DNA from: Afipia clevelandensis ATCC 49720
GTDB lineage: Bacteria; Pseudomonadota; Alphaproteobacteria; Rhizobiales; Xanthobacteraceae
Direction of reading: 5' to 3'
Assembly: GCF_000336555.1 (NCBI RefSeq)
Contig: NZ_KB375281.1
Location: 62,001-126,000 of the forward strand
Length of the DNA stretch: 64,000 bases
Positions within the stretch are counted from its first letter, which is position 1; the number at the start of each line of letters is the position of its first letter. The notes under the pieces were generated by a model that made no database searches, was not told where the DNA came from, and worked only from the letters and a program-made list of their open reading frames with translations. A program made the position numbers and the translations under genes. Positions 1-64,000 of the stretch are shown here, one piece after another.

Positions 1-444
1 CAACTCGGCGATATCAAGGGCACGGCTGCGCTGCGTGCGCGGTGCGAGGATCTGGCCCGTCAGGTCGGCCTCCCATTGTCCTTGCTGGATAGATTCCCGC
101 ACCAGATGTCGGGTGGCCAGAAAGCCCGTGTCGGGATTGCCCGCGCCATTGCGCTGAAGCCCGACCTGATCATCCTGGATGAACCGACAGCGGCACTCGA
201 TGTTTCCGTGCAGGCGGTCGTTCTGAATCTCCTGCAGGACCTCAAGCAGTCGATGGGAATGAGCTATCTGTTCGTTTCGCATGACCTGAATGTGGTGCGG
301 CTTCTGTGCGACAGGGTCATTGTGATGAGGAGCGGACGGATCGTTGAACAGGGATCGACCGAAGCTGTTCTGGATGCTCCGCAGGATGCGTATACCCGCG
401 AATTGCTGTCGGCGATTCCTCATCCGCCGCTGGCGGTGAACTGA
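1..444 (+). CDS. oligopeptide/dipeptide-type ABC transporter ATPase, C-terminal part (5' truncated by window)
   Basis: The reading frame is open from the first base, so the gene starts outside the window; 147 codons remain. The visible part has the ABC signature MSGGQKARVGIARA, the Walker B region LIILDEPTAALD and the switch histidine in FVSHDLN. Spacing and wording match the nickel/oligopeptide (Dpp/Opp) ATPase family, which energises import through two inner-membrane permeases. The usual long C-terminal Opp extension is short here: the protein stops about 15 residues after a QDAYTRELLSAIP segment. The amidase-type genes start 22 bases downstream on the same strand, so the transporter probably feeds that enzyme set. 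The substrate cannot be read from this fragment. Confidence 0.9.
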   Translation, partial: QLGDIKGTAALRARCEDLARQVGLPLSLLDRFPHQMSGGQKARVGIARAIALKPDLIILDEPTAALDVSVQAVVLNLLQDLKQSMGMSYLFVSHDLNVVRLLCDRVIVMRSGRIVEQGSTEAVLDAPQDAYTRELLSAIPHPPLAVN

Positions 445-466
445 ACAGAACAAACGGTGCGAGCCA

Positions 467-652
467 ATGTCATCGCCAGATCATCTGGACAAATATATCG
501 ACGCCTCAGCAGACATTCTCGGTCTCAGAATTGATCCTGCCTGGATGCCTGCCGTTCGCCTGAACATGGACAACACCTTGAAATTGGCGCGGCTGGTGCA
601 GGAATTTCCGTTGCCCGATGAGATCGAGCCGGCGGCCATCTATGAAGCATGA
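467..652 (+). CDS. AtzG-like (DUF4089/HpxX) small subunit of an amidase
   Basis: A 61-residue protein with the DUF4089 pattern: a helical segment with LGLxIDPAWMPAVRLNM followed by a run ending in PLPDEIEPAAIYEA. In the cyanuric-acid pathway the related AtzG binds and stabilises the amidase AtzE, and HpxX is the matching protein in purine/oxalurate clusters. Its stop overlaps the start of the amidase gene by 11 bases (ATG at 642), which fits translational coupling of two subunits. The family is often missed because it is so short. I see no catalytic residues of its own, as expected for a structural partner. Confidence 0.85.
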   Translation: MSSPDHLDKYIDASADILGLRIDPAWMPAVRLNMDNTLKLARLVQEFPLPDEIEPAAIYEA

Positions 653-2057
653 AACAACGATAACAGCCGGAACTGAATGGCTGTCGGCATCTGTGATCGC
701 CGATGGCGTTGCCTCGGGGAGCATGTCAGCGCTGGATGTCACCAACCATGTGCTGGGGCGAATTGCGGCTGTCGACGGAAAACTGAATGCGTTCACCGAT
801 GTTGTGGCCGAGCGGGCGCGGGCCACAGCGCGGAAAATCGACGCGACAGTTGCAAGCGGGGGAAGCGCAGGCCCGTTGGCAGGCGTCCCGTTCGCCGTCA
901 AGAATCTCTTCGATGTATCCGGTGTATCAACGCGCGCCGGCTCGAAGATCAATCGTGACCTCGCACCGTCATCGCGGGACGCGGCGCTGATCGAGCGCAT
1001 GGAAGCTGCCGGCGCGGTGCTGGTCGGCGCGCTTAACATGGGCGAGTACGCCTATGATTTCACCGGCGAGAATGCGCATGATGGGCCGTCGCGCAATCCG
1101 CACGACCTGACACGTATGAGCGGCGGATCGTCCGGCGGGTCGGGGAGCGCGGTCGGTGGCGGACTTGTGCCGCTTGCGCTGGGATCGGACACAAACGGAT
1201 CAATCCGCGTTCCATCGTCGTTTTGCGGCATCTTCGGCCTGAAGCCGACCTATGGACGGCTGTCGCGCGCACGGACATTTCCGTTTGTCGCGAGTTTCGA
1301 TCATCTTGGTCCTTTCGCGCGATCCACCCGCGACCTGGCGCTCGCCTACGATGTGATGCAAGGCTCCGACGCGGACGATCCTGCGTGCGCCGATCGGCCG
1401 ATTGAAGCCACCATTCCTTCGCTCGCCAGGGGCATCGACGGGGTGCGGATCGCGGTCGCCGGCGGCTATTTCAAGGAAAATCTGACCCCCGAAGCGATGG
1501 AAGCCGTTGCGCGCGTCGCCAAGGCCCTGTCAGTCACTACCGAGGTGGAGATACTCGAAGCGGCGCGTGCCCGGGCGGCGGCCTTTGTCATCACCACAAG
1601 CGAGGCGGCCTCGCTTCATCTGGACCGGCTGCGGACCCGTCCGCAGGATTTCGATCCCGCCGTTCGCGATCGGCTGATCGCCGGCGCAATGGTCCCTTCC
1701 GTGTTCGTTGATCGCGCGCAAAAGTTTCGCCGGTGGTATCGCGAACAGGTTCTTGAACTGTTCAAGAGCGTCGATGTCATTCTGGCGCCAGCCACGCCCT
1801 GCATCGCGCCGAAGATTGGTCAGGCGACATTCGTGCTGGACGGCGTGGAACTGCCGGTGCGCCCGAATATCGGAATCCATACCCAGCCGATTTCCTTTAT
1901 TGGCCTGCCGGTGGTTGCCGTGCCCGTTCCGCTTGACCCGATGCCTGTCGGTGTGCAGGTGATTGCAGGTCCGTGGCGGGAAGATGTGGCGCTGCGGGTT
2001 GCATATGCTCTTGAACAGGCGGGCGTGGTGAGTGCGCCGCGGCCCATGGATATCTGA
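642..2057 (+). CDS. AtzE/HpxY-type amidase (amidase signature family)
   Basis: A cytoplasmic amidase-signature hydrolase of 471 residues. It has the Lys of the Ser-cisSer-Lys triad in FAVKNLFD (Lys87), the glycine/serine loop GGSSGG (161-166) and the nucleophile Ser187 in DTNGSIRVPS. AtzE family members hydrolyse small ureido or amide compounds such as 1-carboxybiuret. HpxY is the member from purine clusters. I chose ATG 642 rather than an in-frame ATG at 618, because 642 gives the usual N-terminus and overlaps the AtzG-like stop. The next gene starts 2 bases after the stop, so the three genes form a tight unit. The true substrate is unknown. Confidence 0.88.
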   Translation: MKHETTITAGTEWLSASVIADGVASGSMSALDVTNHVLGRIAAVDGKLNAFTDVVAERARATARKIDATVASGGSAGPLAGVPFAVKNLFDVSGVSTRAGSKINRDLAPSSRDAALIERMEAAGAVLVGALNMGEYAYDFTGENAHDGPSRNPHDLTRMSGGSSGGSGSAVGGGLVPLALGSDTNGSIRVPSSFCGIFGLKPTYGRLSRARTFPFVASFDHLGPFARSTRDLALAYDVMQGSDADDPACADRPIEATIPSLARGIDGVRIAVAGGYFKENLTPEAMEAVARVAKALSVTTEVEILEAARARAAAFVITTSEAASLHLDRLRTRPQDFDPAVRDRLIAGAMVPSVFVDRAQKFRRWYREQVLELFKSVDVILAPATPCIAPKIGQATFVLDGVELPVRPNIGIHTQPISFIGLPVVAVPVPLDPMPVGVQVIAGPWREDVALRVAYALEQAGVVSAPRPMDI

Positions 2058-2059
2058 AA

Positions 2060-2455
2060 ATGACCATCGAAGTCGATTTGCCGGATGTCGTTGCCGAAGT
2101 CGGCGCGGCGTTCGCAGCTTATGAAAAGGCGCTGACATCGAATGATGTGGCAACACTCGATACCTTGTTTCGCAAGGATTCCCGCACCCTGCGCTACGGG
2201 ATCGGCGAAAATCTCTATGGCTACGAGTCGATCGCCGCGTTTCGTGCCGCGCGAAATCCGGCGGGTTTGATGCGCGATCTCTCCAGAACGGTCATTACCG
2301 CCTACGGCCACGATACCGCCGTTGCATCCACGCTGTTTCATCGCTCATCAAGCCCCGGCAAGGTCGGTCGTCAGATGCAGACCTGGGTTCGCTTTCCGGA
2401 AGGCTGGCGGATCGTGGCGGCGCATGTCAGCCTGATCGACGTGCCGCAGGAGTAA
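2060..2455 (+). CDS. AtzH/HpxZ-like SnoaL-fold protein
   Basis: A 131-residue single-domain protein whose features (AFxAYExALxxNDVxxLDxLF, then RYGIGENLYGYExIAAFR, and a terminal WRIVAAHVSLI) match the AtzH-like/HpxZ family, a cone-shaped NTF2/SnoaL-type fold. AtzH acts right after AtzE in the cyanuric-acid route as 1,3-dicarboxyurea deaminase; HpxZ is tied to oxalurate use. Position directly behind the amidase supports a two-step hydrolysis. There is no signal peptide. Whether it works on a ureido acid here is an inference from family and order. Confidence 0.85.
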   Translation: MTIEVDLPDVVAEVGAAFAAYEKALTSNDVATLDTLFRKDSRTLRYGIGENLYGYESIAAFRAARNPAGLMRDLSRTVITAYGHDTAVASTLFHRSSSPGKVGRQMQTWVRFPEGWRIVAAHVSLIDVPQE

Positions 2456-2466
2456 CCGGGAATTCG

Positions 2467-3192
2467 ATGTCCGATATCCGGCAAACTTTTGAGGAGCCAT
2501 CGGGGCCGGGCGAGCCGGGCTCTTCTGTCGGGCGTGCAGGCGTTCAGCCTGCGAAGCGCACGCTCGCCGAGGAATTGCGGCTGCAACTGGCTGACGACAT
2601 TGTCCGCGGCGCCCTTGAACCCGGCTCCTTGCTCGATGAGTCCGACATTGCGCGCCGATTCGGCGTGTCGCGCACACCGGTCCGGGAAGCGTTGCGTCAA
2701 CTGGTTGCGAGCGGACTTGTCAACGCGCGCGCGCACCGCAGCGCCGTTGTGGCGCGGCCGACGATCGTGCAGCTTAACAGCATGTTTGAAGCGATGGCCG
2801 AACTCGAGGCGCTATGCGCAGGGCTAGCGGCAGAGCGCATGCCGGTCGTGCAGCGGCGGGAGCTTGAGGGCCTGCATGAGCGGCTGCGGGTTTTGAGCTA
2901 TGACGGCAACCCGCAACTGTTCCACGAGGTCAACGAAGCTTTCCATAATGCGATCTATGTCGGATCGCAAAACGATTATGTGGCTGAAATGGCGCTTTCG
3001 ACGCGCGTGCGCGTACAGCCGTTTCGCCGCGCTCAATTCCGCAACCTCGGGCGGCTCGCCAAGTCCTATGCCGAACATGACCGCGTTGTTGTTGCCATCA
3101 TGCGTGGTGACAAGACCGGCGCCGCGAGCGCGATGCGGGATCACATTGAAACAGTCCGCGAGGAGTATGAGGTTTACGCGGTGTCGCTGTAG
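2467..3192 (+). CDS. GntR-family transcriptional regulator, FCD (FadR) subgroup
   Basis: A 241-residue DNA-binding regulator. The winged helix-turn-helix lies at about residues 32-100, with SDIARRFGVSRTPVREALRQLVASGLV as the typical GntR recognition region. The rest is an all-helical FCD effector domain, including a FHxxIYxGSQNDYVAEM segment. It follows the amidase trio on the same strand and is the obvious candidate to control it. FCD regulators often bind palindromes of the TnGTnnnACnA type, so it is a second candidate for the GTATAC sites near nicA, although the MarR protein at 17.6 kb fits better by position. Confidence 0.9.
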   Translation: MSDIRQTFEEPSGPGEPGSSVGRAGVQPAKRTLAEELRLQLADDIVRGALEPGSLLDESDIARRFGVSRTPVREALRQLVASGLVNARAHRSAVVARPTIVQLNSMFEAMAELEALCAGLAAERMPVVQRRELEGLHERLRVLSYDGNPQLFHEVNEAFHNAIYVGSQNDYVAEMALSTRVRVQPFRRAQFRNLGRLAKSYAEHDRVVVAIMRGDKTGAASAMRDHIETVREEYEVYAVSL

Positions 3193-3209
3193 TCTCCCGG
3201 CGCAGGCGT

Positions 3210-3446
3210 TTACTTCTTCGCGCCGCCGAGCCCGCTGAACATCTTGAACATTTCGCCGAATTGTTCCGGATTGAACGACATCCAGCTCTTCAGGATGGTG
3301 TCGGGTGACATCGCGGCCATTCCCGAAAGAAGCCGCTCCTCGAATTGCTTCATGGCCCGTTCCTGCATGGGCTGAACATTCGGAAGGCCGAGAAACTCGC
3401 GTGCTTCTTGTGGCGTGCAATCAACATTGACGGTGAATTTCATCAT
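3210..3446 (-). CDS. DUF6489 family protein
   Basis: A 78-residue protein beginning MMKFTVNVDCTPQEAREFLGLPNV, with a helical middle and a C-terminal methionine- and phenylalanine-rich stretch ending FSGLGGAKK. This pattern is the small alphaproteobacterial DUF6489 family of unknown function. It lies convergently to the GntR gene and downstream of pncB on the same strand, 78 bases from its stop. It has no signal peptide or membrane segment. I do not assign a function. Confidence 0.75.
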   Translation of the reverse strand: MMKFTVNVDCTPQEAREFLGLPNVQPMQERAMKQFEERLLSGMAAMSPDTILKSWMSFNPEQFGEMFKMFSGLGGAKK

Positions 3447-3524
3447 ATCGGTCCTGGCTCGGAGAGAGTGATTTCGGGATGGAGCTGATGCAAGTTTATA
3501 GCGGATGATACCGGGTGAAAACCG

Positions 3525-4829
3525 TCACACATGCACGGCGGTTCGGACGCGGCCTGCATTTCCGAACACACGCAGATAGCGCGCGATCTCGGCGGGACTG
3601 CCGGTCGCCTTTTCAGGATTGTCCGAGAGCTTGACCGCAGGCTGTCCGTTGACGGATGTCACCTTGCACACCAGCGAAATGGGATCGAGATCGGCGGTGC
3701 CGTCCGGCGCGCAGCCGACAAAGTCATTTGTGAGATTGGTGCCCCAGCCGAAGCTGGTGCGGACGCGCCCGGCAAAGTGCCGGTGGGTTTCCTCGATAGA
3801 TCCGACGTCCATGCCGTCCGAGAAAATCAGCAGCTTCTCTTTCGGATTGCGCCCCTTTTCCTTCCACCACGCGATGATTTCCTCGCCGGCGGAAATCGGC
3901 GGCGCGCTGTCCGGGCGAAAGCCGGTCCAGTCGGCGACCCATTCAGGCGCATCCCGAAGGAAGGCCTTGGTGCCAAAGGCGTCGGGCAGGGCAATCAGAA
4001 GATTTCCATCATAGGTCCGGCGCCACTGATCGAGGATGAGGTAGGGCGCCCATCGAAGTTCGTTGTCATCCTTGGCGAGCGCTGCGGCGACCATCGGAAG
4101 TTCATGCGCATTGGTGCCGATCGCTTCGAGATCGTTGTCCATGGCGAGGAGCACGTTGGAAGTGCCGGTGAATGCCGGGCCAAGCCCTTCCTTGACAGCT
4201 TCGACGCACCAGCGCTGCCACAGGAAGCCGTGACGCCGCCGCGTTCCAAAGTCGGAGAGACGGAGGCCTTCGAGTTTGCGCAGCCGTTCGACCTTGGTCC
4301 AGAGCTTGGCCTTGGCGCGGGCATAAAGCACATCGAGAACGAACCGGCCCTGGCCTTTCATGGCCTGCCGCGACCGCAGTTCGTTGATGATGGCGAGCGC
4401 GGGAATTTCCCACATCGTGGTATGCGTCCACGGTCCGTGGAAGTGCAACTCATACTGACCGTCGACCGTGTGCAGTTCATATTCCGGAAGCTGGAATGCA
4501 GCGAGCCAACTGATGAAATCCGGCGAGAACATCTGGGTCTTGCCGTAGAACGTATTACCGGCCAGCCAGATCAGTTCCTTCTTGCTGAAGCGAACGGTGC
4601 GGGCGTGGTCAAGCTGTGCGCGAAGCTCGCCCTCATCAATGACGTCGCCGAGGCGAACATGGTGAGTCCGGTTGATGACCGAGAAGGTGACATGCTCGTC
4701 CGGATAGAACCTCCGGATCATCTGAAGCATCAGAAGTTTGTAGAAATCGGTATCGAGAAGGCTGCGCACGATGGGATCGAGCCGCCAGCCGTGATTGTAG
4801 GTGCGTGAAGCAATATCTGTAACAGTCAT
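3525..4829 (-). CDS. pncB: nicotinate phosphoribosyltransferase
   Basis: Forms nicotinate mononucleotide from nicotinate and PRPP with ATP, the entry step of NAD salvage. The 434-residue protein has the family N-terminus ([16 protein letters not shown]), the central [11 protein letters not shown] segment and the C-terminal phosphate-binding region IFSDGMDV...[12 protein letters not shown] start at ATG 4829 ([14 protein letters not shown]), because the 47 residues upstream in frame are not PncB-like. Its start is only 43 bases beyond the nicB stop, so nicA-nicB-pncB may be one transcript. That would put NAD salvage and nicotinate breakdown, two competing uses of one substrate, under a shared promoter. 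Confidence 0.95.
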
Positions 4830-4872
4830 GCCGGGATCATATCCGGCTCCCCGGCGGGCAACCAGAGTGATT

Positions 4873-7800
4873 TTATGGCCCGGCGGAGCGCCGGATTCGG
4901 TTAACGGTGGCCGCCAGATCGGTCCAGGGTGCCTTGTCCGGCGCGAACTGCTGCCGCAGATAGGACACAAGCTCCGCGACCTGTCCGTCGCTCAGGCTGT
5001 TCCTGAAAGCTGGCATGTATCCGAGATCGGAGGACACCGGCTGTTCGATCCCGTGCAGGATAACCTGGATGAGATTGTCCGGCATCGCGCTGTGCAGGTT
5101 GCTGTTCAGTGCCAGCGACGGCCTGGTGCCGAACAGGACAGGCCCGCCGACCTGATGGCAGACAGCGCATGCGCCCTCATAGATGCGGGCTCCGACAGGC
5201 GATGCCGATGGCGTTCTCGCGCGCGTGGCGTCTTCGAGGCGGGCGGCGAGGGCGTCCTGGGCTGCCGGAGTTATCTTTGTCTCATTGAAGGACGCCAGAT
5301 AAACCGCCATGGCGCGGATGTCTCCATCAGGGACTGCCGCCAACTCCTTCACGACCGGCGCCATCGGCCCTGCGGCGACGCCGTGAAAGCGGGAGGTGCC
5401 GGTTCGCAGATAGGCGAAGAGTTCGTCCTCGGTCCATGGAATCGGTGCCTGCGACAGCGAGGTGAGCGGCTGCGCTTCCCAGCCATCCGAAACGCCTCCT
5501 GCCAGATAGGCGCGGGCGTCTCTCTCCGCGCCGAGGGCGTTTCGCGGCGTGTGGCACGCCCCGCAATGACCAAGGCTTTCGACCAGATAGGCGCCGCGAT
5601 TCCATGTGTCCGATTGGGCCGGGTCAGCCCTGAATACCGCGGGTTTATGAAACAGCGCATTCCATCCCGCCATCAGGGGGCGAAGGTTGAACGGGAATAC
5701 GAGCGCGGTCTCGCGGTTCGTCGCGCGCACGGCGGGCTGGGCAATCAGGTAGGCATAAAGCGCCTGCAGGTCTGCGTCAGTCGTTCGGGCAAAGTGATTG
5801 TATGGGAAGGCCGGATAAAGATGCCGCCCGTCGCGATGAATGCCTTCACGCATGGCACGCTCGAAGGCCGGATAGGACCACGCGCCGATGCCGGTCTCCG
5901 GATCGGGCGTGATGTTGGTGCTGTAGATAATCCCAAACGGCGTTTCGATCGCGCGCCCGCCTGCGTTGACCACGCCATTGATCTCGGTATGGCAGCCCGC
6001 GCAATTGCCCAGCGCAGCGAGTTGATGGCCCTTGGCGATCGTTGCGGCGGAATAGGCGGATGCGTCCGGCCGCGCGATTGGAGGAATTGATCGCCACGGC
6101 AAAACGGCGGTCGCGACACCAACGACGGCGGCGCAGGTAGCCGCGATACCCGCAAGCGCTCCCCGGCGTTTGACAAGAGGATTTCGGCTTTCCCGAAATT
6201 GCGCCTGCTGCTGAATGGTTGTGTTCGGCAGAGCTTTCGGCTCGGGAGGTTTCCCGCCGTTCAGGCCGGCCAGGATGCGCTCGGGCGTCAGCGGGAGTTC
6301 GCGGAAGCGGACGCCGGTCGCATCGAATATGGCATTTGCAATCGCAGCGGCGCTCGGCACCGATGCGGATTCTCCGACGCCGAGCGGAGGCTGATCCTGA
6401 CGCGGCAGCATCAGCACGTCGATCTTCGGAACATCCGGAAATTTGATGATGGGGTAGGCGCCCCATTCGCGGCTCGCGACCGTGGTTCGGTCAAACGAGA
6501 CTTCTTCCATCAGGGCACGGCTGGCGGACTGGATGACATTGCCATGGATCTGGTGCCGAACGCCCTCGGGGTTGATCATCAGTCCGGAATCCTGCCCGGC
6601 CACGACGCGGGTCACGCTGACGTCGCCGGTGGACCTGTTGACGGCGACATCCGCGATCCATGCCGACCAGGCCGCGCCATAGCCGGGAAATTTGCTGTGG
6701 ACATAAAGCGCGTAGGCAAAGCCGCGTCCGCGCACCACGTCGCCGTCTGCTTCCGGTTGTTTCCAGACCGGGCGAGGAGCCCATTCGGCGCGCTTCGCGA
6801 CGGCCTTGACCAGATCGACCGCGCGCGGGTCTTTCAGGTAGCGCAGCCGGTATTCGATCGGATCGACGCCGGCTTCTGTTGCAAGCTCGTCGATATAGGA
6901 CTCGTGTGCAAACGTGTTGGGCAAAGCCGACACACCGCGAAACCATGAGGCGCGAACAATGGGTGGCATGTCGTGAGCGACCACCCGCATCGTGTCATAA
7001 TCGTAAGGCGGGATCGCCGTGCGGTCACCCATTTCAAACACCGCCGGGACCGGCGCCACAGCGCCGGTGAGCAGCAGCGCCAGCGTCGGCGCGCCATTCG
7101 ATGGATAACGTGTGGCGAAGTCATAAGCCGCGACGCTGCCATCAGCGTTAAGGCCGCCGTTCACGTCGATGAGTTGCGCGGTGCCCTTCGGCTCCCATTC
7201 GTGCTCCTGTTCGCGGGTGAGCTGCACGCGAACCGGCTTGCCGATTGCGCGGGACAGCAGGACGGCGTCGGCAGAGACGTCATCTGCGCAGTTACGGCCG
7301 TAACAACCCGCAGCTTCCATCCGGATCACGTCGATCTGCGATTCGGGGAGCGACAGAAGCAATGCGAGATCGGATCGGAGAATGTGAGGATTTTGCGTTC
7401 CGGACCACACACGCACCGTGCCGTCCTGCACGTCTGCGACCGAACAGGACGGGCCGATCGACGCATGCATCTGATAGGGCCAGACATAGGTCCGCTTGAT
7501 CGGCTTGTCGGCATTCGCAATTGCGTCATCGACGTTGCCCTTGTCGAGCAATGTTCGCGGGTTGCCCGGATTGGCGCGCAGCGCGTTCTCGACGTCGTCA
7601 AGGCGGGGTAGCGTCGGCGTCGGCTTCCACACGACCTTGAGCCGGCTGGCGGCTTTGATCGCGTTTTCCTCGCGCTCGGCGACGACGCCAACAAAATCTC
7701 CGATCTGCACAACGGCCACCAGTCCGGGAATATCCCGAACGGAGGATTCATCGACGGCGATCAGGCTCGTCCCGACAAAACTCCCGGCATCGACACCAGC

Positions 7801-8436
7801 GTAGGGCGGGCGAACCACACGGCCATGCAGCATGCCTGGCACGCGGACATCGTGGACGTACACCAGCTCTCCGGTTGCCTTGGCCGGAAGATCGACGCGG
7901 GGAATCGACTGGCCGACGATCTTGTATAAATCGGCTGTTTTCACTTCGACATCGTCGGCCAGTTCCAGCCGGATGACCTCATCTCCGATCAGTTCGCCAT
8001 AGCTCACGCTGCGGTTGTCGTGCCCCCGGATCAGGCCGTCTTCGATCGACAGGTCAGCCGCGGAAAGGCCGAGCCGCTCGGCGGCGCGCGCGATGAGAAA
8101 GTGGCGCGCTTGTGCCGCTGCCTTGCGCAAGGGGGTTGCCGTAATCTGGATCGTCTCGCTGGCGATGGTCGCGCCCTGATTGGGGACCTGCGAGGTGTCG
8201 CCGAGCACGACGACAACGCGGGCGAACGAGACATCGAGTTCTTCCGCGACGATCTGCCCAAGCGCCGTGCGGATGCCCGTGCCGAGGTCGACATGGCCGT
8301 TGAATGCGGTGATCGTTCCGTTCGCGCCGATCCTGATGAAAGTCTCGAAACCCGGGTCCATTGCAACCGAAGCCGCAGGACGAACCACAGCAAGCGATCC
8401 TGAGGGCTGTCGGTTCTCCTGTAACTCCTTCGCCAT
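4873..8436 (-). CDS. nicB: nicotinate dehydrogenase large subunit: molybdopterin domain fused to three cytochrome c domains
   Basis: A xanthine-dehydrogenase-family molybdenum subunit of 1187 residues. Residues 1 to about 770 form the two-part molybdopterin-binding region (for example [14 protein letters not shown] near the start and [25 protein letters not shown] near the end). A membrane-type segment near residue 770 is followed by three c-heme sites: CAGCH (812-816), CGACH (958-962) and CAVCH (1090-1094). NicB of Pseudomonas putida has this layout and hydroxylates nicotinate to 6-hydroxynicotinate, passing electrons to the respiratory chain. ATG 8436 overlaps the nicA stop (ATGA). A related aldehyde or isoquinoline dehydrogenase has the same architecture, but the neighbours favour nicotinate. 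Confidence 0.85.
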
Positions 8437-8924
8437 CACTCGCGGTCCTCGACGGCATGTCCCGCTGCGCGCTGGACCGCGCGCAGGATCTCGACATGAG
8501 CGCCGCAGCGGCACAGATTGTATTGCAAGGCCTGCCGCACTTCCGCTTCCGAAGGCTGCGGGTTTTGCATCAGCAGCGCCTTCGTGGTCATGATCATGCC
8601 GTTGAGGCAATAGCCGCATTGCGCGGCCTGTTCTTCGATAAAGGCGGTTTGCACCGGATCGGGGTGCTGGCGCGAACCGAGGCCTTCGAGAGTCAGAATG
8701 TCCCGATCTGTACAGCCGCTGATCGGGATCACGCAGGATCGCGCCGCCACGCCGTCAATAATCACCGTGCATGCGCCGCACTCGCCAAGGCCGCAGCCGT
8801 ATTTCGGGCCGTTCAGTTCCAGATCGTTGCGCAAAACATAAAGCAATGCGGTGTCGGGAGCCGCGGCGACGTCGCGGATGTTGCCGTTCACCGTCAGGCG
8901 GATCGTCGTCTGCGTCATGCTCAT
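8436..8924 (-). CDS. nicA: nicotinate dehydrogenase small subunit, two [2Fe-2S] clusters
   Basis: The electron-transfer subunit of the NicAB molybdenum hydroxylase. The plant-type ferredoxin cluster is held by the cysteines of KYGCGLGECGACTV plus a later SC, and the second cluster by AAQCGYCLNGM and YNLCRCGAH. It has about 162 residues, close to the family norm. Start choice is unclear: GTG 8930, ATG 8924 and ATG 8918 are all in frame and no strong Shine-Dalgarno decides. I use 8924. It is the first gene of the leftward operon and faces hnr across a 300-base divergent promoter region with two palindromes. Confidence 0.88.
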   Translation of the reverse strand: MSMTQTTIRLTVNGNIRDVAAAPDTALLYVLRNDLELNGPKYGCGLGECGACTVIIDGVAARSCVIPISGCTDRDILTLEGLGSRQHPDPVQTAFIEEQAAQCGYCLNGMIMTTKALLMQNPQPSEAEVRQALQYNLCRCGAHVEILRAVQRAAGHAVEDRE

Positions 8925-8982
8925 CGTCACGGCCCGATCTGCTGCGTTGCAAAAGGTCGGTCATATGTCGAGGTGACGATAC

Positions 8983-8998
8983 CGTTTGTATACAAACG
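8983..8998. promoter_or_regulatory. 16-bp perfect palindrome, probable nic operator (nicA side)
   Basis: CGTTTGTATACAAACG is its own reverse complement. It lies about 60 bases upstream of nicA. A related palindrome is found at 9157-9170 on the hnr side and a third at 19369-19384. The shared core is TTnGTATACnAA. The stretch 8925-9226 holds no gene and is read as a divergent promoter region. Confidence 0.75.
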
Positions 8999-9156
8999 TG
9001 CAAGCGCGAGATGTGACGCAGGCAAATTCTCCATCCCGCGCGATGATGCATTGCACGCTTTGTGAACACGGAGCGTAGGCAAATGAGTTTTTATGCGGCA
9101 GTTCCGGCTTTCGCGCGCGTCAGTGCTTGACAGCTTCCAGGACTGCGCGCACCATC

Positions 9157-9170
9157 GTTCGTATACGAAC
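9157..9170. promoter_or_regulatory. 14-bp perfect palindrome, probable nic operator (hnr side)
   Basis: GTTCGTATACGAAC is perfectly palindromic, 56 bases upstream of the hnr start codon. It fits the consensus GTTYGTATACRAAC with the site at 8983-8998. A repressor bound here could block rightward transcription of the hnr operon. Confidence 0.72.
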
Positions 9171-9226
9171 AAATCCGGTGTTGGCTGATCGAGCCAGCGG
9201 AAGCCGGGACGCACGCGAGTTTGGTC

Positions 9227-10696
9227 ATGCCGACTGAAGCGACCTCTGTTGCAGTAGCTGGCAGCGCGGACAAGATCCGCTGCGATGCATGTCCGGTCAT
9301 GTGCTATATCAAGCCGGGCGCGGCGGGCGCATGTGACCGCTATGCCAACAACAATGGCGAGCTTGTCCGTGTCGATCCGCACATCGTGCTTGAACGCACG
9401 GTGTCCCATGGCGGGCGGCTCGTTCCGTTTCAGGCCGGTGGTGACTGGGACGGAAAGATCGTTCATGAGCCAGCGGTGTTCGTGACGGCCATTGGCGCCG
9501 GCACGACGTATCCAGATTACAAGCCCGCGCCCTTCATCGTGTCGTCGGAAGTCGATGGCGTCGACATGGTTACGGTGGTGACCGAAGGCATTTTCAGCTA
9601 TTGCGGCGTCAAGGTGAAGATCGACACCGACCGTTATCTCGGACCTGAAACGGCGACAGTCCGCGTGCAGGGTGAGGCGATAGGGCATGTCACGACCGGC
9701 GAATACGGATCGCAGATGCTGTCGCTCGGCGGCGTGCATCATCTCACCGGCGGCTCGAAGAAGGAAGGCCGCGTCACCTGCGACGCGCTGATGGATTTGT
9801 CCAACGGCAAGCCGGTTGAACTCACTATTGATGGCGGTGCGACGGTTGTTGTTCAGGCAGGCTACCCGCCGATTGTGAATGGCGTGACCGAAGAGCGGAT
9901 GCGCGTCGGTTGCGGCTCGGCGACCATCGGCATGTTCGCGAAGCAATGGCATGGCAAGGTCGATGAGGTTGTCGTCGTGGACGACCACATCACCGGCGTG
10001 CTGTCCGAGCATCAGGCCGGCAAGCTGCTCGATATTCCCGACACCGGGATCAAGATGAAGGGCCGTCGGTCGACGCCGGGCCGTTATTTCCAGGTCGCCG
10101 AGCCGGGCACCGGATGGGGCGGGACCAATATCTCCGATCCCTTGTCTGTGCTGGGGCCGTTCGATCCGAAGACGGCGCAGCCCGGTCTGCGCATGATGAT
10201 GGTGAGCACGACAGGCGAGCATGCTGCCTATTTTGAGCTCGATGAGGCGCTGAAGCCTGTCGAGAAGGAGATGCCTGCCGATCTCAGATTCTCCGTGGAG
10301 CGAATTCAGGAGAACTGTGAGCCTGCACTCTGCACCGTTCTGTTTATGGGTGGGGCAGGCGGTTCGCTCAGAGCCGGCGTTACGGATAATCCGGTGCGGT
10401 TGACGCGCTCGGTCAAGGATGCGCTGACGTCAGTCACATGCGGCGGTGCGCCGGTCTATGTATGGCCCGGCGGCGGTATCACCTTCATGGTGGATGTGAC
10501 ACAAGTTCCGCAAGGCGCTTTCGGGTATGTGCCCACGCCGGCGCTGGTCGCTCCGATCGAATTTACCTTGCCATTGTCGGACTACGCCGCGCTTGGCGGC
10601 CACATGGATTATGTGCGGCCATTGGCGTCATTGAATGGGAATACGGAAGTCCGCCAATTGCCGCGGAAACGGTCAGAGCCGGGATCGCAGCCATGA
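9227..10696 (+). CDS. hnr: 6-hydroxynicotinate reductase
   Basis: Reduces 6-hydroxynicotinate to 1,4,5,6-tetrahydro-6-oxonicotinate, a ferredoxin-dependent dearomatising step. The 489-residue protein starts with a cysteine cluster C19-x2-C22-x3-C26-x9-C36, suited to an Fe-S centre, and has further Cys residues in EGIFSYCGVKVKI and RVGCGSATIG. The E. barkeri enzyme is known to carry covalent flavin and several Fe-S clusters. A near-match to a flavinylation motif, DALTSVT, is at residues 398-404. ATG 9227 is preferred to TTG 9221. Its stop overlaps the next start (ATGA). The assignment rests on family recognition and on the enamidase in the same locus. Confidence 0.85.
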   Translation: MPTEATSVAVAGSADKIRCDACPVMCYIKPGAAGACDRYANNNGELVRVDPHIVLERTVSHGGRLVPFQAGGDWDGKIVHEPAVFVTAIGAGTTYPDYKPAPFIVSSEVDGVDMVTVVTEGIFSYCGVKVKIDTDRYLGPETATVRVQGEAIGHVTTGEYGSQMLSLGGVHHLTGGSKKEGRVTCDALMDLSNGKPVELTIDGGATVVVQAGYPPIVNGVTEERMRVGCGSATIGMFAKQWHGKVDEVVVVDDHITGVLSEHQAGKLLDIPDTGIKMKGRRSTPGRYFQVAEPGTGWGGTNISDPLSVLGPFDPKTAQPGLRMMMVSTTGEHAAYFELDEALKPVEKEMPADLRFSVERIQENCEPALCTVLFMGGAGGSLRAGVTDNPVRLTRSVKDALTSVTCGGAPVYVWPGGGITFMVDVTQVPQGAFGYVPTPALVAPIEFTLPLSDYAALGGHMDYVRPLASLNGNTEVRQLPRKRSEPGSQP

Positions 10697-11613
10697 CACG
10701 GCTCCCACAAATCGGATGGCTGGCGGACGGGAGGCGGCTTCATCTGCAGGATGGTCCGATTGATTTGATTGTCGAGGCTCATGGCGCTCCGGCGATGGTT
10801 CGCGCGGGCTATGAAGCTGCCATCGGCCGCTTCACCGGACTGCTCGATGAACTTTGCGGGGAACTGCCGGAACTGCGCCGGGCTGCGCAACCGGGTGTGT
10901 GCTCTTTGAACAGTGTTGTTGCGCGCCGGATGCACGACGCGGTTGTGCCGTTTGCGGCGGATTGTTTCATCACCCCCATGGCTGCTGTGGCGGGCGCTGT
11001 TGCCGAGGAGATCCTTGGCGCGATGACAGATGCTGCCGATCTTGATCGGGCCTACGTCAACAATGGCGGCGACATCGCGCTTCATCTTGGAAAGGGACAA
11101 TCTTTTGTGGTCGGCCTCGTCGATCGCCCCGATATGCCGAGCTTGGTCGGAAAAACGAAAATTACCGCGACTGACGTCACGCGAGGCGTCGCAACCAGCG
11201 GCTGGCGCGGCCGCAGCTTCTCGCTTGGCATTGCCGATGCCGTCACGGTTTTGGCACGTCCGGCGGCGCAGGCGGACGCCGCCGCGACCATTATTGCCAA
11301 TGCCGTTGATCTGCCGGATCACCCGGCGGTGGTCCGTTGCGCGGCGCGCGACGTTCAGCCTGACAATGATCTTGGGGCGCGTCTCGTGACCCGCGACGTT
11401 GGCCGGTTGCCGTTTCGCGATATTCAGATCGCGCTCGACGCGGGCGTGAACTGCGCGCGCAATCTGGTTGCGGCCGGCTTGATCGAGGGTGCCGCGCTTC
11501 ACCTGCAAGGCGAAACGCGCGTCGTCGCCTTGAAAGATATCGAGACTCAGCCGCCTTTCGCGTTCCGGCGGGAGCCGATGCCAATAAAAGCCGAAAGCCT
11601 GATGTATGCCTGA
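10693..11613 (+). CDS. UPF0280 family protein (ApbE-like fold), candidate flavin transferase for Hnr
   Basis: A 306-residue protein whose central AYVNNGGDIALHL and the segment DVTRGVATSGWRGRSFSLGIADAVTVLA are typical of UPF0280, a family placed in the ApbE-like superfamily. ApbE proteins attach FMN covalently to Thr/Ser in target proteins. NGGDI is the counterpart of the ApbE NxGG(D/N) flavin/metal-site region. The start ATG overlaps the hnr stop, which suggests the two products are made together. The specific role in Hnr maturation is my inference; UPF0280 members have, to my knowledge, no settled function. Confidence 0.82.
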   Translation: MTRLPQIGWLADGRRLHLQDGPIDLIVEAHGAPAMVRAGYEAAIGRFTGLLDELCGELPELRRAAQPGVCSLNSVVARRMHDAVVPFAADCFITPMAAVAGAVAEEILGAMTDAADLDRAYVNNGGDIALHLGKGQSFVVGLVDRPDMPSLVGKTKITATDVTRGVATSGWRGRSFSLGIADAVTVLARPAAQADAAATIIANAVDLPDHPAVVRCAARDVQPDNDLGARLVTRDVGRLPFRDIQIALDAGVNCARNLVAAGLIEGAALHLQGETRVVALKDIETQPPFAFRREPMPIKAESLMYA

Positions 11614-12190
11614 CATTGTCGTCCGCAAACGCGCAACAGTGATCGAGGAGATTTTTCACGAAGGCGGAAAGCCGTCGGCGACGCCGTTGCGCCGCGGCGC
11701 GATCCTCTGCGTGATCCGCAACCCTTTCGCGGGACGCTATGTGGAAGAGATCGCGGGATTCATGGATGACCTGACGCCGCTCGGCGTGTCGATGGCCGGT
11801 GCGCTGCTGAAGGCGCTGGGCGGCGATCCGGCAGCAATCCAGGGCTATGGCAAGGGCGCGATCATCGGCTCCGCCGGCGAGCTTGAGCACGGCGCACTAT
11901 GGCATGTGCCCGGCGGCTATGCGATGCGCGAGATTCTCGGTGAGGCAAAAGCCATTGTGCCGTCCGCCAAGAAGGTGGGTGGTCCCGGAACGCGGCTTGA
12001 TGTTCCGATCACGCATATCAACGCGTCCTATGTGCGCTCGCATTTCGATGCCATGGAAGTCGGTATTCCGGACGCGCCGCGCGCGGACGAATTGCTACTG
12101 GCGCTTGTCATGACAACGGGCTCGCGCATTCATGCGCGCGTCGGCGGGCTCAAGGCCAGCGACATCAAGGGAGAGGATGGACTGCGATGA
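11606..12190 (+). CDS. PF06684 (DUF1185, 'amino acid synthesis') family protein, copy 1
   Basis: A 194-residue cytoplasmic protein with the family signatures ENPFAGxY-like (RNPFAGRYVEEI), QGYGKGAIIGSAGELEHGALWH and SYVRSHFDAMEVGIPDAPRADELL. Structures of this family were described as a variant of the Bacillus chorismate mutase fold, without a proven reaction. It overlaps the UPF0280 stop by 8 bases and its own stop overlaps the start of a second, related gene. The pair sits between hnr and the transporter, so a role in nicotinate breakdown after ring reduction is plausible. No reaction can be assigned from sequence. Confidence 0.85.
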   Translation: MPDIVVRKRATVIEEIFHEGGKPSATPLRRGAILCVIRNPFAGRYVEEIAGFMDDLTPLGVSMAGALLKALGGDPAAIQGYGKGAIIGSAGELEHGALWHVPGGYAMREILGEAKAIVPSAKKVGGPGTRLDVPITHINASYVRSHFDAMEVGIPDAPRADELLLALVMTTGSRIHARVGGLKASDIKGEDGLR

Positions 12191-12771
12191 GTGCCGTCAT
12201 TCGCAAGATCGTCACGGTGGTCGAGGAAACTTTGATTGAGGGTGGACGCGATGTTGCGCCGCCGACCCGCCGTGCGGCTGCAATTGCCGTCATCGAAAAT
12301 CCATTCGCTGGAAAATACGTCGCCAATCTCGATCCTCTGATCGCCATTGGCGAAGAACTGGGCGAACTGCTTGCGATGAAGGCGGTTGCCGCGCTTGGTA
12401 TCGAAGGCAGCAAGGCGCAAAGCTATGGCAAGGCGGCCGCTGTGGGCGAGAATGGTGAACTGGAGCACGCGGCAGCGATCTTGCATCCCAAAATGGGCGC
12501 GCCGGTGCGCAAGGTTCTCAGCAAGGGGGCGGCGTTGATTCCGTCGTCAAAAAAACGCGGCGGACTGGGAGCGGTGCTCGACATTCCGCTCGGTCACAAG
12601 GACGCGGCTTTCGTGCGCAGTCACTTCGACGGCATGGAAGTGCAGATCAACGACGCGCCGCGCGCCAATGAAATCATGGTCGCGGTTGCTGTGACAGATA
12701 GCGGACGGCCGCTGCCGCGTGTCGGTGGTTTGACTGTGGACGAGATCAAGGGCGAGGACGGGTTGCGTTAG
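12187..12771 (+). CDS. PF06684 (DUF1185) family protein, copy 2
   Basis: A 194-residue paralogue of the preceding protein with the same landmarks: ENPFAGKYVANL, SYGKAAAVGENGELEHAAAILH, and AFVRSHFDGMEVQINDAPRANE. The length is identical and both end in IKGEDGLR. The conserved Gly-Glu-Leu-Glu-His stretch and the RSHFDxMEV segment are likely active-site or interface elements because they are kept in both. The ATGA overlap with copy 1 suggests they make a heteromer. Divergence between the two is considerable outside the motifs, so this is not a recent duplication. Confidence 0.85.
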   Translation: MSAVIRKIVTVVEETLIEGGRDVAPPTRRAAAIAVIENPFAGKYVANLDPLIAIGEELGELLAMKAVAALGIEGSKAQSYGKAAAVGENGELEHAAAILHPKMGAPVRKVLSKGAALIPSSKKRGGLGAVLDIPLGHKDAAFVRSHFDGMEVQINDAPRANEIMVAVAVTDSGRPLPRVGGLTVDEIKGEDGLR

Positions 12772-12879
12772 CGGCTTGTCCGCATTTGATGCGAAAGAAA
12801 ATCCGAACCGTTCCACCGGGATAAGGAGCGGACGGGAAGTGAACGAGGGCGTGGGTCCTTGGTAACAACGGAGGTTGGG

Positions 12880-14112
12880 ATGCAACGAAGCAAACGTCTT
12901 TTCGGCAGTATGTCAGGGCTTGCAATTGCCGCAGGTCTAGGTCTGGCGGGCTCGGCTCTGGCGACGACCGCCATGGCGCAGAGCGGTGAAATCAAGATTG
13001 GCGAGATCAACAGCTACTCGCTGCTGCCGGCGTTCACGGAACCTTATCGCAAGGGCTGGCAGCTTGCGGTCGAGGAGATCAACGCCGCAGGCGGCATCAA
13101 CGGCAAGAAGCTCGTTGTTGTCTCCAAGGATGACAGCGGCAAGCCCGCGGATGCACAGACCGCCGCCAACGAACTGGTCTCGAACGAGAACGTTGCGATG
13201 CTCACCGGCACGTTCCTGTCGAACATTGGTCTTGCCGTCAGCGACTTCGCCAAGCAGAAGAAGGTGTTCTTCCTTGCCGCCGAGCCCCTGACCGACGCCA
13301 TCACCTGGTCGAAGGGCAACCGTTATACGTTCCGGCTGCGTCCGTCGAACTACATGCAGGCGGCGATGCTGGTGGAAGAGGCCGCAAAGCTGCCGGCCAA
13401 GCGCTGGGCAACGCTCGCGCCGAACTACGAATACGGCCAGTCGGCTGTCGCGGTGTTCAAGAAACTGCTTTCCGAGAAGCGTCCGGACATTCAATGGGTC
13501 GATGAGCAATGGCCGCCGCAAGGCAAGATCGACGCAGGTCCGATCGTGCAGGCGCTTGCGAACGCCAATCCGGAGGCCATTCTCAACGTGACCTTCGGTG
13601 CGGATCTCGTGAAGTTCGTGCGCGAAGGCAACACGCGCGGCCTGTTCAAGGATCGTGCGGTGGTGAGCTTCCTGACCGGTGAGCCGGAATATCTCGATCC
13701 GCTCAAGGAAGAGACCCCATCGGGCTGGATCGTTACCGGCTATCCTTGGTACAGCATCAAGACGCCGGAACACGATGCTTTCCTGAAAGCCTATCAGGGC
13801 AAGTACAACGACTATCCGCGGCTTGGCTCGATTGTCGGCTATCAGACTATCAAGGCTGCGGCCGAAATTCTCAAGAAAGCCAATTCGACCGATCCTGAAA
13901 AGCTGATCGCCGCGGCTGAAGGACTGTCGATGTCGTCGCCCTTCGGCCCGATCACATTTCGCAAGATCGACCATCAGTCAACTCTTGGCGCCTTCGTCGG
14001 CAAGACCGCACTCAAGGACGGCAAGGGCATCATGGTCGATACCGCTTATCGCAAGGGCGAGAACTTCCTGCCGAGCGATGCAGAAGTCGACAAGATGCGC
14101 CCGAAAGACTGA
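12880..14112 (+). CDS. branched-chain amino acid-type ABC transporter substrate-binding protein
   Basis: A 410-residue periplasmic binding protein (Peripla_BP_6, LivK-like). Residues 1-33 are a signal peptide ending in an AMA motif. Mature features include IKIGEINSYSLLPAF and the GLAVEEINAAGGINGKK segment typical of the family. I use ATG 12880, preceded by GGAGG at 12870-12874. The position behind hnr and the PF06684 pair, and before matching permease and ATPase genes, suggests it captures nicotinate or 6-hydroxynicotinate. LivK-type proteins often bind aromatic acids, so that is reasonable but untested. Confidence 0.88.
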   Translation: MQRSKRLFGSMSGLAIAAGLGLAGSALATTAMAQSGEIKIGEINSYSLLPAFTEPYRKGWQLAVEEINAAGGINGKKLVVVSKDDSGKPADAQTAANELVSNENVAMLTGTFLSNIGLAVSDFAKQKKVFFLAAEPLTDAITWSKGNRYTFRLRPSNYMQAAMLVEEAAKLPAKRWATLAPNYEYGQSAVAVFKKLLSEKRPDIQWVDEQWPPQGKIDAGPIVQALANANPEAILNVTFGADLVKFVREGNTRGLFKDRAVVSFLTGEPEYLDPLKEETPSGWIVTGYPWYSIKTPEHDAFLKAYQGKYNDYPRLGSIVGYQTIKAAAEILKKANSTDPEKLIAAAEGLSMSSPFGPITFRKIDHQSTLGAFVGKTALKDGKGIMVDTAYRKGENFLPSDAEVDKMRPKD

Positions 14113-14121
14113 TCTGAACGA

Positions 14122-14146
14122 CCGCGGGCGCGCACTGCGCCCGCGG
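14122..14146 (+). other. GC-rich stem-loop between binding-protein and permease genes
   Basis: Arms CCGCGGGCGC and GCGCCCGCGG pair perfectly around a 5-base loop. It lacks a following T-run, so it is more likely an mRNA-stabilising or partial-attenuation element than a full terminator. Such hairpins after binding-protein genes raise their expression relative to the permease genes. Confidence 0.6.
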
Positions 14147-14169
14147 CAATTTCTAGCAGTGGATCGTCG

Positions 14170-16056
14170 ATGAGCTTCTACTTTGCCCAGTTCCTGACCG
14201 GTCTTGCCAGCGCGGCGTCGCTGTTCCTTGTCGCGTCGGGCCTGTCGATCATCTTCGGTGTGACGCGGATCGTGAACTTCGCCCATGGCGCGTTTTACAT
14301 GCTCGGCGCATATGTCGCGTTCACGCTGACGGAGCGGCTGTCCGGTGCGCTGGGATTCTGGGGCGGCATCGTCATCGCTGCACTCGCCGTCGCGCTGCTG
14401 GGCGTGCTGGTCGAAATGGTGCTCCTGCGGCGAATCTATAAATCGCCGGAACTATTCCAGCTTCTTGCGACCTTTGGCCTGACCTTGATGGTCGAGGATA
14501 TCGTGGTTCTGATCTGGGGGCCGGACGATCTCGTTGGCCGCCGGGCGCCCGGATTTCGCGGCGCTGTGGATTTCTTCGGGCAGAACATCCCGTCCTACGA
14601 TCTGTTTCTGATCGTGCTGGGTCCGGTGGTTCTCGGTGCCTTGTGGCTGTTGTTCCGCCGGACGCGCTGGGGCGTCCTGGTCCGTGCCGCAACGCAGGAC
14701 CGCGACATGGTGGCTGCGCTGGGCGTCAACCAGAAATGGCTGTTCACCAGCGTGTTCGCGGTGGGCGTCTTCCTGGCGGCACTCGGCGGCGCGCTGCAGA
14801 TTCCACGCGATGCCGTGCATCATGCGATGGATCTGCGGATCATCGTGGATGTGTTCGTTGTTGTGGTGATCGGCGGCCTCGGCAGCATCACCGGCGCATT
14901 CGTCGCCGCGGTTCTGGTCTCCGAACTGAATGCATTCGGAATCCTGATCTTTCCGAAGATTTCGATCATCCTTGTTTTCTTGGTGATGGCGGCCGTGCTG
15001 ATTGTCCGGCCATGGGGCCTGTTCGGAAAGCCGGAAGCCGCCGCGCGTAAAACTCCGGGCCTCAGCGTTCGTCCATGGCGTCCGCTGACGACGAATGAGC
15101 GGCTTGCGGCGCTGGCTGTTCTCGTCATTGCGGCAGCCTTGCCGCTGTTCGGCGGCAACTATGCGCTGACGGTCGGTGCGGAGATTGCGGTTTTCGTGGT
15201 TTTCGCAGCCAGCTTGCACTTCCTGATGTCGGCCGGAGGCCTCGCGTCGTTCGGCCATGCGGCCTATTTCGGGCTTGGGGCTTATGGTGTCGCTTTCCTC
15301 GCCAAGGCAGCCGGCCTGCCGATGATTGCGTGCCTGCTGCTCGGCCCGCTGCTCGGATTGCTGGGGGCCGCGGTTTTCGGATTTTTCGCAGTTCAGCTCT
15401 CGGGCGTCTATTTCGCGATGCTGACATTGGCGTTCGCGCAGATCGTCTGGTCCATCGCATTCCAGTGGGTCTCCGTGACCGGAGGCGACAATGGCATTCT
15501 CGGGGTCTGGCCCGCGGCATGGGCGGCAAGTCCTGCGAATTTCTATTGGCTATCGCTCGCTGTCGCGACGCTGATGGTCATCGTGCTGCGGATCATTGTG
15601 TTCTCGCCGTTCGGCTATGCGCTGCGGGCGACACGGGATTCCATGCTGCGCAGCGAGGCGATCGGCATTGATGGCAAGCGCATTCAATGGACCGCGTTCG
15701 TGATCGCGGGTACAGCGGCGGGGGTCGCCGGTGCGCTGTTCGCCTATCTCAAGGGCAGTGTGTTTCCGGACAGTCTCGGCATTCCGCTTTCGGTCGATGC
15801 GCTGGTGATGGTGCTGCTCGGCGGCATCGAGACCGTCTCCGGCGCGGTGGTCGGCGCAATCGTCTTCAAGGCGCTGAACATCTGGCTTGTCAGTCAAACC
15901 GACTGGTCAAAGCTCGTGCTGGGCGCGATTGTCGTGCTGATCGTTGTTGCCTTCCCGAAGGGCATCGTCGGCATGATTGAATCCATTCGTGCGCGGCGTG
16001 AATCGCAATCGTCGAAGTCCGCCATTCTGGCATCGCGAATCGAGACCGCAGAATGA
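14170..16056 (+). CDS. fused LivH-LivM-type ABC transporter permease
   Basis: A 628-residue membrane protein combining both permeases of a branched-chain-type importer. The first half (about 1-290) has the LivH landmarks VNFAHGAFYMLGAY and RAATQDRDMVAALGVN. The second half (about 310-600) has the LivM landmarks GLASFGHAAYFGLGAYG and LRATRDSMLRSEAIGID. Each half has about eight hydrophobic segments. The fusion removes any need for separate subunits to pair and is seen in some alphaproteobacterial importers. The stop overlaps the ATPase start (ATGA). It belongs to the hnr-liv operon. Confidence 0.92.
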   Translation: MSFYFAQFLTGLASAASLFLVASGLSIIFGVTRIVNFAHGAFYMLGAYVAFTLTERLSGALGFWGGIVIAALAVALLGVLVEMVLLRRIYKSPELFQLLATFGLTLMVEDIVVLIWGPDDLVGRRAPGFRGAVDFFGQNIPSYDLFLIVLGPVVLGALWLLFRRTRWGVLVRAATQDRDMVAALGVNQKWLFTSVFAVGVFLAALGGALQIPRDAVHHAMDLRIIVDVFVVVVIGGLGSITGAFVAAVLVSELNAFGILIFPKISIILVFLVMAAVLIVRPWGLFGKPEAAARKTPGLSVRPWRPLTTNERLAALAVLVIAAALPLFGGNYALTVGAEIAVFVVFAASLHFLMSAGGLASFGHAAYFGLGAYGVAFLAKAAGLPMIACLLLGPLLGLLGAAVFGFFAVQLSGVYFAMLTLAFAQIVWSIAFQWVSVTGGDNGILGVWPAAWAASPANFYWLSLAVATLMVIVLRIIVFSPFGYALRATRDSMLRSEAIGIDGKRIQWTAFVIAGTAAGVAGALFAYLKGSVFPDSLGIPLSVDALVMVLLGGIETVSGAVVGAIVFKALNIWLVSQTDWSKLVLGAIVVLIVVAFPKGIVGMIESIRARRESQSSKSAILASRIETAE

Positions 16057-16844
16057 GTGCTCCATCCAAATTGCTGTCGGTCGAAGGCCTGACCAAGTCC
16101 TATGGCGGTGTTCACGCCGTGCGCGGCGTATCGTTCTCGCTGGCGGCGGGCGAAATCCTCGCATTGATCGGCCCGAACGGTGCGGGCAAGAGCACCTGCT
16201 TCGACATGTTGAATGGCCAGAACATTCCGGATAGTGGCCGGATCAATTTGCTGGGCCGGGATACGACCGGTCAGAGGCCGCGCGCGATCTGGCGGCTCGG
16301 TGTCGGCCGCACATTCCAGATCACCGCGACGTTTCCCACCATGACTGTGCGCGAGAATGTGCAGGTGCCGCTGGTGTCCTATCATTCCCGGCTTTTCAAC
16401 ATGTGGCGCTCGACGCCGCAGTTTGAGCGCAACGAGGCGGACCGGCTGCTCGATCTTGTCGGCATGAGCGGCTACGCGGAGCGGCCGTGTGGCGAACTTG
16501 CCTATGGTGATCTGAAACGCCTCGAACTGGCCGTTGCGCTCGCCAATCAACCGAAGTTGCTTTTGATGGATGAGCCAACCGCCGGCATGGCTCCACGCGA
16601 ACGGATCGAACTGATGAAGCTCACCGCGCGGATCGCGCGCGAGAAGTCGATCGGGGTTCTGTTCACGGAGCATGATATGGACGTGGTGTTCGAGCATGCA
16701 GACCGTATTCTGGTGCTCAATCGCGGCACGCTTATCGCAGAAGGCTCGCCTGAGGAAGTACGGCGTAATCCGCAGGTCCGCGCCATCTATCTCGGCGAAG
16801 GTCTGGTTTACGATGCGCGCCATCGCGAAGGAGCATCGGCATGA
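16053..16844 (+). CDS. LivG-type ABC transporter ATPase
   Basis: A 263-residue ATPase with Walker A GPNGAGKST, an unusual signature LAYGDLKRLELAVALA in place of LSGGQ, Walker B LLLMDEPTAGM and the switch histidine in FTEHDMDVV. The AYGD signature and the TFQITATFPTMTVRENV stretch are characteristic of LivG. It energises the fused permease. Both neighbours overlap it by 4 bases, so translation of the transporter genes is coupled. Confidence 0.92.
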   Translation: MSAPSKLLSVEGLTKSYGGVHAVRGVSFSLAAGEILALIGPNGAGKSTCFDMLNGQNIPDSGRINLLGRDTTGQRPRAIWRLGVGRTFQITATFPTMTVRENVQVPLVSYHSRLFNMWRSTPQFERNEADRLLDLVGMSGYAERPCGELAYGDLKRLELAVALANQPKLLLMDEPTAGMAPRERIELMKLTARIAREKSIGVLFTEHDMDVVFEHADRILVLNRGTLIAEGSPEEVRRNPQVRAIYLGEGLVYDARHREGASA

Positions 16845-17545
16845 AGCTCCAGGTTCAGGGATTGAACAGCTACTACGGTCCGGCGCATATCCTGTTCGAT
16901 GTCGCGCTTGAGGTCGGAGACGGCGAGGTCGTAGCGCTTCTGGGCCGTAACGGCGCTGGCAAGTCCACCACGTTCCGCTCGATTGTCGGCCTGGTTGAAC
17001 AGCGCGAAGGACAGATTGTTTTTGAAGGGCAGGACGTCTCGAAGCAGCCAACCCATGCCATCGTCCGCAACGGTCTTGGCTATGTGCCGGAAGAGCGCCG
17101 CATTTTCACGGATCTCACGGTCGAGGAAAATCTCGAAGTCGGCCGTCAGCCGCCGCGGTCCAACGCGCCGGAATGGACGCGCGAGAAACTGTTTTCGCTG
17201 TTTCCGAATCTTGGCGAGATGCGCGGCCGGATGGGCGGGCGCATGAGCGGCGGCGAACAACAGATGCTGACGATTGCGCGCACCCTGATGGGAAATCCGT
17301 CGCTCGTGCTGCTGGACGAGCCATCTGAAGGCCTGTCCCCCAAGATTGTCGAGCAGATGGTCGATGCAATCCTTGCGATGAAAAAGGAAGGCGTCAGCAT
17401 CGTGGTTTCCGAGCAGAATCTTCATTTTGCCAATCTGATATCCGATCGCGCCTACATCATCGAACGGGGCCGCATCTGTTTCAGCGGCACCATGCGTGAG
17501 CTTGAGGCGCGTCCGGATATTCGCGACGCGCATCTGGCGGTATAG
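16841..17545 (+). CDS. LivF-type ABC transporter ATPase
   Basis: A 234-residue ATPase with Walker A GRNGAGKST, signature MSGGEQQMLTIARTL, Walker B LVLLDEPSEGL and the Gln-containing switch region VVSEQNLHFA, all LivF hallmarks. It completes the importer begun at 12880. The MarR regulator gene follows 28 bases later on the same strand, and could be the last gene of the operon. Confidence 0.92.
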   Translation: MKLQVQGLNSYYGPAHILFDVALEVGDGEVVALLGRNGAGKSTTFRSIVGLVEQREGQIVFEGQDVSKQPTHAIVRNGLGYVPEERRIFTDLTVEENLEVGRQPPRSNAPEWTREKLFSLFPNLGEMRGRMGGRMSGGEQQMLTIARTLMGNPSLVLLDEPSEGLSPKIVEQMVDAILAMKKEGVSIVVSEQNLHFANLISDRAYIIERGRICFSGTMRELEARPDIRDAHLAV

Positions 17546-17573
17546 GCGCGGAAACGAAGCGTAGGGAGCGGGA

Positions 17574-18077
17574 ATGGCCAAGACTGTGCCGAGCAAGGCT
17601 GCCGCGGCCAAGGTGACGGCTTCGGTCAAGCCAGGTGCGCCGAAACGGAACGGCAAGGCGTCGAAGCCGCTTTACATCCTCGACGACCAGATCGGTTTTG
17701 TCCTGCGTCAAGTCTGGCAGCGCCATGCAACGATCTTTGCGAAGGAGATCGGCATCAATCTCACGCCGACCCAATGGGCGGCACTGGCAAAGCTCACGGA
17801 AACCGGACCCTGTTCGCAAAACCAGCTCGGGCGGCTGACCGCGATGGATGTCGCGACCATCAAGGGTGTCATCGACAGATTGACGGCGCGCGGCCTGACC
17901 GAAACCAGTCCGGACCCGGATGATGGCCGCCGGCTGTTGGTGAGCCTGACGCGCGCGGGGCAGGCGATGGCCGAGAAAGCGGCCCCTCACGCACTGGCGA
18001 TCTCGAAGGAAACGCTTGCGCCACTTGATACGAAGGAGCGCGAAACCTTTATCGCGCTCCTCAGCAAGCTGCGCTGA
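17574..18077 (+). CDS. MarR-family regulator, NicR-like
   Basis: A 167-residue winged-helix regulator. After an alanine/lysine-rich N-terminus it has ILDDQIGFVLRQVWQRHATIFAKE and the recognition region QNQLGRLTAMDVATIKGVIDRLTARGL, then the wing SPDPDDGRRLLVSLT. This resembles NicR, the MarR repressor of nicotinate catabolism in Pseudomonas putida that responds to 6-hydroxynicotinate. Being inside the locus it is the best candidate to bind the GTATAC palindromes at 8983, 9157 and 19369. It is convergent with the enamidase gene, 7 bases away. Binding is inferred, not shown. Confidence 0.85.
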   Translation: MAKTVPSKAAAAKVTASVKPGAPKRNGKASKPLYILDDQIGFVLRQVWQRHATIFAKEIGINLTPTQWAALAKLTETGPCSQNQLGRLTAMDVATIKGVIDRLTARGLTETSPDPDDGRRLLVSLTRAGQAMAEKAAPHALAISKETLAPLDTKERETFIALLSKLR

Positions 18078-18084
18078 TCGTTCG

Positions 18085-19284
18085 CTAGTGTCCCACGATT
18101 TCCGGCACCTTGGTCGCCGGTGGCGTGTTGCGGCTGCGCTGGGTGCGAACGATGCCGTCGATAATGGTCATGCCGATGCCGGGCAAGTCGCCGAGCTGAA
18201 CGCTTTCGAGCAAGTTCTTTCCGGCGGAATGCTGCGCCTTGTCCATAATGACGAAATCGGCGGCGCGGCCGGGTTCGATGATGCCGCAATCGAGCGCGCG
18301 CATCCGTGCGGTGTTGCCGGTCGCGAAGCAGAAAGCCAGTTCAGCGGGCACCTCGCCGAGCGATGACAGCAGCGACACCATGCGCAGAATGCCGAGGGGT
18401 TGAACGCCCGATCCGGCAGGCGCGTCGGTCCCGAGGATCACCCGGTTCAGTTCTTTCATCTCGCGTGCAAGCCGCAGCGTGTAAAGCGCGGCGCGCTCAT
18501 TGCCGTTGTGAACCAGTTCGAGGCCGCGCTTGCAGCCTTCGCAGATACAGCGGATCTGTCCGTCGGGCAGGGCGGTATGGCCGCCATTGATATGGCCGAC
18601 GATATCGGTGTCGGCTTCGAGAACCACATCCGCGTCGATCAGGCCGGAGCCGGGAATCGACGGGCCGCCGGTATGGATCGTGCTGTTCATGCCATACTTG
18701 CGGGCCCAGGCCACCATCTTCCGCGCAGTCGGGCCGTCCTTGACGCTGCCGAGGCCGACTTCACCGAGCCAGCGGACACCCGCCGTCGCCATTTCCTTGA
18801 AGTCTTCTTCTGTCATGCCGTGTTCGATCACCGGTGCGCCGGCATGAACCTTGACGCCGCCGGGCCGCAGATTGTCGAACGCGCGCTGGGCGAAAATCGC
18901 CATCGCCTTGACGCCCACGATGTCCTTCGGCCGGCCGGGCATGTGGACCTCGCCCGCCGAGATCATGGTGGTCACCCCGCCATGCAGGAAGCTGTCGATC
19001 CAGCCGATCTGGTTCTGGCGCGGCGTCCATTCGCCGGCGACGGGGTGAACGTGGCTGTCGATCAGCCCGGGGGTGACGACTGTCCCGTTGGCATCGACGA
19101 GAGTGGTGGCGCCTTCCGTGTCGATGTCCTTGGCCCGTCCGATGGCGGTGATCTTGCCGTTGTCCGTGACGATGGTGTCGGCGTCCAGGATCGGCTTGTC
19201 GATGTCTCCGCTCAGGATCAGGCCGATATTGCGGATCACCAGCCGGGTCGGGCCGGCGGGGGCCTGGGGCGCATCGTGGGACAT
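18085..19284 (-). CDS. ena: enamidase (1,4,5,6-tetrahydro-6-oxonicotinate hydrolase)
   Basis: A 399-residue amidohydrolase that opens 1,4,5,6-tetrahydro-6-oxonicotinate to ammonia and 2-formylglutarate. Likely metal ligands are His78 and His80 (SHVHP), Glu175 (GEVGLGS), His204 (HTGG), His231 (HINGG) and Asp287 (GTDAP). From memory the E. barkeri enamidase has the same sequence landmarks: TPGLxDxHVH, LHGGVTTMISAG, GRPKD, GEVGLGxxK, HTGGxSIPGS, and the terminal SRNTPPA. I start at ATG 19284, which has AGAAGGA upstream; the ORF extends 15 codons further. It is transcribed opposite to the hnr operon and divergently from fpr. Confidence 0.9.
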   Translation of the reverse strand: MSHDAPQAPAGPTRLVIRNIGLILSGDIDKPILDADTIVTDNGKITAIGRAKDIDTEGATTLVDANGTVVTPGLIDSHVHPVAGEWTPRQNQIGWIDSFLHGGVTTMISAGEVHMPGRPKDIVGVKAMAIFAQRAFDNLRPGGVKVHAGAPVIEHGMTEEDFKEMATAGVRWLGEVGLGSVKDGPTARKMVAWARKYGMNSTIHTGGPSIPGSGLIDADVVLEADTDIVGHINGGHTALPDGQIRCICEGCKRGLELVHNGNERAALYTLRLAREMKELNRVILGTDAPAGSGVQPLGILRMVSLLSSLGEVPAELAFCFATGNTARMRALDCGIIEPGRAADFVIMDKAQHSAGKNLLESVQLGDLPGIGMTIIDGIVRTQRSRNTPPATKVPEIVGH

Positions 19285-19368
19285 GGATTGTTCCTTCTGT
19301 TCAATGCCTTCGCGGCAGTCCTGATCCAACTTGAGCGCGGCTTGACGGCGGGATCAAGCTGGATTATT

Positions 19369-19384
19369 CATTAGTATACAAATG
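19369..19384. promoter_or_regulatory. near-palindrome, third probable nic operator
   Basis: CATTAGTATACAAATG is palindromic except for one base pair. It shares the TTnGTATACnAA core with the sites at 8983 and 9157. It is placed between the divergent enamidase and fpr genes, 85 bases from the enamidase start and 77 from the fpr start, so it could control both. Confidence 0.65.
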
Positions 19385-19460
19385 AAATTTGGCGAGGCAA
19401 TCTGTCTCTGCGTTTTTTGATTTTGCCCCGCGGCCGGACCACCAAACTGGATCGAGCGAC

Positions 19461-20234
19461 ATGAGCAATTTCAATCAGGAAAGCGTTCTCAGCGTCCACC
19501 ACTGGACCGACACGCTGTTCAGCTTCACCACCACCCGTGACCCGTCCTTCCGTTTCCGCAACGGCGAGTTCACGATGATCGGCCTGAAGGTCGGCGACAA
19601 GCCGCTGCTGCGGGCTTACAGCGTGGCGAGCGCGAACTACGAAGACAGGCTCGAGTTTTTCTCGATCAAGGTGCCGGATGGGCCGCTGACCTCGCGCCTT
19701 CAGCATCTCAAGGAAGGCGAGCAGATTATCGTCGGACGCAAGGCGACCGGCACGCTGGTGATCGACAACCTGAAGAACGGCCGCAATCTTTATCTGGTCG
19801 GCACCGGCACGGGCCTCGCGCCGTTTCTGAGCATCATCAAGGATCCGGAAACCTATGACCGCTTCGAGAAGGTCGTGCTGCTTCATGGCTGCCGGCATGT
19901 CGCCGAACTGGCCTATGGCGAAATGATCAATGACCATCTGCCGAAGGACGATCTGATCGGTGAATTGGTGCGCAACCAGTTGGTCTATTATCCGACGGTC
20001 ACACGCGACCCGTTCCGCAATCGCGGCCGGATCACCGATCTGATGACATCGGGGAAGCTGTTCAGCGACATCGGTGTTGCGCCGCTCGAGTCTGCGCATG
20101 ATCGCGTCATGATCTGCGGCAGTCCGGCCCTGCTGCAGGACACACGCACGCTGCTGCTCGACCGGGGATTTACCGAAGGCAATCACGGCGAGCCGGGCGA
20201 GTTCGTGGTCGAGAAGGCCTTCGTCGAACGCTGA
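19461..20234 (+). CDS. fpr: ferredoxin-NADP+ reductase
   Basis: A 257-residue flavoenzyme of the bacterial Fpr type. FAD is held by RAYSVASANYED and a following segment, NADP(H) by VGTGTGLAPFLSI and the CGSPALLQDTR region, and the C-terminus ends GEFVVEKAFVER. It moves electrons between NADPH and ferredoxin or flavodoxin in the cytoplasm. I start at ATG 19461. An Fpr is usually a housekeeping gene, but here it is divergent from the enamidase gene and shares the putative nic operator, so it may supply reduced ferredoxin to Hnr. No ferredoxin gene is visible in the window. Confidence 0.92.
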   Translation: MSNFNQESVLSVHHWTDTLFSFTTTRDPSFRFRNGEFTMIGLKVGDKPLLRAYSVASANYEDRLEFFSIKVPDGPLTSRLQHLKEGEQIIVGRKATGTLVIDNLKNGRNLYLVGTGTGLAPFLSIIKDPETYDRFEKVVLLHGCRHVAELAYGEMINDHLPKDDLIGELVRNQLVYYPTVTRDPFRNRGRITDLMTSGKLFSDIGVAPLESAHDRVMICGSPALLQDTRTLLLDRGFTEGNHGEPGEFVVEKAFVER

Positions 20235-20260
20235 CGTCCCAAGGAACGGTCGCGCGGGCG

Positions 20261-21049
20261 CTACGCCGCCTGCACCTTGCCGTCTCGCGCGACGTGAATA
20301 CGCTCCGCGTATGGACCCGTGAGATGACGGAAGCTCTCCGGGATTGGCGTGTCCGTGAAAAAGTAATGACAATCGCCGAAATGGCCGCCGCGCACTGTCG
20401 CGTTGCGGCCAAATTTGCTTGCGTCGGCCACCAGCAGGGACGTGCGGCAATTGGCAGCGATCGCTTGCCGGGCCTGAACCTCGCCAGCATAGAAATCCAG
20501 TAGCGCGCCGTCGTCGTCGATCCCGCCAACGCCGAAAATTCCGATATCCGCCTTGAAGTCGGAAAAAAACCTGACTGCCGTGTCGCCGATGATGTCCCGA
20601 TCGAACGGCCGCAATGTCCCTCCCGCCATGGTGATTTCCACGTCGGGGTTGCGGGCGAAAGCCATCGCCACGTTCAGGTTGTTGGTGATGATGCGCAAAT
20701 TCTGGCGGTGGGAGAGCGCCTGCGCAACGTATTCCGGAGTCGTGCCGAGCCCGATCATCAGCGATGCGCCATCCGGTACGAAGTCGGAAACGGCCTGGCC
20801 GATTTTGCGCTTGGCATCCGGATTGAGACCCTGCCGGCTTCCATAGGCCAGATTGGGATTCTGCACCGGCAGGCTGACGCCGCCATGGACGCGGCGCAGC
20901 AAACCCTGGTCGCAGAGTTGGTTCACAATCCGCCGGATCGTCTGCTGTGTCACCTCGAAATGGGCTGCGAGATGTTCGATCGACGCGAATCCTGCTTCGC
21001 GCACAATCTCGAGGATACGGGCCTGACGTTGGCTGACAATTTTGAGCAT
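20261..21049 (-). CDS. DeoR/GlpR-family transcriptional regulator
   Basis: A 262-residue regulator. The N-terminal helix-turn-helix (SQRQARILEIVREAGFASIEHLAAHFEVTQQTIRRIVNQL in essence, residues 6-45) is followed by the DeoR sugar-phosphate sensor domain with ITNNLNVA, GGTLR and VGGIDDDGALLDF. Such proteins sense phosphorylated sugars or polyols, GlpR for example glycerol 3-phosphate. It is divergent from the ABC importer operon and is the likely controller. ATG 21049 is used; an ATG at 21079 is also in frame. Confidence 0.9.
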   Translation of the reverse strand: MLKIVSQRQARILEIVREAGFASIEHLAAHFEVTQQTIRRIVNQLCDQGLLRRVHGGVSLPVQNPNLAYGSRQGLNPDAKRKIGQAVSDFVPDGASLMIGLGTTPEYVAQALSHRQNLRIITNNLNVAMAFARNPDVEITMAGGTLRPFDRDIIGDTAVRFFSDFKADIGIFGVGGIDDDGALLDFYAGEVQARQAIAANCRTSLLVADASKFGRNATVRGGHFGDCHYFFTDTPIPESFRHLTGPYAERIHVARDGKVQAA

Positions 21050-21125
21050 CGGACCCCGTTTGTCACAAAAACTTATCATTCGAACTATAGAGGAGGCAAT
21101 TGCTGTTTCATGTGCGCATATACTG

Positions 21126-21139
21126 TGTTCATATGAACA
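21126..21139. promoter_or_regulatory. 14-bp perfect palindrome in the deoR-ugp divergent promoter region
   Basis: TGTTCATATGAACA is its own reverse complement and lies in the 265-base gene-free region between the DeoR regulator and the transporter. It is a candidate operator for the regulator. Its centre (ATAT flanked by C/G) differs from the GTATAC sites in the nic locus. Confidence 0.5.
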
Positions 21140-21314
21140 AAATAAAACACGCGGGGTGTCGAAGGAGGAGTTCGGCAGACCGCGGCGGCTGCAAGGCTGG
21201 GACAGGGAGGCTGCTGCCGTTTCATTCGCCTGCGGGAATGCGGGTCTTGATGGAATGGTTTAAGGTGCTTCGCCGAACGTGTCCGCGATTGCAGACGCTC
21301 CAACCGGGGCAGTC

Positions 21315-22331
21315 ATGTCGGCGATTTCGCTCGATCACGTTTCCAAGCACTGGGGTCCGATGCGGGCCGTGGATGACGTGAGCCTGACAGCGGACGAGGG
21401 CTCGCTGCTGGTTCTTCTCGGGCCGTCCGGTTGCGGCAAGTCCACGACGCTTCGGCTGATTGCCGGCCTTGAACAACCCGATGGCGGCACGATCCGGATC
21501 GGCGGCGCCGAGGTGACCCATCTTTCGCCAGCCGAGCGGAAGATCTCGATGGTGTTCCAATCCTACGCATTGTTTCCGCATCTCAGCGTCGCCGAGAACA
21601 TTGTCTTTGGCCTGCGGGTGCGCCGCGTGTCCCGCGCTGAGCGCGACGAACGCCTCAAGCGTGTCTCTGACATTGTCGGTCTGTCTCATCTTCTGGAGCG
21701 CAAGCCAGCCCAACTGTCTGGCGGCCAGCGCCAGCGAGTCGCACTGGGCAGGGCCATCATCGCGGAAGCGCGCGTGTGTCTGATGGACGAGCCGCTGTCC
21801 AATCTCGACGCCAAGCTGCGCCATGAGATGCGCACCGAAATCCGCTCGCTGCAGCAGCGTCTCGGCATGACCATGGTCTATGTGACCCACGATCAGACCG
21901 AAGCCATGACCATGGCGGATCGCGTTGTGCTGATGCGCGACGGCCGTATCGAGCAGAACGGCACGCCCGAAGAACTCTACAACCGCCCGGCGACGGCATT
22001 CACCGCGCGTTTCATCGGAACGCCGCCGATGAATCTCATCACCCTCGGCGATCAGTTGATCGGCATTCGTCCCGAACATATTCGCATCGTGTCGCATGAT
22101 GGTCATCCCGCGCGCGTAAAGGCGATCGAGCATCTCGGGGCGGACAGCATCATTCTTTGCGAGATCGACGGCCAGCCGGTTTCGGTGCGGCAGGACGGAT
22201 TTAGCAAATCGCAACCCGGCGACGACATCCGTCTCGCATGGGATGCGGCTTATGAGCATCGGTTCGAGAAGACATCGGAGCGACGAACGGATTTAGCCAC
22301 CGATGAAACGAAGCAGGTTGCGGCTGTCTGA
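21315..22331 (+). CDS. UgpC/MalK-type ABC transporter ATPase
   Basis: A 338-residue importer ATPase with Walker A GPSGCGKST, signature LSGGQRQRVALGRA, Walker B VCLMDEPLSNLD and the switch His in VTHDQTEAMTMADRV. A shortened OB-type regulatory domain follows (ITLGDQLIGIRPEHIRI). ATG 21315 gives the normal N-terminus; an in-frame upstream start at 21279 adds 12 residues. It is the first gene of a ugp-like operon. The family energises uptake of sugars or glycerol 3-phosphate; the DeoR neighbour favours a polyol or phosphate ester. Confidence 0.88.
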   Translation: MSAISLDHVSKHWGPMRAVDDVSLTADEGSLLVLLGPSGCGKSTTLRLIAGLEQPDGGTIRIGGAEVTHLSPAERKISMVFQSYALFPHLSVAENIVFGLRVRRVSRAERDERLKRVSDIVGLSHLLERKPAQLSGGQRQRVALGRAIIAEARVCLMDEPLSNLDAKLRHEMRTEIRSLQQRLGMTMVYVTHDQTEAMTMADRVVLMRDGRIEQNGTPEELYNRPATAFTARFIGTPPMNLITLGDQLIGIRPEHIRIVSHDGHPARVKAIEHLGADSIILCEIDGQPVSVRQDGFSKSQPGDDIRLAWDAAYEHRFEKTSERRTDLATDETKQVAAV

Positions 22332-22370
22332 TCCGGATATGGCAGCCAGACGATAACAGGGGAGACTCAA

Positions 22371-23645
22371 ATGAAACTGTTTGGACGAACGATGGCCGCC
22401 GCGGCAGCGCTTGCTGTCTCTGCTCTTGCGCAGCCCGCATTGGCTGTCGATCTGACGATGTACTATCCGGTCGCCGTCGGCGGACCGGTCACCAAGATCA
22501 TCGACGACATGGTCGCGCGCTTCCAGAAGGAAAACGCGGAAATCAAGGTCACCGCGGTTTATGCTGGCAATTATACCGACACCATGACCAAGGCGATGAC
22601 GGCGATGAAGGGCGGCCAGCCGCCGCAGCTTTCGGTGCTGCTGTCGACCGACGTCTTCACGCTGATGGACGAAAACGCCATCGTTCCGATGGACGACCTC
22701 GTGGCCGACAAGGCATGGTTCAAGGAATTCTATCCGGCATTCATGGCCAACGGCCAGATCGGCGGCAAGACCTGGAGCATTCCGTTCCAGCGTTCGACCA
22801 TTGTGCTTTACTGGAACAAGGATGCGTTCAAGGAAGCCGGCCTCGATCCGGAAAAAGCGCCGGCGACTTGGGACGAAATGGTCGCGATGGGCAAGAAGCT
22901 CGTCAAGAAAGACGCCTCCGGTAACACCACCCGCTGGGGCGTCGAAATCCCGACCACCGGCTACGGCTACTGGATGCTCCAGGCGCTTGCCATCGAGAAC
23001 GGCCAGAAGCTGATGAACGAAGCGGGCAACGAAGTGAATCTCACTGCGCCGAAGACAGTCGGCGCGCTCGATTACTGGACCGATCTGTCGCGCAAGCACA
23101 ATGTGATGCCAACGGGCAGCATCGACTGGGCAACCCTGCGCACCGATTTCCTCGAAGGCAAGACCGCCATGATGTGGCACACCACGGGTAACCTGACCGC
23201 GGTGAAGGATGGCGCGAAGTTCAACTTCGGGGTTGCCATGCTGCCCGCCAAGGAACGCCGCGGCTCGCCGACCGGTGGCGGCAGCTTCTACGTTTTCAAG
23301 AACGCATCCCCCGAGCAGAAGAAGGCGGCGGTGAAGTTCATCCAGTGGATGACGGCGCCCGAACGCGCCGCGGAATGGAGCATCAAGACGGGCTACGTCG
23401 CTGTGTCGCCCGCGGCTTACAAGACCAGCGTAATGCAGGACTACGCCAAGGGATTTCCGGCGGCGACGGTTGCCCGCGATCAGCTTGAACATGCGGTTCC
23501 CGAACTCTCGGTTCATGAAAACGGCCGCATCTACAAGTTCGTCAATGACGCGATTCAGGCAGCCGTAACCGGTTCGCAGAAGCCGTCGGAGGCGCTTGCC
23601 GCCGCACAGCAGCAGGCTGACCGCGTTTTGCGCGCTTACAAATAA
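22371..23645 (+). CDS. extracellular solute-binding protein, UgpB-like (family 1)
   Basis: A 424-residue periplasmic binding protein. A signal peptide (MKLFGRTMAAAAALAVSALA, cut near AVDL) precedes a mature domain with YYPVAVGGPVTKIIDDMVARFQKEN and the family stretch WSIPFQRSTIVLYWNKDAFKEAGLDP. UgpB-type proteins bind glycerol 3-phosphate or glycerophosphodiesters. It has a good Shine-Dalgarno (GGGGAGA) upstream. The next gene follows a strong hairpin. Confidence 0.88.
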   Translation: MKLFGRTMAAAAALAVSALAQPALAVDLTMYYPVAVGGPVTKIIDDMVARFQKENAEIKVTAVYAGNYTDTMTKAMTAMKGGQPPQLSVLLSTDVFTLMDENAIVPMDDLVADKAWFKEFYPAFMANGQIGGKTWSIPFQRSTIVLYWNKDAFKEAGLDPEKAPATWDEMVAMGKKLVKKDASGNTTRWGVEIPTTGYGYWMLQALAIENGQKLMNEAGNEVNLTAPKTVGALDYWTDLSRKHNVMPTGSIDWATLRTDFLEGKTAMMWHTTGNLTAVKDGAKFNFGVAMLPAKERRGSPTGGGSFYVFKNASPEQKKAAVKFIQWMTAPERAAEWSIKTGYVAVSPAAYKTSVMQDYAKGFPAATVARDQLEHAVPELSVHENGRIYKFVNDAIQAAVTGSQKPSEALAAAQQQADRVLRAYK

Positions 23646-23653
23646 GAGAAGGT

Positions 23654-23684
23654 CGGGTGGCGGTTCGCCGCCACCCGCTTTTGC
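23654..23684 (+). other. UUCG-capped hairpin between binding-protein and permease genes
   Basis: Arms CGGGTGGCGG and CCGCCACCCG (23668-23677) are perfectly paired and closed by a TTCG tetraloop, one of the most stable RNA loops. CTTTTG follows at 23678. It looks like a partial terminator or 3'-end stabiliser that would favour the binding protein over the downstream permeases. Confidence 0.7.
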
Positions 23685-23686
23685 CG

Positions 23687-24607
23687 ATGACTGATCAAGC
23701 CGCCACAGGACCAATTTCGTCGCGCAAGCCGAAGTCGCATGCGTGGTGCAATGCCGTGAATGCGTGGCTGCTGTTGTTGCCGGCTTTTGTCTTACTGATC
23801 GCGTTCACGCATTATCCAATCCTTGCGACGATCCGGAACTCGTTCTTCATCACGCGCCGGAATGGCGCCGAAGTGTTTGTCGGGCTGGACAGCTATCACG
23901 CGATGGCCAGCGATCCGATTTTCTGGAAGGCGCTGGTCAACAATTTCTGGTTCGCGCTCGGGACCATTCCGACATCCATCGCGCTCGCGTTGCTGATGGC
24001 CGTCTGGGTCAATCGCAACATGCGTGGGCGCGGCTTTCTTCGCCTCGCATATTTCACGCCGACCGTGCTGCCGATGATCGCGGTGGCGAACATCTGGCTG
24101 TTTTTCTATACGCCGGATTACGGTCTGCTCGATCAGTTGCGCGGTGTCTTCGGTCTCGCAGGATGGAACTGGCTCGGCGACCCGAGCACCGTGATGGGCT
24201 GCCTGATCGTCATGGTGATCTGGAAGGAAGCCGGTTTTTTCATGATCTTCTATCTGGCGGCGCTGCAGCAACTGTCACCCGATCTCGAGGAGGCGGCGGC
24301 GGTGGAAGGCGCGAGCCGCTGGTACACCTTCCGGCGCATCACCTTTCCCTTGTTGATGCCGACAACGCTGTTCGTCACCATCAACGCCGTGATCAATTCC
24401 TTCAAGCTGGTCGATCATCTGGTCATCATGACCAAGGGCGGTCCTAACAACGCGTCGACACTGCTGCTCTATTACATTTATGAAGTCGCCTTCACCTTTC
24501 AGGACTCAGCCTATGCCGCCACGCTGACCGTGGTGCTGCTGGTCTTGCTCAGTACACTGGCGCTGATCAAGTTCGGGTATCTCGACCGCAGGATTCACTA
24601 TCAATGA
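23687..24607 (+). CDS. UgpA-like ABC transporter permease
   Basis: A 306-residue inner-membrane permease with six predicted membrane segments. The cytoplasmic coupling loop is EEAAAVEGASRWYTFRRITFPLLMPT, the EAA motif of the MalF/UgpA family. I choose ATG 23687, because the longer in-frame start (GTG 23657) falls inside the hairpin after ugpB. Its stop overlaps the next start by 4 bases. Confidence 0.9.
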   Translation: MTDQAATGPISSRKPKSHAWCNAVNAWLLLLPAFVLLIAFTHYPILATIRNSFFITRRNGAEVFVGLDSYHAMASDPIFWKALVNNFWFALGTIPTSIALALLMAVWVNRNMRGRGFLRLAYFTPTVLPMIAVANIWLFFYTPDYGLLDQLRGVFGLAGWNWLGDPSTVMGCLIVMVIWKEAGFFMIFYLAALQQLSPDLEEAAAVEGASRWYTFRRITFPLLMPTTLFVTINAVINSFKLVDHLVIMTKGGPNNASTLLLYYIYEVAFTFQDSAYAATLTVVLLVLLSTLALIKFGYLDRRIHYQ

Positions 24608-25413
24608 ACGCCCGCACGCATCCTCTTGAAGCGGTTGCTGCCTGGCTGCTGGCGCTGCTGTGGCTTGCGCCGCTGGCCTATGCGTTCTGGAGCGCGCTGC
24701 ATCCGGCAGCCTATGCGACGTCGTTCAGCCTGTCCGCGCCATGGACGCTGGAGAATTTCGTCCGCGCGTGGAATCAGGCGCCGTTCGGCCGCTATTACAT
24801 CAATACGGTGGTGCTGGTCGTCATCATTCTGGTCGGACAGTTGATCTTGTCGACGCTTGCAGCTTATGCGTTCGCGCGCTTCAAGTTCAAGGGCAGCGGT
24901 ATCGCGTTCGCGCTGGTTTTGCTGCAGTTGATGATCATGCCCGACGTGCTGATCGTCGAGAACTACCGCATGATCGGGAAACTCAATCTGCTCGATACGA
25001 TTCCGGCCATCGCGCTGCCTTATCTCGCCAGCGCTTTCGGCATCTTCCTGCTGCGACAAACGTTCAAGAGCGTGCCGCAGGAGCTGGTCGAGGCCGCGCG
25101 TGTGGAAGGGGCAGGGCCGCTGCAGATTCTCTGGAAGGTTTACGTGCCGCTGGCGCGCCCGACCTATGTCGCGTTCGGCCTCGTGTCCGTCAGCTATCAC
25201 TGGAACAACTTCCTCTGGCCCTTGATCGTGACCAATTCCGTCGAAAGCCGGCCACTCACGGTCGGCCTCGCGGTGTTCGGTGCGCCTGAGACAGGCGTCG
25301 ACTGGTCGATCATCACGGCGGCGACCGTCATGACCATGGCGCCGCTCCTGATCGCATTTCTGCTGTTCCAGCGGCAGTTCGTGCAGTCCTTCATGCGCGC
25401 GGGTATTCGCTGA
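24604..25413 (+). CDS. UgpE-like ABC transporter permease
   Basis: A 269-residue inner-membrane permease, partner of the UgpA-like protein. It has six hydrophobic segments and the EAA loop ELVEAARVEGAGPLQILWKVYVPLARP, as in MalG/UgpE. Its stop overlaps the start of the phosphodiesterase gene by a single base (TGATG at 25411-25415), so that enzyme is made with the transporter. Confidence 0.9.
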   Translation: MNARTHPLEAVAAWLLALLWLAPLAYAFWSALHPAAYATSFSLSAPWTLENFVRAWNQAPFGRYYINTVVLVVIILVGQLILSTLAAYAFARFKFKGSGIAFALVLLQLMIMPDVLIVENYRMIGKLNLLDTIPAIALPYLASAFGIFLLRQTFKSVPQELVEAARVEGAGPLQILWKVYVPLARPTYVAFGLVSVSYHWNNFLWPLIVTNSVESRPLTVGLAVFGAPETGVDWSIITAATVMTMAPLLIAFLLFQRQFVQSFMRAGIR

Positions 25414-26249
25414 TGCGGTTGCTCACCTGGAATATTCAATGCGGCAAGGGCTGCGATGGCGTGATTGATCTTGCGCGGATCGTTTCCGTCGCAAGGGAGT
25501 TCGGAGAGGCAGACGTCTACTGCTTTCAGGAAGTCTCGGATAATTTCGCGAACCTGGACGGCGGCAAGGATCAGAGCGCCGAACTGGCGTCATTGCTTTC
25601 CGGATACGAGGCGGTGTTTCGTCCCGCGATCGAAACCGTCGATGCCGAGGGGCGGATGCACCGGTTCGGCAACATGACGCTCTCCCGCCTGCCGGTGATG
25701 CAGATTGCCAATCATCTGCTGCCGTGGCCGGGCGCGGCTTCGGTGCGCAGCATGCGGCGTCAGGCGCTCGATGTCACCGTGCAGACAGCCTTCGGCCCGC
25801 TGCGCGTGGTCAACACCCATCTTGAGTACCATTCAGTGTCGCAGCGCGAGGCACAGATCGGACGTCTGCTCGATCTTCAGGAAGAGGCTTCGGCAGGCGC
25901 GATGCTGGCTCGGGCGCACAGGGAGCCGTATGCCGCCCAGACACTCGCGGCGTCGAGCCTGCTATGCGGCGATTTCAATTTCGATGTGTCGGACCCCCAG
26001 CATGCGATGATCGCGGCCTCGGCTCGTCCGGGACTGAATTACCGGGATGCCTGGTCGATCTGTCATCCCGGCAGACCGCATGCCCTGACCTGCGGTCTCT
26101 ACGATCATGCGCAGTGGGCCGACGGCCCCGATTGCCGGGATTTCATTTTTGCGACGGAGGACTTGGCGGGGCGTGTTCGCCGTGTCGAGGTCAACGTCGA
26201 GACCGACGCCTCGGATCATCAGCCGATCCTGATCGAGCTTGCGGACTAG
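25413..26249 (+). CDS. endonuclease/exonuclease/phosphatase-family phosphodiesterase
   Basis: A 278-residue protein with the EEP superfamily pattern: TWNIQCGKG (metal-binding Asn), VYCFQEVSDN (Glu), NTHLEYHS (catalytic region), LLCGDFNFD (Asp/Asn) and the final SDHQPIL (Asp-His pair). It has no signal peptide. EEP members cleave phosphoester bonds in DNA, lipids or small phosphodiesters. Attached to a ugp-like importer operon, in the place where UgpQ is found elsewhere, it may split imported glycerophosphodiesters. That role is inferred from position only. Confidence 0.85.
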   Translation: MRLLTWNIQCGKGCDGVIDLARIVSVAREFGEADVYCFQEVSDNFANLDGGKDQSAELASLLSGYEAVFRPAIETVDAEGRMHRFGNMTLSRLPVMQIANHLLPWPGAASVRSMRRQALDVTVQTAFGPLRVVNTHLEYHSVSQREAQIGRLLDLQEEASAGAMLARAHREPYAAQTLAASSLLCGDFNFDVSDPQHAMIAASARPGLNYRDAWSICHPGRPHALTCGLYDHAQWADGPDCRDFIFATEDLAGRVRRVEVNVETDASDHQPILIELAD

Positions 26250-26264
26250 GTTCTGGCTGCCGCT

Positions 26265-26310
26265 TCGCGCCCCGCCAGAGGGGTATTTTTTGGGCCTTAT
26301 CGCCCAAAGA
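26265..26310 (+). terminator. possible weak terminator after the ugp-like operon
   Basis: A short stem CCCC/GGGG is followed by TATTTTTT, and then a second stem TTTGGGC/GCCCAAA at 26289-26308. Neither is long. The region separates the phosphodiesterase gene from the GumC-like gene. Confidence 0.4.
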
Positions 26311-26375
26311 TGTCTCCCACAACAACCTGCAGACACGCTAAAATGCCTGCAATCGTGGCGCGTAGGGCCGTTGGC

Positions 26376-27752
26376 ATGGCGATTTCAGAAGGCGACAGGC
26401 ATGATGCGTATCTGCCGCGCAGTCAGCCGCCTGTTCTGGACATGAAGAGCCTCGTGGCGATGCTACGCCGCCGGGCCTCTTTTATCGCGGCCGTGACCCT
26501 CGCATGTTTCGGCATCTGCCTGATCTGGATATTGCTGTCGCCACCAAGGTACATCGCAACCGGGCGCATCTTGCTGGATGTATCCGAGATCGCATCGACA
26601 GCAGAAGCCGGAGACTCCAATTCCGTCGGGATTGAAAACGAGCTTTACGTGATGACATCACGTTCCGTTTTCGACCGCGTCATCGCGCAGGAAAAGCTCG
26701 ATGGCGATCCGCTGTTCGGCGGCAAGCCCGGGGGTCTTCTCTCTGCGCTTGTCTCGAGCGTCGGCCTTGCACGACACTCCGATTCCCATGCCCTTGCTTT
26801 GCGCCGGCTCGAGCGTTCCGTGAACGTACGGCGCAAGGCCGGCTCGACTGTGGTGGACGTGACCGCTGTCACGCCCGACCGCGAGATGTCGGTTCGGATC
26901 GCAAACGCCGTGATGGACGGTTATCTCGCGGAGCAAGCTGTCGGACGCGGAAACACGCCATCCGAGTCAGCCGTGCCATCCGGTTCGCGGCTGGAGACAC
27001 TGCAGTCTCGTCTCAAGGCTGCCGAGCAGCGGTACGAGGCGTTTCGCGCCCAGAATCTGAAACCGAACGATGAGAGCGAGAAGCAGGTGACGGAACTGTC
27101 GGCGCAGGCAAATGCAGCCGAAGCCAAAGCCGGTTCGTTGCGTTCGCAACTCGCCCAGCTTCAGCGCGCCGGACGAACGCTCGATGGCGGCGGAATTCCC
27201 GCCATGGCGCGTAGCGGCGCGTTCGGCGCGGCGGGTTATCGCTACGCGGATGCAAGGCAGTTGGAGCGCGATCTCTCCGAAACCCTCGGGCCACGGCATC
27301 CAGATCTTGTTTTCGCGCGGCGGCGCGCGGCAGAAGCGGGCAGGGCACTCGAACAGACAATCGGCAGCAGAACCCGCACGATCACCGCTGATCTCGAACA
27401 GGCACGTTCAACCGCGGCCGGGCTCAAGGGCCGCGTGGACAAGGTGAAGAAGAACCTTGCGGTGTCGGCCGAAACAGCCACCCGCCTGAAGGAACTTGCC
27501 AACGATGTCGAGGCCAGCCGGGCCGCCTATCAGGCCGTTCTGGCGCGCTCGTATGATGCGTCCAATCAGCAACGCACCGATGGCCCAAATGCACGGATTC
27601 TCAGCCGCGCGACCATGCCGCTCGCGCCGAGCGGGCCGTTTCCCGCAGGCATATTGCTGATGAGCCTGCTGCTCGGGCTCGGTCTCGGCGTCAGCCTTGC
27701 GCTGTTGCTCGAACTGATGGCTGCCGAGAAAGAGTCTGTCAGCGTCCCTTGA
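26376..27752 (+). CDS. Wzz/GumC-like chain-length or exopolysaccharide transport protein, no kinase domain
   Basis: A 458-residue inner-membrane protein. Transmembrane segment one is near residue 40 (FIAAVTLACFGICLIWILL), and segment two is near the C-terminus (GILLMSLLLGLGLGVSLALLLEL). Between them is a periplasmic domain rich in coiled coil with the Wzz start PPRYIATGRILLDV. The family sets polysaccharide chain length. The C-terminal BY-kinase domain of ExoP types is absent. There are no polysaccharide synthesis genes nearby, so it is an orphan. Start is uncertain: ATG 26343 and ATG 26376 both fit and neither has a clear Shine-Dalgarno. It ends tail to tail with the crotonase gene, overlapping by 14 bases. 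Confidence 0.75.
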   Translation: MAISEGDRHDAYLPRSQPPVLDMKSLVAMLRRRASFIAAVTLACFGICLIWILLSPPRYIATGRILLDVSEIASTAEAGDSNSVGIENELYVMTSRSVFDRVIAQEKLDGDPLFGGKPGGLLSALVSSVGLARHSDSHALALRRLERSVNVRRKAGSTVVDVTAVTPDREMSVRIANAVMDGYLAEQAVGRGNTPSESAVPSGSRLETLQSRLKAAEQRYEAFRAQNLKPNDESEKQVTELSAQANAAEAKAGSLRSQLAQLQRAGRTLDGGGIPAMARSGAFGAAGYRYADARQLERDLSETLGPRHPDLVFARRRAAEAGRALEQTIGSRTRTITADLEQARSTAAGLKGRVDKVKKNLAVSAETATRLKELANDVEASRAAYQAVLARSYDASNQQRTDGPNARILSRATMPLAPSGPFPAGILLMSLLLGLGLGVSLALLLELMAAEKESVSVP

Positions 27753-28524
27753 AGTTCGCCGGACGCCGCTCTTCGGTGGCCTTGATGCCTTCCTTGTGGT
27801 CTTCGGTCTCGCGCAGCCAGGTCTGTTCGGCGAGTTCATGATCGGTCTGTGCCTTGACGCGATCTGCGAGACCCGCGCGGATCGTCGCGCGTGTCGACAT
27901 CAGGCCGAGCGGGGAATTCTCCGCGATCTCGCCCGCCAGCTTGAAGGCTTCGGCGTGGACCTGATCCTGCGGCACCAGCACATTGGCAAGGCCCATGTTG
28001 TAAGCCTCTTCGCCGGTGACGCGGCGAGAGGTGTAGAACATCAGCGCCGCGTTGTTCTTGCCGATCAGTTCGGGGAGCGTGACGGTCAGGCCAAAGCCGG
28101 GATGAAATCCGAGGCGGGTGAAATTCGCGGCGAAGCGTGCCTCGGGACAGGTGACGCGGAAATCCGCCGACACCGCGAGGCCAAGTCCACCGCCAATGGC
28201 AGCGCCCTGAACAGCGGCCACGATCGGTTTCTTGTTGCTGAAGATGCGCACCGCTTCGCGGTAAAGATCGCCGGTTGTGCCATCGCCGGATGCAGCATCA
28301 CCGGCAAATCCCGCGGGGCGGTTGAAGTTGGCGCCCGCGCAGAACGCCTTGCCCTGCGAAGCAAGAACCACGGCGCGCGCGTCCATGTCGTTGTCGATTT
28401 GTCCAAGTGCATCGGCGATCTGCCGGATCAGGGAGAGGTCGAAGAAATTCAGCGGCGGCCGGCGAATTTCGATCAGCGTAACATGCCCGTGTTTCTCGAC
28501 GCCGATATCAGTAAAGCCGCTCAT
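27739..28524 (-). CDS. enoyl-CoA hydratase/isomerase (crotonase) family protein lacking both hydratase glutamates
   Basis: A 261-residue crotonase-fold protein. The oxyanion-hole regions are present (KAFCAGANF and AAIGGGLGLA). When aligned by eye with rat mitochondrial hydratase, the catalytic Glu of GGGCELA is Gly115 and the Glu of FGQPE is Phe135. It therefore may not hydrate enoyl-CoA and could be an isomerase, hydrolase or other crotonase. It follows two acyl-CoA dehydrogenase genes on the same strand (27 bases from the nearest), so its substrate is an acyl-CoA made by them. Confidence 0.85.
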   Translation of the reverse strand: MSGFTDIGVEKHGHVTLIEIRRPPLNFFDLSLIRQIADALGQIDNDMDARAVVLASQGKAFCAGANFNRPAGFAGDAASGDGTTGDLYREAVRIFSNKKPIVAAVQGAAIGGGLGLAVSADFRVTCPEARFAANFTRLGFHPGFGLTVTLPELIGKNNAALMFYTSRRVTGEEAYNMGLANVLVPQDQVHAEAFKLAGEIAENSPLGLMSTRATIRAGLADRVKAQTDHELAEQTWLRETEDHKEGIKATEERRPANFKGR

Positions 28525-28551
28525 GGATGATCCTCGTTTGACATTTGTCTG

Positions 28552-29712
28552 TTAGCGCAGGCCGAGGCCGCGCGCGATGATACCGCGCAGAACCTCGGTG
28601 GTGCCGCCCTGAATCGTCAGTTTCGGTGCGGTCTTGATCGCGAATGCGAGCTGGTCTTCCAGCGTCTGGTGATTGGAGGCATCGAAGTCGATGAAAGCGG
28701 CGAGGTCGCGCACGCGATGGGGTAACTGTTGCTCCCAGAGCGTGCCGATATCCTTGACGATCGAGGCTTCGACCACGGGCTCCTTGCCCGCCTGCAGCAT
28801 GCCTGCAACCGACACCGACATGCGGCGCATGGTGTGGAGCTGCGCGACAAGGCGGCCCACGCCTTCCGCGCCGCGCGTATCCGGGTTTGCCCCGAGCGCA
28901 CGTACAAGCTCGGTCAACACGTAATAGGTTTCAAGAAAGCGCTCCGGTCCGCTGCGTTCATAGGCCAGTTCGCTGGTGGCCTGTTTCCACGCGCCGTCGA
29001 TCTCGCCGAGTGCATGATCGTCGGGAAGGAAGACGTCCTTGAAGACGACCTCGTTGAATTCTTTCAGCCCGCTGATCTGCTCGATGGGATTGACCGTGAT
29101 ACCGGGCGTCTTCATGTCGACAAGGAATTGCGTCAGGCCATGGCGCCGGTTTTCCTTGGTCGGCGGCGACGTGCGGAAGATCGCGAGCATATAGTCGGCC
29201 ATGTGCGCCGACGTGGTCCAGATCTTGGTGCCGTTGATCAGCCAGCCGCCGTCGGTCTTGGTGGCTTTCGTCTTCGCCGCGAACAGATCGGAGCCGGAAT
29301 TTGGCTCGCTCATGCCGATGGCAAAGCAAACCTCGCCGCGGCAAATGCGCGGCAGGATGTCCATCTTGATCTTCTCGTTGGCGTATTTGAGCAGGACGGG
29401 GCCGCTCTGGCGGTCGGCAACAAAGAAGCGGCGGGTCGGCGCGTTGGCGATGCGCATTTCCTCGGTGACGATGTAACGCTCCAGGAAGGTGCGCTCATGG
29501 CCGCCGTATTTCTTCGGCCAGGTCATGCCGATCCAGCCGCGTTCGCCGACGCGGCGGCTGAATTCGGGAACGTCGGTGTCCTCCCGCTGCGGTTCGTGTG
29601 GATTGAACACACCGGCGGCAATTTCCTCGGCGAGGAATGCGCGCACATCGCGTCGCAAGGCCTCGTACTCTTCCGGCAAACGGATCTGATCGAAACGGAG
29701 CGCTGCGGTCAT
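28552..29712 (-). CDS. acyl-CoA dehydrogenase, large-type subunit
   Basis: A 386-residue FAD enzyme with the acyl-CoA dehydrogenase layout: N-terminal helical domain, CFAIGMSEPNSGSDLFAAKTKA (FAD-binding), a middle beta domain with INGTKIWTTSAHMADY, and C-terminal IQGGTTEVLRGIIARGLGLR. A second, smaller acyl-CoA dehydrogenase gene lies immediately upstream. Adjacent large and small paralogues occur in heterotetrameric dehydrogenases acting on dicarboxyl-CoA or steroid side chains. The substrate is unknown. Confidence 0.9.
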   Translation of the reverse strand: MTAALRFDQIRLPEEYEALRRDVRAFLAEEIAAGVFNPHEPQREDTDVPEFSRRVGERGWIGMTWPKKYGGHERTFLERYIVTEEMRIANAPTRRFFVADRQSGPVLLKYANEKIKMDILPRICRGEVCFAIGMSEPNSGSDLFAAKTKATKTDGGWLINGTKIWTTSAHMADYMLAIFRTSPPTKENRRHGLTQFLVDMKTPGITVNPIEQISGLKEFNEVVFKDVFLPDDHALGEIDGAWKQATSELAYERSGPERFLETYYVLTELVRALGANPDTRGAEGVGRLVAQLHTMRRMSVSVAGMLQAGKEPVVEASIVKDIGTLWEQQLPHRVRDLAAFIDFDASNHQTLEDQLAFAIKTAPKLTIQGGTTEVLRGIIARGLGLR

Positions 29713-29745
29713 CTGAGAAGTCCTGAAAATCCGATTGTGGTTCGA

Positions 29746-30804
29746 TTACCGCGATGCGACCAGCGGCCAGAGTTCGTCGGCACCGCGCGCGGCAACGAAC
29801 CTGCCAAGTTCGGTCGCCCAGTAACTTTCGTGTCCGAAGTCATCACGCCAGCCCAGCGCGCGCAGTGTGTAGCGGTGCAGGATATGCTCCATCGAAAAGC
29901 CGATGGCGCCATGCACCTGATGCGCGATGGCTGTGCCTTTTTCAGCGGCTTCCGCGCAGCGAATTTTCGCAGCCGCGGCCTCGAAAAACACCGTCTCGTC
30001 GAACGACGGGCTGTTCGCGATTGTATCGGCGGCTGATCCTGCTGCCGTCACTGCGGCTGCGACCTCGCCGGCAAGCCGTGCGAGGTTGTGCTGGACGGCC
30101 TGAAACTTCGAGATCTGCTTTTCAAAAGCCACGCGCTCGTTGGAATAGCGCACCGTCATCTCAAGCATCGTTTCCAGCGCGCCCGCGATCTGCAGGCTGC
30201 GCAGCGTTGCGCCCATCAACATGAGTGATTGGCTGGTAAATCCGGACGGAGCCGCTTTGGAAGCAATTGGCTGGACGTCGTCCAACACCACGGTGTTGGA
30301 TGCGTCGCTGCCGAGAGCTTTACCGGCCTCGATCCGGCAGGCCGATGCTTCGACCAGAGCAATCGAATATCCTTTCGCACCGTGCGCGATGACGGCGATA
30401 TGCGCGGCTTCGGACGCGAAGGGGACGCTGCGAACCCGTCCGCTGAGTGTGCCGTCCGGATTGACGGTGATGCGATCCTGCGGGCGCGCCGGAGCGACTG
30501 TCATTTTTCCGGCAGGCGAGGGAAGGCCGGCCTGCGCGAGCAGCCAGCCGGCCAGCATTGTTTCGACCAGCGGAATTGAAATCGCGAATTTTCCACTGGA
30601 AGCTGCGACCGCAAATCCGTCCGCCAGACTTGCACCGGAACCGTCGCAGTCTTCGGGGACCCATGCCAGCGGCAATCCTGCTTCCGTCAGCGCAGTCCAG
30701 AGCGGCGCTTTCCAGGCGTCATTTGCCGCGTTGTTGATGGTCTGCGCGTCCGCAAGGTCCGCAAAAATCCGCTCCGCCGTCTCCGCAACAATATTCTCGC
30801 TCAC
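29746..30804 (-). CDS. acyl-CoA dehydrogenase, small-type subunit
   Basis: A 352-residue acyl-CoA dehydrogenase relative. N-terminal parts are divergent, without the SEPxxGSD FAD motif, and the C-terminal helical domain is conserved (RVAFEKQISKFQAVQHNLARLAGEV and QVHGAIGFSMEHILHRY). The loss of half the cofactor motif fits the small subunit of a heteromeric enzyme, in which the large subunit supplies missing residues. It is the first gene of the operon with the large subunit and the crotonase. Confidence 0.85.
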   Translation of the reverse strand: MSENIVAETAERIFADLADAQTINNAANDAWKAPLWTALTEAGLPLAWVPEDCDGSGASLADGFAVAASSGKFAISIPLVETMLAGWLLAQAGLPSPAGKMTVAPARPQDRITVNPDGTLSGRVRSVPFASEAAHIAVIAHGAKGYSIALVEASACRIEAGKALGSDASNTVVLDDVQPIASKAAPSGFTSQSLMLMGATLRSLQIAGALETMLEMTVRYSNERVAFEKQISKFQAVQHNLARLAGEVAAAVTAAGSAADTIANSPSFDETVFFEAAAAKIRCAEAAEKGTAIAHQVHGAIGFSMEHILHRYTLRALGWRDDFGHESYWATELGRFVAARGADELWPLVASR

Positions 30805-31038
30805 GCTATCGGGCCTTTTCCAGTGATGTGCTGAGACAGGTGGTCATCCATCATAGTCCTGCACTTTCTTTTGCCCAGCCGTCCGGCCGGGATGAGTTTT
30901 TTTGCAACGCAGCGTGCGTCGGTAGGATGTCGAGCGCATGGCGGGGAAGTCATGGAAATGACGTCGCCGGGACGCTAGCCCTTCGTTCCGAACGGTGTCA
31001 AATCAGATGAGGTTTTCGGAAACAGGGATCTGAGAGCC

Positions 31039-31482
31039 TCAGGTTTGTGACGCTGTTTGCCGCAGTTCGGCAAGTTCGCGCCGCAATGCGAGTTTCTCTG
31101 CAACACCTTTGGTCACGTCGCGCAGAATGGCGACCGTTCCGTCAGGCAGACCGCGTTCGTCGCGGAGCATGACAATTGTAAACTCGACAGAGATTCGCCC
31201 ACCGCTTTTGGTCAGCGCCGGAACGGAAAGCAGGTCGCCGGCGCTATAGCGGCTTGTGCCTGTCGCCATCGTGTGCCGGTATCCGTCCCAGTGCCGGGCC
31301 CTGAGATTTTCCGGAATGATGAAATCGAGCGACTGTCCGATTGCCTCGCCCGGAGAGAATCCGAAAATGCGCACTGCGCCGGGATTCCAGTACGTGACGA
31401 CGCCGTCCCGGTCGGTCGCGATGATGGCATCCGATGCGGAGGCCAGAAGCGCCTCTGCAAGACCGGCGGGAGCAGACATCAT
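31039..31482 (-). CDS. single-domain PAS protein
   Basis: A 147-residue protein that is nearly all one PAS domain: ASASDAIIATDRDGVVTYWNPGAVRIFGFSPGEAIGQSL, then a sensor-box end with VAILRDVTKG, and a short helical tail EKLALRRELAELRQTA. It has no kinase, GGDEF or DNA-binding domain. It could be a signal-input partner of another protein, or a heme or flavin sensor. The gene-free stretch on its 5' side (31483-31761) shows no other convincing gene. Confidence 0.75.
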   Translation of the reverse strand: MMSAPAGLAEALLASASDAIIATDRDGVVTYWNPGAVRIFGFSPGEAIGQSLDFIIPENLRARHWDGYRHTMATGTSRYSAGDLLSVPALTKSGGRISVEFTIVMLRDERGLPDGTVAILRDVTKGVAEKLALRRELAELRQTASQT

Positions 31483-31761
31483 TTCGGTTCAGTTTGCGCG
31501 GCGATGGGTCTGGATGCAGACGCGCGCGCCTCAGCAGATTTGTCGGAGGGAGCGTTCGATCGGTCCTCACGCGGCCAGCACGGGCCGGATGCGTGTTTGC
31601 GGATCGCGCTGGCAAGTTCGGATTCTTCTCCGGATGTTCTGCGATACATCTTTCCTCCGATCGCCTGAATTCCCATCCTCGTCCGCGCACCGGCTCTGGC
31701 AAGCGAGAAATATTGGCCTGTCGTATCGAAAAGCCGAATAGATCGCGCTTGCTCGGGCCGC

Positions 31762-32658
31762 TTATCGCTTGGCCTGCGCAGGCCGCCTGACCGGTTTTGC
31801 CGCGATCTTGCCTTTTGTCGCCGCGGCTAGCCGATGCATGCTGTCGACGGCGACTGAAATCGCCTCGTGTTCGCTGTCGGCCGGGTAGACCACATAGGCG
31901 GGAATTGAAAACTCCGGCGCTCCGGCGACGAGATGCAATCGTTTGGCGGAGAGATGCGGCAGCACGATCCGCAGCGGAAAATAGCCCGATCCTTCGTTCT
32001 TCATCAGATGTTGCAATCCGAGCCAGCCGATATTGACCGTGAGGGAAGGGCTGCCGAAATTCGGAAACGAGGCGCTATGCCGGGCATAGAATTCCGGGCC
32101 CCAGTCCACATAAACGTAATTGTCCAATGGCTCCGGCGTATGTCTTGCGCTGGTCGAGACCATTACAAGGCGTTCGTCGAAGAGTTGTTCAACCTTCAGG
32201 CCCGGCCGGCTTTGCGGCGTATACATCACGCCGATATCGACCCGGCCTTCGATCAGCCCCTGCATGACCTCCGGTTCAAGACCGCTCTCCGCCCGAACCG
32301 AGATTGTGGGTGCAGCCTTCTGCATCAGGGGCAGCCACTGCAGCAGGAATTCCTCCCACAATCCGATCCGGCCGCCGATCACAAGCGTTCCGCTGAAGCC
32401 TTCGGGAATGCCGATGTCATGCCGCGCCTGAGCCACCGTCCGGACCAGCGCGGTGGCGTGTTTCTGGAATTGCCGTCCGGAATGGGTCAGCGTGGTCCCG
32501 GCCTTATTCCGCACGAACAGGACGCAGCCCAGCAGATCTTCGAGGGTATGAATTCGCGTGCTGACGGTCGATTGACTGACATGCAGCCGTTCGGCGGCGC
32601 TGATGAAATTGCCTGCCTCGACGACCGTCAGGAAAGTCCTCGCCAGTTCGGTGTCCAT
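31762..32658 (-). CDS. LysR-family transcriptional regulator
   Basis: A 298-residue regulator with the N-terminal helix-turn-helix (ELARTFLTVVEAGNFISAAERLHVSQSTVSTRI) and a LysR substrate-binding domain (for example GTLVIGGRIGLWEEFLL and GLIEGRVDIGVMYTP). A lysine/proline-rich tail follows. It faces the aldehyde dehydrogenase gene across 308 bases, in which a palindrome is found close to its own start. The effector is unknown. Confidence 0.9.
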   Translation of the reverse strand: MDTELARTFLTVVEAGNFISAAERLHVSQSTVSTRIHTLEDLLGCVLFVRNKAGTTLTHSGRQFQKHATALVRTVAQARHDIGIPEGFSGTLVIGGRIGLWEEFLLQWLPLMQKAAPTISVRAESGLEPEVMQGLIEGRVDIGVMYTPQSRPGLKVEQLFDERLVMVSTSARHTPEPLDNYVYVDWGPEFYARHSASFPNFGSPSLTVNIGWLGLQHLMKNEGSGYFPLRIVLPHLSAKRLHLVAGAPEFSIPAYVVYPADSEHEAISVAVDSMHRLAAATKGKIAAKPVRRPAQAKR

Positions 32659-32669
32659 CGCGGTTTCTC

Positions 32670-32688
32670 ATATCGGAAAATCCGATAT
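32670..32688. promoter_or_regulatory. inverted repeat upstream of the LysR gene
   Basis: Arms ATATCGGA and TCCGATAT are perfect and separated by AAA. The site is 12 bases before the LysR start codon and satisfies the LysR-box pattern T-N11-A. It is a likely auto-regulatory site. The rest of 32659-32966 shows no gene. Confidence 0.6.
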
Positions 32689-32966
32689 TAACTCGAGATA
32701 GTATCCCTTTGTCAAAATTGTTGAAATCGGGGCGGACGTTCGCTCTGCGCGCGAGATTGTCGCAGTTCGCCTGACAATGTTTCTAAATTGCGAAGGGAAT
32801 ACATGCCCTGCGACTGCCGCAACCATAATTGGCCGGGATGCTCTTTCGCTTCCGTGGCAAGGGCGCTACGATCCGGCCAAGCCGGTGAGGGCCGGTCCCC
32901 TATCTGCCGATCGCCCGATCGCTTTCAAAATACTCCCACACGAACGTTGCGACCAAAGGAAACGTC

Positions 32967-34397
32967 ATGACCAATCGTATGCAGTTCTATATCGACGGTA
33001 GCTGGGTCGATCCCGCCGTCAAGAAGTCCATTCCGGTCGTCAATCCGGCGACGGAAGAAGCGATGTACGAGATTGCGGTTGGATCGAAGGCGGACGTGGA
33101 CAAGGCGGTTGCCGCTGCGCGCCGTGCGTTCGAGACCTTCTCGCTGACCTCGCGCGAAGAGCGCGTCGCGCTGCTGGAAAAGATCATCGCGGTCTACAAG
33201 ACCCGGCTCAAGGATATCGGCGCCGCCGTCTCCGACGAAATGGGCGCGCCGCTGCCGATGGCTGAAAAGATGCAGGCCGGCGCCGGCCTCGGCCATCTGA
33301 TGTCCACGCTGGACGTTCTCAAAAAGTACGAGTTCGAGGAAAGCATTGGCTCGGCCGTCGTGGTGCGTGAGCCGGTCGGCGTGATCGGCATGATCACGCC
33401 CTGGAACTGGCCGCTGAACCAGATCGCCTGCAAGGTCGCGCCCGCGATCGCAGCCGGCTGCACCATGATCCTGAAGCCGTCGGAATACACCCCGACGTCC
33501 GCGCTGATCTTCGCCGAAATCCTTCACGAAGCCGGCGTGCCGAAGGGCGTGTTCAACCTGATCAACGGCCTCGGCCCCGATGTCGGCGTCGCTATGAGCG
33601 AGCATCCGGGCATCGACATGATTTCATTCACCGGCTCGACCCGCGCCGGTATCGACGTTGCCAAGCGCGCGGCCAACACCGTCAAGCGCGTCAGCCAGGA
33701 ACTGGGCGGCAAGTCGCCGAACATCATTCTCGACGACGCCGATTTCACCAAGGCTGTGACCGGCGGCGTGGCGCATATGTTCAACAACTCCGGCCAATCC
33801 TGCAACGCGCCGTCGCGTATGATCGTGCCGCAGGCGAAGATCAACGAGATCGCGGCTATCGCCAAGACCGTTGCCGACAAGACCAAGGCGGGCGATCCGC
33901 GCGCCGAGGGCACCACCATCGGCCCGGTGGTCAACCGCATCCAGTGGGACAAGATCCAGGCGCTGATCCAGAAGGGCATCGACGAAGGCGCCACCTTGGT
34001 CGCTGGCGGTCCAGGTCTGCCGGAAGGAGTCAACAAGGGCTTCTATGTCCGCCCGACCGTGTTCTCCGATGTCACCAGCGACATGACGATTGCGCGCGAG
34101 GAAATCTTCGGACCCGTGCTCGTGATCATGGGCGCGAAGGACGAAGACGAGGCGGTGAAGATCGCCAACGACACGCCTTACGGTCTTGCCGGTTACGTCT
34201 CGGCGGGCACTGTCGAGCGTGCGCGCAAGGTTGGCCGCCAGATTCGCGCCGGCAACGTCAACCTCAACGGTGTGCCCAACGAGCGCACCGCGCCGTTCGG
34301 CGGCTACAAGCAGTCGGGCAACGGCCGCGAGTGGGGCAAGTTCGGCCTTGAGGAATATCTCGAAGTGAAGGCGGTCGCAGGCTTCAACGCGGCCTGA
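32967..34397 (+). CDS. NAD(P)-dependent aldehyde dehydrogenase family protein
   Basis: A 476-residue aldehyde dehydrogenase with oxyanion Asn in TPWNWPLNQ, general-base Glu in QELGGKSPNI and nucleophile Cys in NNSGQSCNAPSR. It oxidises an aldehyde to a carboxylic acid in the cytoplasm. It is monocistronic: a strong terminator follows and the LysR gene is divergent. A semialdehyde such as glutarate semialdehyde, expected after enamidase action, is a conceivable substrate, but the gene is 13 kb away and the sequence does not show specificity. Confidence 0.92.
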   Translation: MTNRMQFYIDGSWVDPAVKKSIPVVNPATEEAMYEIAVGSKADVDKAVAAARRAFETFSLTSREERVALLEKIIAVYKTRLKDIGAAVSDEMGAPLPMAEKMQAGAGLGHLMSTLDVLKKYEFEESIGSAVVVREPVGVIGMITPWNWPLNQIACKVAPAIAAGCTMILKPSEYTPTSALIFAEILHEAGVPKGVFNLINGLGPDVGVAMSEHPGIDMISFTGSTRAGIDVAKRAANTVKRVSQELGGKSPNIILDDADFTKAVTGGVAHMFNNSGQSCNAPSRMIVPQAKINEIAAIAKTVADKTKAGDPRAEGTTIGPVVNRIQWDKIQALIQKGIDEGATLVAGGPGLPEGVNKGFYVRPTVFSDVTSDMTIAREEIFGPVLVIMGAKDEDEAVKIANDTPYGLAGYVSAGTVERARKVGRQIRAGNVNLNGVPNERTAPFGGYKQSGNGREWGKFGLEEYLEVKAVAGFNAA

Positions 34398-34417
34398 GAC
34401 TGTTCGGAGTAAAAATG

Positions 34418-34454
34418 TGCCGGTGCGAGGCGACTCGCACCGGCATTTTGTTTT
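34418..34454 (+). terminator. intrinsic terminator after the aldehyde dehydrogenase gene
   Basis: Arms TGCCGGTGCGAG (34418-34429) and CTCGCACCGGCA (34434-34445) pair perfectly around GCGA, followed by TTTTGTTTT. This is a textbook Rho-independent terminator for the rightward gene, just before the convergent tal-pgi stop. Confidence 0.9.
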
Positions 34455-34499
34455 CAGGCAAGTTCGCCGTGAACGCGCTGTTCAGGGCGGACGCGATGT

Positions 34500-37334
34500 C
34501 TACTTCAACGCGGCGTGCGCCGCTGCTGTGATCGCAGCCAGTCCTTTCGCAACATCGCCGGTGATGTGAAGGCGCAGCGCTCTGCGTCCGCGTTCGGTCA
34601 GCACGCCGAAATCGCCGCGCGCCTGCGCGGCCTCGATCACGCCGAAGCTGGTCTTCTGTCCCGGCACGTCGAGATCGCTGGCGTTATCCGCCGTGATCTG
34701 CAGGAACACGCCGGTGTTCGGCCCGCCCTTATAGGCCTGTCCGGTGGAGTGCAGGAAGCGCGGCCCGAAGCCGACACAGGTGGCGACGCTCTTGCCGTCG
34801 CGGATCGCCATGCGGAGACTGTGGATCGCTGCAATGTTGGCATCGTTGCGGTCAAGATAGGCGAGGGCCGCGACGTAATCGTTCGCTTTGATGCGGCCGA
34901 AATGCGCCTTGAGCCATGAGGCGAGATCGGTGCCGGCCCCGGCTTTACGCAAGGCGTCGGCGTTCGCCGCGTCGGTATAGATGCCAATCGGTCCATCCGT
35001 TTCAAAGGCAGTCTCGGCAGGCAATGCGCCGGACTTCTCGAACGCCGATGTCAGTTCGCGCGTCTTGATCTTCGCGGCTTCGACGTCGGGCTGGTCGAAC
35101 GGATTGATGCCCATGACCGCGCCTGCCACGGCGGTTGCGATTTCAAAGCGGAAGAATTCCTGCCCGATATGGGCGGGACTTGTCACGGTGATGCGAACGA
35201 CCGGATGCCCTGCGGCTTCCAGCGCGGCTAACGCCGCTTCACGCGCGTTGTCGCCGTCGTCCTTCAGGCGCAGGTCGATGAACACGCGATCGTTGCCGTA
35301 GATGTCCGGCTTGCCGAGTGGCTCGCCTTCCAGGGGGATCAACGCCTTGCCGTTCTTGCCGGTGGATTCGGCGATCAACTGTTCGGCCCATGCTCCGAAG
35401 CTGGCAAGGCGGGAAGAACCGGTGAGGGTGAGCTTGTCGCGGCCGTGCTTCGCCGCGGCGGCGAGCGCGAGGCCAAGCTGAACGCCGGGATTTTCCGCGG
35501 GCGGCACATCAGGACCGCAGCAGCGGACCATGATGCCCGCCAGATCCAGAAAATCCGCGATGTCGATTCCGGCCGCAGCCGCAGGCACAAGGCCGAACGG
35601 CGAGAGCACGGAGTAACGGCCACCGATGGTCGGCTCGCCGTGAAAAATCTGTGCAAAGCCGCGTGCGGTCGCGGTTTTCTCCAGCGACGAGCCGGGATCG
35701 GTCACGGCGATGAAGCGGTCCGCGGCCTTCGCGCCGGCGCGAACGAAAAAATATTCCATCAGCGCATTAGGTTCGGTCGTGCCGCCGGACTTGCTGGAGA
35801 CGATGAACAGCGTCCTGTCAAGATTGATCGACGCCTCAGTTCGCCGCACCTGTGCGGGATCGGTGGAATCCACGATGCGCAGCCTTGGAAAGCCGTCGAT
35901 CTGCCCAAAAGTTTCCGCCAGCACTTCCGGCCCGAGGCTCGAACCACCCATGCCGAGCACGACAACGTCGGTGAAGTGCTTGCTTTTTACCCAGCCGGCG
36001 AAGGCGACGTAGCGCTCGACCTCGTTCTGCTCGCGTGCGACGGCATCGAGCCAACCAAGCCATTTGTTCTCATCCGTGCCGGTCCAGACCGAGGCATTCC
36101 GCGCCCACAGTGCGCGGATGGTGCCGTTGGCGCGCCACTTTTCGGAGAGAGCCTTCGCGTCCTTCTCGATCGCGGGCGGAAGTTTGATGCTCTGTGCATC
36201 AATGCGTGAACCGAGAATGGCGGCGCGCTTTTGAGCAACCGCGCCCAGCAGCTTGTCGAAGGCTTCGGCAAACAGCTTGACGCCATCTTCCACCAGCGCG
36301 TCGGTGATGGCGTCGAGCGAAATTCCGCTCTTTGAGAGGTCCGCAAGAACACGCTCGGCGTCAGCAATGTTTTGCTCAAGGCTGTCGCGCGGCTTGCCAT
36401 GGTCGCGGAAAGCATCGAGCGTTGCGGGAGGAACGGTATTGACCGTGTCGCGGCCGATCAATTCCTCGACATAGAGAACGTCGCTGTAAGCCTTGTTCTT
36501 GGTGCCGGTGGACGCCCACAGCAGCCGCTGAACCTGCGCACCTTTCGCGGCGAGTTTCTTCCAGCGTTCGCTGCCGATCACCTTCAGATAGTGCTGATAG
36601 GCCAGCTTGGCGTTAGCGATAGCGACCTTGCCCTTGAGAGTTTCGAGCCGGGCTTTCTCGTCCCCACCTGCTGTTGCGATCTTGCCGTCGAGCTGCGTAT
36701 CGACCGATGTGTCGATGCGGCTGACGAAGAAGCTCGCCACGCTGGCGATCCGCTTGGGATCGCCCCCCTTAGCGACAAAATCCTCCAGCCCGGCGATGTA
36801 GGCTTCGAGAACCTCGGCATACATCTTCTGCGAGAACAGCAGGGTGACGTTGATGCTGATGCCTTGCGCGATTAGGGCGCGGATGGCGGGGATACCCTCG
36901 GCGGTGCCGGGCACCTTCACCATCAGGTTGTCGCGGGCGACGCTGGTCCAAAGCCGCTGCGCCTCGGCAATCGTGCCGTCGGTGTCGCGCGCGAGATACG
37001 GCGAGACTTCGAGACTGACATAGCCGTCCGCGCCTTTCAGCTCGTCGTAGACCGAATGCAGCGCATCCGCTGCCCGCTGGATGTCTTCTACGGCGAGCGT
37101 TTCATAGAGATCGCTGGCCGAACGGTCGTGCTCGCTCAGGAGCGCGGAAACCGCCTCGTCATATTCGTTGCTGCCGCCAATTGCCTTTTCAAAGATCGAG
37201 GGATTGGACGTGACTCCGCGCACACCGTCGCTGTCCACCAGCGCCTTGAGGTCGCCATTGGCGATAAATCCGCGTGCGAGGAAATCGAGCCAGATGGCCT
37301 GGCCGTGGGTCGTCAGAGCTTTAACTGGGTTCAT
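34500..37334 (-). CDS. tal-pgi: bifunctional transaldolase / glucose-6-phosphate isomerase
   Basis: A 944-residue fusion. Residues 1 to about 365 are a transaldolase of the long TAL subfamily (GVTSNPSIFEKAIGGSNEYD, the Schiff-base Lys in NLMVKVPGT). Residues from about 385 to the end are glucose-6-phosphate isomerase (VVLGMGGSSLGPEVL, VSSKSGGTTEPN, and the C-terminal HSTGQAYKGGP). The fusion joins a non-oxidative pentose-phosphate step with a glycolytic isomerisation on one chain. Such fusions are known in Bradyrhizobium and related genera. It stands alone. The 346 bases between it and the next rightward gene hold no gene I can support. Confidence 0.96.
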   Translation of the reverse strand: MNPVKALTTHGQAIWLDFLARGFIANGDLKALVDSDGVRGVTSNPSIFEKAIGGSNEYDEAVSALLSEHDRSASDLYETLAVEDIQRAADALHSVYDELKGADGYVSLEVSPYLARDTDGTIAEAQRLWTSVARDNLMVKVPGTAEGIPAIRALIAQGISINVTLLFSQKMYAEVLEAYIAGLEDFVAKGGDPKRIASVASFFVSRIDTSVDTQLDGKIATAGGDEKARLETLKGKVAIANAKLAYQHYLKVIGSERWKKLAAKGAQVQRLLWASTGTKNKAYSDVLYVEELIGRDTVNTVPPATLDAFRDHGKPRDSLEQNIADAERVLADLSKSGISLDAITDALVEDGVKLFAEAFDKLLGAVAQKRAAILGSRIDAQSIKLPPAIEKDAKALSEKWRANGTIRALWARNASVWTGTDENKWLGWLDAVAREQNEVERYVAFAGWVKSKHFTDVVVLGMGGSSLGPEVLAETFGQIDGFPRLRIVDSTDPAQVRRTEASINLDRTLFIVSSKSGGTTEPNALMEYFFVRAGAKAADRFIAVTDPGSSLEKTATARGFAQIFHGEPTIGGRYSVLSPFGLVPAAAAGIDIADFLDLAGIMVRCCGPDVPPAENPGVQLGLALAAAAKHGRDKLTLTGSSRLASFGAWAEQLIAESTGKNGKALIPLEGEPLGKPDIYGNDRVFIDLRLKDDGDNAREAALAALEAAGHPVVRITVTSPAHIGQEFFRFEIATAVAGAVMGINPFDQPDVEAAKIKTRELTSAFEKSGALPAETAFETDGPIGIYTDAANADALRKAGAGTDLASWLKAHFGRIKANDYVAALAYLDRNDANIAAIHSLRMAIRDGKSVATCVGFGPRFLHSTGQAYKGGPNTGVFLQITADNASDLDVPGQKTSFGVIEAAQARGDFGVLTERGRRALRLHITGDVAKGLAAITAAAHAALK

Positions 37335-37680
37335 GCCGTCTCTTGCGGGATTGCGGTGGGGAGGCTGTTGTCGGCTGCAAGCCGTGTGATTGTCAAAGGG
37401 CCTGTCGTTGTCAAAGACTCTGCCAGGCCGATGGTTTCAGGGGGCCAGAATAGACCGTCTGTGCGGCAGCATTATAGAGAGTGCCGCCGCGGGTCGGATT
37501 TTCTCCCGGGCGAGGGGAGAAGAATATCCGCCTGCTGTATCCGGAAATAGAAGGACTCTCTCCTTTTTCAGCCCTGAGGGCAAGAATATCGTTAGTTTTC
37601 GAGCGATCTGGACCCATTTCCGGCGGACGAATAGATATTTGTTCTCCAAACGTCGTGGATTGTGGTCAAGGAAGCACGTC

Positions 37681-38730
37681 ATGCCAGGTATCCCGGTCTC
37701 TGCTGGTTTTGCGATTGGTCTCGCCTTTGGCGTCGTCGGCCTTCTCAGCGGCTTCTGCCTGATGAGCAGCCTGCGCGACTGGTGGACCGTCAATGACGGC
37801 CGCAAGATCCGCAGCTATGCCGTTGCGCTGGCGGTTGCGATCCTCGGCACGCAGTTCGTCGCGGGCGCCGGCCTCGTCGATGTTGCAAAGTCGCTTTACC
37901 TGCAGCCGTCGTTTTCCGCCCCGCTGATTTTCGCAGGTGGTCTGCTGTTCGGCTTCGGCATGGTTCTTTCCAATGGATGTGCCTCGCGCGCACTGGTCCT
38001 GCTCGGCAAGGGCAATCTTCGCTCGCTGGTCGTCATCGCCATCATCGGCGTCACCGCGCAGATGACGCTGAAGGGCCTGATCGCGCCCGCGCGCCTCGCC
38101 TTCCTGCAGGCCACACAGATCACGCCGACGGCAGTATCCGCGCCCGCGCTGCTCGCCACCATGGGCATTGACGAATCCGTCGCCCGCATCGCTGTGACGC
38201 TGATCGCGAGCGGCGCGCTGCTGATCTTCGCGTTCTCGGACGGTCAGTTCCGCCGCGCCTACGGCCAGATCGCGGCCGGTCTTGCGATGGGTCTGCTGGT
38301 GACTGCCGGCTGGCTCGCGACCGGCTGGCTCGGCGCCGACGATTTCAACCCGATCCCGGTGACGTCGCTGACGTTCGTCTCGCCGATTGCCGACACGCTG
38401 CAATACACCATGCTGTCGACCGGCCTGACCCTGAGCTTCGGCATCGCGCTGGTGGCTGGCGTTCTCAGCGGCAGCCTTGTGACGGCGATTGTCTCCGGAC
38501 GCTTCAAGCTCGAGGGCTACACCTCGCCGAACCACATGCTGCGCTCGATCTCCGGCGCGGCGCTGATGGGCATCGGCGGTGCGATGGCTTATGGCTGCTC
38601 GATCGGACAGGGGCTGACCGGTCTGTCGACCCTCGGCATGCCGTCCTTTATCGCGGTCGCCGGCATTCTGTCCGGTGCGGCGCTCGGCATCCGCGGCGCG
38701 GCTGTCGTTCCGGCGCTCGCAACCCGCTAA
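37681..38730 (+). CDS. YeeE/YedE (TsuA-like) sulfur-transport family membrane protein, copy 1
   Basis: A 349-residue integral membrane protein with about nine hydrophobic segments. Cys-bearing motifs are LLSGFCLMSSLRDWW, SNGCASRALVLLGKGNLRSLVV and AYGCSIGQGLTGLSTL, the pattern of YeeE/YedE proteins, of which TsuA imports thiosulfate using these cysteines. I start at ATG 37681; in-frame sequence further upstream is not family-like. It is followed by a DsrE-like gene, and the whole region is about sulfur use, so uptake of thiosulfate or another reduced sulfur species is likely. Confidence 0.88.
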   Translation: MPGIPVSAGFAIGLAFGVVGLLSGFCLMSSLRDWWTVNDGRKIRSYAVALAVAILGTQFVAGAGLVDVAKSLYLQPSFSAPLIFAGGLLFGFGMVLSNGCASRALVLLGKGNLRSLVVIAIIGVTAQMTLKGLIAPARLAFLQATQITPTAVSAPALLATMGIDESVARIAVTLIASGALLIFAFSDGQFRRAYGQIAAGLAMGLLVTAGWLATGWLGADDFNPIPVTSLTFVSPIADTLQYTMLSTGLTLSFGIALVAGVLSGSLVTAIVSGRFKLEGYTSPNHMLRSISGAALMGIGGAMAYGCSIGQGLTGLSTLGMPSFIAVAGILSGAALGIRGAAVVPALATR

Positions 38731-38814
38731 TCCCGGAACATTTCCGGCAAATCGCTTGTTCTCCCCGCGACGCTCCGGCATCCTCCGGCGCGTTGTCGCA
38801 AGAGGCAAGCTGTT

Positions 38815-39279
38815 ATGAATCGCCGTCATTTTCTTTCCGCCGCTGCTGGCTTCGCGCTGATTGGCGCGGTGCCGCCTCTTGCGCAGGCGCAGACCAAACC
38901 TAAAGCGCCCGAGGACAAGCCGTTCGCGGAACACTTCATCGCGCTGCAGATCTCCGATTCCGATCAGAAGAAGCAGCGGCTGGTGTTGAGTGTGGCCAGC
39001 AACCTTCAAAAGGCCTACGGGCAGGACAAGATTGCCATCGAGGTTGTCGCGTTCGGCCCCGGCATTGATCTTCTTCGCGCGGAAAGCGAGAACCGCTCGC
39101 TGGTCGACAGCCTCGTTACGCAGGGCGTTCGCTTCGATGTCTGTGGCAACACGCTCGACACCATCGAACGCGAGACCGGACAGCGGCCGAAGACCAATCC
39201 GCATGCGATTGAAGTTCAGGTCGGCGTCGGGCAACTGCTGACCCTGAGCGAGAGCGGCTACACCGTTATCCGCCCCTGA
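38815..39279 (+). CDS. exported DsrE-family protein
   Basis: A 154-residue protein with a twin-arginine-like signal (MNRRHFLSAAAGFALIGAVPPLAQAQ). The mature domain has the DsrE-type fold pattern: IALQISDSDQKKQRLVLSVASNLQ, VEVVAFGPGIDLL and GVRFDVCGNTLD with a single conserved Cys. DsrE-like proteins carry sulfur on a Cys as persulfide. Between two sulfur-transport permeases, it may hand sulfur over in the periplasm. It is convergent with the second YeeE/YedE gene. Confidence 0.85.
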   Translation: MNRRHFLSAAAGFALIGAVPPLAQAQTKPKAPEDKPFAEHFIALQISDSDQKKQRLVLSVASNLQKAYGQDKIAIEVVAFGPGIDLLRAESENRSLVDSLVTQGVRFDVCGNTLDTIERETGQRPKTNPHAIEVQVGVGQLLTLSESGYTVIRP

Positions 39280-39282
39280 TCC

Positions 39283-40392
39283 TCACTCCGCCGGATCGCT
39301 TTTCCCGAGCAGGCTGGCCCATCGGCGCTGAAGCAAATCGCGCGGCGAACCATCGACCAGGATGGCGATGCCGAGCCGTGCGCCAATGACCATGGCGCCG
39401 ATCGCAAGCGGCGCGGAGAGCGCAAGCGCGGACCCGGCCGTCAATCCCTGACCGATGGTGCAGCCGCCGGCAAGAATCCCCCCGATGCCCATCAGCACGC
39501 CTCCGGCGAGATAACGCCGCATCTCGTGATCGTCGTCGAACGCTTCCCAGCGCAGTTCTGCCGAGCGCCAGGCCGCCAGCCACGATCCGGCAACGACACC
39601 GAACACGCTGCCGACGCCGAAATCGGCGAAATTCGTGATGTTCTGCAGGCCGGCGTAAAGCGCTTTGCCGACGGTGGAGACGAAGGTCAGACTTTGCGGC
39701 TTTGCCGGGCCCGCGAATTCATCCACGATGTTTGTCGTCACGATCCACCCGGCCACGATCAGGACGCCGAGCACGATTCCCGAGGACACAAGTCGCGGCG
39801 CGCGGCGCAGCCGCCGATCGCGCAGCGCGAGCCAGCACAGGGCGGTTCCCGCAATCACCGCAATGATGGTGCGGGTATCGAGACCGAGAAACTGTGAGGA
39901 CAGCGATGCGATGTCCGCCTGCGCGCCGCCCGGCATCGGCACGGACAGGGATTCAAGAACCTCGATCCTGAAGGTTGCGAAAACCCCGCGCAGGGTCGCA
40001 TAGGCCGCGCCGCCGAGAACCAGAATGACAACGAGGCTGCGCAGATCGCCGGTGCCGAGCCGCACCAGCGAACCGAATCCGCAGGTCCCGACCAGCGCCA
40101 TGCCGACGCCAAACATCACGCCGCCGATCAGGACCGAGACCAGCGGCAAGGCTGTCGGTGTGTAGGTCACGAGTGACGGATCGAGCAGACCGCCGACAAT
40201 CAGCGCTTGCGTGCCGAGAATGGCAATGCCGAGCGCAAGTCCGAACACGCGCAGTCTGCGGCTGTCGCCGCCCATCAGCGCGTCTTCAATCGCACCGAAG
40301 GTGCATAGCCGCGCATGGCGCACGGCAAAGCCCGCGATGACGCCGATGGCGAAACCGCCGAGTGCTTGCATCCAGGCAGACATGTTCTGCAT
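39283..40392 (-). CDS. YeeE/YedE (TsuA-like) sulfur-transport family membrane protein, copy 2
   Basis: A 369-residue membrane protein, a distant paralogue of the one at 37681. Matching Cys motifs are RHARLCTFGAIEDALMGGD, GTCGFGSLVRLGTGDLRSLVV and GGCTIGQGLTAGSAL. It begins as first or second gene of a leftward set behind the ArsR regulator. Having two versions near one Sox cluster suggests two substrates or two halves of one import system. Confidence 0.88.
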   Translation of the reverse strand: MQNMSAWMQALGGFAIGVIAGFAVRHARLCTFGAIEDALMGGDSRRLRVFGLALGIAILGTQALIVGGLLDPSLVTYTPTALPLVSVLIGGVMFGVGMALVGTCGFGSLVRLGTGDLRSLVVILVLGGAAYATLRGVFATFRIEVLESLSVPMPGGAQADIASLSSQFLGLDTRTIIAVIAGTALCWLALRDRRLRRAPRLVSSGIVLGVLIVAGWIVTTNIVDEFAGPAKPQSLTFVSTVGKALYAGLQNITNFADFGVGSVFGVVAGSWLAAWRSAELRWEAFDDDHEMRRYLAGGVLMGIGGILAGGCTIGQGLTAGSALALSAPLAIGAMVIGARLGIAILVDGSPRDLLQRRWASLLGKSDPAE

Positions 40393-40463
40393 GGCGTTCT
40401 CCCGGACCGGTGCGGCGTGAAGCCTTGCGGGCTGCGTCGCATCCGCCTGCCGTGATGGCAGGT

Positions 40464-40838
40464 TTATTTCTTGTCTGCCGCCTCGGGCGCGCAGAAAATA
40501 TCGTAGACCACCGAGATCACCCGGCGGACATCCTCGTTGGCGAGGCTGTAGTAGATGGTCTTGCCGTCGCGGCGCGTATCGACCATGCCGTCGTAGCGCA
40601 GGCGCGCGAGTTGTTGCGACACCGCCGACTGGCGCAGCGAAAGAATGTTCTCAAGCTCGGTGACCGAACGCTCGCGCTCAGCGAGCAGGCAAAGCAGCAG
40701 CAGGCGATTTTCGTGCGATAGCGCCTTGAGGAAGTTGCTGGCCTTGCGCGCCTTGCGCATCAACTGGTCGAGTTCGGGCGAATACTCCGCGCCGTCGCGA
40801 AGCTCGGTTTCCAGTTCGGATGAAAGGATTGATGTCAT
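40464..40838 (-). CDS. soxR: ArsR/SmtB-family regulator (SoxR/BigR-like)
   Basis: A 124-residue winged-helix protein with the ArsR core KASNFLKALSHENRLLLLCLLAERERSVTELENILSLRQSAVSQQLARLRYDGMVDTRRDGKTIYYSLA. A Cys in LLLLCLLAE and one in YDIFCAPEA are at places where sulfur-sensing SoxR and BigR proteins have their redox cysteines. In Sox systems SoxR represses until sulfur species form a disulfide or polysulfide link. It lies with soxS, upstream of the YeeE/YedE gene, on the leftward strand. Confidence 0.85.
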   Translation of the reverse strand: MTSILSSELETELRDGAEYSPELDQLMRKARKASNFLKALSHENRLLLLCLLAERERSVTELENILSLRQSAVSQQLARLRYDGMVDTRRDGKTIYYSLANEDVRRVISVVYDIFCAPEAADKK

Positions 40839-40864
40839 GGCTCTATCGTTTCATTCAACTGAGG

Positions 40865-41248
40865 TCAGATTCGGCTGGGCGAGGGCTGCAGCTTGGCGGC
40901 GAGCGCGTCGAGCAATCCCCAGAAGGCGTTGTCGTTGCTGTAGCCGGTGATGCGTCCGATCTCGCGGCCGTTGTCGGCGACCACGAAGGTCGGTGTGAAC
41001 CGGATCGGCGAGGCGAGCGTGATGCCGCTCATCGCCTGATTCCGGATGTCCACGCGGCGGAGCGGAAGCGCCTTGGCCTCATCGGTCCGCTCGTACAGCG
41101 AACCGACATCGCGCTCCCAGCGCTGGCAATAGACGCAGCCGGCCTGCTCGAACATGACGAGTTCGGCGGCCTGCGCCATGCCGCACCACAGCACGCTTGC
41201 GGAAAATGCAGCGGCCGCGACGGATTTTGCGAGCGTTTGTCCCAGCAT
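40865..41248 (-). CDS. soxS: SoxS-like periplasmic thioredoxin
   Basis: A 127-residue exported thioredoxin relative. A hydrophobic signal (LAKSVAAAAFSASVLWCGMAQA) precedes the thiol site AGCVYCQRWERDV and the cis-Pro region RFTPTFVVADNG. SoxS keeps the SoxY swinging-arm cysteine reduced. Possible starts are ATG 41248 and ATG 41257. I use 41248, as it leaves the inverted repeat at 41251-41278 just upstream. Confidence 0.83.
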   Translation of the reverse strand: MLGQTLAKSVAAAAFSASVLWCGMAQAAELVMFEQAGCVYCQRWERDVGSLYERTDEAKALPLRRVDIRNQAMSGITLASPIRFTPTFVVADNGREIGRITGYSNDNAFWGLLDALAAKLQPSPSRI

Positions 41249-41250
41249 AT

Positions 41251-41278
41251 GATACATATACACGAATTCGCATGTATC
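41251..41278. promoter_or_regulatory. inverted repeat between soxS and soxV, probable SoxR operator
   Basis: Arms GATACAT (41251-41257) and ATGTATC (41272-41278) are exact, separated by 14 bases that include GAATTC. The element is in the 50-base gap between the divergent soxS and soxV starts, where an ArsR-type repressor would block both. Confidence 0.6.
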
Positions 41279-41297
41279 TGCCAGAGCCGGGAATTCC

Positions 41298-42038
41298 GTG
41301 GTTTCTTCCATTTCAATCGCCGGGGCGCTGGGGGCGGGGGTGCTGTCGTTCCTGTCTCCCTGCGTTTTGCCGCTGGTGCCGCCCTACCTCTGTTTTCTGG
41401 CGGGCATCAGCCTCGATGACCTGACGCATGAGGACAAGCGCGGCTGGCGGCCGGACTGGCGCGTGGTCGCGCTGTCCTTCGCCTTCGTGCTCGGCTTCGC
41501 CACGGTGTTCGTCGCGCTCGGGGCATCGGCCTCGGCGCTCGGCAAAACCGTCACCGCCTATTTCGACATGCTCGCGATCATCGCCGGCGTCATCATCATC
41601 ATTCTCGGCCTGCACTTCCTTGGCATATTCCGGATCGGCCTGCTGTTTCGCGAAGCGCGGTTTCAGACCGTCTCGAAGCCCGCGGGATTTCTGGGCGCCT
41701 ACATCGTCGGGCTCGCCTTCGCGTTCGGCTGGACGCCCTGCGTCGGGCCGGTGCTGGCGGCGATTCTGATGGTTGCGGGCATCGAGGGATCGGCCGGCCG
41801 CGGCGCGCTCTTGCTCGGCGCTTATGCGCTCGGGATCGGCATTCCCTTCATGCTCGCGTCGCTGTTCTCCGGTCCTTTCATGCGGCTGATGGCAAGGCTG
41901 CGTGGGCACATGGGCACTATCGAAAAGGTGATCGGCGGCGCTCTTGTGCTGACCGGCGTGCTGTTTTTGACTGGCGGCATGCCGCGCATCGCGGGCTGGC
42001 TGCTGGAAACATTTCCCGTCTTCAGTTCATTCGGCTGA
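41298..42038 (+). CDS. soxV: SoxV/CcdA-type thiol-transporting membrane protein
   Basis: A 246-residue membrane protein with six hydrophobic segments. The two cysteines needed for transmembrane electron transfer are in FLSPCVLPLVPPYL and FGWTPCVGPVLA, exact CcdA landmarks. It moves reducing power from cytoplasmic thioredoxin to periplasmic SoxW or SoxS. It starts with GTG 41298. SoxW follows 20 bases later. Confidence 0.9.
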   Translation: MVSSISIAGALGAGVLSFLSPCVLPLVPPYLCFLAGISLDDLTHEDKRGWRPDWRVVALSFAFVLGFATVFVALGASASALGKTVTAYFDMLAIIAGVIIIILGLHFLGIFRIGLLFREARFQTVSKPAGFLGAYIVGLAFAFGWTPCVGPVLAAILMVAGIEGSAGRGALLLGAYALGIGIPFMLASLFSGPFMRLMARLRGHMGTIEKVIGGALVLTGVLFLTGGMPRIAGWLLETFPVFSSFG

Positions 42039-42058
42039 CGCGACAGAGGGAGGCTCAC

Positions 42059-42646
42059 TTGCCCAATAACAAGAACCATCTGACCCGGCGGCATGCCATC
42101 GCTGCGCTCGGCGCGGGCGCGCTGGCGTTGCGCAGCGCCCCGTCTTTCGCAAAGGCGACGCTCGGCGACGACGGCATCTATCACATGGACTGGTATCTTG
42201 AGAGTTTCCTCGATGTTTCCGAGGACCTCGCCGGCGCGACCGCCAAGGGCAAGCGCTTTGCCATCATGTGGGGCCTGAAGGGCTGCCCGGCCTGCAAGCG
42301 GATGCACGAGGTGCATATGATGGACCCGAAGATCGAGGGATACGTCCGCGACAATTTCGAGATCCTGCATCTCAATCACATCGGCGCGCGCGAGGTCACC
42401 GACTTCGATGGCCGCAAGCGCAGCGAGAAGGCCTTCGGCGAGGCCTATGGCATCCGCTTCACGCCGACGATCCAGTTTTTTCCCGAGAAGACCGACGGTC
42501 TTGCGGCGTTGAAGGGCCAGGCGCGGGAAGTGGCGCGCATGCCGGGGCTGCTGGAGCCGACAGAATTTCTCGCCATGTTCCGCTACGTGCGCGAGAAGGG
42601 TTATGACTCCGCGCCGTTCCCGGAATGGCTCAAGCGCCAGGCGTGA
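42059..42646 (+). CDS. soxW: SoxW-like periplasmic thioredoxin
   Basis: A 195-residue thioredoxin-fold protein with a twin-arginine-like leader (LTRRHAIAALGAGALAL) and thiol site WGLKGCPACKRMH; the cis-Pro is in RFTPTIQFF. The start is TTG 42059, with GAGGGAGG 6 bases upstream. It receives electrons from SoxV and is thought to reduce sulfur-bound SoxY. It ends the short soxVW operon. Confidence 0.88.
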   Translation: MPNNKNHLTRRHAIAALGAGALALRSAPSFAKATLGDDGIYHMDWYLESFLDVSEDLAGATAKGKRFAIMWGLKGCPACKRMHEVHMMDPKIEGYVRDNFEILHLNHIGAREVTDFDGRKRSEKAFGEAYGIRFTPTIQFFPEKTDGLAALKGQAREVARMPGLLEPTEFLAMFRYVREKGYDSAPFPEWLKRQA

Positions 42647-42701
42647 GTGATTTTTTATCCCGTCGCGCAAGAAGAAGAGCCTGTATCGAACTCTCTCTCC
42701 G

Positions 42702-42825
42702 GTCGTCCCCGCGAAAGCGCTACCCATACTCCCTGAGCGGTCGATTTAAGGGAGCTGCTGGAGCAGCTTTCTCGCTCTCACCACGATGTTCGGTGGTTAT
42801 GGGTCTCCGCTTTCGCGGGGACGAC
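42702..42825. repeat. intergenic palindromic repeat, type A, copy 1
   Basis: The ends GTCGTCCCCGCGAAAGCG (42702-42719) and CGCTTTCGCGGGGACGAC (42808-42825) are perfect reverse complements. The interior includes a small hairpin around AGCTGCTGGAGCAGCT. A second copy is at 43562-43686 with a closely matching interior. Confidence 0.8.
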
Positions 42826-42860
42826 GTCGGATGCGTTGCACGAGTGCGCTCGACGAACAG

Positions 42861-42952
42861 GTCGTCATGGCCGGGCTTGTCCCGGCCATCCACGTCTTCC
42901 TTTCGGACTTTTGGCAAAGGCGTGGATCACCGGGGCAAGCCCGGTGATGACG
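42861..42952. repeat. intergenic palindromic repeat, type B, copy 1
   Basis: Contains GTCATGGCCGGGC and, at the other end, GCCCGGTGATGACG, arranged as an inverted repeat with CCACGTCTT and GCGTGGATC inside. A related copy is at 53531-53619. Confidence 0.7.
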
Positions 42953-43009
42953 ATCATTGGTGTTGCACCTGCCTATGCTTCACCGGCTTCCGATTCATTT
43001 TTCAAACAG

Positions 43010-43400
43010 CCACGTGTGATTGCTCTCGCGCATGGCGCGAGGTGAGCTTTGGTCGTGTCCCTCATATGAGGGGCGTGGCGCGCCGAAAGGCGCAAAGGTG
43101 GTGTTTCGCTTCCTTGGCGAAGGAAGCGCATCGCCTCACGGCGCGCCATCAGCGGCGATTTTGGGCGAGGGGAGCGCTCTTCCGGGACAGGACGGACGCT
43201 TTCACGCCCCGATCCGGCGGCTTTCGCCGCGTTCGTGCCTGTCCGCGTCCAGCCATTGAAGGCAGAGCCACGTAGTTGGCCCGGGCGCTGACCCCAGCCT
43301 CCCGGACGTGTGGCTGCGAACCACATCGCGCAGGCGCCGCATCCTGCTCCGCTTCAAAGCGCCCTCGAGAAGCGCCCCTCGTGAACAGGACGATGAAGAA
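43010..43400. repeat. non-coding block, probable multi-copy intergenic element
   Basis: This stretch of about 390 bases carries no ORF with convincing protein features on either strand. Segments such as CTCACGGCGCGCCATCAGC and GTAGTTGGCCCGGGC look to me like a sequence repeated across Bradyrhizobiaceae genomes, where it is often annotated as small hypothetical proteins. That is recollection, not proof. It is flanked by palindromic repeats of three types. Confidence 0.5.
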
Positions 43401-43433
43401 TATATTCCTAGATCACAAAATGTCAAGATGCTT

Positions 43434-43524
43434 CGTCATTGCGAGGAGGCGAAGCCGACGAAGCAATCCATTTTTCTTTGCCGGCAGAGGGCAGATGGAT
43501 TGCTTCGCTGCGCTCGCAATGACG
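43434..43524. repeat. intergenic palindromic repeat, type C, copy 1
   Basis: CGTCATTGCGAG (43434-43445) pairs with CTCGCAATGACG (43513-43524), and GAAGCAATCCA pairs with TGGATTGCTTC inside. A second copy is at 62825-62901. Confidence 0.8.
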
Positions 43525-43561
43525 CACGTGAGCGTTTAGGTCTCCCGCGCAATTTCTCCGA

Positions 43562-43686
43562 GTCGTCCCCGCGCAGGCGGGGACCCATGCACCCTGAATT
43601 CTCGATGTGAGGAAGATGCTGGAGCACTCTTCTCGCCATCACCACGATATGCGGTGGTTGTGGGTCCCCGCTTTCGCGGGGACGAC
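43562..43686. repeat. intergenic palindromic repeat, type A, copy 2
   Basis: It begins GTCGTCCCCGC and ends GCTTTCGCGGGGACGAC. The interior stretch ATCACCACGATATGCGGTGG is nearly the same as in copy 1 at 42702-42825. Confidence 0.8.
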
Positions 43687-43712
43687 ATCGAATGTTTGGT
43701 GAGTGCGTCGCC

Positions 43713-44210
43713 TTAAAAATCCAGCTTGTCGCTGATCGCCGCGACACCGGCCTTGGCGCAGGCTTCATCCGCGTCGCCGCCCGGCGCGCCGGACACGCCG
43801 ATGCCGCCCAGCATCGATCCGCCGGCCTCGATCATCACGCCACCACCGATCAGCACCACATTGGGAAGCTGACGCAGGCCCTGCATCGCAGGCGCCTGCG
43901 TTGCGGCGACGAGATCGGTGGTGTTGCTCTTGAAGCTGACCGCGGTCCACGCCTTGCCGGTTGCCGTCGGCGGCGTGTGCGCGCCGGCGAAGCGGTCGCG
44001 CAGCATCACCTGCGGCATGCCCGAGCGATCGACCACCGCGACCGCGACCTGATAGCCGCGCTTGCGGCACTCGGCCATCGCGGCCTTTGCTGCGTCGAGC
44101 GCGATCTCGGGGGTGAGCGACTTGGTCGCGACAGTGGCGTCCTGCGCGCGTGCCGGAGCCGAGACGAAGGCGCAGACAGCCGCGAGGGCAAACAGGTTTC
44201 GTGCTTTCAT
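43713..44210 (-). CDS. exported HbpS/GlcG-family protein
   Basis: A 165-residue protein with a signal peptide (MKARNLFALAAVCAFVSAPARAQ). The mature part shows the GlcG/HbpS fold pattern: AKAAMAECRKRGYQVAVAVVDRSGMPQVMLRDRFAGAHTPPTATGKAWTA in outline, and LIGGGVMIEAGGSMLGGIGVSGAPGGDADEACAKAG. The family includes heme-binding proteins, and copies are often found in sox clusters. ATG 44210 is chosen because the signal peptide starts there. It is the last gene of the soxA-soxX leftward set, separated from soxX by 187 bases with a repeat. Confidence 0.85.
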   Translation of the reverse strand: MKARNLFALAAVCAFVSAPARAQDATVATKSLTPEIALDAAKAAMAECRKRGYQVAVAVVDRSGMPQVMLRDRFAGAHTPPTATGKAWTAVSFKSNTTDLVAATQAPAMQGLRQLPNVVLIGGGVMIEAGGSMLGGIGVSGAPGGDADEACAKAGVAAISDKLDF

Positions 44211-44236
44211 GTTTCTGGCTCCTCGTTCCGCTGCGG

Positions 44237-44282
44237 CCTCATGGTGAGGAGGCGCGTTCTTGCGCCGTCTCGAACCATGAGG
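44237..44282. repeat. small inverted repeat in the soxX-hbpS gap
   Basis: CCTCATGGT (44237-44245) pairs with ACCATGAGG (44274-44282), with GGCGC/GCGCC inside. A sequence of the same style (CCTCATCCTTCGAGG) follows at about 44310. The stretch 44211-44397 holds no gene. Confidence 0.65.
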
Positions 44283-44397
44283 CGATTGTCGAAAAGACAT
44301 CGTGTGTCACCTCATCCTTCGAGGCGCGCGCGAAAGCGCGCTCCACAGGATGAAGTATCAACACATCCGGGCGGCCATGTATGCCCGGATCATCAGC

Positions 44398-45042
44398 CTA
44401 CTTGTTGACCGGCGATTCGGGGTCGAACAGCAACGCCACCAGATCCTTGATCTGCTGCTCGGTCAGAACCTTGTTCGCGCCGAAGCGCGGCATGCTGGAA
44501 CACGCGAACACGGCCTGCGAGTCGTAGATCTTGGTGAAGGCGTTCTTGATCTCGTCCGGCGCGTATTTGCGATCCTTGCCGTAGTTGGTCAGGCTCGGTC
44601 CCAGCGTGCCGTAGGAGAGTTCGGACTTCTCCAACTGGTGGCAGGCGTAGCAGTTGCCGCCGCTCACCGTGTCGGGCTTGTCCGAGAACTGTCCGCCGCG
44701 GCCGTTGTTGGCGGTCTTCTTGCCGGCCTTCCAGTCGCCGAGGAATTTTCCGTCGGCGGGATAGACCACTTTCGCCAGCTCGCGCTTGGTGATGGCCTCG
44801 GCTTCCTTCGCCGGCACATTGTTGTGGAAGGCGTTGCAGGTCTTCAGCGTCTCGTCCGGAACGATGCGCTCCTGCCATTCCGGCGGCGCCTTGCCGAACG
44901 TCGCCTTCACATAGGCATCGACGATGGCGGGGTCCGCGGCCTTGACCGGGCTTTTGGGCGAGGTCTGCGCCGATGCGCTGAAGGGAAGGGCGATAACACC
45001 TGCGGCGAGAGCCAGCGCGGCGATTGTCATTTTCCTGGTCAT
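44398..45042 (-). CDS. soxX: SoxX cytochrome c subunit
   Basis: A 214-residue periplasmic mono-heme cytochrome. A signal peptide (to about residue 26, SASAQ) is followed by the heme site CYACH at 131-135 and a distal Met in SSMPRFG. SoxX pairs with SoxA to oxidatively join thiosulfate to the SoxY cysteine. I start at ATG 45042, with GAGAGGAG upstream; the ORF begins at 45060 and would overlap the soxA stop. Confidence 0.92.
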   Translation of the reverse strand: MTRKMTIAALALAAGVIALPFSASAQTSPKSPVKAADPAIVDAYVKATFGKAPPEWQERIVPDETLKTCNAFHNNVPAKEAEAITKRELAKVVYPADGKFLGDWKAGKKTANNGRGGQFSDKPDTVSGGNCYACHQLEKSELSYGTLGPSLTNYGKDRKYAPDEIKNAFTKIYDSQAVFACSSMPRFGANKVLTEQQIKDLVALLFDPESPVNK

Positions 45043-45056
45043 GTTGCGCTCCTCTC

Positions 45057-45881
45057 TCAACGCTTGATCGACGGGACGTTGATTTCGCCGCCGGCGCCCT
45101 GCTTCTGCAGGAAGACGGTCAGCGCGGTGAGCGCATCGGACGCATATTCAGGAACCGGCCAGCGCTGCTGGCGATAACAGTCCCACAGCCGATGCTGCAT
45201 GGTGCGCAAGGCGCTTGCCGACACGCGATAGGTCGGCCAGCTTCCCATGGTTTCCTGCGGCTGCTTGCCGGGATGCGACAGGTTCGGCAGGCCCTGCAGG
45301 CGGATGCGCTTGCCGTCCTCGGCGTGGCAGGTCGAGCAGGAGAAATCGTTCACGCCGCCGCGCCGATAAAACAGCGCTTCGCCGACAGCGGCCATTTCCT
45401 GTTCCTTCGGATGGCTGAGAGGAACGTCGATCTTCATGCCGTTCGACTTGTTGGCGATGTAGGCGACGAGGTCTTCCATATCGGAAGGTTTGCCGGGGCC
45501 GGAGAAGCGGCGCGCGATCACGTCCTTGGTGTCGAGGCCCTGAATGTTGGTCATGCACCACAGCAGGCGCTGCTCAAGGTCCATGACCTTGTCGGCGTCC
45601 TTGAAGTAGCGCGGCATCTTGGCGTAGGCGCCTTCGAGCTTGCCGGGTCCCTGGCCGAGATCGCAGGTTTCGAGCGAGACGTCCTTGGTGCCGCGCTTCA
45701 GCTTCCACAGCACTTCGCCGCGGTCCACCGCGAGATAGCCGGGATTGGACATCGGATCGGAAATCATCGCGCGATATCGCTCGATTTCCTTTTCGCTCGC
45801 GTCCTGCGCGCGCGCAGGCGCGCTCGACGCGCACATCAGAATCGCAAAGGCGATTGCCGACCGAATCGTGGTCTGTCTCAT
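45057..45881 (-). CDS. soxA: SoxA cytochrome c subunit, mono-heme type
   Basis: A 274-residue SoxA with a signal peptide (to about residue 26). The C-terminal heme site CSTCH is at 182-186 and the active-site cysteine, which becomes the persulfide ligand, is Cys235 in [11 protein letters not shown]. The N-terminal heme site found in di-heme SoxA is missing: only Cys73 (ETCDLG) and Cys109 (LLWCMTN) remain, likely as a disulfide. SoxA with SoxX starts the Sox cycle. It is divergent from soxY across 263 bases. Confidence 0.92.
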
Positions 45882-46086
45882 TCTTTGGTCCTCCCCTCCG
45901 TCAGACCGTCTGTGCGGTCTTTTCGGCTTCCGGTTCAGTCTGATCCCGCAGCCTTTCCGCAGTGCAGTGCTTTGATAGGCGCCACAAAAACGGATACTGA
46001 CTCGCGAGCCGTCAGACTAGAACATCTTTACATTCATGAAAAAGAATATAATGATGTGTCCCGGATCATGATAGATCAGGCTTGGC

Positions 46087-46111
46087 ATCGTCAAGCGATA
46101 CTATCGTCAAG
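46087..46111. promoter_or_regulatory. direct repeat in the soxA-soxY promoter region
   Basis: ATCGTCAAG occurs at 46087-46095 and again at 46103-46111, a 16-base period. The 263 bases between soxA and soxY hold no gene. They include an AT-rich stretch near 46021-46055 that could be the promoter core. The role of the repeat is unknown. Confidence 0.4.
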
Positions 46112-46144
46112 GGATGCAAAAGACTCCCGCAGGAGGAAGCATAG

Positions 46145-46603
46145 ATGAAGTTCAATGAACCAACGCGCCGTGATGCGCTGACTCTCGCCGCCATCGCGGG
46201 ACTGACTGCCGTGCTGGCGCCGAAAATGGTGTTCGCGGACGAGGCGGCGGTCGCGGCCGAGATCAAGAAGCTGTACGGCGACAAGAAGATGGACAGCGGC
46301 AAGATCAAGCTCGATGTGCCGGAGATCGCCGAGAATGGTCTCGTGGTACCGGTCAATGTCGAGGTCGAAAGTCCGATGACCGACAAGGACTACGTGAAGG
46401 CGGTTCACATCTTCGCCGACGGCAATCCGCTGCCGGGCGTCGTCAGCTACAAGTTCACGCCGGCCTGCGGCAAGGCGGCGGCGTCCACCCGCATGCGCCT
46501 CGCGCAGACGCAGAACATCGTGTGCGTCGCGGAAATGTCGAGCGGCGCGCTCTACACCACAAAAGCCAATGTGAAGGTCACCATCGGCGGCTGCGGCGGC
46601 TGA
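46145..46603 (+). CDS. soxY: SoxY sulfur-carrier protein
   Basis: A 152-residue carrier with a twin-arginine-like leader and the C-terminal swinging arm VKVTIGGCGG, whose Cys150 carries the sulfur intermediates. It works with SoxZ and visits SoxAX, SoxB and SoxCD in the periplasm. GGAGG lies just upstream of ATG 46145. It starts the rightward operon soxYZBCD and more. Confidence 0.95.
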   Translation: MKFNEPTRRDALTLAAIAGLTAVLAPKMVFADEAAVAAEIKKLYGDKKMDSGKIKLDVPEIAENGLVVPVNVEVESPMTDKDYVKAVHIFADGNPLPGVVSYKFTPACGKAAASTRMRLAQTQNIVCVAEMSSGALYTTKANVKVTIGGCGG

Positions 46604-46655
46604 TCGGTCTCACTCACGAAAAAATTCAGGCGAGGACGTTTCCGAGGATAATTCT

Positions 46656-46985
46656 ATGGCCAATGCACCCACACCGCGCGTTCGTGTTCCTGCCACCGCG
46701 AAGGCGGGCGAACTGATCGAAATCAAGACCCTCATTTCGCACGAAATGGAATCCGGCCAGCGCAAGGATTCCTCCGGCAAGGTCGTGCCGCGCAAGATCA
46801 TCAACAAGTTCACCGCGACCTTCAACGGCAAGCCGGTGTTCGAGGCGGACTGGAATCCGGCGATCTCGGCCAATCCGTATCAGTCGTTTTTCTACAAGGC
46901 GTCCGAGACCGGCGAGTTCACCTTCACCTGGAAGGATGACGACGGTTCGGAATACACCGCCAAGAACAAGCTGACGGTCGGCTGA
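46656..46985 (+). CDS. soxZ: SoxZ, partner of SoxY
   Basis: A 109-residue protein without its own signal peptide, co-exported with SoxY. The typical features are PRVRVPATAKAGELIEIKTLISHEMESGQRKD in outline, INKFTATFNGKPVFEADWNPAISANPYQSFFYKA and the terminal GEFTFTWKDDDGSEY. Immunoglobulin-like fold. It lies 52 bases after soxY. Confidence 0.95.
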   Translation: MANAPTPRVRVPATAKAGELIEIKTLISHEMESGQRKDSSGKVVPRKIINKFTATFNGKPVFEADWNPAISANPYQSFFYKASETGEFTFTWKDDDGSEYTAKNKLTVG

Positions 46986-46990
46986 TCTTC

Positions 46991-47038
46991 TCCGCACGGC
47001 TATGCCGTGCGGAAACGAGATTTCTGAAAATCGTTTCC
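46991..47038 (+). other. two tandem stem-loops between soxZ and soxB
   Basis: Stem one pairs TCCGCACGGC with GCCGTGCGGA (47004-47013). Stem two pairs GGAAACGA (47011-47018) with TCGTTTCC (47031-47038), sharing three bases with stem one so that they may be alternative. No T-run follows. It could set the ratio of carrier to enzyme mRNA. Confidence 0.55.
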
Positions 47039-47065
47039 CTCCGATGAGGGGACAAGGGTGATGCG

Positions 47066-48763
47066 ATGATATCGAGGCGGGAATTCCTGCAGGCGAGCGC
47101 GGCTGCGTCTGCGCTCACCATCGGCGGCGGACTTGGGCCGCTCGGGCGCGTCGCGGCGCAGCAGAAGCTGACGCAGGCGGATATCCTCAAGTTCGATCCG
47201 CTCGGCACAGTGACCATTCTCTATGTCGCGGACAACCACGCTCAATTGATGCCGCTCTACTTCCGCGAACCGTCGGTCAATCTCGGGGTCGGCGCGGACA
47301 AGGGCCTGCCGCCGCATCTCACCGACGCGGCGTTCCGCAAATACTTCAATATCGCCGCCGGTTCGGCGGATGCCTACGCACTCACCGCGGATGATTTTGT
47401 CGCGCTGGCGCGCAACTACGGCCGCATGGGCGGCATGGACCGTGTCGCGACGCTGATCAATGCGGTGCGCGCGGAGCGCGGCGAGGACAAGGTGCTGCTG
47501 CTCGACGGCGGCGACACCTGGCAGGGAAGCTGGACCTCGCTGCAGACCAAGGCGCAGGACATGATCGACGTCATGTCGGCGCTCAAGGTCGATGCCATGG
47601 TCGGCCACTGGGAATTCACCTATGGCGCGGATCGCGTCAAGGAAGTCGCCGACAAGGCGCCGTTCGCCTTCCTCGCGCAGAACGTGCGCGACAACGAATG
47701 GCAGGAGCCGGTGTTCGAGGCGCGCAAGATGTTCGAGAAGGGCGGCGTGAAGGTCGCCGTGATCGGACAGGCGCTGCCGCGCACGGCGGTCGCCAATCCG
47801 CGCTGGATGTTCCCGAAATGGGAATTCGGCATTCGCGAAGAAGACATGCAGAAGCAGGTCGATGAGGCCCGCGCCGAGGGCGCGCAGATCGTCGTGCTGC
47901 TCTCGCATGACGGCTTCGACGTCGACCGCAAGCTCGCGGGCCGCGTCAAGGGCCTCGACGTGATCCTCACCGCGCATACCCATGACGCGATGCCGGGCCT
48001 CGTGCGTGTCGGCGACACGGTGCTGGTCGCGACCGGTTCGCACGGCAAGTTTGTCTCGCGCCTCGACATTGAGGTGAAAGACAAGAAGGTCGCCGGTGTC
48101 CGCTTCAAACTGATGCCGGTGTTCACCGATGCGATCAAGCCCGACAGCGCGATGACCGCGCTGGTGGAGAAGGTGAGGGCGCCGTTCGCCAAGGATCTGG
48201 CTAAGGTGATCGGCAAGACGGATTCGCTGCTCTATCGCCGCGGCAACTTCAACGGCACATTCGACGATCTGATCTGCGATGCGATGCTGGCCGAACGCGA
48301 CGCCGAGATCGCGCTGTCGCCCGGCTTCCGCTGGGGCGGCACGCTGATTCCCGACAGCCCGATCACATGGGAAGACATCACCAACGCCACCGCGATCACC
48401 TATCCGAACTGCTATCGCAACCAGATGACCGGCGCGCAGCTCAAGGAAGTGCTCGAGGATGTCGCCGACAACATCTTCCATCCCGATCCGTACTTCCAGG
48501 GCGGCGGCGACATGGTGCGTATCGGCGGCATGGGCTACGCGATCGACGTGTCGAAGCCGATGGGTTCGCGCATTTCCGATCTCACCCATCTGAAATCCGG
48601 CAAGCCGATCGATGCGGCGAAGAGCTACACTGTTGCGGGCTGGGCCAGCGTCAACGAAGGCACGCAGGGGCCGCCGATCTGGGATGTCGTCTCGGCCCAT
48701 GTTGCAAAGCGCGGCACGGTGAAGATCGAGCCGAATGCAGCAGTCAAAGTGTCAGGCGCGTAA
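47066..48763 (+). CDS. soxB: SoxB thiosulfohydrolase
   Basis: A 565-residue periplasmic enzyme of the 5'-nucleotidase superfamily with a twin-arginine leader (SRREFLQASAAASA). The di-manganese site elements are YVADNHAQ, LLDGGDTWQGS, GHWEFTYG, LLSHDGFD and AHTHDA. It hydrolyses sulfate off SoxY-bound thiosulfonate. Length is normal. Confidence 0.96.
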   Translation: MISRREFLQASAAASALTIGGGLGPLGRVAAQQKLTQADILKFDPLGTVTILYVADNHAQLMPLYFREPSVNLGVGADKGLPPHLTDAAFRKYFNIAAGSADAYALTADDFVALARNYGRMGGMDRVATLINAVRAERGEDKVLLLDGGDTWQGSWTSLQTKAQDMIDVMSALKVDAMVGHWEFTYGADRVKEVADKAPFAFLAQNVRDNEWQEPVFEARKMFEKGGVKVAVIGQALPRTAVANPRWMFPKWEFGIREEDMQKQVDEARAEGAQIVVLLSHDGFDVDRKLAGRVKGLDVILTAHTHDAMPGLVRVGDTVLVATGSHGKFVSRLDIEVKDKKVAGVRFKLMPVFTDAIKPDSAMTALVEKVRAPFAKDLAKVIGKTDSLLYRRGNFNGTFDDLICDAMLAERDAEIALSPGFRWGGTLIPDSPITWEDITNATAITYPNCYRNQMTGAQLKEVLEDVADNIFHPDPYFQGGGDMVRIGGMGYAIDVSKPMGSRISDLTHLKSGKPIDAAKSYTVAGWASVNEGTQGPPIWDVVSAHVAKRGTVKIEPNAAVKVSGA

Positions 48764-48832
48764 CGGCAGACATTCTCATGCACAACCACGCTCAACATAT
48801 TCACGTATCGAGATAAATAGAAAGGATGCCGC

Positions 48833-50110
48833 ATGAGTGACAAATCATCTGCGGATATTCTCAGCCGCCGCAAATTCCTCGGCGCAGCGGGTGTTGCCGG
48901 CGCAGGCGTTGCGCTCGGGGCGAAGTCCGCACTGGCGGAAGCTGCGAAGCCCGATCCGCTGATTACCGAAGTGCAGGACTGGAATCGCTATCTCGGCGAT
49001 GGCGTGCAGAAGACGCCTTACGGCATGCCCTCGAAGTTCGAGAAGAATGTGATCCGCCGCGATGTGTCGTGGCTGACCGCATCACCGGAATCGTCCGTCA
49101 ACTTCACCCCGCTGCATGAACTCGACGGCATCATCACGCCATCGGGCCTGTGCTTTGAGCGGCACCACTCCGGCGTCGCGGAGATCAATCCCGCCGACCA
49201 CCGGCTGATGATCAACGGCCTCGTGGACAAGCCGCTGGTGTTCACGATGGACGACATCAAGCGCATGCCGCGCGTGAACAAGGTCTACTTCCTCGAATGC
49301 GCGGCGAATTCCGGCATGGAGTGGCGCGGCGCGCAATTGAACGGCTGCCAGTTCACCCACGGCATGGTTCATAACGTCATGTACACCGGTGTGACGCTGA
49401 AGACCGTGCTGGATGAAGCGGGCCTCAAGCCGAACGCGAAATGGCTGATGCTGGAAGGCGCGGACGCCGCCGCCATGAACCGCTCGCTGCCGGTCGAGAA
49501 AGCGCTGGACGATTGCCTGCTCGCCTTCGGCATGAACGGCGAAGCGCTGCGGCCCGAACAGGGTTACCCGCTGCGTGCGGTGATTCCCGGCTGGGAAGGC
49601 AATCTCTGGGTGAAATGGATTCGCCGCATCGAGGCGGGCGACCAGCCGTGGCAGACCCGCGAGGAAACATCGAAGTACACGGATCTTCTGGCCGATGGCC
49701 GCTCGCGCAAGCACACTTTCATCATGGATGCGAAGTCGGTGGTGACCAATCCGTCGCCGCAGGCGCCGCTGAAATTCAAGGGCCGTAACGTGTTGGGTGG
49801 CCTCGCCTGGTCCGGACGCGGCACAGTCAAGCGTGTCGATGTCACCATGGATGGCGGCCGCAACTGGCAGACCGCGCGGATCGACGGGCCGGTGCTGGAG
49901 AAGTCGCTGGTGCGTTTCTATGTCGATTTCGACTGGAACGGACAGGAGCTGATGATCCAGTCCCGCGCGATGGATTCCACCGGCTATGTGCAGCCGACCA
50001 AGGATGAGCTGCGCAAGGTGCGCGGCGTCAATTCGATCTACCACAACAACGGCATTCAGACCTGGCTGGTGCGCGCGAGCGGGGAGACTGAAAATGTCGA
50101 AATCGGTTAG
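48833..50110 (+). CDS. soxC: SoxC sulfur dehydrogenase, molybdenum subunit
   Basis: A 425-residue sulfite-oxidase-family protein with a twin-arginine signal (SRRKFLGAAGVAGAG). The molybdenum-ligand Cys is in YFLECAANSGMEW, and the C-terminal dimerisation domain is present (WSGRGTVKRVDVTMDGGRNW). With SoxD it removes six electrons from SoxY-bound sulfane sulfur. Presence of SoxCD predicts full oxidation of thiosulfate without sulfur globules. SoxD overlaps its end by 17 bases. Confidence 0.95.
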   Translation: MSDKSSADILSRRKFLGAAGVAGAGVALGAKSALAEAAKPDPLITEVQDWNRYLGDGVQKTPYGMPSKFEKNVIRRDVSWLTASPESSVNFTPLHELDGIITPSGLCFERHHSGVAEINPADHRLMINGLVDKPLVFTMDDIKRMPRVNKVYFLECAANSGMEWRGAQLNGCQFTHGMVHNVMYTGVTLKTVLDEAGLKPNAKWLMLEGADAAAMNRSLPVEKALDDCLLAFGMNGEALRPEQGYPLRAVIPGWEGNLWVKWIRRIEAGDQPWQTREETSKYTDLLADGRSRKHTFIMDAKSVVTNPSPQAPLKFKGRNVLGGLAWSGRGTVKRVDVTMDGGRNWQTARIDGPVLEKSLVRFYVDFDWNGQELMIQSRAMDSTGYVQPTKDELRKVRGVNSIYHNNGIQTWLVRASGETENVEIG

Positions 50111-50798
50111 GGCCGCGTCGCTCGCGCTGCTTGCCGGCGCTGTGCTCGCAACCGCAGCGCCGCAAGTCCATGCGCAGCAAATTGCCACACAGGCGTCGGT
50201 GAAGACCTCGTCTAAGCTCGGACTCGGACGTCCCGCGCTGCCGGAAGAAATCAAGGCGTGGGACACCGATGTGCGGGCGGACGGCAAGGGATTGCCGCCG
50301 GGCAAGGGCACGGTGAAGCAGGGGGATGCGTTGTTTCAGGAGCGCTGCGCCTCGTGTCATGGCGAATTCGGCGAAGGCGCAGGGCGCTGGCCGGTGCTGG
50401 CCGGTGGCGCGGGAACGCTGACAGCGGACCGCCCCGACAAGACCATCGGTTCGTTCTGGCCGGACCTGTCCACCGCGTTCGACTACATCAAGCGTGCGAT
50501 GCCTTATGGCAATGCACGCTCGCTGACCGACGACGAGGTCTACGCGATTGTTGCCTATCTGCTGTCGATGAACGACATCGTGAAGGACGAGAATTTTGAA
50601 CTCAACGACAAGAATTTCACCTCCATCAAGATGCCGAACGCCACGGCCTTCTTCGATGATGACCGCGAGACCTCCGAAAAGCAGTTTTGGAAGAAAGACC
50701 CGTGCATGAAGGATTGCCGCAGCGCACCGAAGGTGACGGGCCGGGCGATCTCGGTGGACGTGACGCCGGACAGCAAGGCGGGACCGAAGGTCGATTGA
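50094..50798 (+). CDS. soxD: SoxD cytochrome c subunit of sulfur dehydrogenase
   Basis: A 234-residue exported cytochrome with a signal peptide (to HAQ, about residue 26) and one heme site, CASCH, in FQERCASCHGEFGEGAGRWPVLAGG. The axial Met is in YIKRAMPYG. It is shorter than the di-heme Paracoccus SoxD and ends with CMKDCRSAP. ATG 50094 lies inside the soxC end, giving a coupled start. Confidence 0.92.
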   Translation: MSKSVRAASLALLAGAVLATAAPQVHAQQIATQASVKTSSKLGLGRPALPEEIKAWDTDVRADGKGLPPGKGTVKQGDALFQERCASCHGEFGEGAGRWPVLAGGAGTLTADRPDKTIGSFWPDLSTAFDYIKRAMPYGNARSLTDDEVYAIVAYLLSMNDIVKDENFELNDKNFTSIKMPNATAFFDDDRETSEKQFWKKDPCMKDCRSAPKVTGRAISVDVTPDSKAGPKVD

Positions 50799-51103
50799 TG
50801 AAACGCCCGCCGGCACATGCGATGCTTTTTGTTCTGGCGGCGGGCGCTCCGCTGGAAAATGCTGCTGCGGGAGACCGCGAACTTGGAGAGTATTTGTCGG
50901 CGGAATGTGTAACCTGTCATCGCGCTTCAGGCGGGGCCCAGGGCATTCCGAAGATCACGGGATGGCCGGAAGATCAGTTCATCGCCGTGATGAATGCCTA
51001 CAAGGACAAGCAGCGTGACAATCCCGTGATGCAGACCATCGCGGGGCGGCTTGCGGCAGGTGACATCGCGGCGCTGGCGGCTTATTTCGGGACCCAGAAG
51101 TGA
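50798..51103 (+). CDS. small exported c-type cytochrome
   Basis: A 101-residue mono-heme cytochrome, with a short signal and heme site CVTCH in LSAECVTCHRASGG. Its start overlaps the soxD stop by one base (TGATG). It resembles the cytochrome partner (FccA type) of flavocytochrome c, whose flavoprotein is encoded two genes on. It could equally be a SoxE-like acceptor for the Sox enzymes. Confidence 0.8.
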   Translation: MKRPPAHAMLFVLAAGAPLENAAAGDRELGEYLSAECVTCHRASGGAQGIPKITGWPEDQFIAVMNAYKDKQRDNPVMQTIAGRLAAGDIAALAAYFGTQK

Positions 51104-51128
51104 TGGTTTCAACATTCCGGAGGGTATC

Positions 51129-51650
51129 ATGACAGATCAGAACGGTTCGGCGACACGCCGCAGTCTTATCATCGGCGCTGCGGGAGGTCTGGTTGCGGCA
51201 ACGGCGGCACAGGCCGCGCCGAAAGACCTGTCCATGGCCGACCTGAAGAAGGAAGGCGATATCGCATGCCTGTATCATTGCGACTACGGCGACAACGCGC
51301 GCTTCGCCCAGACGCTCAACAACATCTCCAATCACTATTCGGCTTATGGCGCGGACCCGTTCGGCCTGCAGCTTGTCGTCGTCGCGCACAGCGTTGCTGT
51401 GAAGTATTTCCTTTCCACGCTGGAAGGCACGCCGTGGAAGGACGAGACCATTGATCCGGCGCTGTTCGAGCGCGTGACCGCGCTCGCGAAGAACGGCCTC
51501 AAGATCTATCTCTGCGAAATCACCTTCAAGCGGCTGAAGCTCGACAAGGCCAAGGTGAAGGACGCGCCGTTCATCAGCTTCGTGCCGTCGGGCGTCGCCA
51601 CCGTCGCGGCGCTGCAATCGAAAGGCTTCGCCTATCTGAAAGTGGGCTGA
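51129..51650 (+). CDS. exported DsrE-family protein
   Basis: A 173-residue protein with a twin-arginine-like leader (TRRSLIIGAAGGLVAATAAQAA). The mature part has the DsrE-like pattern IACLYHCDYGDNARFAQTLNN, LQLVVVAHSVAVKYF and GLKIYLCEITFKRL, with Cys residues at two places that could hold persulfide. ATG 51129 is preceded by GGAGGG. Located between a cytochrome and a sulfide dehydrogenase flavoprotein, it may pass sulfane sulfur between them. Confidence 0.83.
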   Translation: MTDQNGSATRRSLIIGAAGGLVAATAAQAAPKDLSMADLKKEGDIACLYHCDYGDNARFAQTLNNISNHYSAYGADPFGLQLVVVAHSVAVKYFLSTLEGTPWKDETIDPALFERVTALAKNGLKIYLCEITFKRLKLDKAKVKDAPFISFVPSGVATVAALQSKGFAYLKVG

Positions 51651-51709
51651 CGCCGTTCGCGGCCGATGTCTGAAACCGCATTCTCAACCGTGGCATACTG
51701 GAGGTCGTT

Positions 51710-52984
51710 ATGAGCATCAGTCGTCGGCAGTTGATTTCAGGATCGGCATCGTTCGCAGGCGTCATGATGCTGGGCGCGCCTGCGGTGCTGGGGCAAGGCA
51801 AGCCGCGCGTCGTGGTGATCGGCGGCGGCGCCGGCGGCGTGACTGCCGCCAAATACATCGCCAAGGACAGCGCAGGCGCGATCAGCGTCACGCTGGTCGA
51901 GCCACTGGCGAAATATCAGACCTGCTTCCACAGCAATCTCTATCTCGGCGGGTTCAGGGATTATCCGTCGATCACCCATGGTTATGGCGGGCTGAAGAAG
52001 CTGGGTGTGACGGTGGTCGCCGACCGCGCCAGCAAGATCGACCGCGACAAGAAGGAAGTCATCCTCGCGAGTGGCAAGAAACTGCCCTACGACCGGCTTG
52101 TGGTCTCGCCGGGCATCGACCTGAAATACGATTCCGTTCCGGGCTGGTCACAGGCGGCGGAAGAAGCCATGCCGCATGCCTGGAAGCCGGGAGCGCAGAC
52201 CCTGCTGCTGAAGAAGAAGCTCGACGCGGTGCCGAACGGCGGCGTCATTGTGATGATCGCGCCGCCCAATCCCTATCGCTGCCCGCCCGGGCCTTACGAG
52301 CGCGTGTCGATGATGGCCCATGCGCTGAAGAAGGCGCGCAAGGATCGGTCCAAGATTTTCGTGATTGATCCCAAGGAAAGTTTCTCGAAGCAGGCGTTGT
52401 TTCAGGAAGGCTGGGAAAATCACTACAAGGGCATGGTCGAATGGCTCGGCCCCAAGGTGCATGATGGATTGAAGTCGGTCGATCCCAAGACCGGCACCGT
52501 GGTCACCGGCTTCGAGACCTACAAGAATGCCGCGCTGGTCAATGTCATTCCGGCTCAGATGGCGGGCGCGATTGCGCGCGACGCCGGCCTCGCCAATGCC
52601 AGCGGATTCTGCGCGATCGACCCGGCGAACATGAAGTCCGCCGCCGATGGCAACATCTACGTTCTCGGCGATGCGTGCATCGCGGGCGACATGCCGAAAT
52701 CGGCCTTCTCCGCCAACAGTCAGGCCAAGGTTGCGGCGATGATGATCCGCGGTGAACTGGTGTCCGCGCGCACGTTCCCGGCGCGCTACAGCAACACCTG
52801 CTGGAGTCTCATCGACACCGACGACTGCGTGAAGGTCGGTGGCGCGTATGAGCCGAAGGACGGCAAGATCGCGGCCTCATCCACGTTCGTCTCGAAGACC
52901 GGCGAGGATGCGGCGCTGCGAAAGCAGACGCAGGCGGAAAACATGGGCTGGTACGCTGGAATTACAGCCGATATGTTTGCATGA
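51710..52984 (+). CDS. fccB: flavocytochrome c sulfide dehydrogenase, flavoprotein subunit
   Basis: A 424-residue periplasmic flavoprotein with a twin-arginine leader (SRRQLISGSASFAG). The FAD-binding start is VVVIGGGAGGVTAAKY. The redox cysteine pair lies in YQTCFHSNLYLGGF and PNPYRCPPGPYERV, and the second FAD segment is NIYVLGDACIAGDMPKSAFSANSQ. It oxidises sulfide to sulfur or polysulfide. Known as SoxF in Sox clusters. Confidence 0.93.
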   Translation: MSISRRQLISGSASFAGVMMLGAPAVLGQGKPRVVVIGGGAGGVTAAKYIAKDSAGAISVTLVEPLAKYQTCFHSNLYLGGFRDYPSITHGYGGLKKLGVTVVADRASKIDRDKKEVILASGKKLPYDRLVVSPGIDLKYDSVPGWSQAAEEAMPHAWKPGAQTLLLKKKLDAVPNGGVIVMIAPPNPYRCPPGPYERVSMMAHALKKARKDRSKIFVIDPKESFSKQALFQEGWENHYKGMVEWLGPKVHDGLKSVDPKTGTVVTGFETYKNAALVNVIPAQMAGAIARDAGLANASGFCAIDPANMKSAADGNIYVLGDACIAGDMPKSAFSANSQAKVAAMMIRGELVSARTFPARYSNTCWSLIDTDDCVKVGGAYEPKDGKIAASSTFVSKTGEDAALRKQTQAENMGWYAGITADMFA

Positions 52985-53102
52985 TCTTCCAAAATATCCG
53001 GAACCCGCTGCCAGGCGGCGGGTTTCGGTTTCTTCACACTTCATCGCTTCGATGCATCTTCATCCACCTGCCAGCTTTCCTGCCCGCCAAAGGTTACATC
53101 CC

Positions 53103-53495
53103 ATGATTGCTCGTTCGCTCGCCGCCGCCCTCGCTGTTGCCGCCGCCGGTTTCGCCGCTCCCGCCCATGCGCAGGATGTCGCCGCCGGTGAAAAGTCGTT
53201 CAACAAATGCCGCGCCTGCCATCAGGTCGGCGAAACGGCCAAGAACAGTGTCGGCCCCGAACTGAACGGCCTGTTCGGCCGCAAGTCGGGCAGCGTCGCC
53301 GGCTACAACTATTCGGACGCCAACAAGAATTCCGGCATCACTTGGGACGAAGCGGTGTTCGCTGAATACATCAAGGACCCGAAGGCGAAGATCCCCGGCA
53401 CCAAGATGGCGTTTGCGGGCATCAAGAAGGATGAGGAGATCAAGGATCTCACCGCGTTCCTCAAGCAGTTCGGCGCCGACGGCAAGAAGAAGTAA
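53103..53495 (+). CDS. cytochrome c2/c550-type class I cytochrome
   Basis: A 130-residue periplasmic cytochrome with signal peptide (to AHA, about residue 21) and heme site CRACH in FNKCRACHQVGETAKNSVGP. It has the c2 stretch GRKSGSVAGYNYSDANKNSGITW and the axial Met in GTKMAFAGI. It is a likely electron carrier from the Sox and Fcc enzymes to the terminal oxidase. ATG 53103 gives the normal signal peptide. It is 118 bases behind fccB. Confidence 0.92.
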   Translation: MIARSLAAALAVAAAGFAAPAHAQDVAAGEKSFNKCRACHQVGETAKNSVGPELNGLFGRKSGSVAGYNYSDANKNSGITWDEAVFAEYIKDPKAKIPGTKMAFAGIKKDEEIKDLTAFLKQFGADGKKK

Positions 53496-53530
53496 GCCAA
53501 TTCAACGTCAGTTGCCTCAGCCGGTTCGAT

Positions 53531-53619
53531 CGTCATCGCCGGGCTTGTCTTGGTGATCCACGTTTTATGAGCAATCGAAGTGAAGACGTGGATGGCCCGG
53601 GATACGCCCGGCCATGACG
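53531..53619. repeat. intergenic palindromic repeat, type B, copy 2
   Basis: CGTCATCGCCGGGC at the left pairs loosely with GCCCGGCCATGACG at the right; GATCCACGTTTT and GACGTGGAT lie between. It is a relative of 42861-42952. The stretch 53496-53897 has this repeat and a terminator, but no gene that I can support. Confidence 0.7.
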
Positions 53620-53754
53620 GCTGAAACTGAATCGTCTTTTGCGTTGTGCGCAGCGCCCATCGCGGCATCCACGCGAAACACTTTGTTAATCCCTTCGCCT
53701 CTGGCGGTGCCCGGATATAGGGCAGTGCTGTCGCATCCGCTCAAATTCTGCAGG

Positions 53755-53780
53755 AAATGCCCGCCAGACGGGCATTTTTT
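53755..53780 (+). terminator. intrinsic terminator upstream of the chemoreceptor gene
   Basis: AAATGCCCG pairs with CGGGCATTT around a 5-base loop (CCAGA), followed by a T-run. It would end rightward transcripts from the sox operon before the chemoreceptor gene. Confidence 0.8.
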
Positions 53781-53897
53781 GCTGCGCGCGGTAGGGATTT
53801 ACGGCGCGTTATCCAATTCTTTCTACCCTTCAAGGATCGCGCGCCGGTGGGCTGTCCGGCGGACGTCGCATGCAAAAAGAATTTTTGGGGAATGGAA

Positions 53898-55946
53898 ATG
53901 GGCTGGTTCAAAAGCACTCCGGCAACGCAGAAGGCGCAGGGCAGCTTCCTTTCAAATCTGAGATTCCGCACCAAGATCATGCTTGGTTTCGTGATCGTGC
54001 TCGGCATCTCCGCGATCAACATGGGTGTCGCCTATTTCGGCTTCGAGCGCATCGCCGACGGCGTTCAGTCCTATCAGAGCATTGTCGCCGAGAGCGACAG
54101 CGCGCGCGAAATCGACCGCGAACTGGTCGCCTATCAGCTTCTTGCGCGGACCTACGTCACAACCGGTCTTCCGAAGGATGAGGAGGCCGCCCGCGCCGCC
54201 GAGAGCAATCTCGGACAGGCGATCGAGCGCGCCGCGCGTGTCGCGACCTCGGAGAACCGCAAGAGCGTTCTCAATCTCTCCGCCAGCTATGGCGAATTCG
54301 CGTCGCTGTTCGCCGACGTCATCAAGCTCAAGACCGAGAACGCCGCGATTGCCTCCAACCAGTTGCTGCGCATGGGCAATGTGATCCGCTACAAGTTCGA
54401 CGATCTCGCGGATACCGCGATCCTCGCCGGCCTGTCGTCGATTCAGCAAAACGCCAAGGAACTTGCGACGCATTCGGCGGCGATCACCTCCAATATCAGC
54501 AATTACATCCTGCGGCCCGACCATGCGGTCGCGAACAGCGTCAATGCGCGGATGCAACTCCTCAAGAACAGCTTCGGTTCGCTGGCCGCGGATGATGCGA
54601 AAATTTCGACCAAGATCGCCGAGGTCACAGCCGAACTCGACGCTTACAAGACCAGCTTCACCAAGTTCGTGGAGAACACCGCGAAGATCGCCGCGCTCTC
54701 CACCAAGATGACTGAAGCCGCAGGCTCCGTCACGCAGGAAGCCAAGACCATCAAGGACGCCCTGCTGGTCCGTCAGACCCAGCTTGCGAAGGAATCGGCG
54801 ACCGCCGCGCATACCACGAGCACCTTTGTGACCGCGCTCGGCGCGGGCGGCATCATGTTCGGCGCGCTGCTGGCGTGGATGTTGGGCCGCGGCATTTCCC
54901 GCCCGATGATCGGCATGTGCAAGGCCATGCGTGAGCTTGCCAACGGCAATTTCGACGTCGTGCTGCCGGGGCTCGGCCGCAAGGACGAGATCGGCGAAAT
55001 GGCCGGTGCTGTCGAGGAATTCAAGATGCGCGCCGTCGCCAAGGCGCAGGCCGAGGCAGCGGAGCGCGAGGAGCAGGGCAGGTCGGCCAGCGCCGCGCGC
55101 AGCGCCGAACTGCACCGCTTCGCCGACGACTTCGAGACCGCTGTCGGCGTGATCGTGTCGAGCGTGTCGGCCTCCGCCAGCCAGCTTGAGGCGTCTGCGA
55201 CCACGCTGACTCGCACGGTTGAGACCGCGCAGGACCTGTCCGGCAAGGTGGCCGGCGCTTCGGAAGAGGCTTCCGCCAACGTGCAATCGGTGGCCGCTGC
55301 GACGGAAGAACTGTCCGCATCGGTCAACGAGATCGGACGTCAGGTCCAGGAATCGAGCCGCATCGCCGCTGCAGCGGTGCAGCAGGCCGAAGCCACCGAC
55401 GCGCGTATCAACAAGCTGTCGCGCGCGGCACAGGAAATCGGCGATGTGGTCAAGCTGATCACCGCGATTGCCGAGCAGACCAACCTGCTGGCGCTCAACG
55501 CCACCATCGAGGCGGCGCGTGCCGGCGAGGCGGGCCGCGGCTTTGCCGTGGTCGCATCCGAAGTGAAGTCGCTGGCCAGCCAGACTGCGAAGGCGACCGA
55601 CGAGATTTCCTCGCACATCACCGGCATGCAGGCGGCGACGCAGGAATCGGTCAATGCGATCAAGGAAATCGGCGGCACCATCGGCCAGATTTCCAGGATT
55701 GCCAGCAACATCGCCGAAGCCATCGACCAGCAGACCAACGCCACCACCGAAATCGCCCGCAACGTCCAGAGCGCCGCCAGCGGCACGCTGGAAATCGCGG
55801 AAGGCATTTCGGAGGTGAACCGCGGCGCCAGCGAGACCGGCACGGCGTCCGGCGAGGTTCTGAATTCCGCGCAGACGCTGGCCGTCGAAAGCACGCGGCT
55901 GCGTCAGGAGCTGGATCGCTTCATGGCAAATATCCGCGCGGCCTAA
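53898..55946 (+). CDS. methyl-accepting chemotaxis protein
   Basis: A 682-residue chemoreceptor. Transmembrane segment one is at about residues 27-50 ([19 protein letters not shown]); a helical periplasmic sensor of about 260 residues follows, then segment two near residue 310 ([19 protein letters not shown]), a HAMP domain and a signalling domain whose hairpin tip is [40 protein letters not shown] in outline. I start at ATG 53898, 7 bases after GGGG; ATG 53892 is too close. The ligand is unknown. It is not clearly part of either neighbouring operon. Confidence 0.93.
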
Positions 55947-56479
55947 TACGCATCCTTCTTCGCCCGCGCGTCCTTGGCGCTCTGCACCAGATCGAGCTTG
56001 CGCTCGATCTTGCCAAGCGTGGCGGCGAACTCCTTGCGCTCCGCTGCTGTCAGGCATGACAGGATGTCCTGCTCCTTGCGGAGCAGTTGCGGGATCAACT
56101 CTTCATAGAGTGCATGTCCCTTGCGGGTGAGCTGCAGGGCGAGTTCGCGGCGGTCGTCCGCATTCTCGACACGCTCGATCAGTTGCTGTTCCAGAAGATG
56201 CGCCACGGCCCGGCTGATGGTCGATTTGTGCGTCCGGGTGCAATAGGCGATATATTGCGCCGTGCAGGCCTCGTCCCGGAAGCCGAGCGTGGCCATCACC
56301 CGCCATTCCGGAATGTCGAGACCATAGCGGTCGCGATACTCGCTGGAGAGTTCGGCGCTGACTTCCGCCGCCAGCCGGTTCAGCCGGAACGGCACAAAGC
56401 TGAAAAGATCGAGTTTGCTCAAGGACAGGTTCCGGGCAAAACCGCGCTTCCGCGATTTGGTTGCAGTTGCAACGATCAT
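55943..56479 (-). CDS. MarR-family regulator, likely of the homogentisate genes
   Basis: A 178-residue winged-helix protein ([36 protein letters not shown], then [36 protein letters not shown]). It has a charged C-terminal tail. It is divergent from the FAD hydroxylase gene by 69 bases and converges with the chemoreceptor (4-base overlap of stops). It is the probable sensor of an aromatic intermediate for the adjacent operon. Confidence 0.88.
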
Positions 56480-56548
56480 AACCTTGGTTTATTCTGATTT
56501 CCAGAGGCTTCATTCAAGAGGCCCGTCAATCAGGCAGGGTGGAGAAAC

Positions 56549-58165
56549 GTGCCGGAACCCCGGGTCATTCAGTTCGGTTATCGCCGTCATTCCGATCAGG
56601 ACAGGGCGCCGGCGCAGTCCGCGCGGCATCCGGTGGTGGTGGTCGGCGCCGGGCCGGTCGGCCTGACTCTGGCGATTGATCTGGCCCAGCGGGGCCATGC
56701 CGTGGTGTTGCTGGACGACGCGGACAGGATCGGCGACGGCTCGCGCGCGATCTGCTTTTCCAAGCGCTCGCTGGAATTGTGGGATCGCCTCGGGGTCGGC
56801 GAGCGGATGGTGGAAAAGGGCGTGGTCTGGAAGGTCGGCAAGATCTTCCTCAACGATGACATGCTCTATCGTTTCGACCTGCTGCCGGACGACGGCCACA
56901 AGATGCCCGCCTTCATCAATCTGCAGCAGTATTACGCCGAGGCCTTTCTGGTGGACCGCGCGCGCGAACTGCCGCAGGTGGACCTGCGCTGGCGCAACAA
57001 GGTGGTCGGCCTCGACCAGCGCAACGATCATGTGGTTCTGGCCATCGACACGCCGGACGGGCGCTATCATCTGAAGGCGGATTACGTGGTCGCCTGTGAT
57101 GGCGCACGCTCGGCATTGCGCAGCTTTGTCGGCGCGGAATTCACCGGCGAAGTGTTCGAGGATCAGTTCCTGATCGCCGACGTCAAGATGACGGCGGAAT
57201 TTCCGACCGAGCGCTGGTTCTGGTTCGATCCGCCGTTTCATTCGGGGCAATCCGCGTTGCTGCATCGCCAGCCGGACGATGTCTGGCGGATCGACCTGCA
57301 ACTCGGGCCTGCCGCCGATCCCGCCATCGAGCGGATGCCGGAGAATGTGCGCCCGCGCATCGAGCGGATGCTGGGTCATAAGAATTTCGATTTCGAGTGG
57401 ATTTCGATCTACAAATTCCAGTGCCGCCGGATGCAGCGCTTTGTCCATGAGCGCGTGATCTTCGCCGGCGATGCGGCGCATCAGGTCTCACCGTTTGGTG
57501 CGCGGGGCGCGAACTCGGGGCTTGAAGATGCAGAAAACGTCGCCTGGAAGCTCTCGCTGATCCTGAATGGCACTGCCTCTGCGCCGCTGCTGGACAGCTA
57601 CGAGATCGAGCGCAGCGCCGCTGCCGACGAAAATATCCGCGCCTCGACCCGCTCGACCGATTTCATCGCGCCGCATTCGGCGCAGGAACGGCGGATGCGG
57701 CAGGCGGTGCTGCGCCTCGCGAAGGAAACAGATTTCGCCAAGCGCATGGTCAATGGCGGGCGGCTCTCCACGCCATCCACTTACGAGACGCCGCTGTCGA
57801 CGCCAGACAGCGAGACGTGGAGCGCAGGCCCGCGCCCCGGCGCGCATATGCTCGATGCGCCGCTGACAGCAGAGAGCGGCGAAGCGGTCTATCTTACCGA
57901 AGCCTTTATCAAACAAGGCGAGGGCGGGTTTGTCCTGCTTCAGGCGGGATTGAATGGCGGCGGACATCCCGATTGCCGGACCATCGCTGTCGGTGACAAC
58001 ACGCCGCTGCGCGATCCATCCGGACTGTTCGCAAAGCGCTACGACGCATCCGAAGGCGCAGCCTATCTGCTGCGACCTGACGGGTATGTCGCCGCGCGTT
58101 TCCGGAAGCCGACGGCGGCAGCGGTGCAGGCCGCGATGGCCCGCGCCAGCGGGAGGGCCTCGTGA
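56549..58165 (+). CDS. FAD-dependent aromatic-ring hydroxylase (MhpA/PHBH-type)
   Basis: A 538-residue flavin monooxygenase of the p-hydroxybenzoate hydroxylase group. The motifs are VVVVGAGPVGLTLAIDLAQRGH (FAD), VACDGARSALR (DG motif) and VIFAGDAAHQVSPFGARGANSGLEDAENVAWKL (second FAD motif). It adds an oxygen to a phenolic ring with NAD(P)H. As first gene before hmgA, it may make homogentisate from a hydroxyphenylacetate-like compound. MhpA is the closest broad comparison by length. Its stop overlaps the DUF2783 start. Confidence 0.88.
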   Translation: MPEPRVIQFGYRRHSDQDRAPAQSARHPVVVVGAGPVGLTLAIDLAQRGHAVVLLDDADRIGDGSRAICFSKRSLELWDRLGVGERMVEKGVVWKVGKIFLNDDMLYRFDLLPDDGHKMPAFINLQQYYAEAFLVDRARELPQVDLRWRNKVVGLDQRNDHVVLAIDTPDGRYHLKADYVVACDGARSALRSFVGAEFTGEVFEDQFLIADVKMTAEFPTERWFWFDPPFHSGQSALLHRQPDDVWRIDLQLGPAADPAIERMPENVRPRIERMLGHKNFDFEWISIYKFQCRRMQRFVHERVIFAGDAAHQVSPFGARGANSGLEDAENVAWKLSLILNGTASAPLLDSYEIERSAAADENIRASTRSTDFIAPHSAQERRMRQAVLRLAKETDFAKRMVNGGRLSTPSTYETPLSTPDSETWSAGPRPGAHMLDAPLTAESGEAVYLTEAFIKQGEGGFVLLQAGLNGGGHPDCRTIAVGDNTPLRDPSGLFAKRYDASEGAAYLLRPDGYVAARFRKPTAAAVQAAMARASGRAS

Positions 58166-58386
58166 CGCTCTCGACACAATCGAATTTCAGCGACCCCGAT
58201 ACCGCCTATCGCATGGTTGTGGAAGCGCATCGCGGTCTTGGCGACGAGGACAGCGCGCTGCTCGACACCGCGCTGGTGCTGATCCTCGCCAATCACATCG
58301 GGGATGCCGAGGTGCTGCGCGACGCGATTGCGCTGGCAAAGCGCCAGCTTTCACAGAACAAGATTTCAGAAAAGGACTCAAAATGA
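58162..58386 (+). CDS. DUF2783 domain protein
   Basis: A 74-residue protein, LSTQSNFSDPDTAYRMVVEAHRGLGDEDSALLDTALVLILANHIGD in outline, that fits DUF2783. It overlaps the hydroxylase stop by 4 bases and its own stop overlaps the start of the MBL-fold gene. Such a strict arrangement suggests a small accessory subunit of one of the two neighbours. No function is known to me. Confidence 0.82.
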   Translation: MTLSTQSNFSDPDTAYRMVVEAHRGLGDEDSALLDTALVLILANHIGDAEVLRDAIALAKRQLSQNKISEKDSK

Positions 58387-59339
58387 GCGCAAAGGGTTTC
58401 GCTTCAACCGGCGACATGGCGGCGAAGACAATCACCTTCTCCGAAATCGGTCCGGACATTTATGCTTTCACTGCCGAGGGCGATCCCAACTCGGCGGTGA
58501 TTGTCGGCGATGACGGTTGCATCGTGTTCGACGCGCAGGCGACGCCGGCGATGGCAAAGAGCGTAATCGAGCGGGTCAAGACCGTGACCGACAAGCCGAT
58601 CAAATATGTGGTGCTGTCGCATTATCATGCGGTGCGCGTGCTCGGCGCATCGGCCTACAAGGCGCAAGGCATCGTGGCCTCGTCCGAGACCCAGCGGCTG
58701 ATCGTCGAGCGCGGCAAGCAGGACTGGGATTCTGAATATGGCCGGTTTCCGCGCCTGTTTCAGGACGCCGAAAGCATTCCCGGGCTGACCTGGCCGACCA
58801 TCACTTTCGACACCGGCATGACGCTGTATCTCGGCAAGCGCGAGGTGCAGTTGATGCATCTCGGCGCGGGCCATACCTCCGGCGACATCGTCGCGTGGGT
58901 GCCCGATGCGCAGGTGATGTGTTCCGGTGACCTGATCGAGTATCACTCGGCCTGCTATTGCGGCGATGCGCTGCTGCGTGAATGGCCATTGACCTTGAAC
59001 GAAATCCGCGAGTTCAATCCGAAGGCCGTCGCGCCTGGCCGCGGCGACGCGCTGAAGGGCGAGGCGACGGTGAACGAGGCTATCGCCATGACTCGCGATT
59101 TCGTTTCGACATTGTACGGGGCCGCGGAACTGTCAGTGGCGAAGGGAGGTTCCCTGAAAGAGACCATGGCCGCGACCCGCGAGGTGATGGACCCGAAATT
59201 CTCGAGCTTTGCGATCTACGAACACTGCTTGCCGTTCAACGTCTCGCGCGCTTTCGACGAAGCATCCGGCATTGACGATCCGGTGATCTGGACCGACAAG
59301 CGCGACCGCGAAATGTGGGCAGCCCTGCAAGGAGGATAG
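58383..59339 (+). CDS. metallo-beta-lactamase-fold protein with degenerate metal site
   Basis: A 318-residue MBL-fold protein. The first metal motif, normally HxHxDH, is here H80-Y-H82-A-V84-R85, so the Asp and the third His are missing. GHTSGD and CSGDLIEYH are kept, while the last ligand region reads PGRG in place of PGHG. It may bind one metal or none, so hydrolase activity is doubtful. ATG 58383 overlaps the DUF2783 stop. The operon context ties it to aromatic hydroxylation and homogentisate. It precedes hmgA by 4 bases. Confidence 0.85.
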
Positions 59340-59343
59340 TGCG

Positions 59344-60690
59344 ATGAACATCAACACCGCTCCCGGCGCTGTGAATCGCAACGCCGTCAATGTCACGCCG
59401 GGTTACATGTCCGGTTTCGGCAACAGCTTTGAGACCGAGGCCTTGGCAGGCGCGCTCCCCATCGGACGCAACTCGCCGCAGAACTGCGCTTACGGGCTTT
59501 ACGCCGAGCAATTGTCCGGCTCGCCATTCACCGCGCCGCGCGGCACCAACGAGCGCTCGTGGCTCTATCGCATTCGCCCGTCGGTGAAGCATTCAGGCCG
59601 TTTCACCAAGGTCGATGCCGGGCACTGGCGCACCGCGCCGTGCACCGAATACGATCTGCCGATTGCGCAATTGCGCTGGGACCCGCTGCCGTTGCCGAAG
59701 GAAGGCCAGACCTTCCTGCAGGGCGTTTACACCATGACCACGGCGGGCGACGCCGGCACGCAGGCCGGCATGGCGGCGCATGTCTATCTCATCACCAAGT
59801 CCATGGTGGACCAGAACTTCTACAACGCCGACGGCGAGATGATGTTCGTCGCGCAGGAGGGCAACCTTCGGCTGGTCACCGAATTCGGCATCATCGACAT
59901 CGAGCCGGGCGAGATCGCGGTGATCCCGCGCGGCGTCAAGTTCCGCGTTGAAATTCCGGGCGGTCCGGCGCGCGGCTATCTCTGCGAGAACTATGGCGGC
60001 GCGTTCACGCTGCCGGAGCGCGGGCCGATCGGCGCGAATTGTCTCGCCAATTCGCGCGACTTTCTCACGCCGGTGGCGGCCTATGAGGACAAGGAAACGC
60101 CGACCGAGCTTTATGTGAAGTGGGGCGGTTCGCTGTTCATGACCAAACTGCCGTATTCACCGATTGATGTGGTGGCGTGGCACGGCAACTACGCGCCCTA
60201 TAAGTATGACCTGCGGACCTTCTCGCCGGTCGGCGCCATCGGCTTCGATCATCCCGATCCGTCGATTTTCACCGTGCTGACCTCGCCATCGGAAACGGCA
60301 GGTACTGCGAATATCGACTTTGTGATTTTCCCCGAGCGCTGGATGGTGGCGGAGAACACCTTCCGCCCGCCGTGGTATCATATGAACATCATGTCGGAAT
60401 TCATGGGCCTGCTGTATGGCGCCTATGATGCCAAGCCGCACGGCTTCGTGCCGGGCGGCATCAGCCTGCACAACATGATGTTGCCGCACGGACCTGACCG
60501 CGAGGCGTTCGATCACGCCAGCAACGGCGAATTGAAGCCCGTCAAACTAACCGGCACCATGGCCTTCATGTTCGAGACGCGTTTCCCGCAGCGGGTGACG
60601 CAGTTCGCCGCCACGACAAGCGCCTTGCAGGATGATTACGCCGATTGCTGGCAGGGGCTGGAGCGCCGCTTCGACCCGTCGAAGCCGTAA
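59344..60690 (+). CDS. hmgA: homogentisate 1,2-dioxygenase
   Basis: Opens the ring of homogentisate to maleylacetoacetate with O2 and Fe(II). The 448-residue protein starts [19 protein letters not shown] and has the conserved C-terminal iron-site stretch [24 protein letters not shown] with [10 protein letters not shown]. Length and motifs are complete. It is in one operon with the hydroxylase and MBL-type genes; a repeat-containing gap follows before maiA. Confidence 0.97.
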
Positions 60691-60733
60691 CCTCGTTGAA
60701 TGGATGCGCGGTATTGAAGCGGTGGCAATGTCA

Positions 60734-60850
60734 CTCCCTCTCCCCGGCGGGGAGAGGGGTGGGGTGAGGGGCTCTCAATCTATCGAGAGATTCTACGCCC
60801 TCACCCGGATCGCTTGCGCGATCCGACCTCTCCCCACGGGAGAGGTGGGC
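60734..60850. repeat. intergenic repeat, type D, copy 1
   Basis: A CTCTCCCC-rich inverted element: CTCCCTCTCCCCGGCGGGG on the left, CCTCTCCCCACGGGAGAGG on the right and TTCTACGCCCTCACCC inside. A second copy is at 62922-63064. It lies in the hmgA-maiA gap. Confidence 0.75.
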
Positions 60851-60881
60851 AGACCGCTGACATCGAATTCGGAACACCAAT

Positions 60882-61520
60882 ATGACTGACGCTGTTCTCT
60901 ACGGCTACTTCCGCTCAACGGCGGCCTATCGCGTGCGCATCGCGCTCAATCTGAAAGGGTTGCGCGCGGACCATCGCTTCGTGCACCTGCGCAAGGGCGA
61001 GCAGACGCAGGACGCCTATCGCAGGATCAATCCGGCAGGCCTCGTTCCGTACTTGATCGACGACGATCTTGAGTTAGCGCAGTCGATTGCGATCATCGAG
61101 TATCTCGACGAGACGCATCCGCAGCCGCCGCTGCTGCCGCCCGATGCGAAGGGGCGGGCAATTGCGCGCGAGATCGCGCTGGTTGTAGCCGCCGACATTC
61201 ACCCCATAGGCAACCTGCGGGTGCTGAACCGGCTGATCGACATGGGCGTCGATGAGGCGGCGCGCGGCGCATGGTCGAAGCACTGGATCGAGACCGGCTT
61301 CGAGGCCGTCGAAGCGCGGCTCGCGCATCTGCCGGGACCGTTCGCGCTTGGCGAGGCGCCGACGCTGGCAGACATTTGTATCGTGCCGCAGGTGTTCAAC
61401 GCGCGCCGCTTCGGTGTGGACCTCGCGCCTTACAAGCGTATCGTGGCGCTCGATGCCGCCGCCGCAAAACTCGACGCCTTTGCTGCGGCCGAGCCGGGCC
61501 GTCAGCCCGACGCCGAATAA
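60882..61520 (+). CDS. maiA: maleylacetoacetate isomerase
   Basis: A 212-residue zeta-class glutathione transferase that isomerises maleylacetoacetate to fumarylacetoacetate with glutathione. The catalytic region is YFRSTAAYRVRIALNLKG, with VPYLIDDDLELAQSIAIIEYLDE for glutathione binding and FALGEAPTLADICIVPQ in the C-terminal helical domain. It lies directly before fahA (6-base gap). Confidence 0.95.
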   Translation: MTDAVLYGYFRSTAAYRVRIALNLKGLRADHRFVHLRKGEQTQDAYRRINPAGLVPYLIDDDLELAQSIAIIEYLDETHPQPPLLPPDAKGRAIAREIALVVAADIHPIGNLRVLNRLIDMGVDEAARGAWSKHWIETGFEAVEARLAHLPGPFALGEAPTLADICIVPQVFNARRFGVDLAPYKRIVALDAAAAKLDAFAAAEPGRQPDAE

Positions 61521-61526
61521 AGATGG

Positions 61527-62807
61527 ATGGACATGATGCACCCGAACGATCCCAAGCTGCGCTCTTTCATTGAGGTCGATCCGTCGTCGGATTTTCCGAT
61601 CCAGAATTTGCCTTACGGCGTGTTCTTCACGCCGGAGCAGCCTGATCTGCGCGTTGGTGTTGCCATCGGCGATTTCGTGCTCGATCTTGCCGCGCTGGAA
61701 GTTGCGGGGCTGATCAGCTTCGAGAACGCGAATGGCGTGTTCGCGCAATCGTCGCTGAATGCGTTCATGGCGCTCGGGCCAAAGGTGTGGAGCAGTACCC
61801 GCGCACGGATCAGCGAGCTGCTGCGGCATGATTGCCCTGAACTGCGCGACAACAAGGAGCTGCGCAATCGCGCGCTGATCCCGCGCAATTTCGCCGACAT
61901 GCATATGCCGATTGCCGTGCAGGGCTTCACGGATTTCTATTCGTCGAAGGAACACGCCACCAATGTGGGCATCATGTTCCGCGGCAAGGACAACGCGCTG
62001 ATGCCAAACTGGCTGTCGATTCCGATCGGCTATAACGGCCGCGCCTCGACCGTGGTGGTCAGCGGCACGCCGATCCGACGTCCGCGCGGACAGCTCAAGC
62101 CGCCGACGGCGGAGCATCCCGTGTTCGGGCCGTGCAAGCGGCTCGACTTCGAACTGGAGATGGGCGTCGTCATCGGGCAGGCGTCCGCCATGGGCGAGAT
62201 GCTGACCGAGCAGCAGGCCGAGGAGATGATCTTCGGCTTCACGCTGCTGAACGACTGGAGCGCGCGCGACATCCAGGCGTGGGAATACGTGCCGCTCGGG
62301 CCGTTTCAGGCCAAAGCATTCGGCACCTCGATCAGCCCGTGGATCGTGACACGCGAGGCGCTGGAGCCGTTCCGTGTGAAGGGACCCGCGCAGGACCCGG
62401 CGCCGCTGCCGTACCTGCAACAGAAGCACGCGCAGAATTATGATCTGCAACTCGCCGTCGATCTCAAGACCGGGACGATGAACGAGGCGGCGGGCATCTG
62501 CCGCACCAATTTCAAATACATGTACTGGTCATCGGTGCAGCAGCTTGTGCATCATGCCTCCTCGGGTTGCGCGATGAATGTCGGCGATCTGCTCGGCTCG
62601 GGTACCATCAGCGGACCCGAGAAAAGCGAGCGCGGCAGCATGCTTGAATTGAGCTGGGGCGGCGCGGAGCCGCTCGATCTCGGCGATGGCGTGCAGCGCT
62701 CGTTCCTCGAGGATGGCGACTCGCTCACCATGCGCGGCTGGTGTCAGGGCAACGGCTACCGCGTCGGCTTCGGCGAGGTCGAGGGGACGATCCTGCCGGC
62801 GGCGTAA
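61527..62807 (+). CDS. fahA: fumarylacetoacetase
   Basis: A 426-residue hydrolase that splits fumarylacetoacetate to fumarate and acetoacetate, the last step of tyrosine breakdown. It has the N-terminal FAH domain (LPYGVFFTPEQP) and the metal-binding core DFELEMGVVIG, LLNDWSARDIQAWEYVPLGPF and GDLLGSGTISGPEKSERGSMLEL. Length is as in the family. Confidence 0.96.
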   Translation: MDMMHPNDPKLRSFIEVDPSSDFPIQNLPYGVFFTPEQPDLRVGVAIGDFVLDLAALEVAGLISFENANGVFAQSSLNAFMALGPKVWSSTRARISELLRHDCPELRDNKELRNRALIPRNFADMHMPIAVQGFTDFYSSKEHATNVGIMFRGKDNALMPNWLSIPIGYNGRASTVVVSGTPIRRPRGQLKPPTAEHPVFGPCKRLDFELEMGVVIGQASAMGEMLTEQQAEEMIFGFTLLNDWSARDIQAWEYVPLGPFQAKAFGTSISPWIVTREALEPFRVKGPAQDPAPLPYLQQKHAQNYDLQLAVDLKTGTMNEAAGICRTNFKYMYWSSVQQLVHHASSGCAMNVGDLLGSGTISGPEKSERGSMLELSWGGAEPLDLGDGVQRSFLEDGDSLTMRGWCQGNGYRVGFGEVEGTILPAA

Positions 62808-62824
62808 AGCAAGCAGCTTCAATC

Positions 62825-62901
62825 CGTCATTGCGAGCGAAGCGAAGCAATCCACTCTTCATAAGATATGGATTGCTTCGTCGCAGCGCTCCTCGCAATGA
62901 C
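62825..62901. repeat. intergenic palindromic repeat, type C, copy 2
   Basis: CGTCATTGCGAG (62825-62836) pairs with CTCGCAATGAC (62891-62901), with GCAATCCA/TGGATTGC inside. It resembles 43434-43524. Confidence 0.8.
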
Positions 62902-62921
62902 AACCCGAAGCGGCCTTTCTT

Positions 62922-63064
62922 CACCTCTCCCATGGGGAGAGGTCGACGCGCCAGCAGCGCGATTACGCGCGCCTACGACGCGCTATGGCGCGGCGGGTGG
63001 GGGGGTACGCTCTCTCGATGGATTCTACGCCCTCACCCCAACCCTCTCCCCACAGGAGAGGGGG
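62922..63064. repeat. intergenic repeat, type D, copy 2
   Basis: ACCTCTCCCATGGGGAGAGG on the left, TTCTACGCCCTCACCCC in the middle and a CCTCTCCCC...GGAGAGGGG right side, as in 60734-60850. The whole 62808-63093 gap between fahA and the Lrp gene is made of these two repeats, without a gene. Confidence 0.75.
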
Positions 63065-63093
63065 CTGATCGCGGGTGTGGAGCGTCCTACCTT

Positions 63094-63567
63094 TTACCCC
63101 AGATTCTTCAGCGGCAGCTTCCGCGTCGTCTTGAGCCGGTCGAGCACGATGGACGAGCGCACGTGCGCCACGCTCTCGTGCGGCATCAGCACGTTGTTGA
63201 CGATGTCCGACAGGCTCTTCAGATCGCTCAGAACCACCTTCAGCAGATAATCCGAATCGCCGGTGAGTGAATACGCTTCCTGAATCTCATCAACGCGCCG
63301 CATCAGGTCGCGAAAGCGCTTGGCATTGTTCGGCGAGTGCGTCGCCAGCGTGATCTGGATGAAGGCCAGCACGTTGAAGCCGAGCGCCTCGCTGGCGAGG
63401 TCGGCGTGATAACCGGCGATCACCTTCTCGTCTTCCAGCCGCGTGCGACGGCGCGAGCATTGCGAGGCGGAGAGACCGGCCAGATCGGCGAGCTGCTGAT
63501 TGGTCAGGCGGCCGTCATCCTGAAGCGCGGCAAGAATTTTGAGGTCGAAACCGTCCAGCGATACCAT
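63094..63567 (-). CDS. Lrp/AsnC-family regulator
   Basis: A 157-residue regulator. The helix-turn-helix is DLKILAALQDDGRLTNQQLADLAGLSASQCSRRRTRLEDEKVI in outline, followed by an RAM effector domain (FNVLAFIQITL, AYSLTGDSDYLLKVVLSDLKSLS). The family senses amino acids; tyrosine or phenylalanine is likely here. It is divergent from the 4-hydroxyphenylpyruvate dioxygenase gene. ATG 63567 is used; the ORF's upstream codons overlap a palindrome. Confidence 0.9.
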   Translation of the reverse strand: MVSLDGFDLKILAALQDDGRLTNQQLADLAGLSASQCSRRRTRLEDEKVIAGYHADLASEALGFNVLAFIQITLATHSPNNAKRFRDLMRRVDEIQEAYSLTGDSDYLLKVVLSDLKSLSDIVNNVLMPHESVAHVRSSIVLDRLKTTRKLPLKNLG

Positions 63568-63580
63568 GCGCAAAAACCCA

Positions 63581-63607
63581 TAATTATGCACAATCTGTGC
63601 ATGATTA
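63581..63607. promoter_or_regulatory. inverted repeat between the Lrp and hppD genes, probable Lrp operator
   Basis: Arms TAATTATGCACA and TGTGCATGATTA match in 11 of 12 positions, with ATC between. It is 13 bases from the Lrp start codon and 86 from hppD. Lrp/AsnC proteins bind AT-flanked inverted repeats of this size. Confidence 0.72.
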
Positions 63608-63693
63608 TAGCAAAGTCCGGCTCATTTTACACGCCCATTGCATGAAAAGCGGCGCACGATGCACTCCTGAGACAAGAATCAAGGGAGATCGCC

Positions 63694-64000
63694 ATGGGTC
63701 CGTTTCCGCACGATGCGCCGGCCGCCGTTATTTCCGAGCACAACCCGATGGGCACCGACGGCTTCGAGTTTGTCGAATACGCCCATCCCGAGCCCGAAAA
63801 GCTGCATGCGCTGTTCCGCCTGATGGGCTTCACGGCGGTCGCCCGCCACAAGACCAAGGCGATCACGGTCTATCGTCAGGGCGACGTGAACTATCTGGTC
63901 AACGAAGAGCCCGGCACCCACGGTCATGATTTCGTCGCGGCGCATGGCCCCTGCGCGCCGTCGATGGCGTTCCGCGTGGTTGACGCGAAGCGCGCCTATG
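63694..64000 (+). CDS. hppD: 4-hydroxyphenylpyruvate dioxygenase, 5' part (cut by window end)
   Basis: The first 102 codons are present, starting ATG 63694 with AAGGGAG upstream. The sequence NPMGTDGFEFVEYAHPEPEKLHALFRLMGFTAVARHKTKAITVYRQGDVNYLVNEEPGTHG in outline is the N-terminal domain of bacterial HPPD. The enzyme makes homogentisate from 4-hydroxyphenylpyruvate, which HmgA, MaiA and FahA then degrade. The iron ligands lie beyond the window. Confidence 0.93.
   Translation, partial: MGPFPHDAPAAVISEHNPMGTDGFEFVEYAHPEPEKLHALFRLMGFTAVARHKTKAITVYRQGDVNYLVNEEPGTHGHDFVAAHGPCAPSMAFRVVDAKRAY

Follow-up and report, generated by a model that had tools for sequence, protein, structure and literature searches.

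The stretch of DNA analysed (the window; 64,000 nucleotides of Afipia clevelandensis ATCC 49720) carries hnr, encoding a 6-hydroxynicotinate reductase-like protein (Hnr), and immediately after it a gene for a UPF0280 (COG2122) protein (Table 1). The hnr stop and the UPF0280 start share ATGA, and the overlap described in an initial annotation of this DNA is indeed present at the coordinates of both open frames. Among genome contigs, the closest relatives of Hnr come from Afipia (up to 96% identical). UPF0280 is followed by a tandem pair of AA_synth (PF06684) genes and then by genes for a periplasmic binding protein and a permease of the branched-chain amino acid type; after the permease, two ABC ATPase-like frames were seen by eye. 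Upstream of hnr and divergent from it, a single frame with molybdopterin-binding and cytochrome c domains is probably the large subunit of nicotinate dehydrogenase fused to its cytochrome, and a gene for a 2Fe-2S subunit is likewise divergent. Farther along are a MarR regulator, an amidohydrolase and a protein with FAD- and NAD-binding reductase domains. Beside this degradation cluster we also noted by eye a nicotinate phosphoribosyltransferase-like frame (3525-4970, minus strand); genes for vitamin B3 salvage and breakdown may adjoin in the window. A nicotinate cluster is known from strain SG-6C, and the gene set of the window fits that cluster as presented in excerpts of its description (PMC3511419).

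Table 1 Features of the hnr-UPF0280 locus, in positions of the window
Feature	Position	Strand	Basis or remark
Frame with molybdopterin-binding and cytochrome c domains	4873-8619	-	Divergent, upstream of hnr
hnr, 6-hydroxynicotinate reductase-like protein, 489 aa	9227..10696	+	Open frame from ATG 9227 to TGA 10696; names of homologues
N-terminal Cys cluster of Hnr, C19-x2-C22-x3-C26-x9-C36	9281..9334	+	Cys at each of the four positions in 199-201/203 Hnr, remainder gaps
DALTSVT, Hnr residues 398-404, flavin site proposed in the initial annotation	10418..10438	+	DALTSVT itself in 15/203 Hnr
UPF0280 / COG2122 protein, 306 aa	10693..11613	+	ATG 10693, stop ends at 11613; NF003322 and 2o34 matches; ApbE fold
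UPF0280 NNGGD, residues 123-127	11059..11073	+	N123, G126 and D127 invariant in 169/169
UPF0280 T168-S169-G170, equivalent to E. coli ApbE T254-S255-G	11194..11202	+	hhalign; S169 in 169/169
UPF0280 R174-S-F-S-L-G-I-A-D182	11212..11238	+	R174, S175, S177 and G179 in 169/169; D182 in 168/169
UPF0280 A194-D195-A-A-A-T199, equivalent to E. coli ApbE A298-D299...T303	11272..11289	+	D195 and T199 in 169/169
AA_synth (PF06684) tandem pair	11606-12190 and 12187-12771		Directly 3' of UPF0280
Amidohydrolase, could be enamidase	18085-19329		Separately encoded

The identity of Hnr is supported by homology to named Hnr proteins together with the nicotinate-catabolic neighbourhood (molybdopterin and 2Fe-2S dehydrogenase genes, amidohydrolase). 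On plasmids, homologues occur in 26 records at 60-80% identity, and in 17 of these the matched gene is annotated as 6-hydroxynicotinate reductase. No Pfam family scored over its cut-off in Hnr, and a search against PDB sequences gave no match at E up to 1. Structure prediction reached a mean pLDDT of only 37.6, probably owing to a shallow input alignment (85-96% identity). An alignment of 203 non-identical Hnr sequences with at least 80% coverage, from which shorter ones had been removed, contains eight conserved Cys.

Hnr and UPF0280 co-occur one to one. With presence defined as E 1e-3 or better, Hnr was found in 68 and UPF0280 in 69 of the 385 genomes of a class sample, and every one of the 68 Hnr genomes carried UPF0280. 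The two proteins occupied the identical 32 genomes of a phylum sample (398 genomes, some shared with the class sample), and within the genus (29 genomes) the same 17 had both genes and 12 had neither. Plasmids gave the same picture: all 26 Hnr records also had UPF0280, among 27 UPF0280 records in total, and relaxing the UPF0280 search to E up to 10 added only four further plasmid records, at E 0.1 or worse. The question of whether the two genes always co-occur is thus answered, from the side of Hnr, by 68/68, 32/32, 17/17 and, on plasmids, 26/26. The 27th plasmid record belongs to Hydrogenophaga BPS33, in which, by eye, the end of an Hnr frame is flanked by an IS1071 transposase gene on one side and UPF0280 on the other. 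That plasmid (L141, 4050-22480) carries UPF0280 at four places, within repeats that also contain IS1071 transposase genes, and at the copy inspected by eye hnr is reduced to its end. The sole exception in the class sample, G099, has a UPF0280 relative (L176, 2852-3607; 32% identical, E 8.9e-5) and no Hnr match in the genome; inspection by eye of the genes around this relative showed none with an evident role in nicotinate metabolism. UPF0280 matches in two pieces in six class-sample genomes (G064, G087, G194, G292, G303 and G358) and an Hnr match consisting of two overlapping frames in G028 were counted as present; frameshifts, inserts or contig breaks may account for such split matches in some genomes. 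Viral contigs gave pattern matches, but no relative was confirmed among them.

Gene order is equally constant. Across 163 loci with distinct Hnr (drawn from L003-L111 and L142-L208), UPF0280 lies downstream of hnr on the same strand in 160, and in the remaining three the contig ends 0-486 bases from hnr. Five of the 160 were first labelled 'other' because their open frames reach far upstream, the actual gaps being -7 to 8 bases. The distance between the two genes, measurable in 159 loci, is most commonly a 4-base overlap; six gaps measure at least 98 bases, the largest being 757 (G028, whose hnr is split between two frames, with under 100 bases separating the second piece from UPF0280) and the next 479. 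Where at least 4 kb of downstream sequence was available (98 loci), UPF0280 was the most constant of ten cluster genes counted (98/98), against 90 for each of the two dehydrogenase genes, 84 for the AA_synth pair, 83 for MarR, 81 for the permease, 78 for the binding protein, 29 for the amidohydrolase, 8 for an AtzH-like gene and 7 for an amidase; the counts for genes distant from hnr are underestimates, as the loci do not extend far enough. As the most constant neighbour of hnr, UPF0280 is therefore tied to Hnr itself and not merely to the pathway. The earlier reading that UPF0280 belongs with Hnr is upheld by one-to-one co-occurrence, adjacency and presence in 98/98 loci, compared with 90/98 for the next gene. 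Such co-occurrence reflects a shared function and says nothing on chemistry; UPF0280 is very probably a dedicated maturation partner of Hnr.

Membership of UPF0280 in its own family is clear from the NCBIfam model NF003322 (PRK04334.1-2; 415.9 bits against a cut-off of 290, E 7e-125), and the protein has a sequence match to 2o34 (E 2e-8). The Pfam ApbE family (PF02424) matched at E 2e-4 with 21.4 bits, below the gathering cut-off of 25.6. Aligning a UPF0280 profile (n = 169) with an ApbE profile (n = 31) in hhalign gave a probability of 94% and E 1e-7 over UPF0280 residues 101-202. The structure model of UPF0280 (pLDDT 85.9) matched 19 ApbE, Ftp and FmnB entries with Z 14.4-16.4 over 206-222 residues, within model residues 10-289, and matched DVU1097 (2o34) with Z 20.1; the next fold after the ApbE type was uricase, at Z 8.0. 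Foldseek TM-scores to ApbE entries were moderate (0.31-0.52 by query length). In the model, two T-fold domains are predicted in the arrangement seen in ApbE. Placement of UPF0280 in the ApbE-like superfamily, as initially claimed, is borne out by the profile and fold comparisons together with the sub-threshold Pfam match. The modelled likeness extends over nearly the whole chain, yet the active site is incomplete.

Excerpts of a review name S241, H257 and D285 of Vibrio cholerae ApbE as conserved residues of the catalytic centre (PMC12052999), a spacing identical to that of S255, H271 and D299 in E. coli ApbE. The Ser and Asp are retained, S169 and D195 of UPF0280 aligning to E. coli S255 and D299, and R15, N123, D127, R174, S175 and S177 are further residues invariant in 169/169 sequences. 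At the place of UPF0280 residues 174-182, ApbE has a longer stretch containing the general-base His within HxxDPxxG, and the profile alignment gave no counterpart of this His (V. cholerae H257, E. coli His271) in UPF0280. Flavin transfer by UPF0280 is plausible because the ApbE fold is accompanied by invariance at several ApbE active-site positions. Hnr-linked UPF0280 has no conserved Cys (the best column has Cys in 99/169), which disfavours a persulfide carrier role in this branch.

We found no canonical ApbE (PF02424) match in the genome of the window (4.40 Mb, single contig), nor in 39 of the 68 Hnr genomes (34 of the 61 of good quality). ApbE is present in the other 29, and the canonical enzyme may therefore be the transferase in those. 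Should Hnr in the 39 genomes with no ApbE match carry covalent flavin of the ApbE type, UPF0280 is the sole candidate found for attaching it.

Thr404 of Hnr had been proposed as the flavin acceptor because of its position in DALTSVT, a stretch that does lie at Hnr residues 398-404. The ApbE target pattern given in excerpts of the review is D-x-x-[ST]-G-A-[ST] (PMC12052999), and it occurs in 0/203 Hnr, whether at 398-404 or elsewhere. The statement that DALTSVT is one residue away from the target holds by the relaxed pattern of the initial annotation, under which it is the only site in this Hnr at 4/5 constrained positions, but this is chance level, as 21.7% of shuffled Hnr sequences (n = 2000) have at least one such site, and by the stricter review pattern it reaches 3/5, level with three other sites in the protein. 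Within the family, 4/5 constrained positions are matched at 398-404 in 15/203 Hnr. Asp398 occurs in 120/203 (20/59 representatives at 85% identity), the fifth position of the stretch is never Gly (Arg is usual, in 125, and Ser402 occurs in 15/203), and the sixth is never Ala (Val in 201). Because the motif is not conserved among Hnr homologues, the choice of Thr404 by motif is unsupported, and with no Hnr fitting the pattern and shuffles so often equally close we rejected it as evidence; judged by sequence, the resemblance of DALTSVT to the target most probably arose by chance in this lineage. Residue 404 itself is Thr in 188/203 and Ser in 15/203, one of 28 positions at which Ser and Thr together account for 98% or more of the sequences. 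As Thr or Ser thus occupies it in all 203, Thr404 is perhaps still the flavin site, at a low probability. Thr233 in the conserved GCGSAT stretch, considered as an alternative, is unlikely since the position is Ala in 17/203. According to the same excerpts, replacing the Asp of the ApbE target motif has a minor effect and replacing Gly or Ala leaves flavinylation at about 50% (PMC12052999), so a relaxed ApbE target site in Hnr is conceivable.

We propose that UPF0280 is a cytosolic maturation enzyme dedicated to Hnr and built on the two-domain ApbE fold, an explanation to which, taken whole, we give about an even chance. It would most likely move the FMN part of Mg-FAD onto Hnr, or otherwise load flavin, with flavin the presumed cargo, Hnr the presumed acceptor and the cytosol the presumed place. 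Its putative catalytic site would comprise the retained Ser169, Asp195 and Thr199, with a different general base replacing the ApbE His. The observations behind the proposal are the one-to-one co-occurrence and adjacency of the two genes, the fold, the pattern of kept and lost active-site positions, and a genome in which no other ApbE was found. Of the original assignment of UPF0280 as the Hnr flavin transferase, the tie to Hnr, the ApbE fold and the ApbE-free genome stand, whereas Thr404 as designated by motif does not, and the ApbE His and HxxDPxxG are missing. These missing elements, the absence of the target motif from Hnr, a relative called a sulfur trafficking protein and the presence of ApbE in 29/68 Hnr genomes all count against transferase activity, and we hold the case for UPF0280 as a flavin transferase, an unusual one, to be finely balanced.

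Relatives of UPF0280 have been linked to sulfur metabolism. Excerpts of three papers (PMC5764234/PMC12068725/PMC9431491) report that Desulfovibrio requires COG2122 to make homocysteine: mutants need methionine, and the fitness pattern matches that of DUF39 almost exactly (r = 0.98). The requirement extends to DUF39 and NIL/ferredoxin proteins, and COG2122 is suggested to take part in persulfide modification. The same sources term MA1715 a sulfur trafficking protein and describe Cys residues clustered at the C terminus of the Methanococcus voltae relative as a potential Fe-S binding site. The initial description of the family as one without a function was accordingly overstated, because Desulfovibrio mutants need methionine and MA1715 has been called a sulfur trafficking protein. 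Among 14 control genomes, the COG2122 model NF003321 matched Methanocaldococcus jannaschii and Methanosarcina acetivorans, both of which also have HcyBio, and Synechococcus elongatus has HcyBio only. Hnr gave no match to HcyBio (DUF39) at E up to 1, and HcyBio was found in 0/200 genomes of the phylum sample. Delivery of sulfur to Hnr, or assembly of its iron-sulfur clusters, as proposed for COG2122 in methanogens, would fit the homocysteine, persulfide and trafficking reports, the Fe-S-binding potential in M. voltae, the pairing of NF003321 with HcyBio in the two archaea and the conserved Cys of Hnr, but Hnr-linked UPF0280 lacks a conserved Cys and its invariant residues include those aligned to the ApbE site, and we consider this role unlikely.

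The missing ApbE His would also suit a protein that has lost transfer activity, and UPF0280 could then be an accessory subunit of Hnr, or a non-covalent binder of FAD or another nucleotide, that leaves Hnr unmodified. Gene overlap and one-to-one co-occurrence also fit this, but invariance of the ApbE-aligned Ser, Asp and Thr would be unusual for a purely structural relative, and the Eubacterium barkeri Hnr was reportedly purified as one kind of polypeptide; we judge such a role rather improbable. Many covalent flavoproteins self-assemble and Hnr lacks the ApbE motif, but self-flavinylation of Hnr, with UPF0280 as a separate enzyme of the nicotinate pathway, is the least probable reading, given UPF0280 in 98/98 loci against 7 to 90/98 for other cluster genes (the distant ones undercounted) and a possible enamidase that is already separately encoded.

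Full-text search of open-licence papers found no proposal of a flavin link between UPF0280 and Hnr in the excerpts it returned, nor did it find the name UPF0280. If UPF0280 does load flavin onto Hnr, a family studied mostly by genetics would acquire an enzyme activity, and the flavin transferases would gain a member whose catalytic base and target both differ. The finding would also explain how covalent flavin could be attached to Hnr in bacteria without ApbE, and would put the mechanism of homocysteine synthesis in methanogens and sulfate reducers back in question. Even the lesser result, the constant association of Hnr with a single dedicated partner of ApbE fold, is reason to co-express UPF0280 whenever Hnr is expressed. 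It is conceivable, though doubtful, that every COG2122/UPF0280 protein transfers flavin in the cytosol as an ApbE-like enzyme whose active site has been redesigned, and that each serves a single iron-sulfur-linked reductase. In nicotinate degraders this reductase would be Hnr; in methanogens and sulfate reducers it would be DUF39 (aspartate semialdehyde sulfurtransferase). DUF39 proteins would then carry covalent flavin, and 'sulfur trafficking' would be an indirect consequence of a reductase left immature.

Among known systems, the closest to Hnr of the window include the 6-hydroxynicotinate reductase of E. barkeri, which is reported to carry covalent flavin together with one 2Fe-2S and two 4Fe-4S clusters, a cofactor content that would need more Cys than the eight conserved here. 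The Hnr homologue of Bradyrhizobiaceae strain SG-6C is given as 42% identical to E. barkeri Hnr in excerpts of its report (PMC3511419). With ApbE, Ftp and FmnB (PF02424), the FAD:protein FMN transferases, UPF0280 shares the fold over nearly the whole chain and the TSG and ADxxxT positions; it differs in lacking HxxDPxxG and the His base, in falling below the Pfam cut-off and in having a partner, Hnr, without D-x-x-[ST]-G-A-[ST]. DVU1097 (2o34), a COG2122 protein, is a near-complete fold match and has the NGGD, SxSLGxxD and ADAAAT stretches in common with UPF0280, but has, by eye from the alignment spacing, a His at the place of R174. The partners also differ: COG2122 proteins (DVU1097, MA1715) are paired in the published excerpts with DUF39 (COG1900) in homocysteine synthesis, whereas UPF0280 of the window is paired with Hnr.
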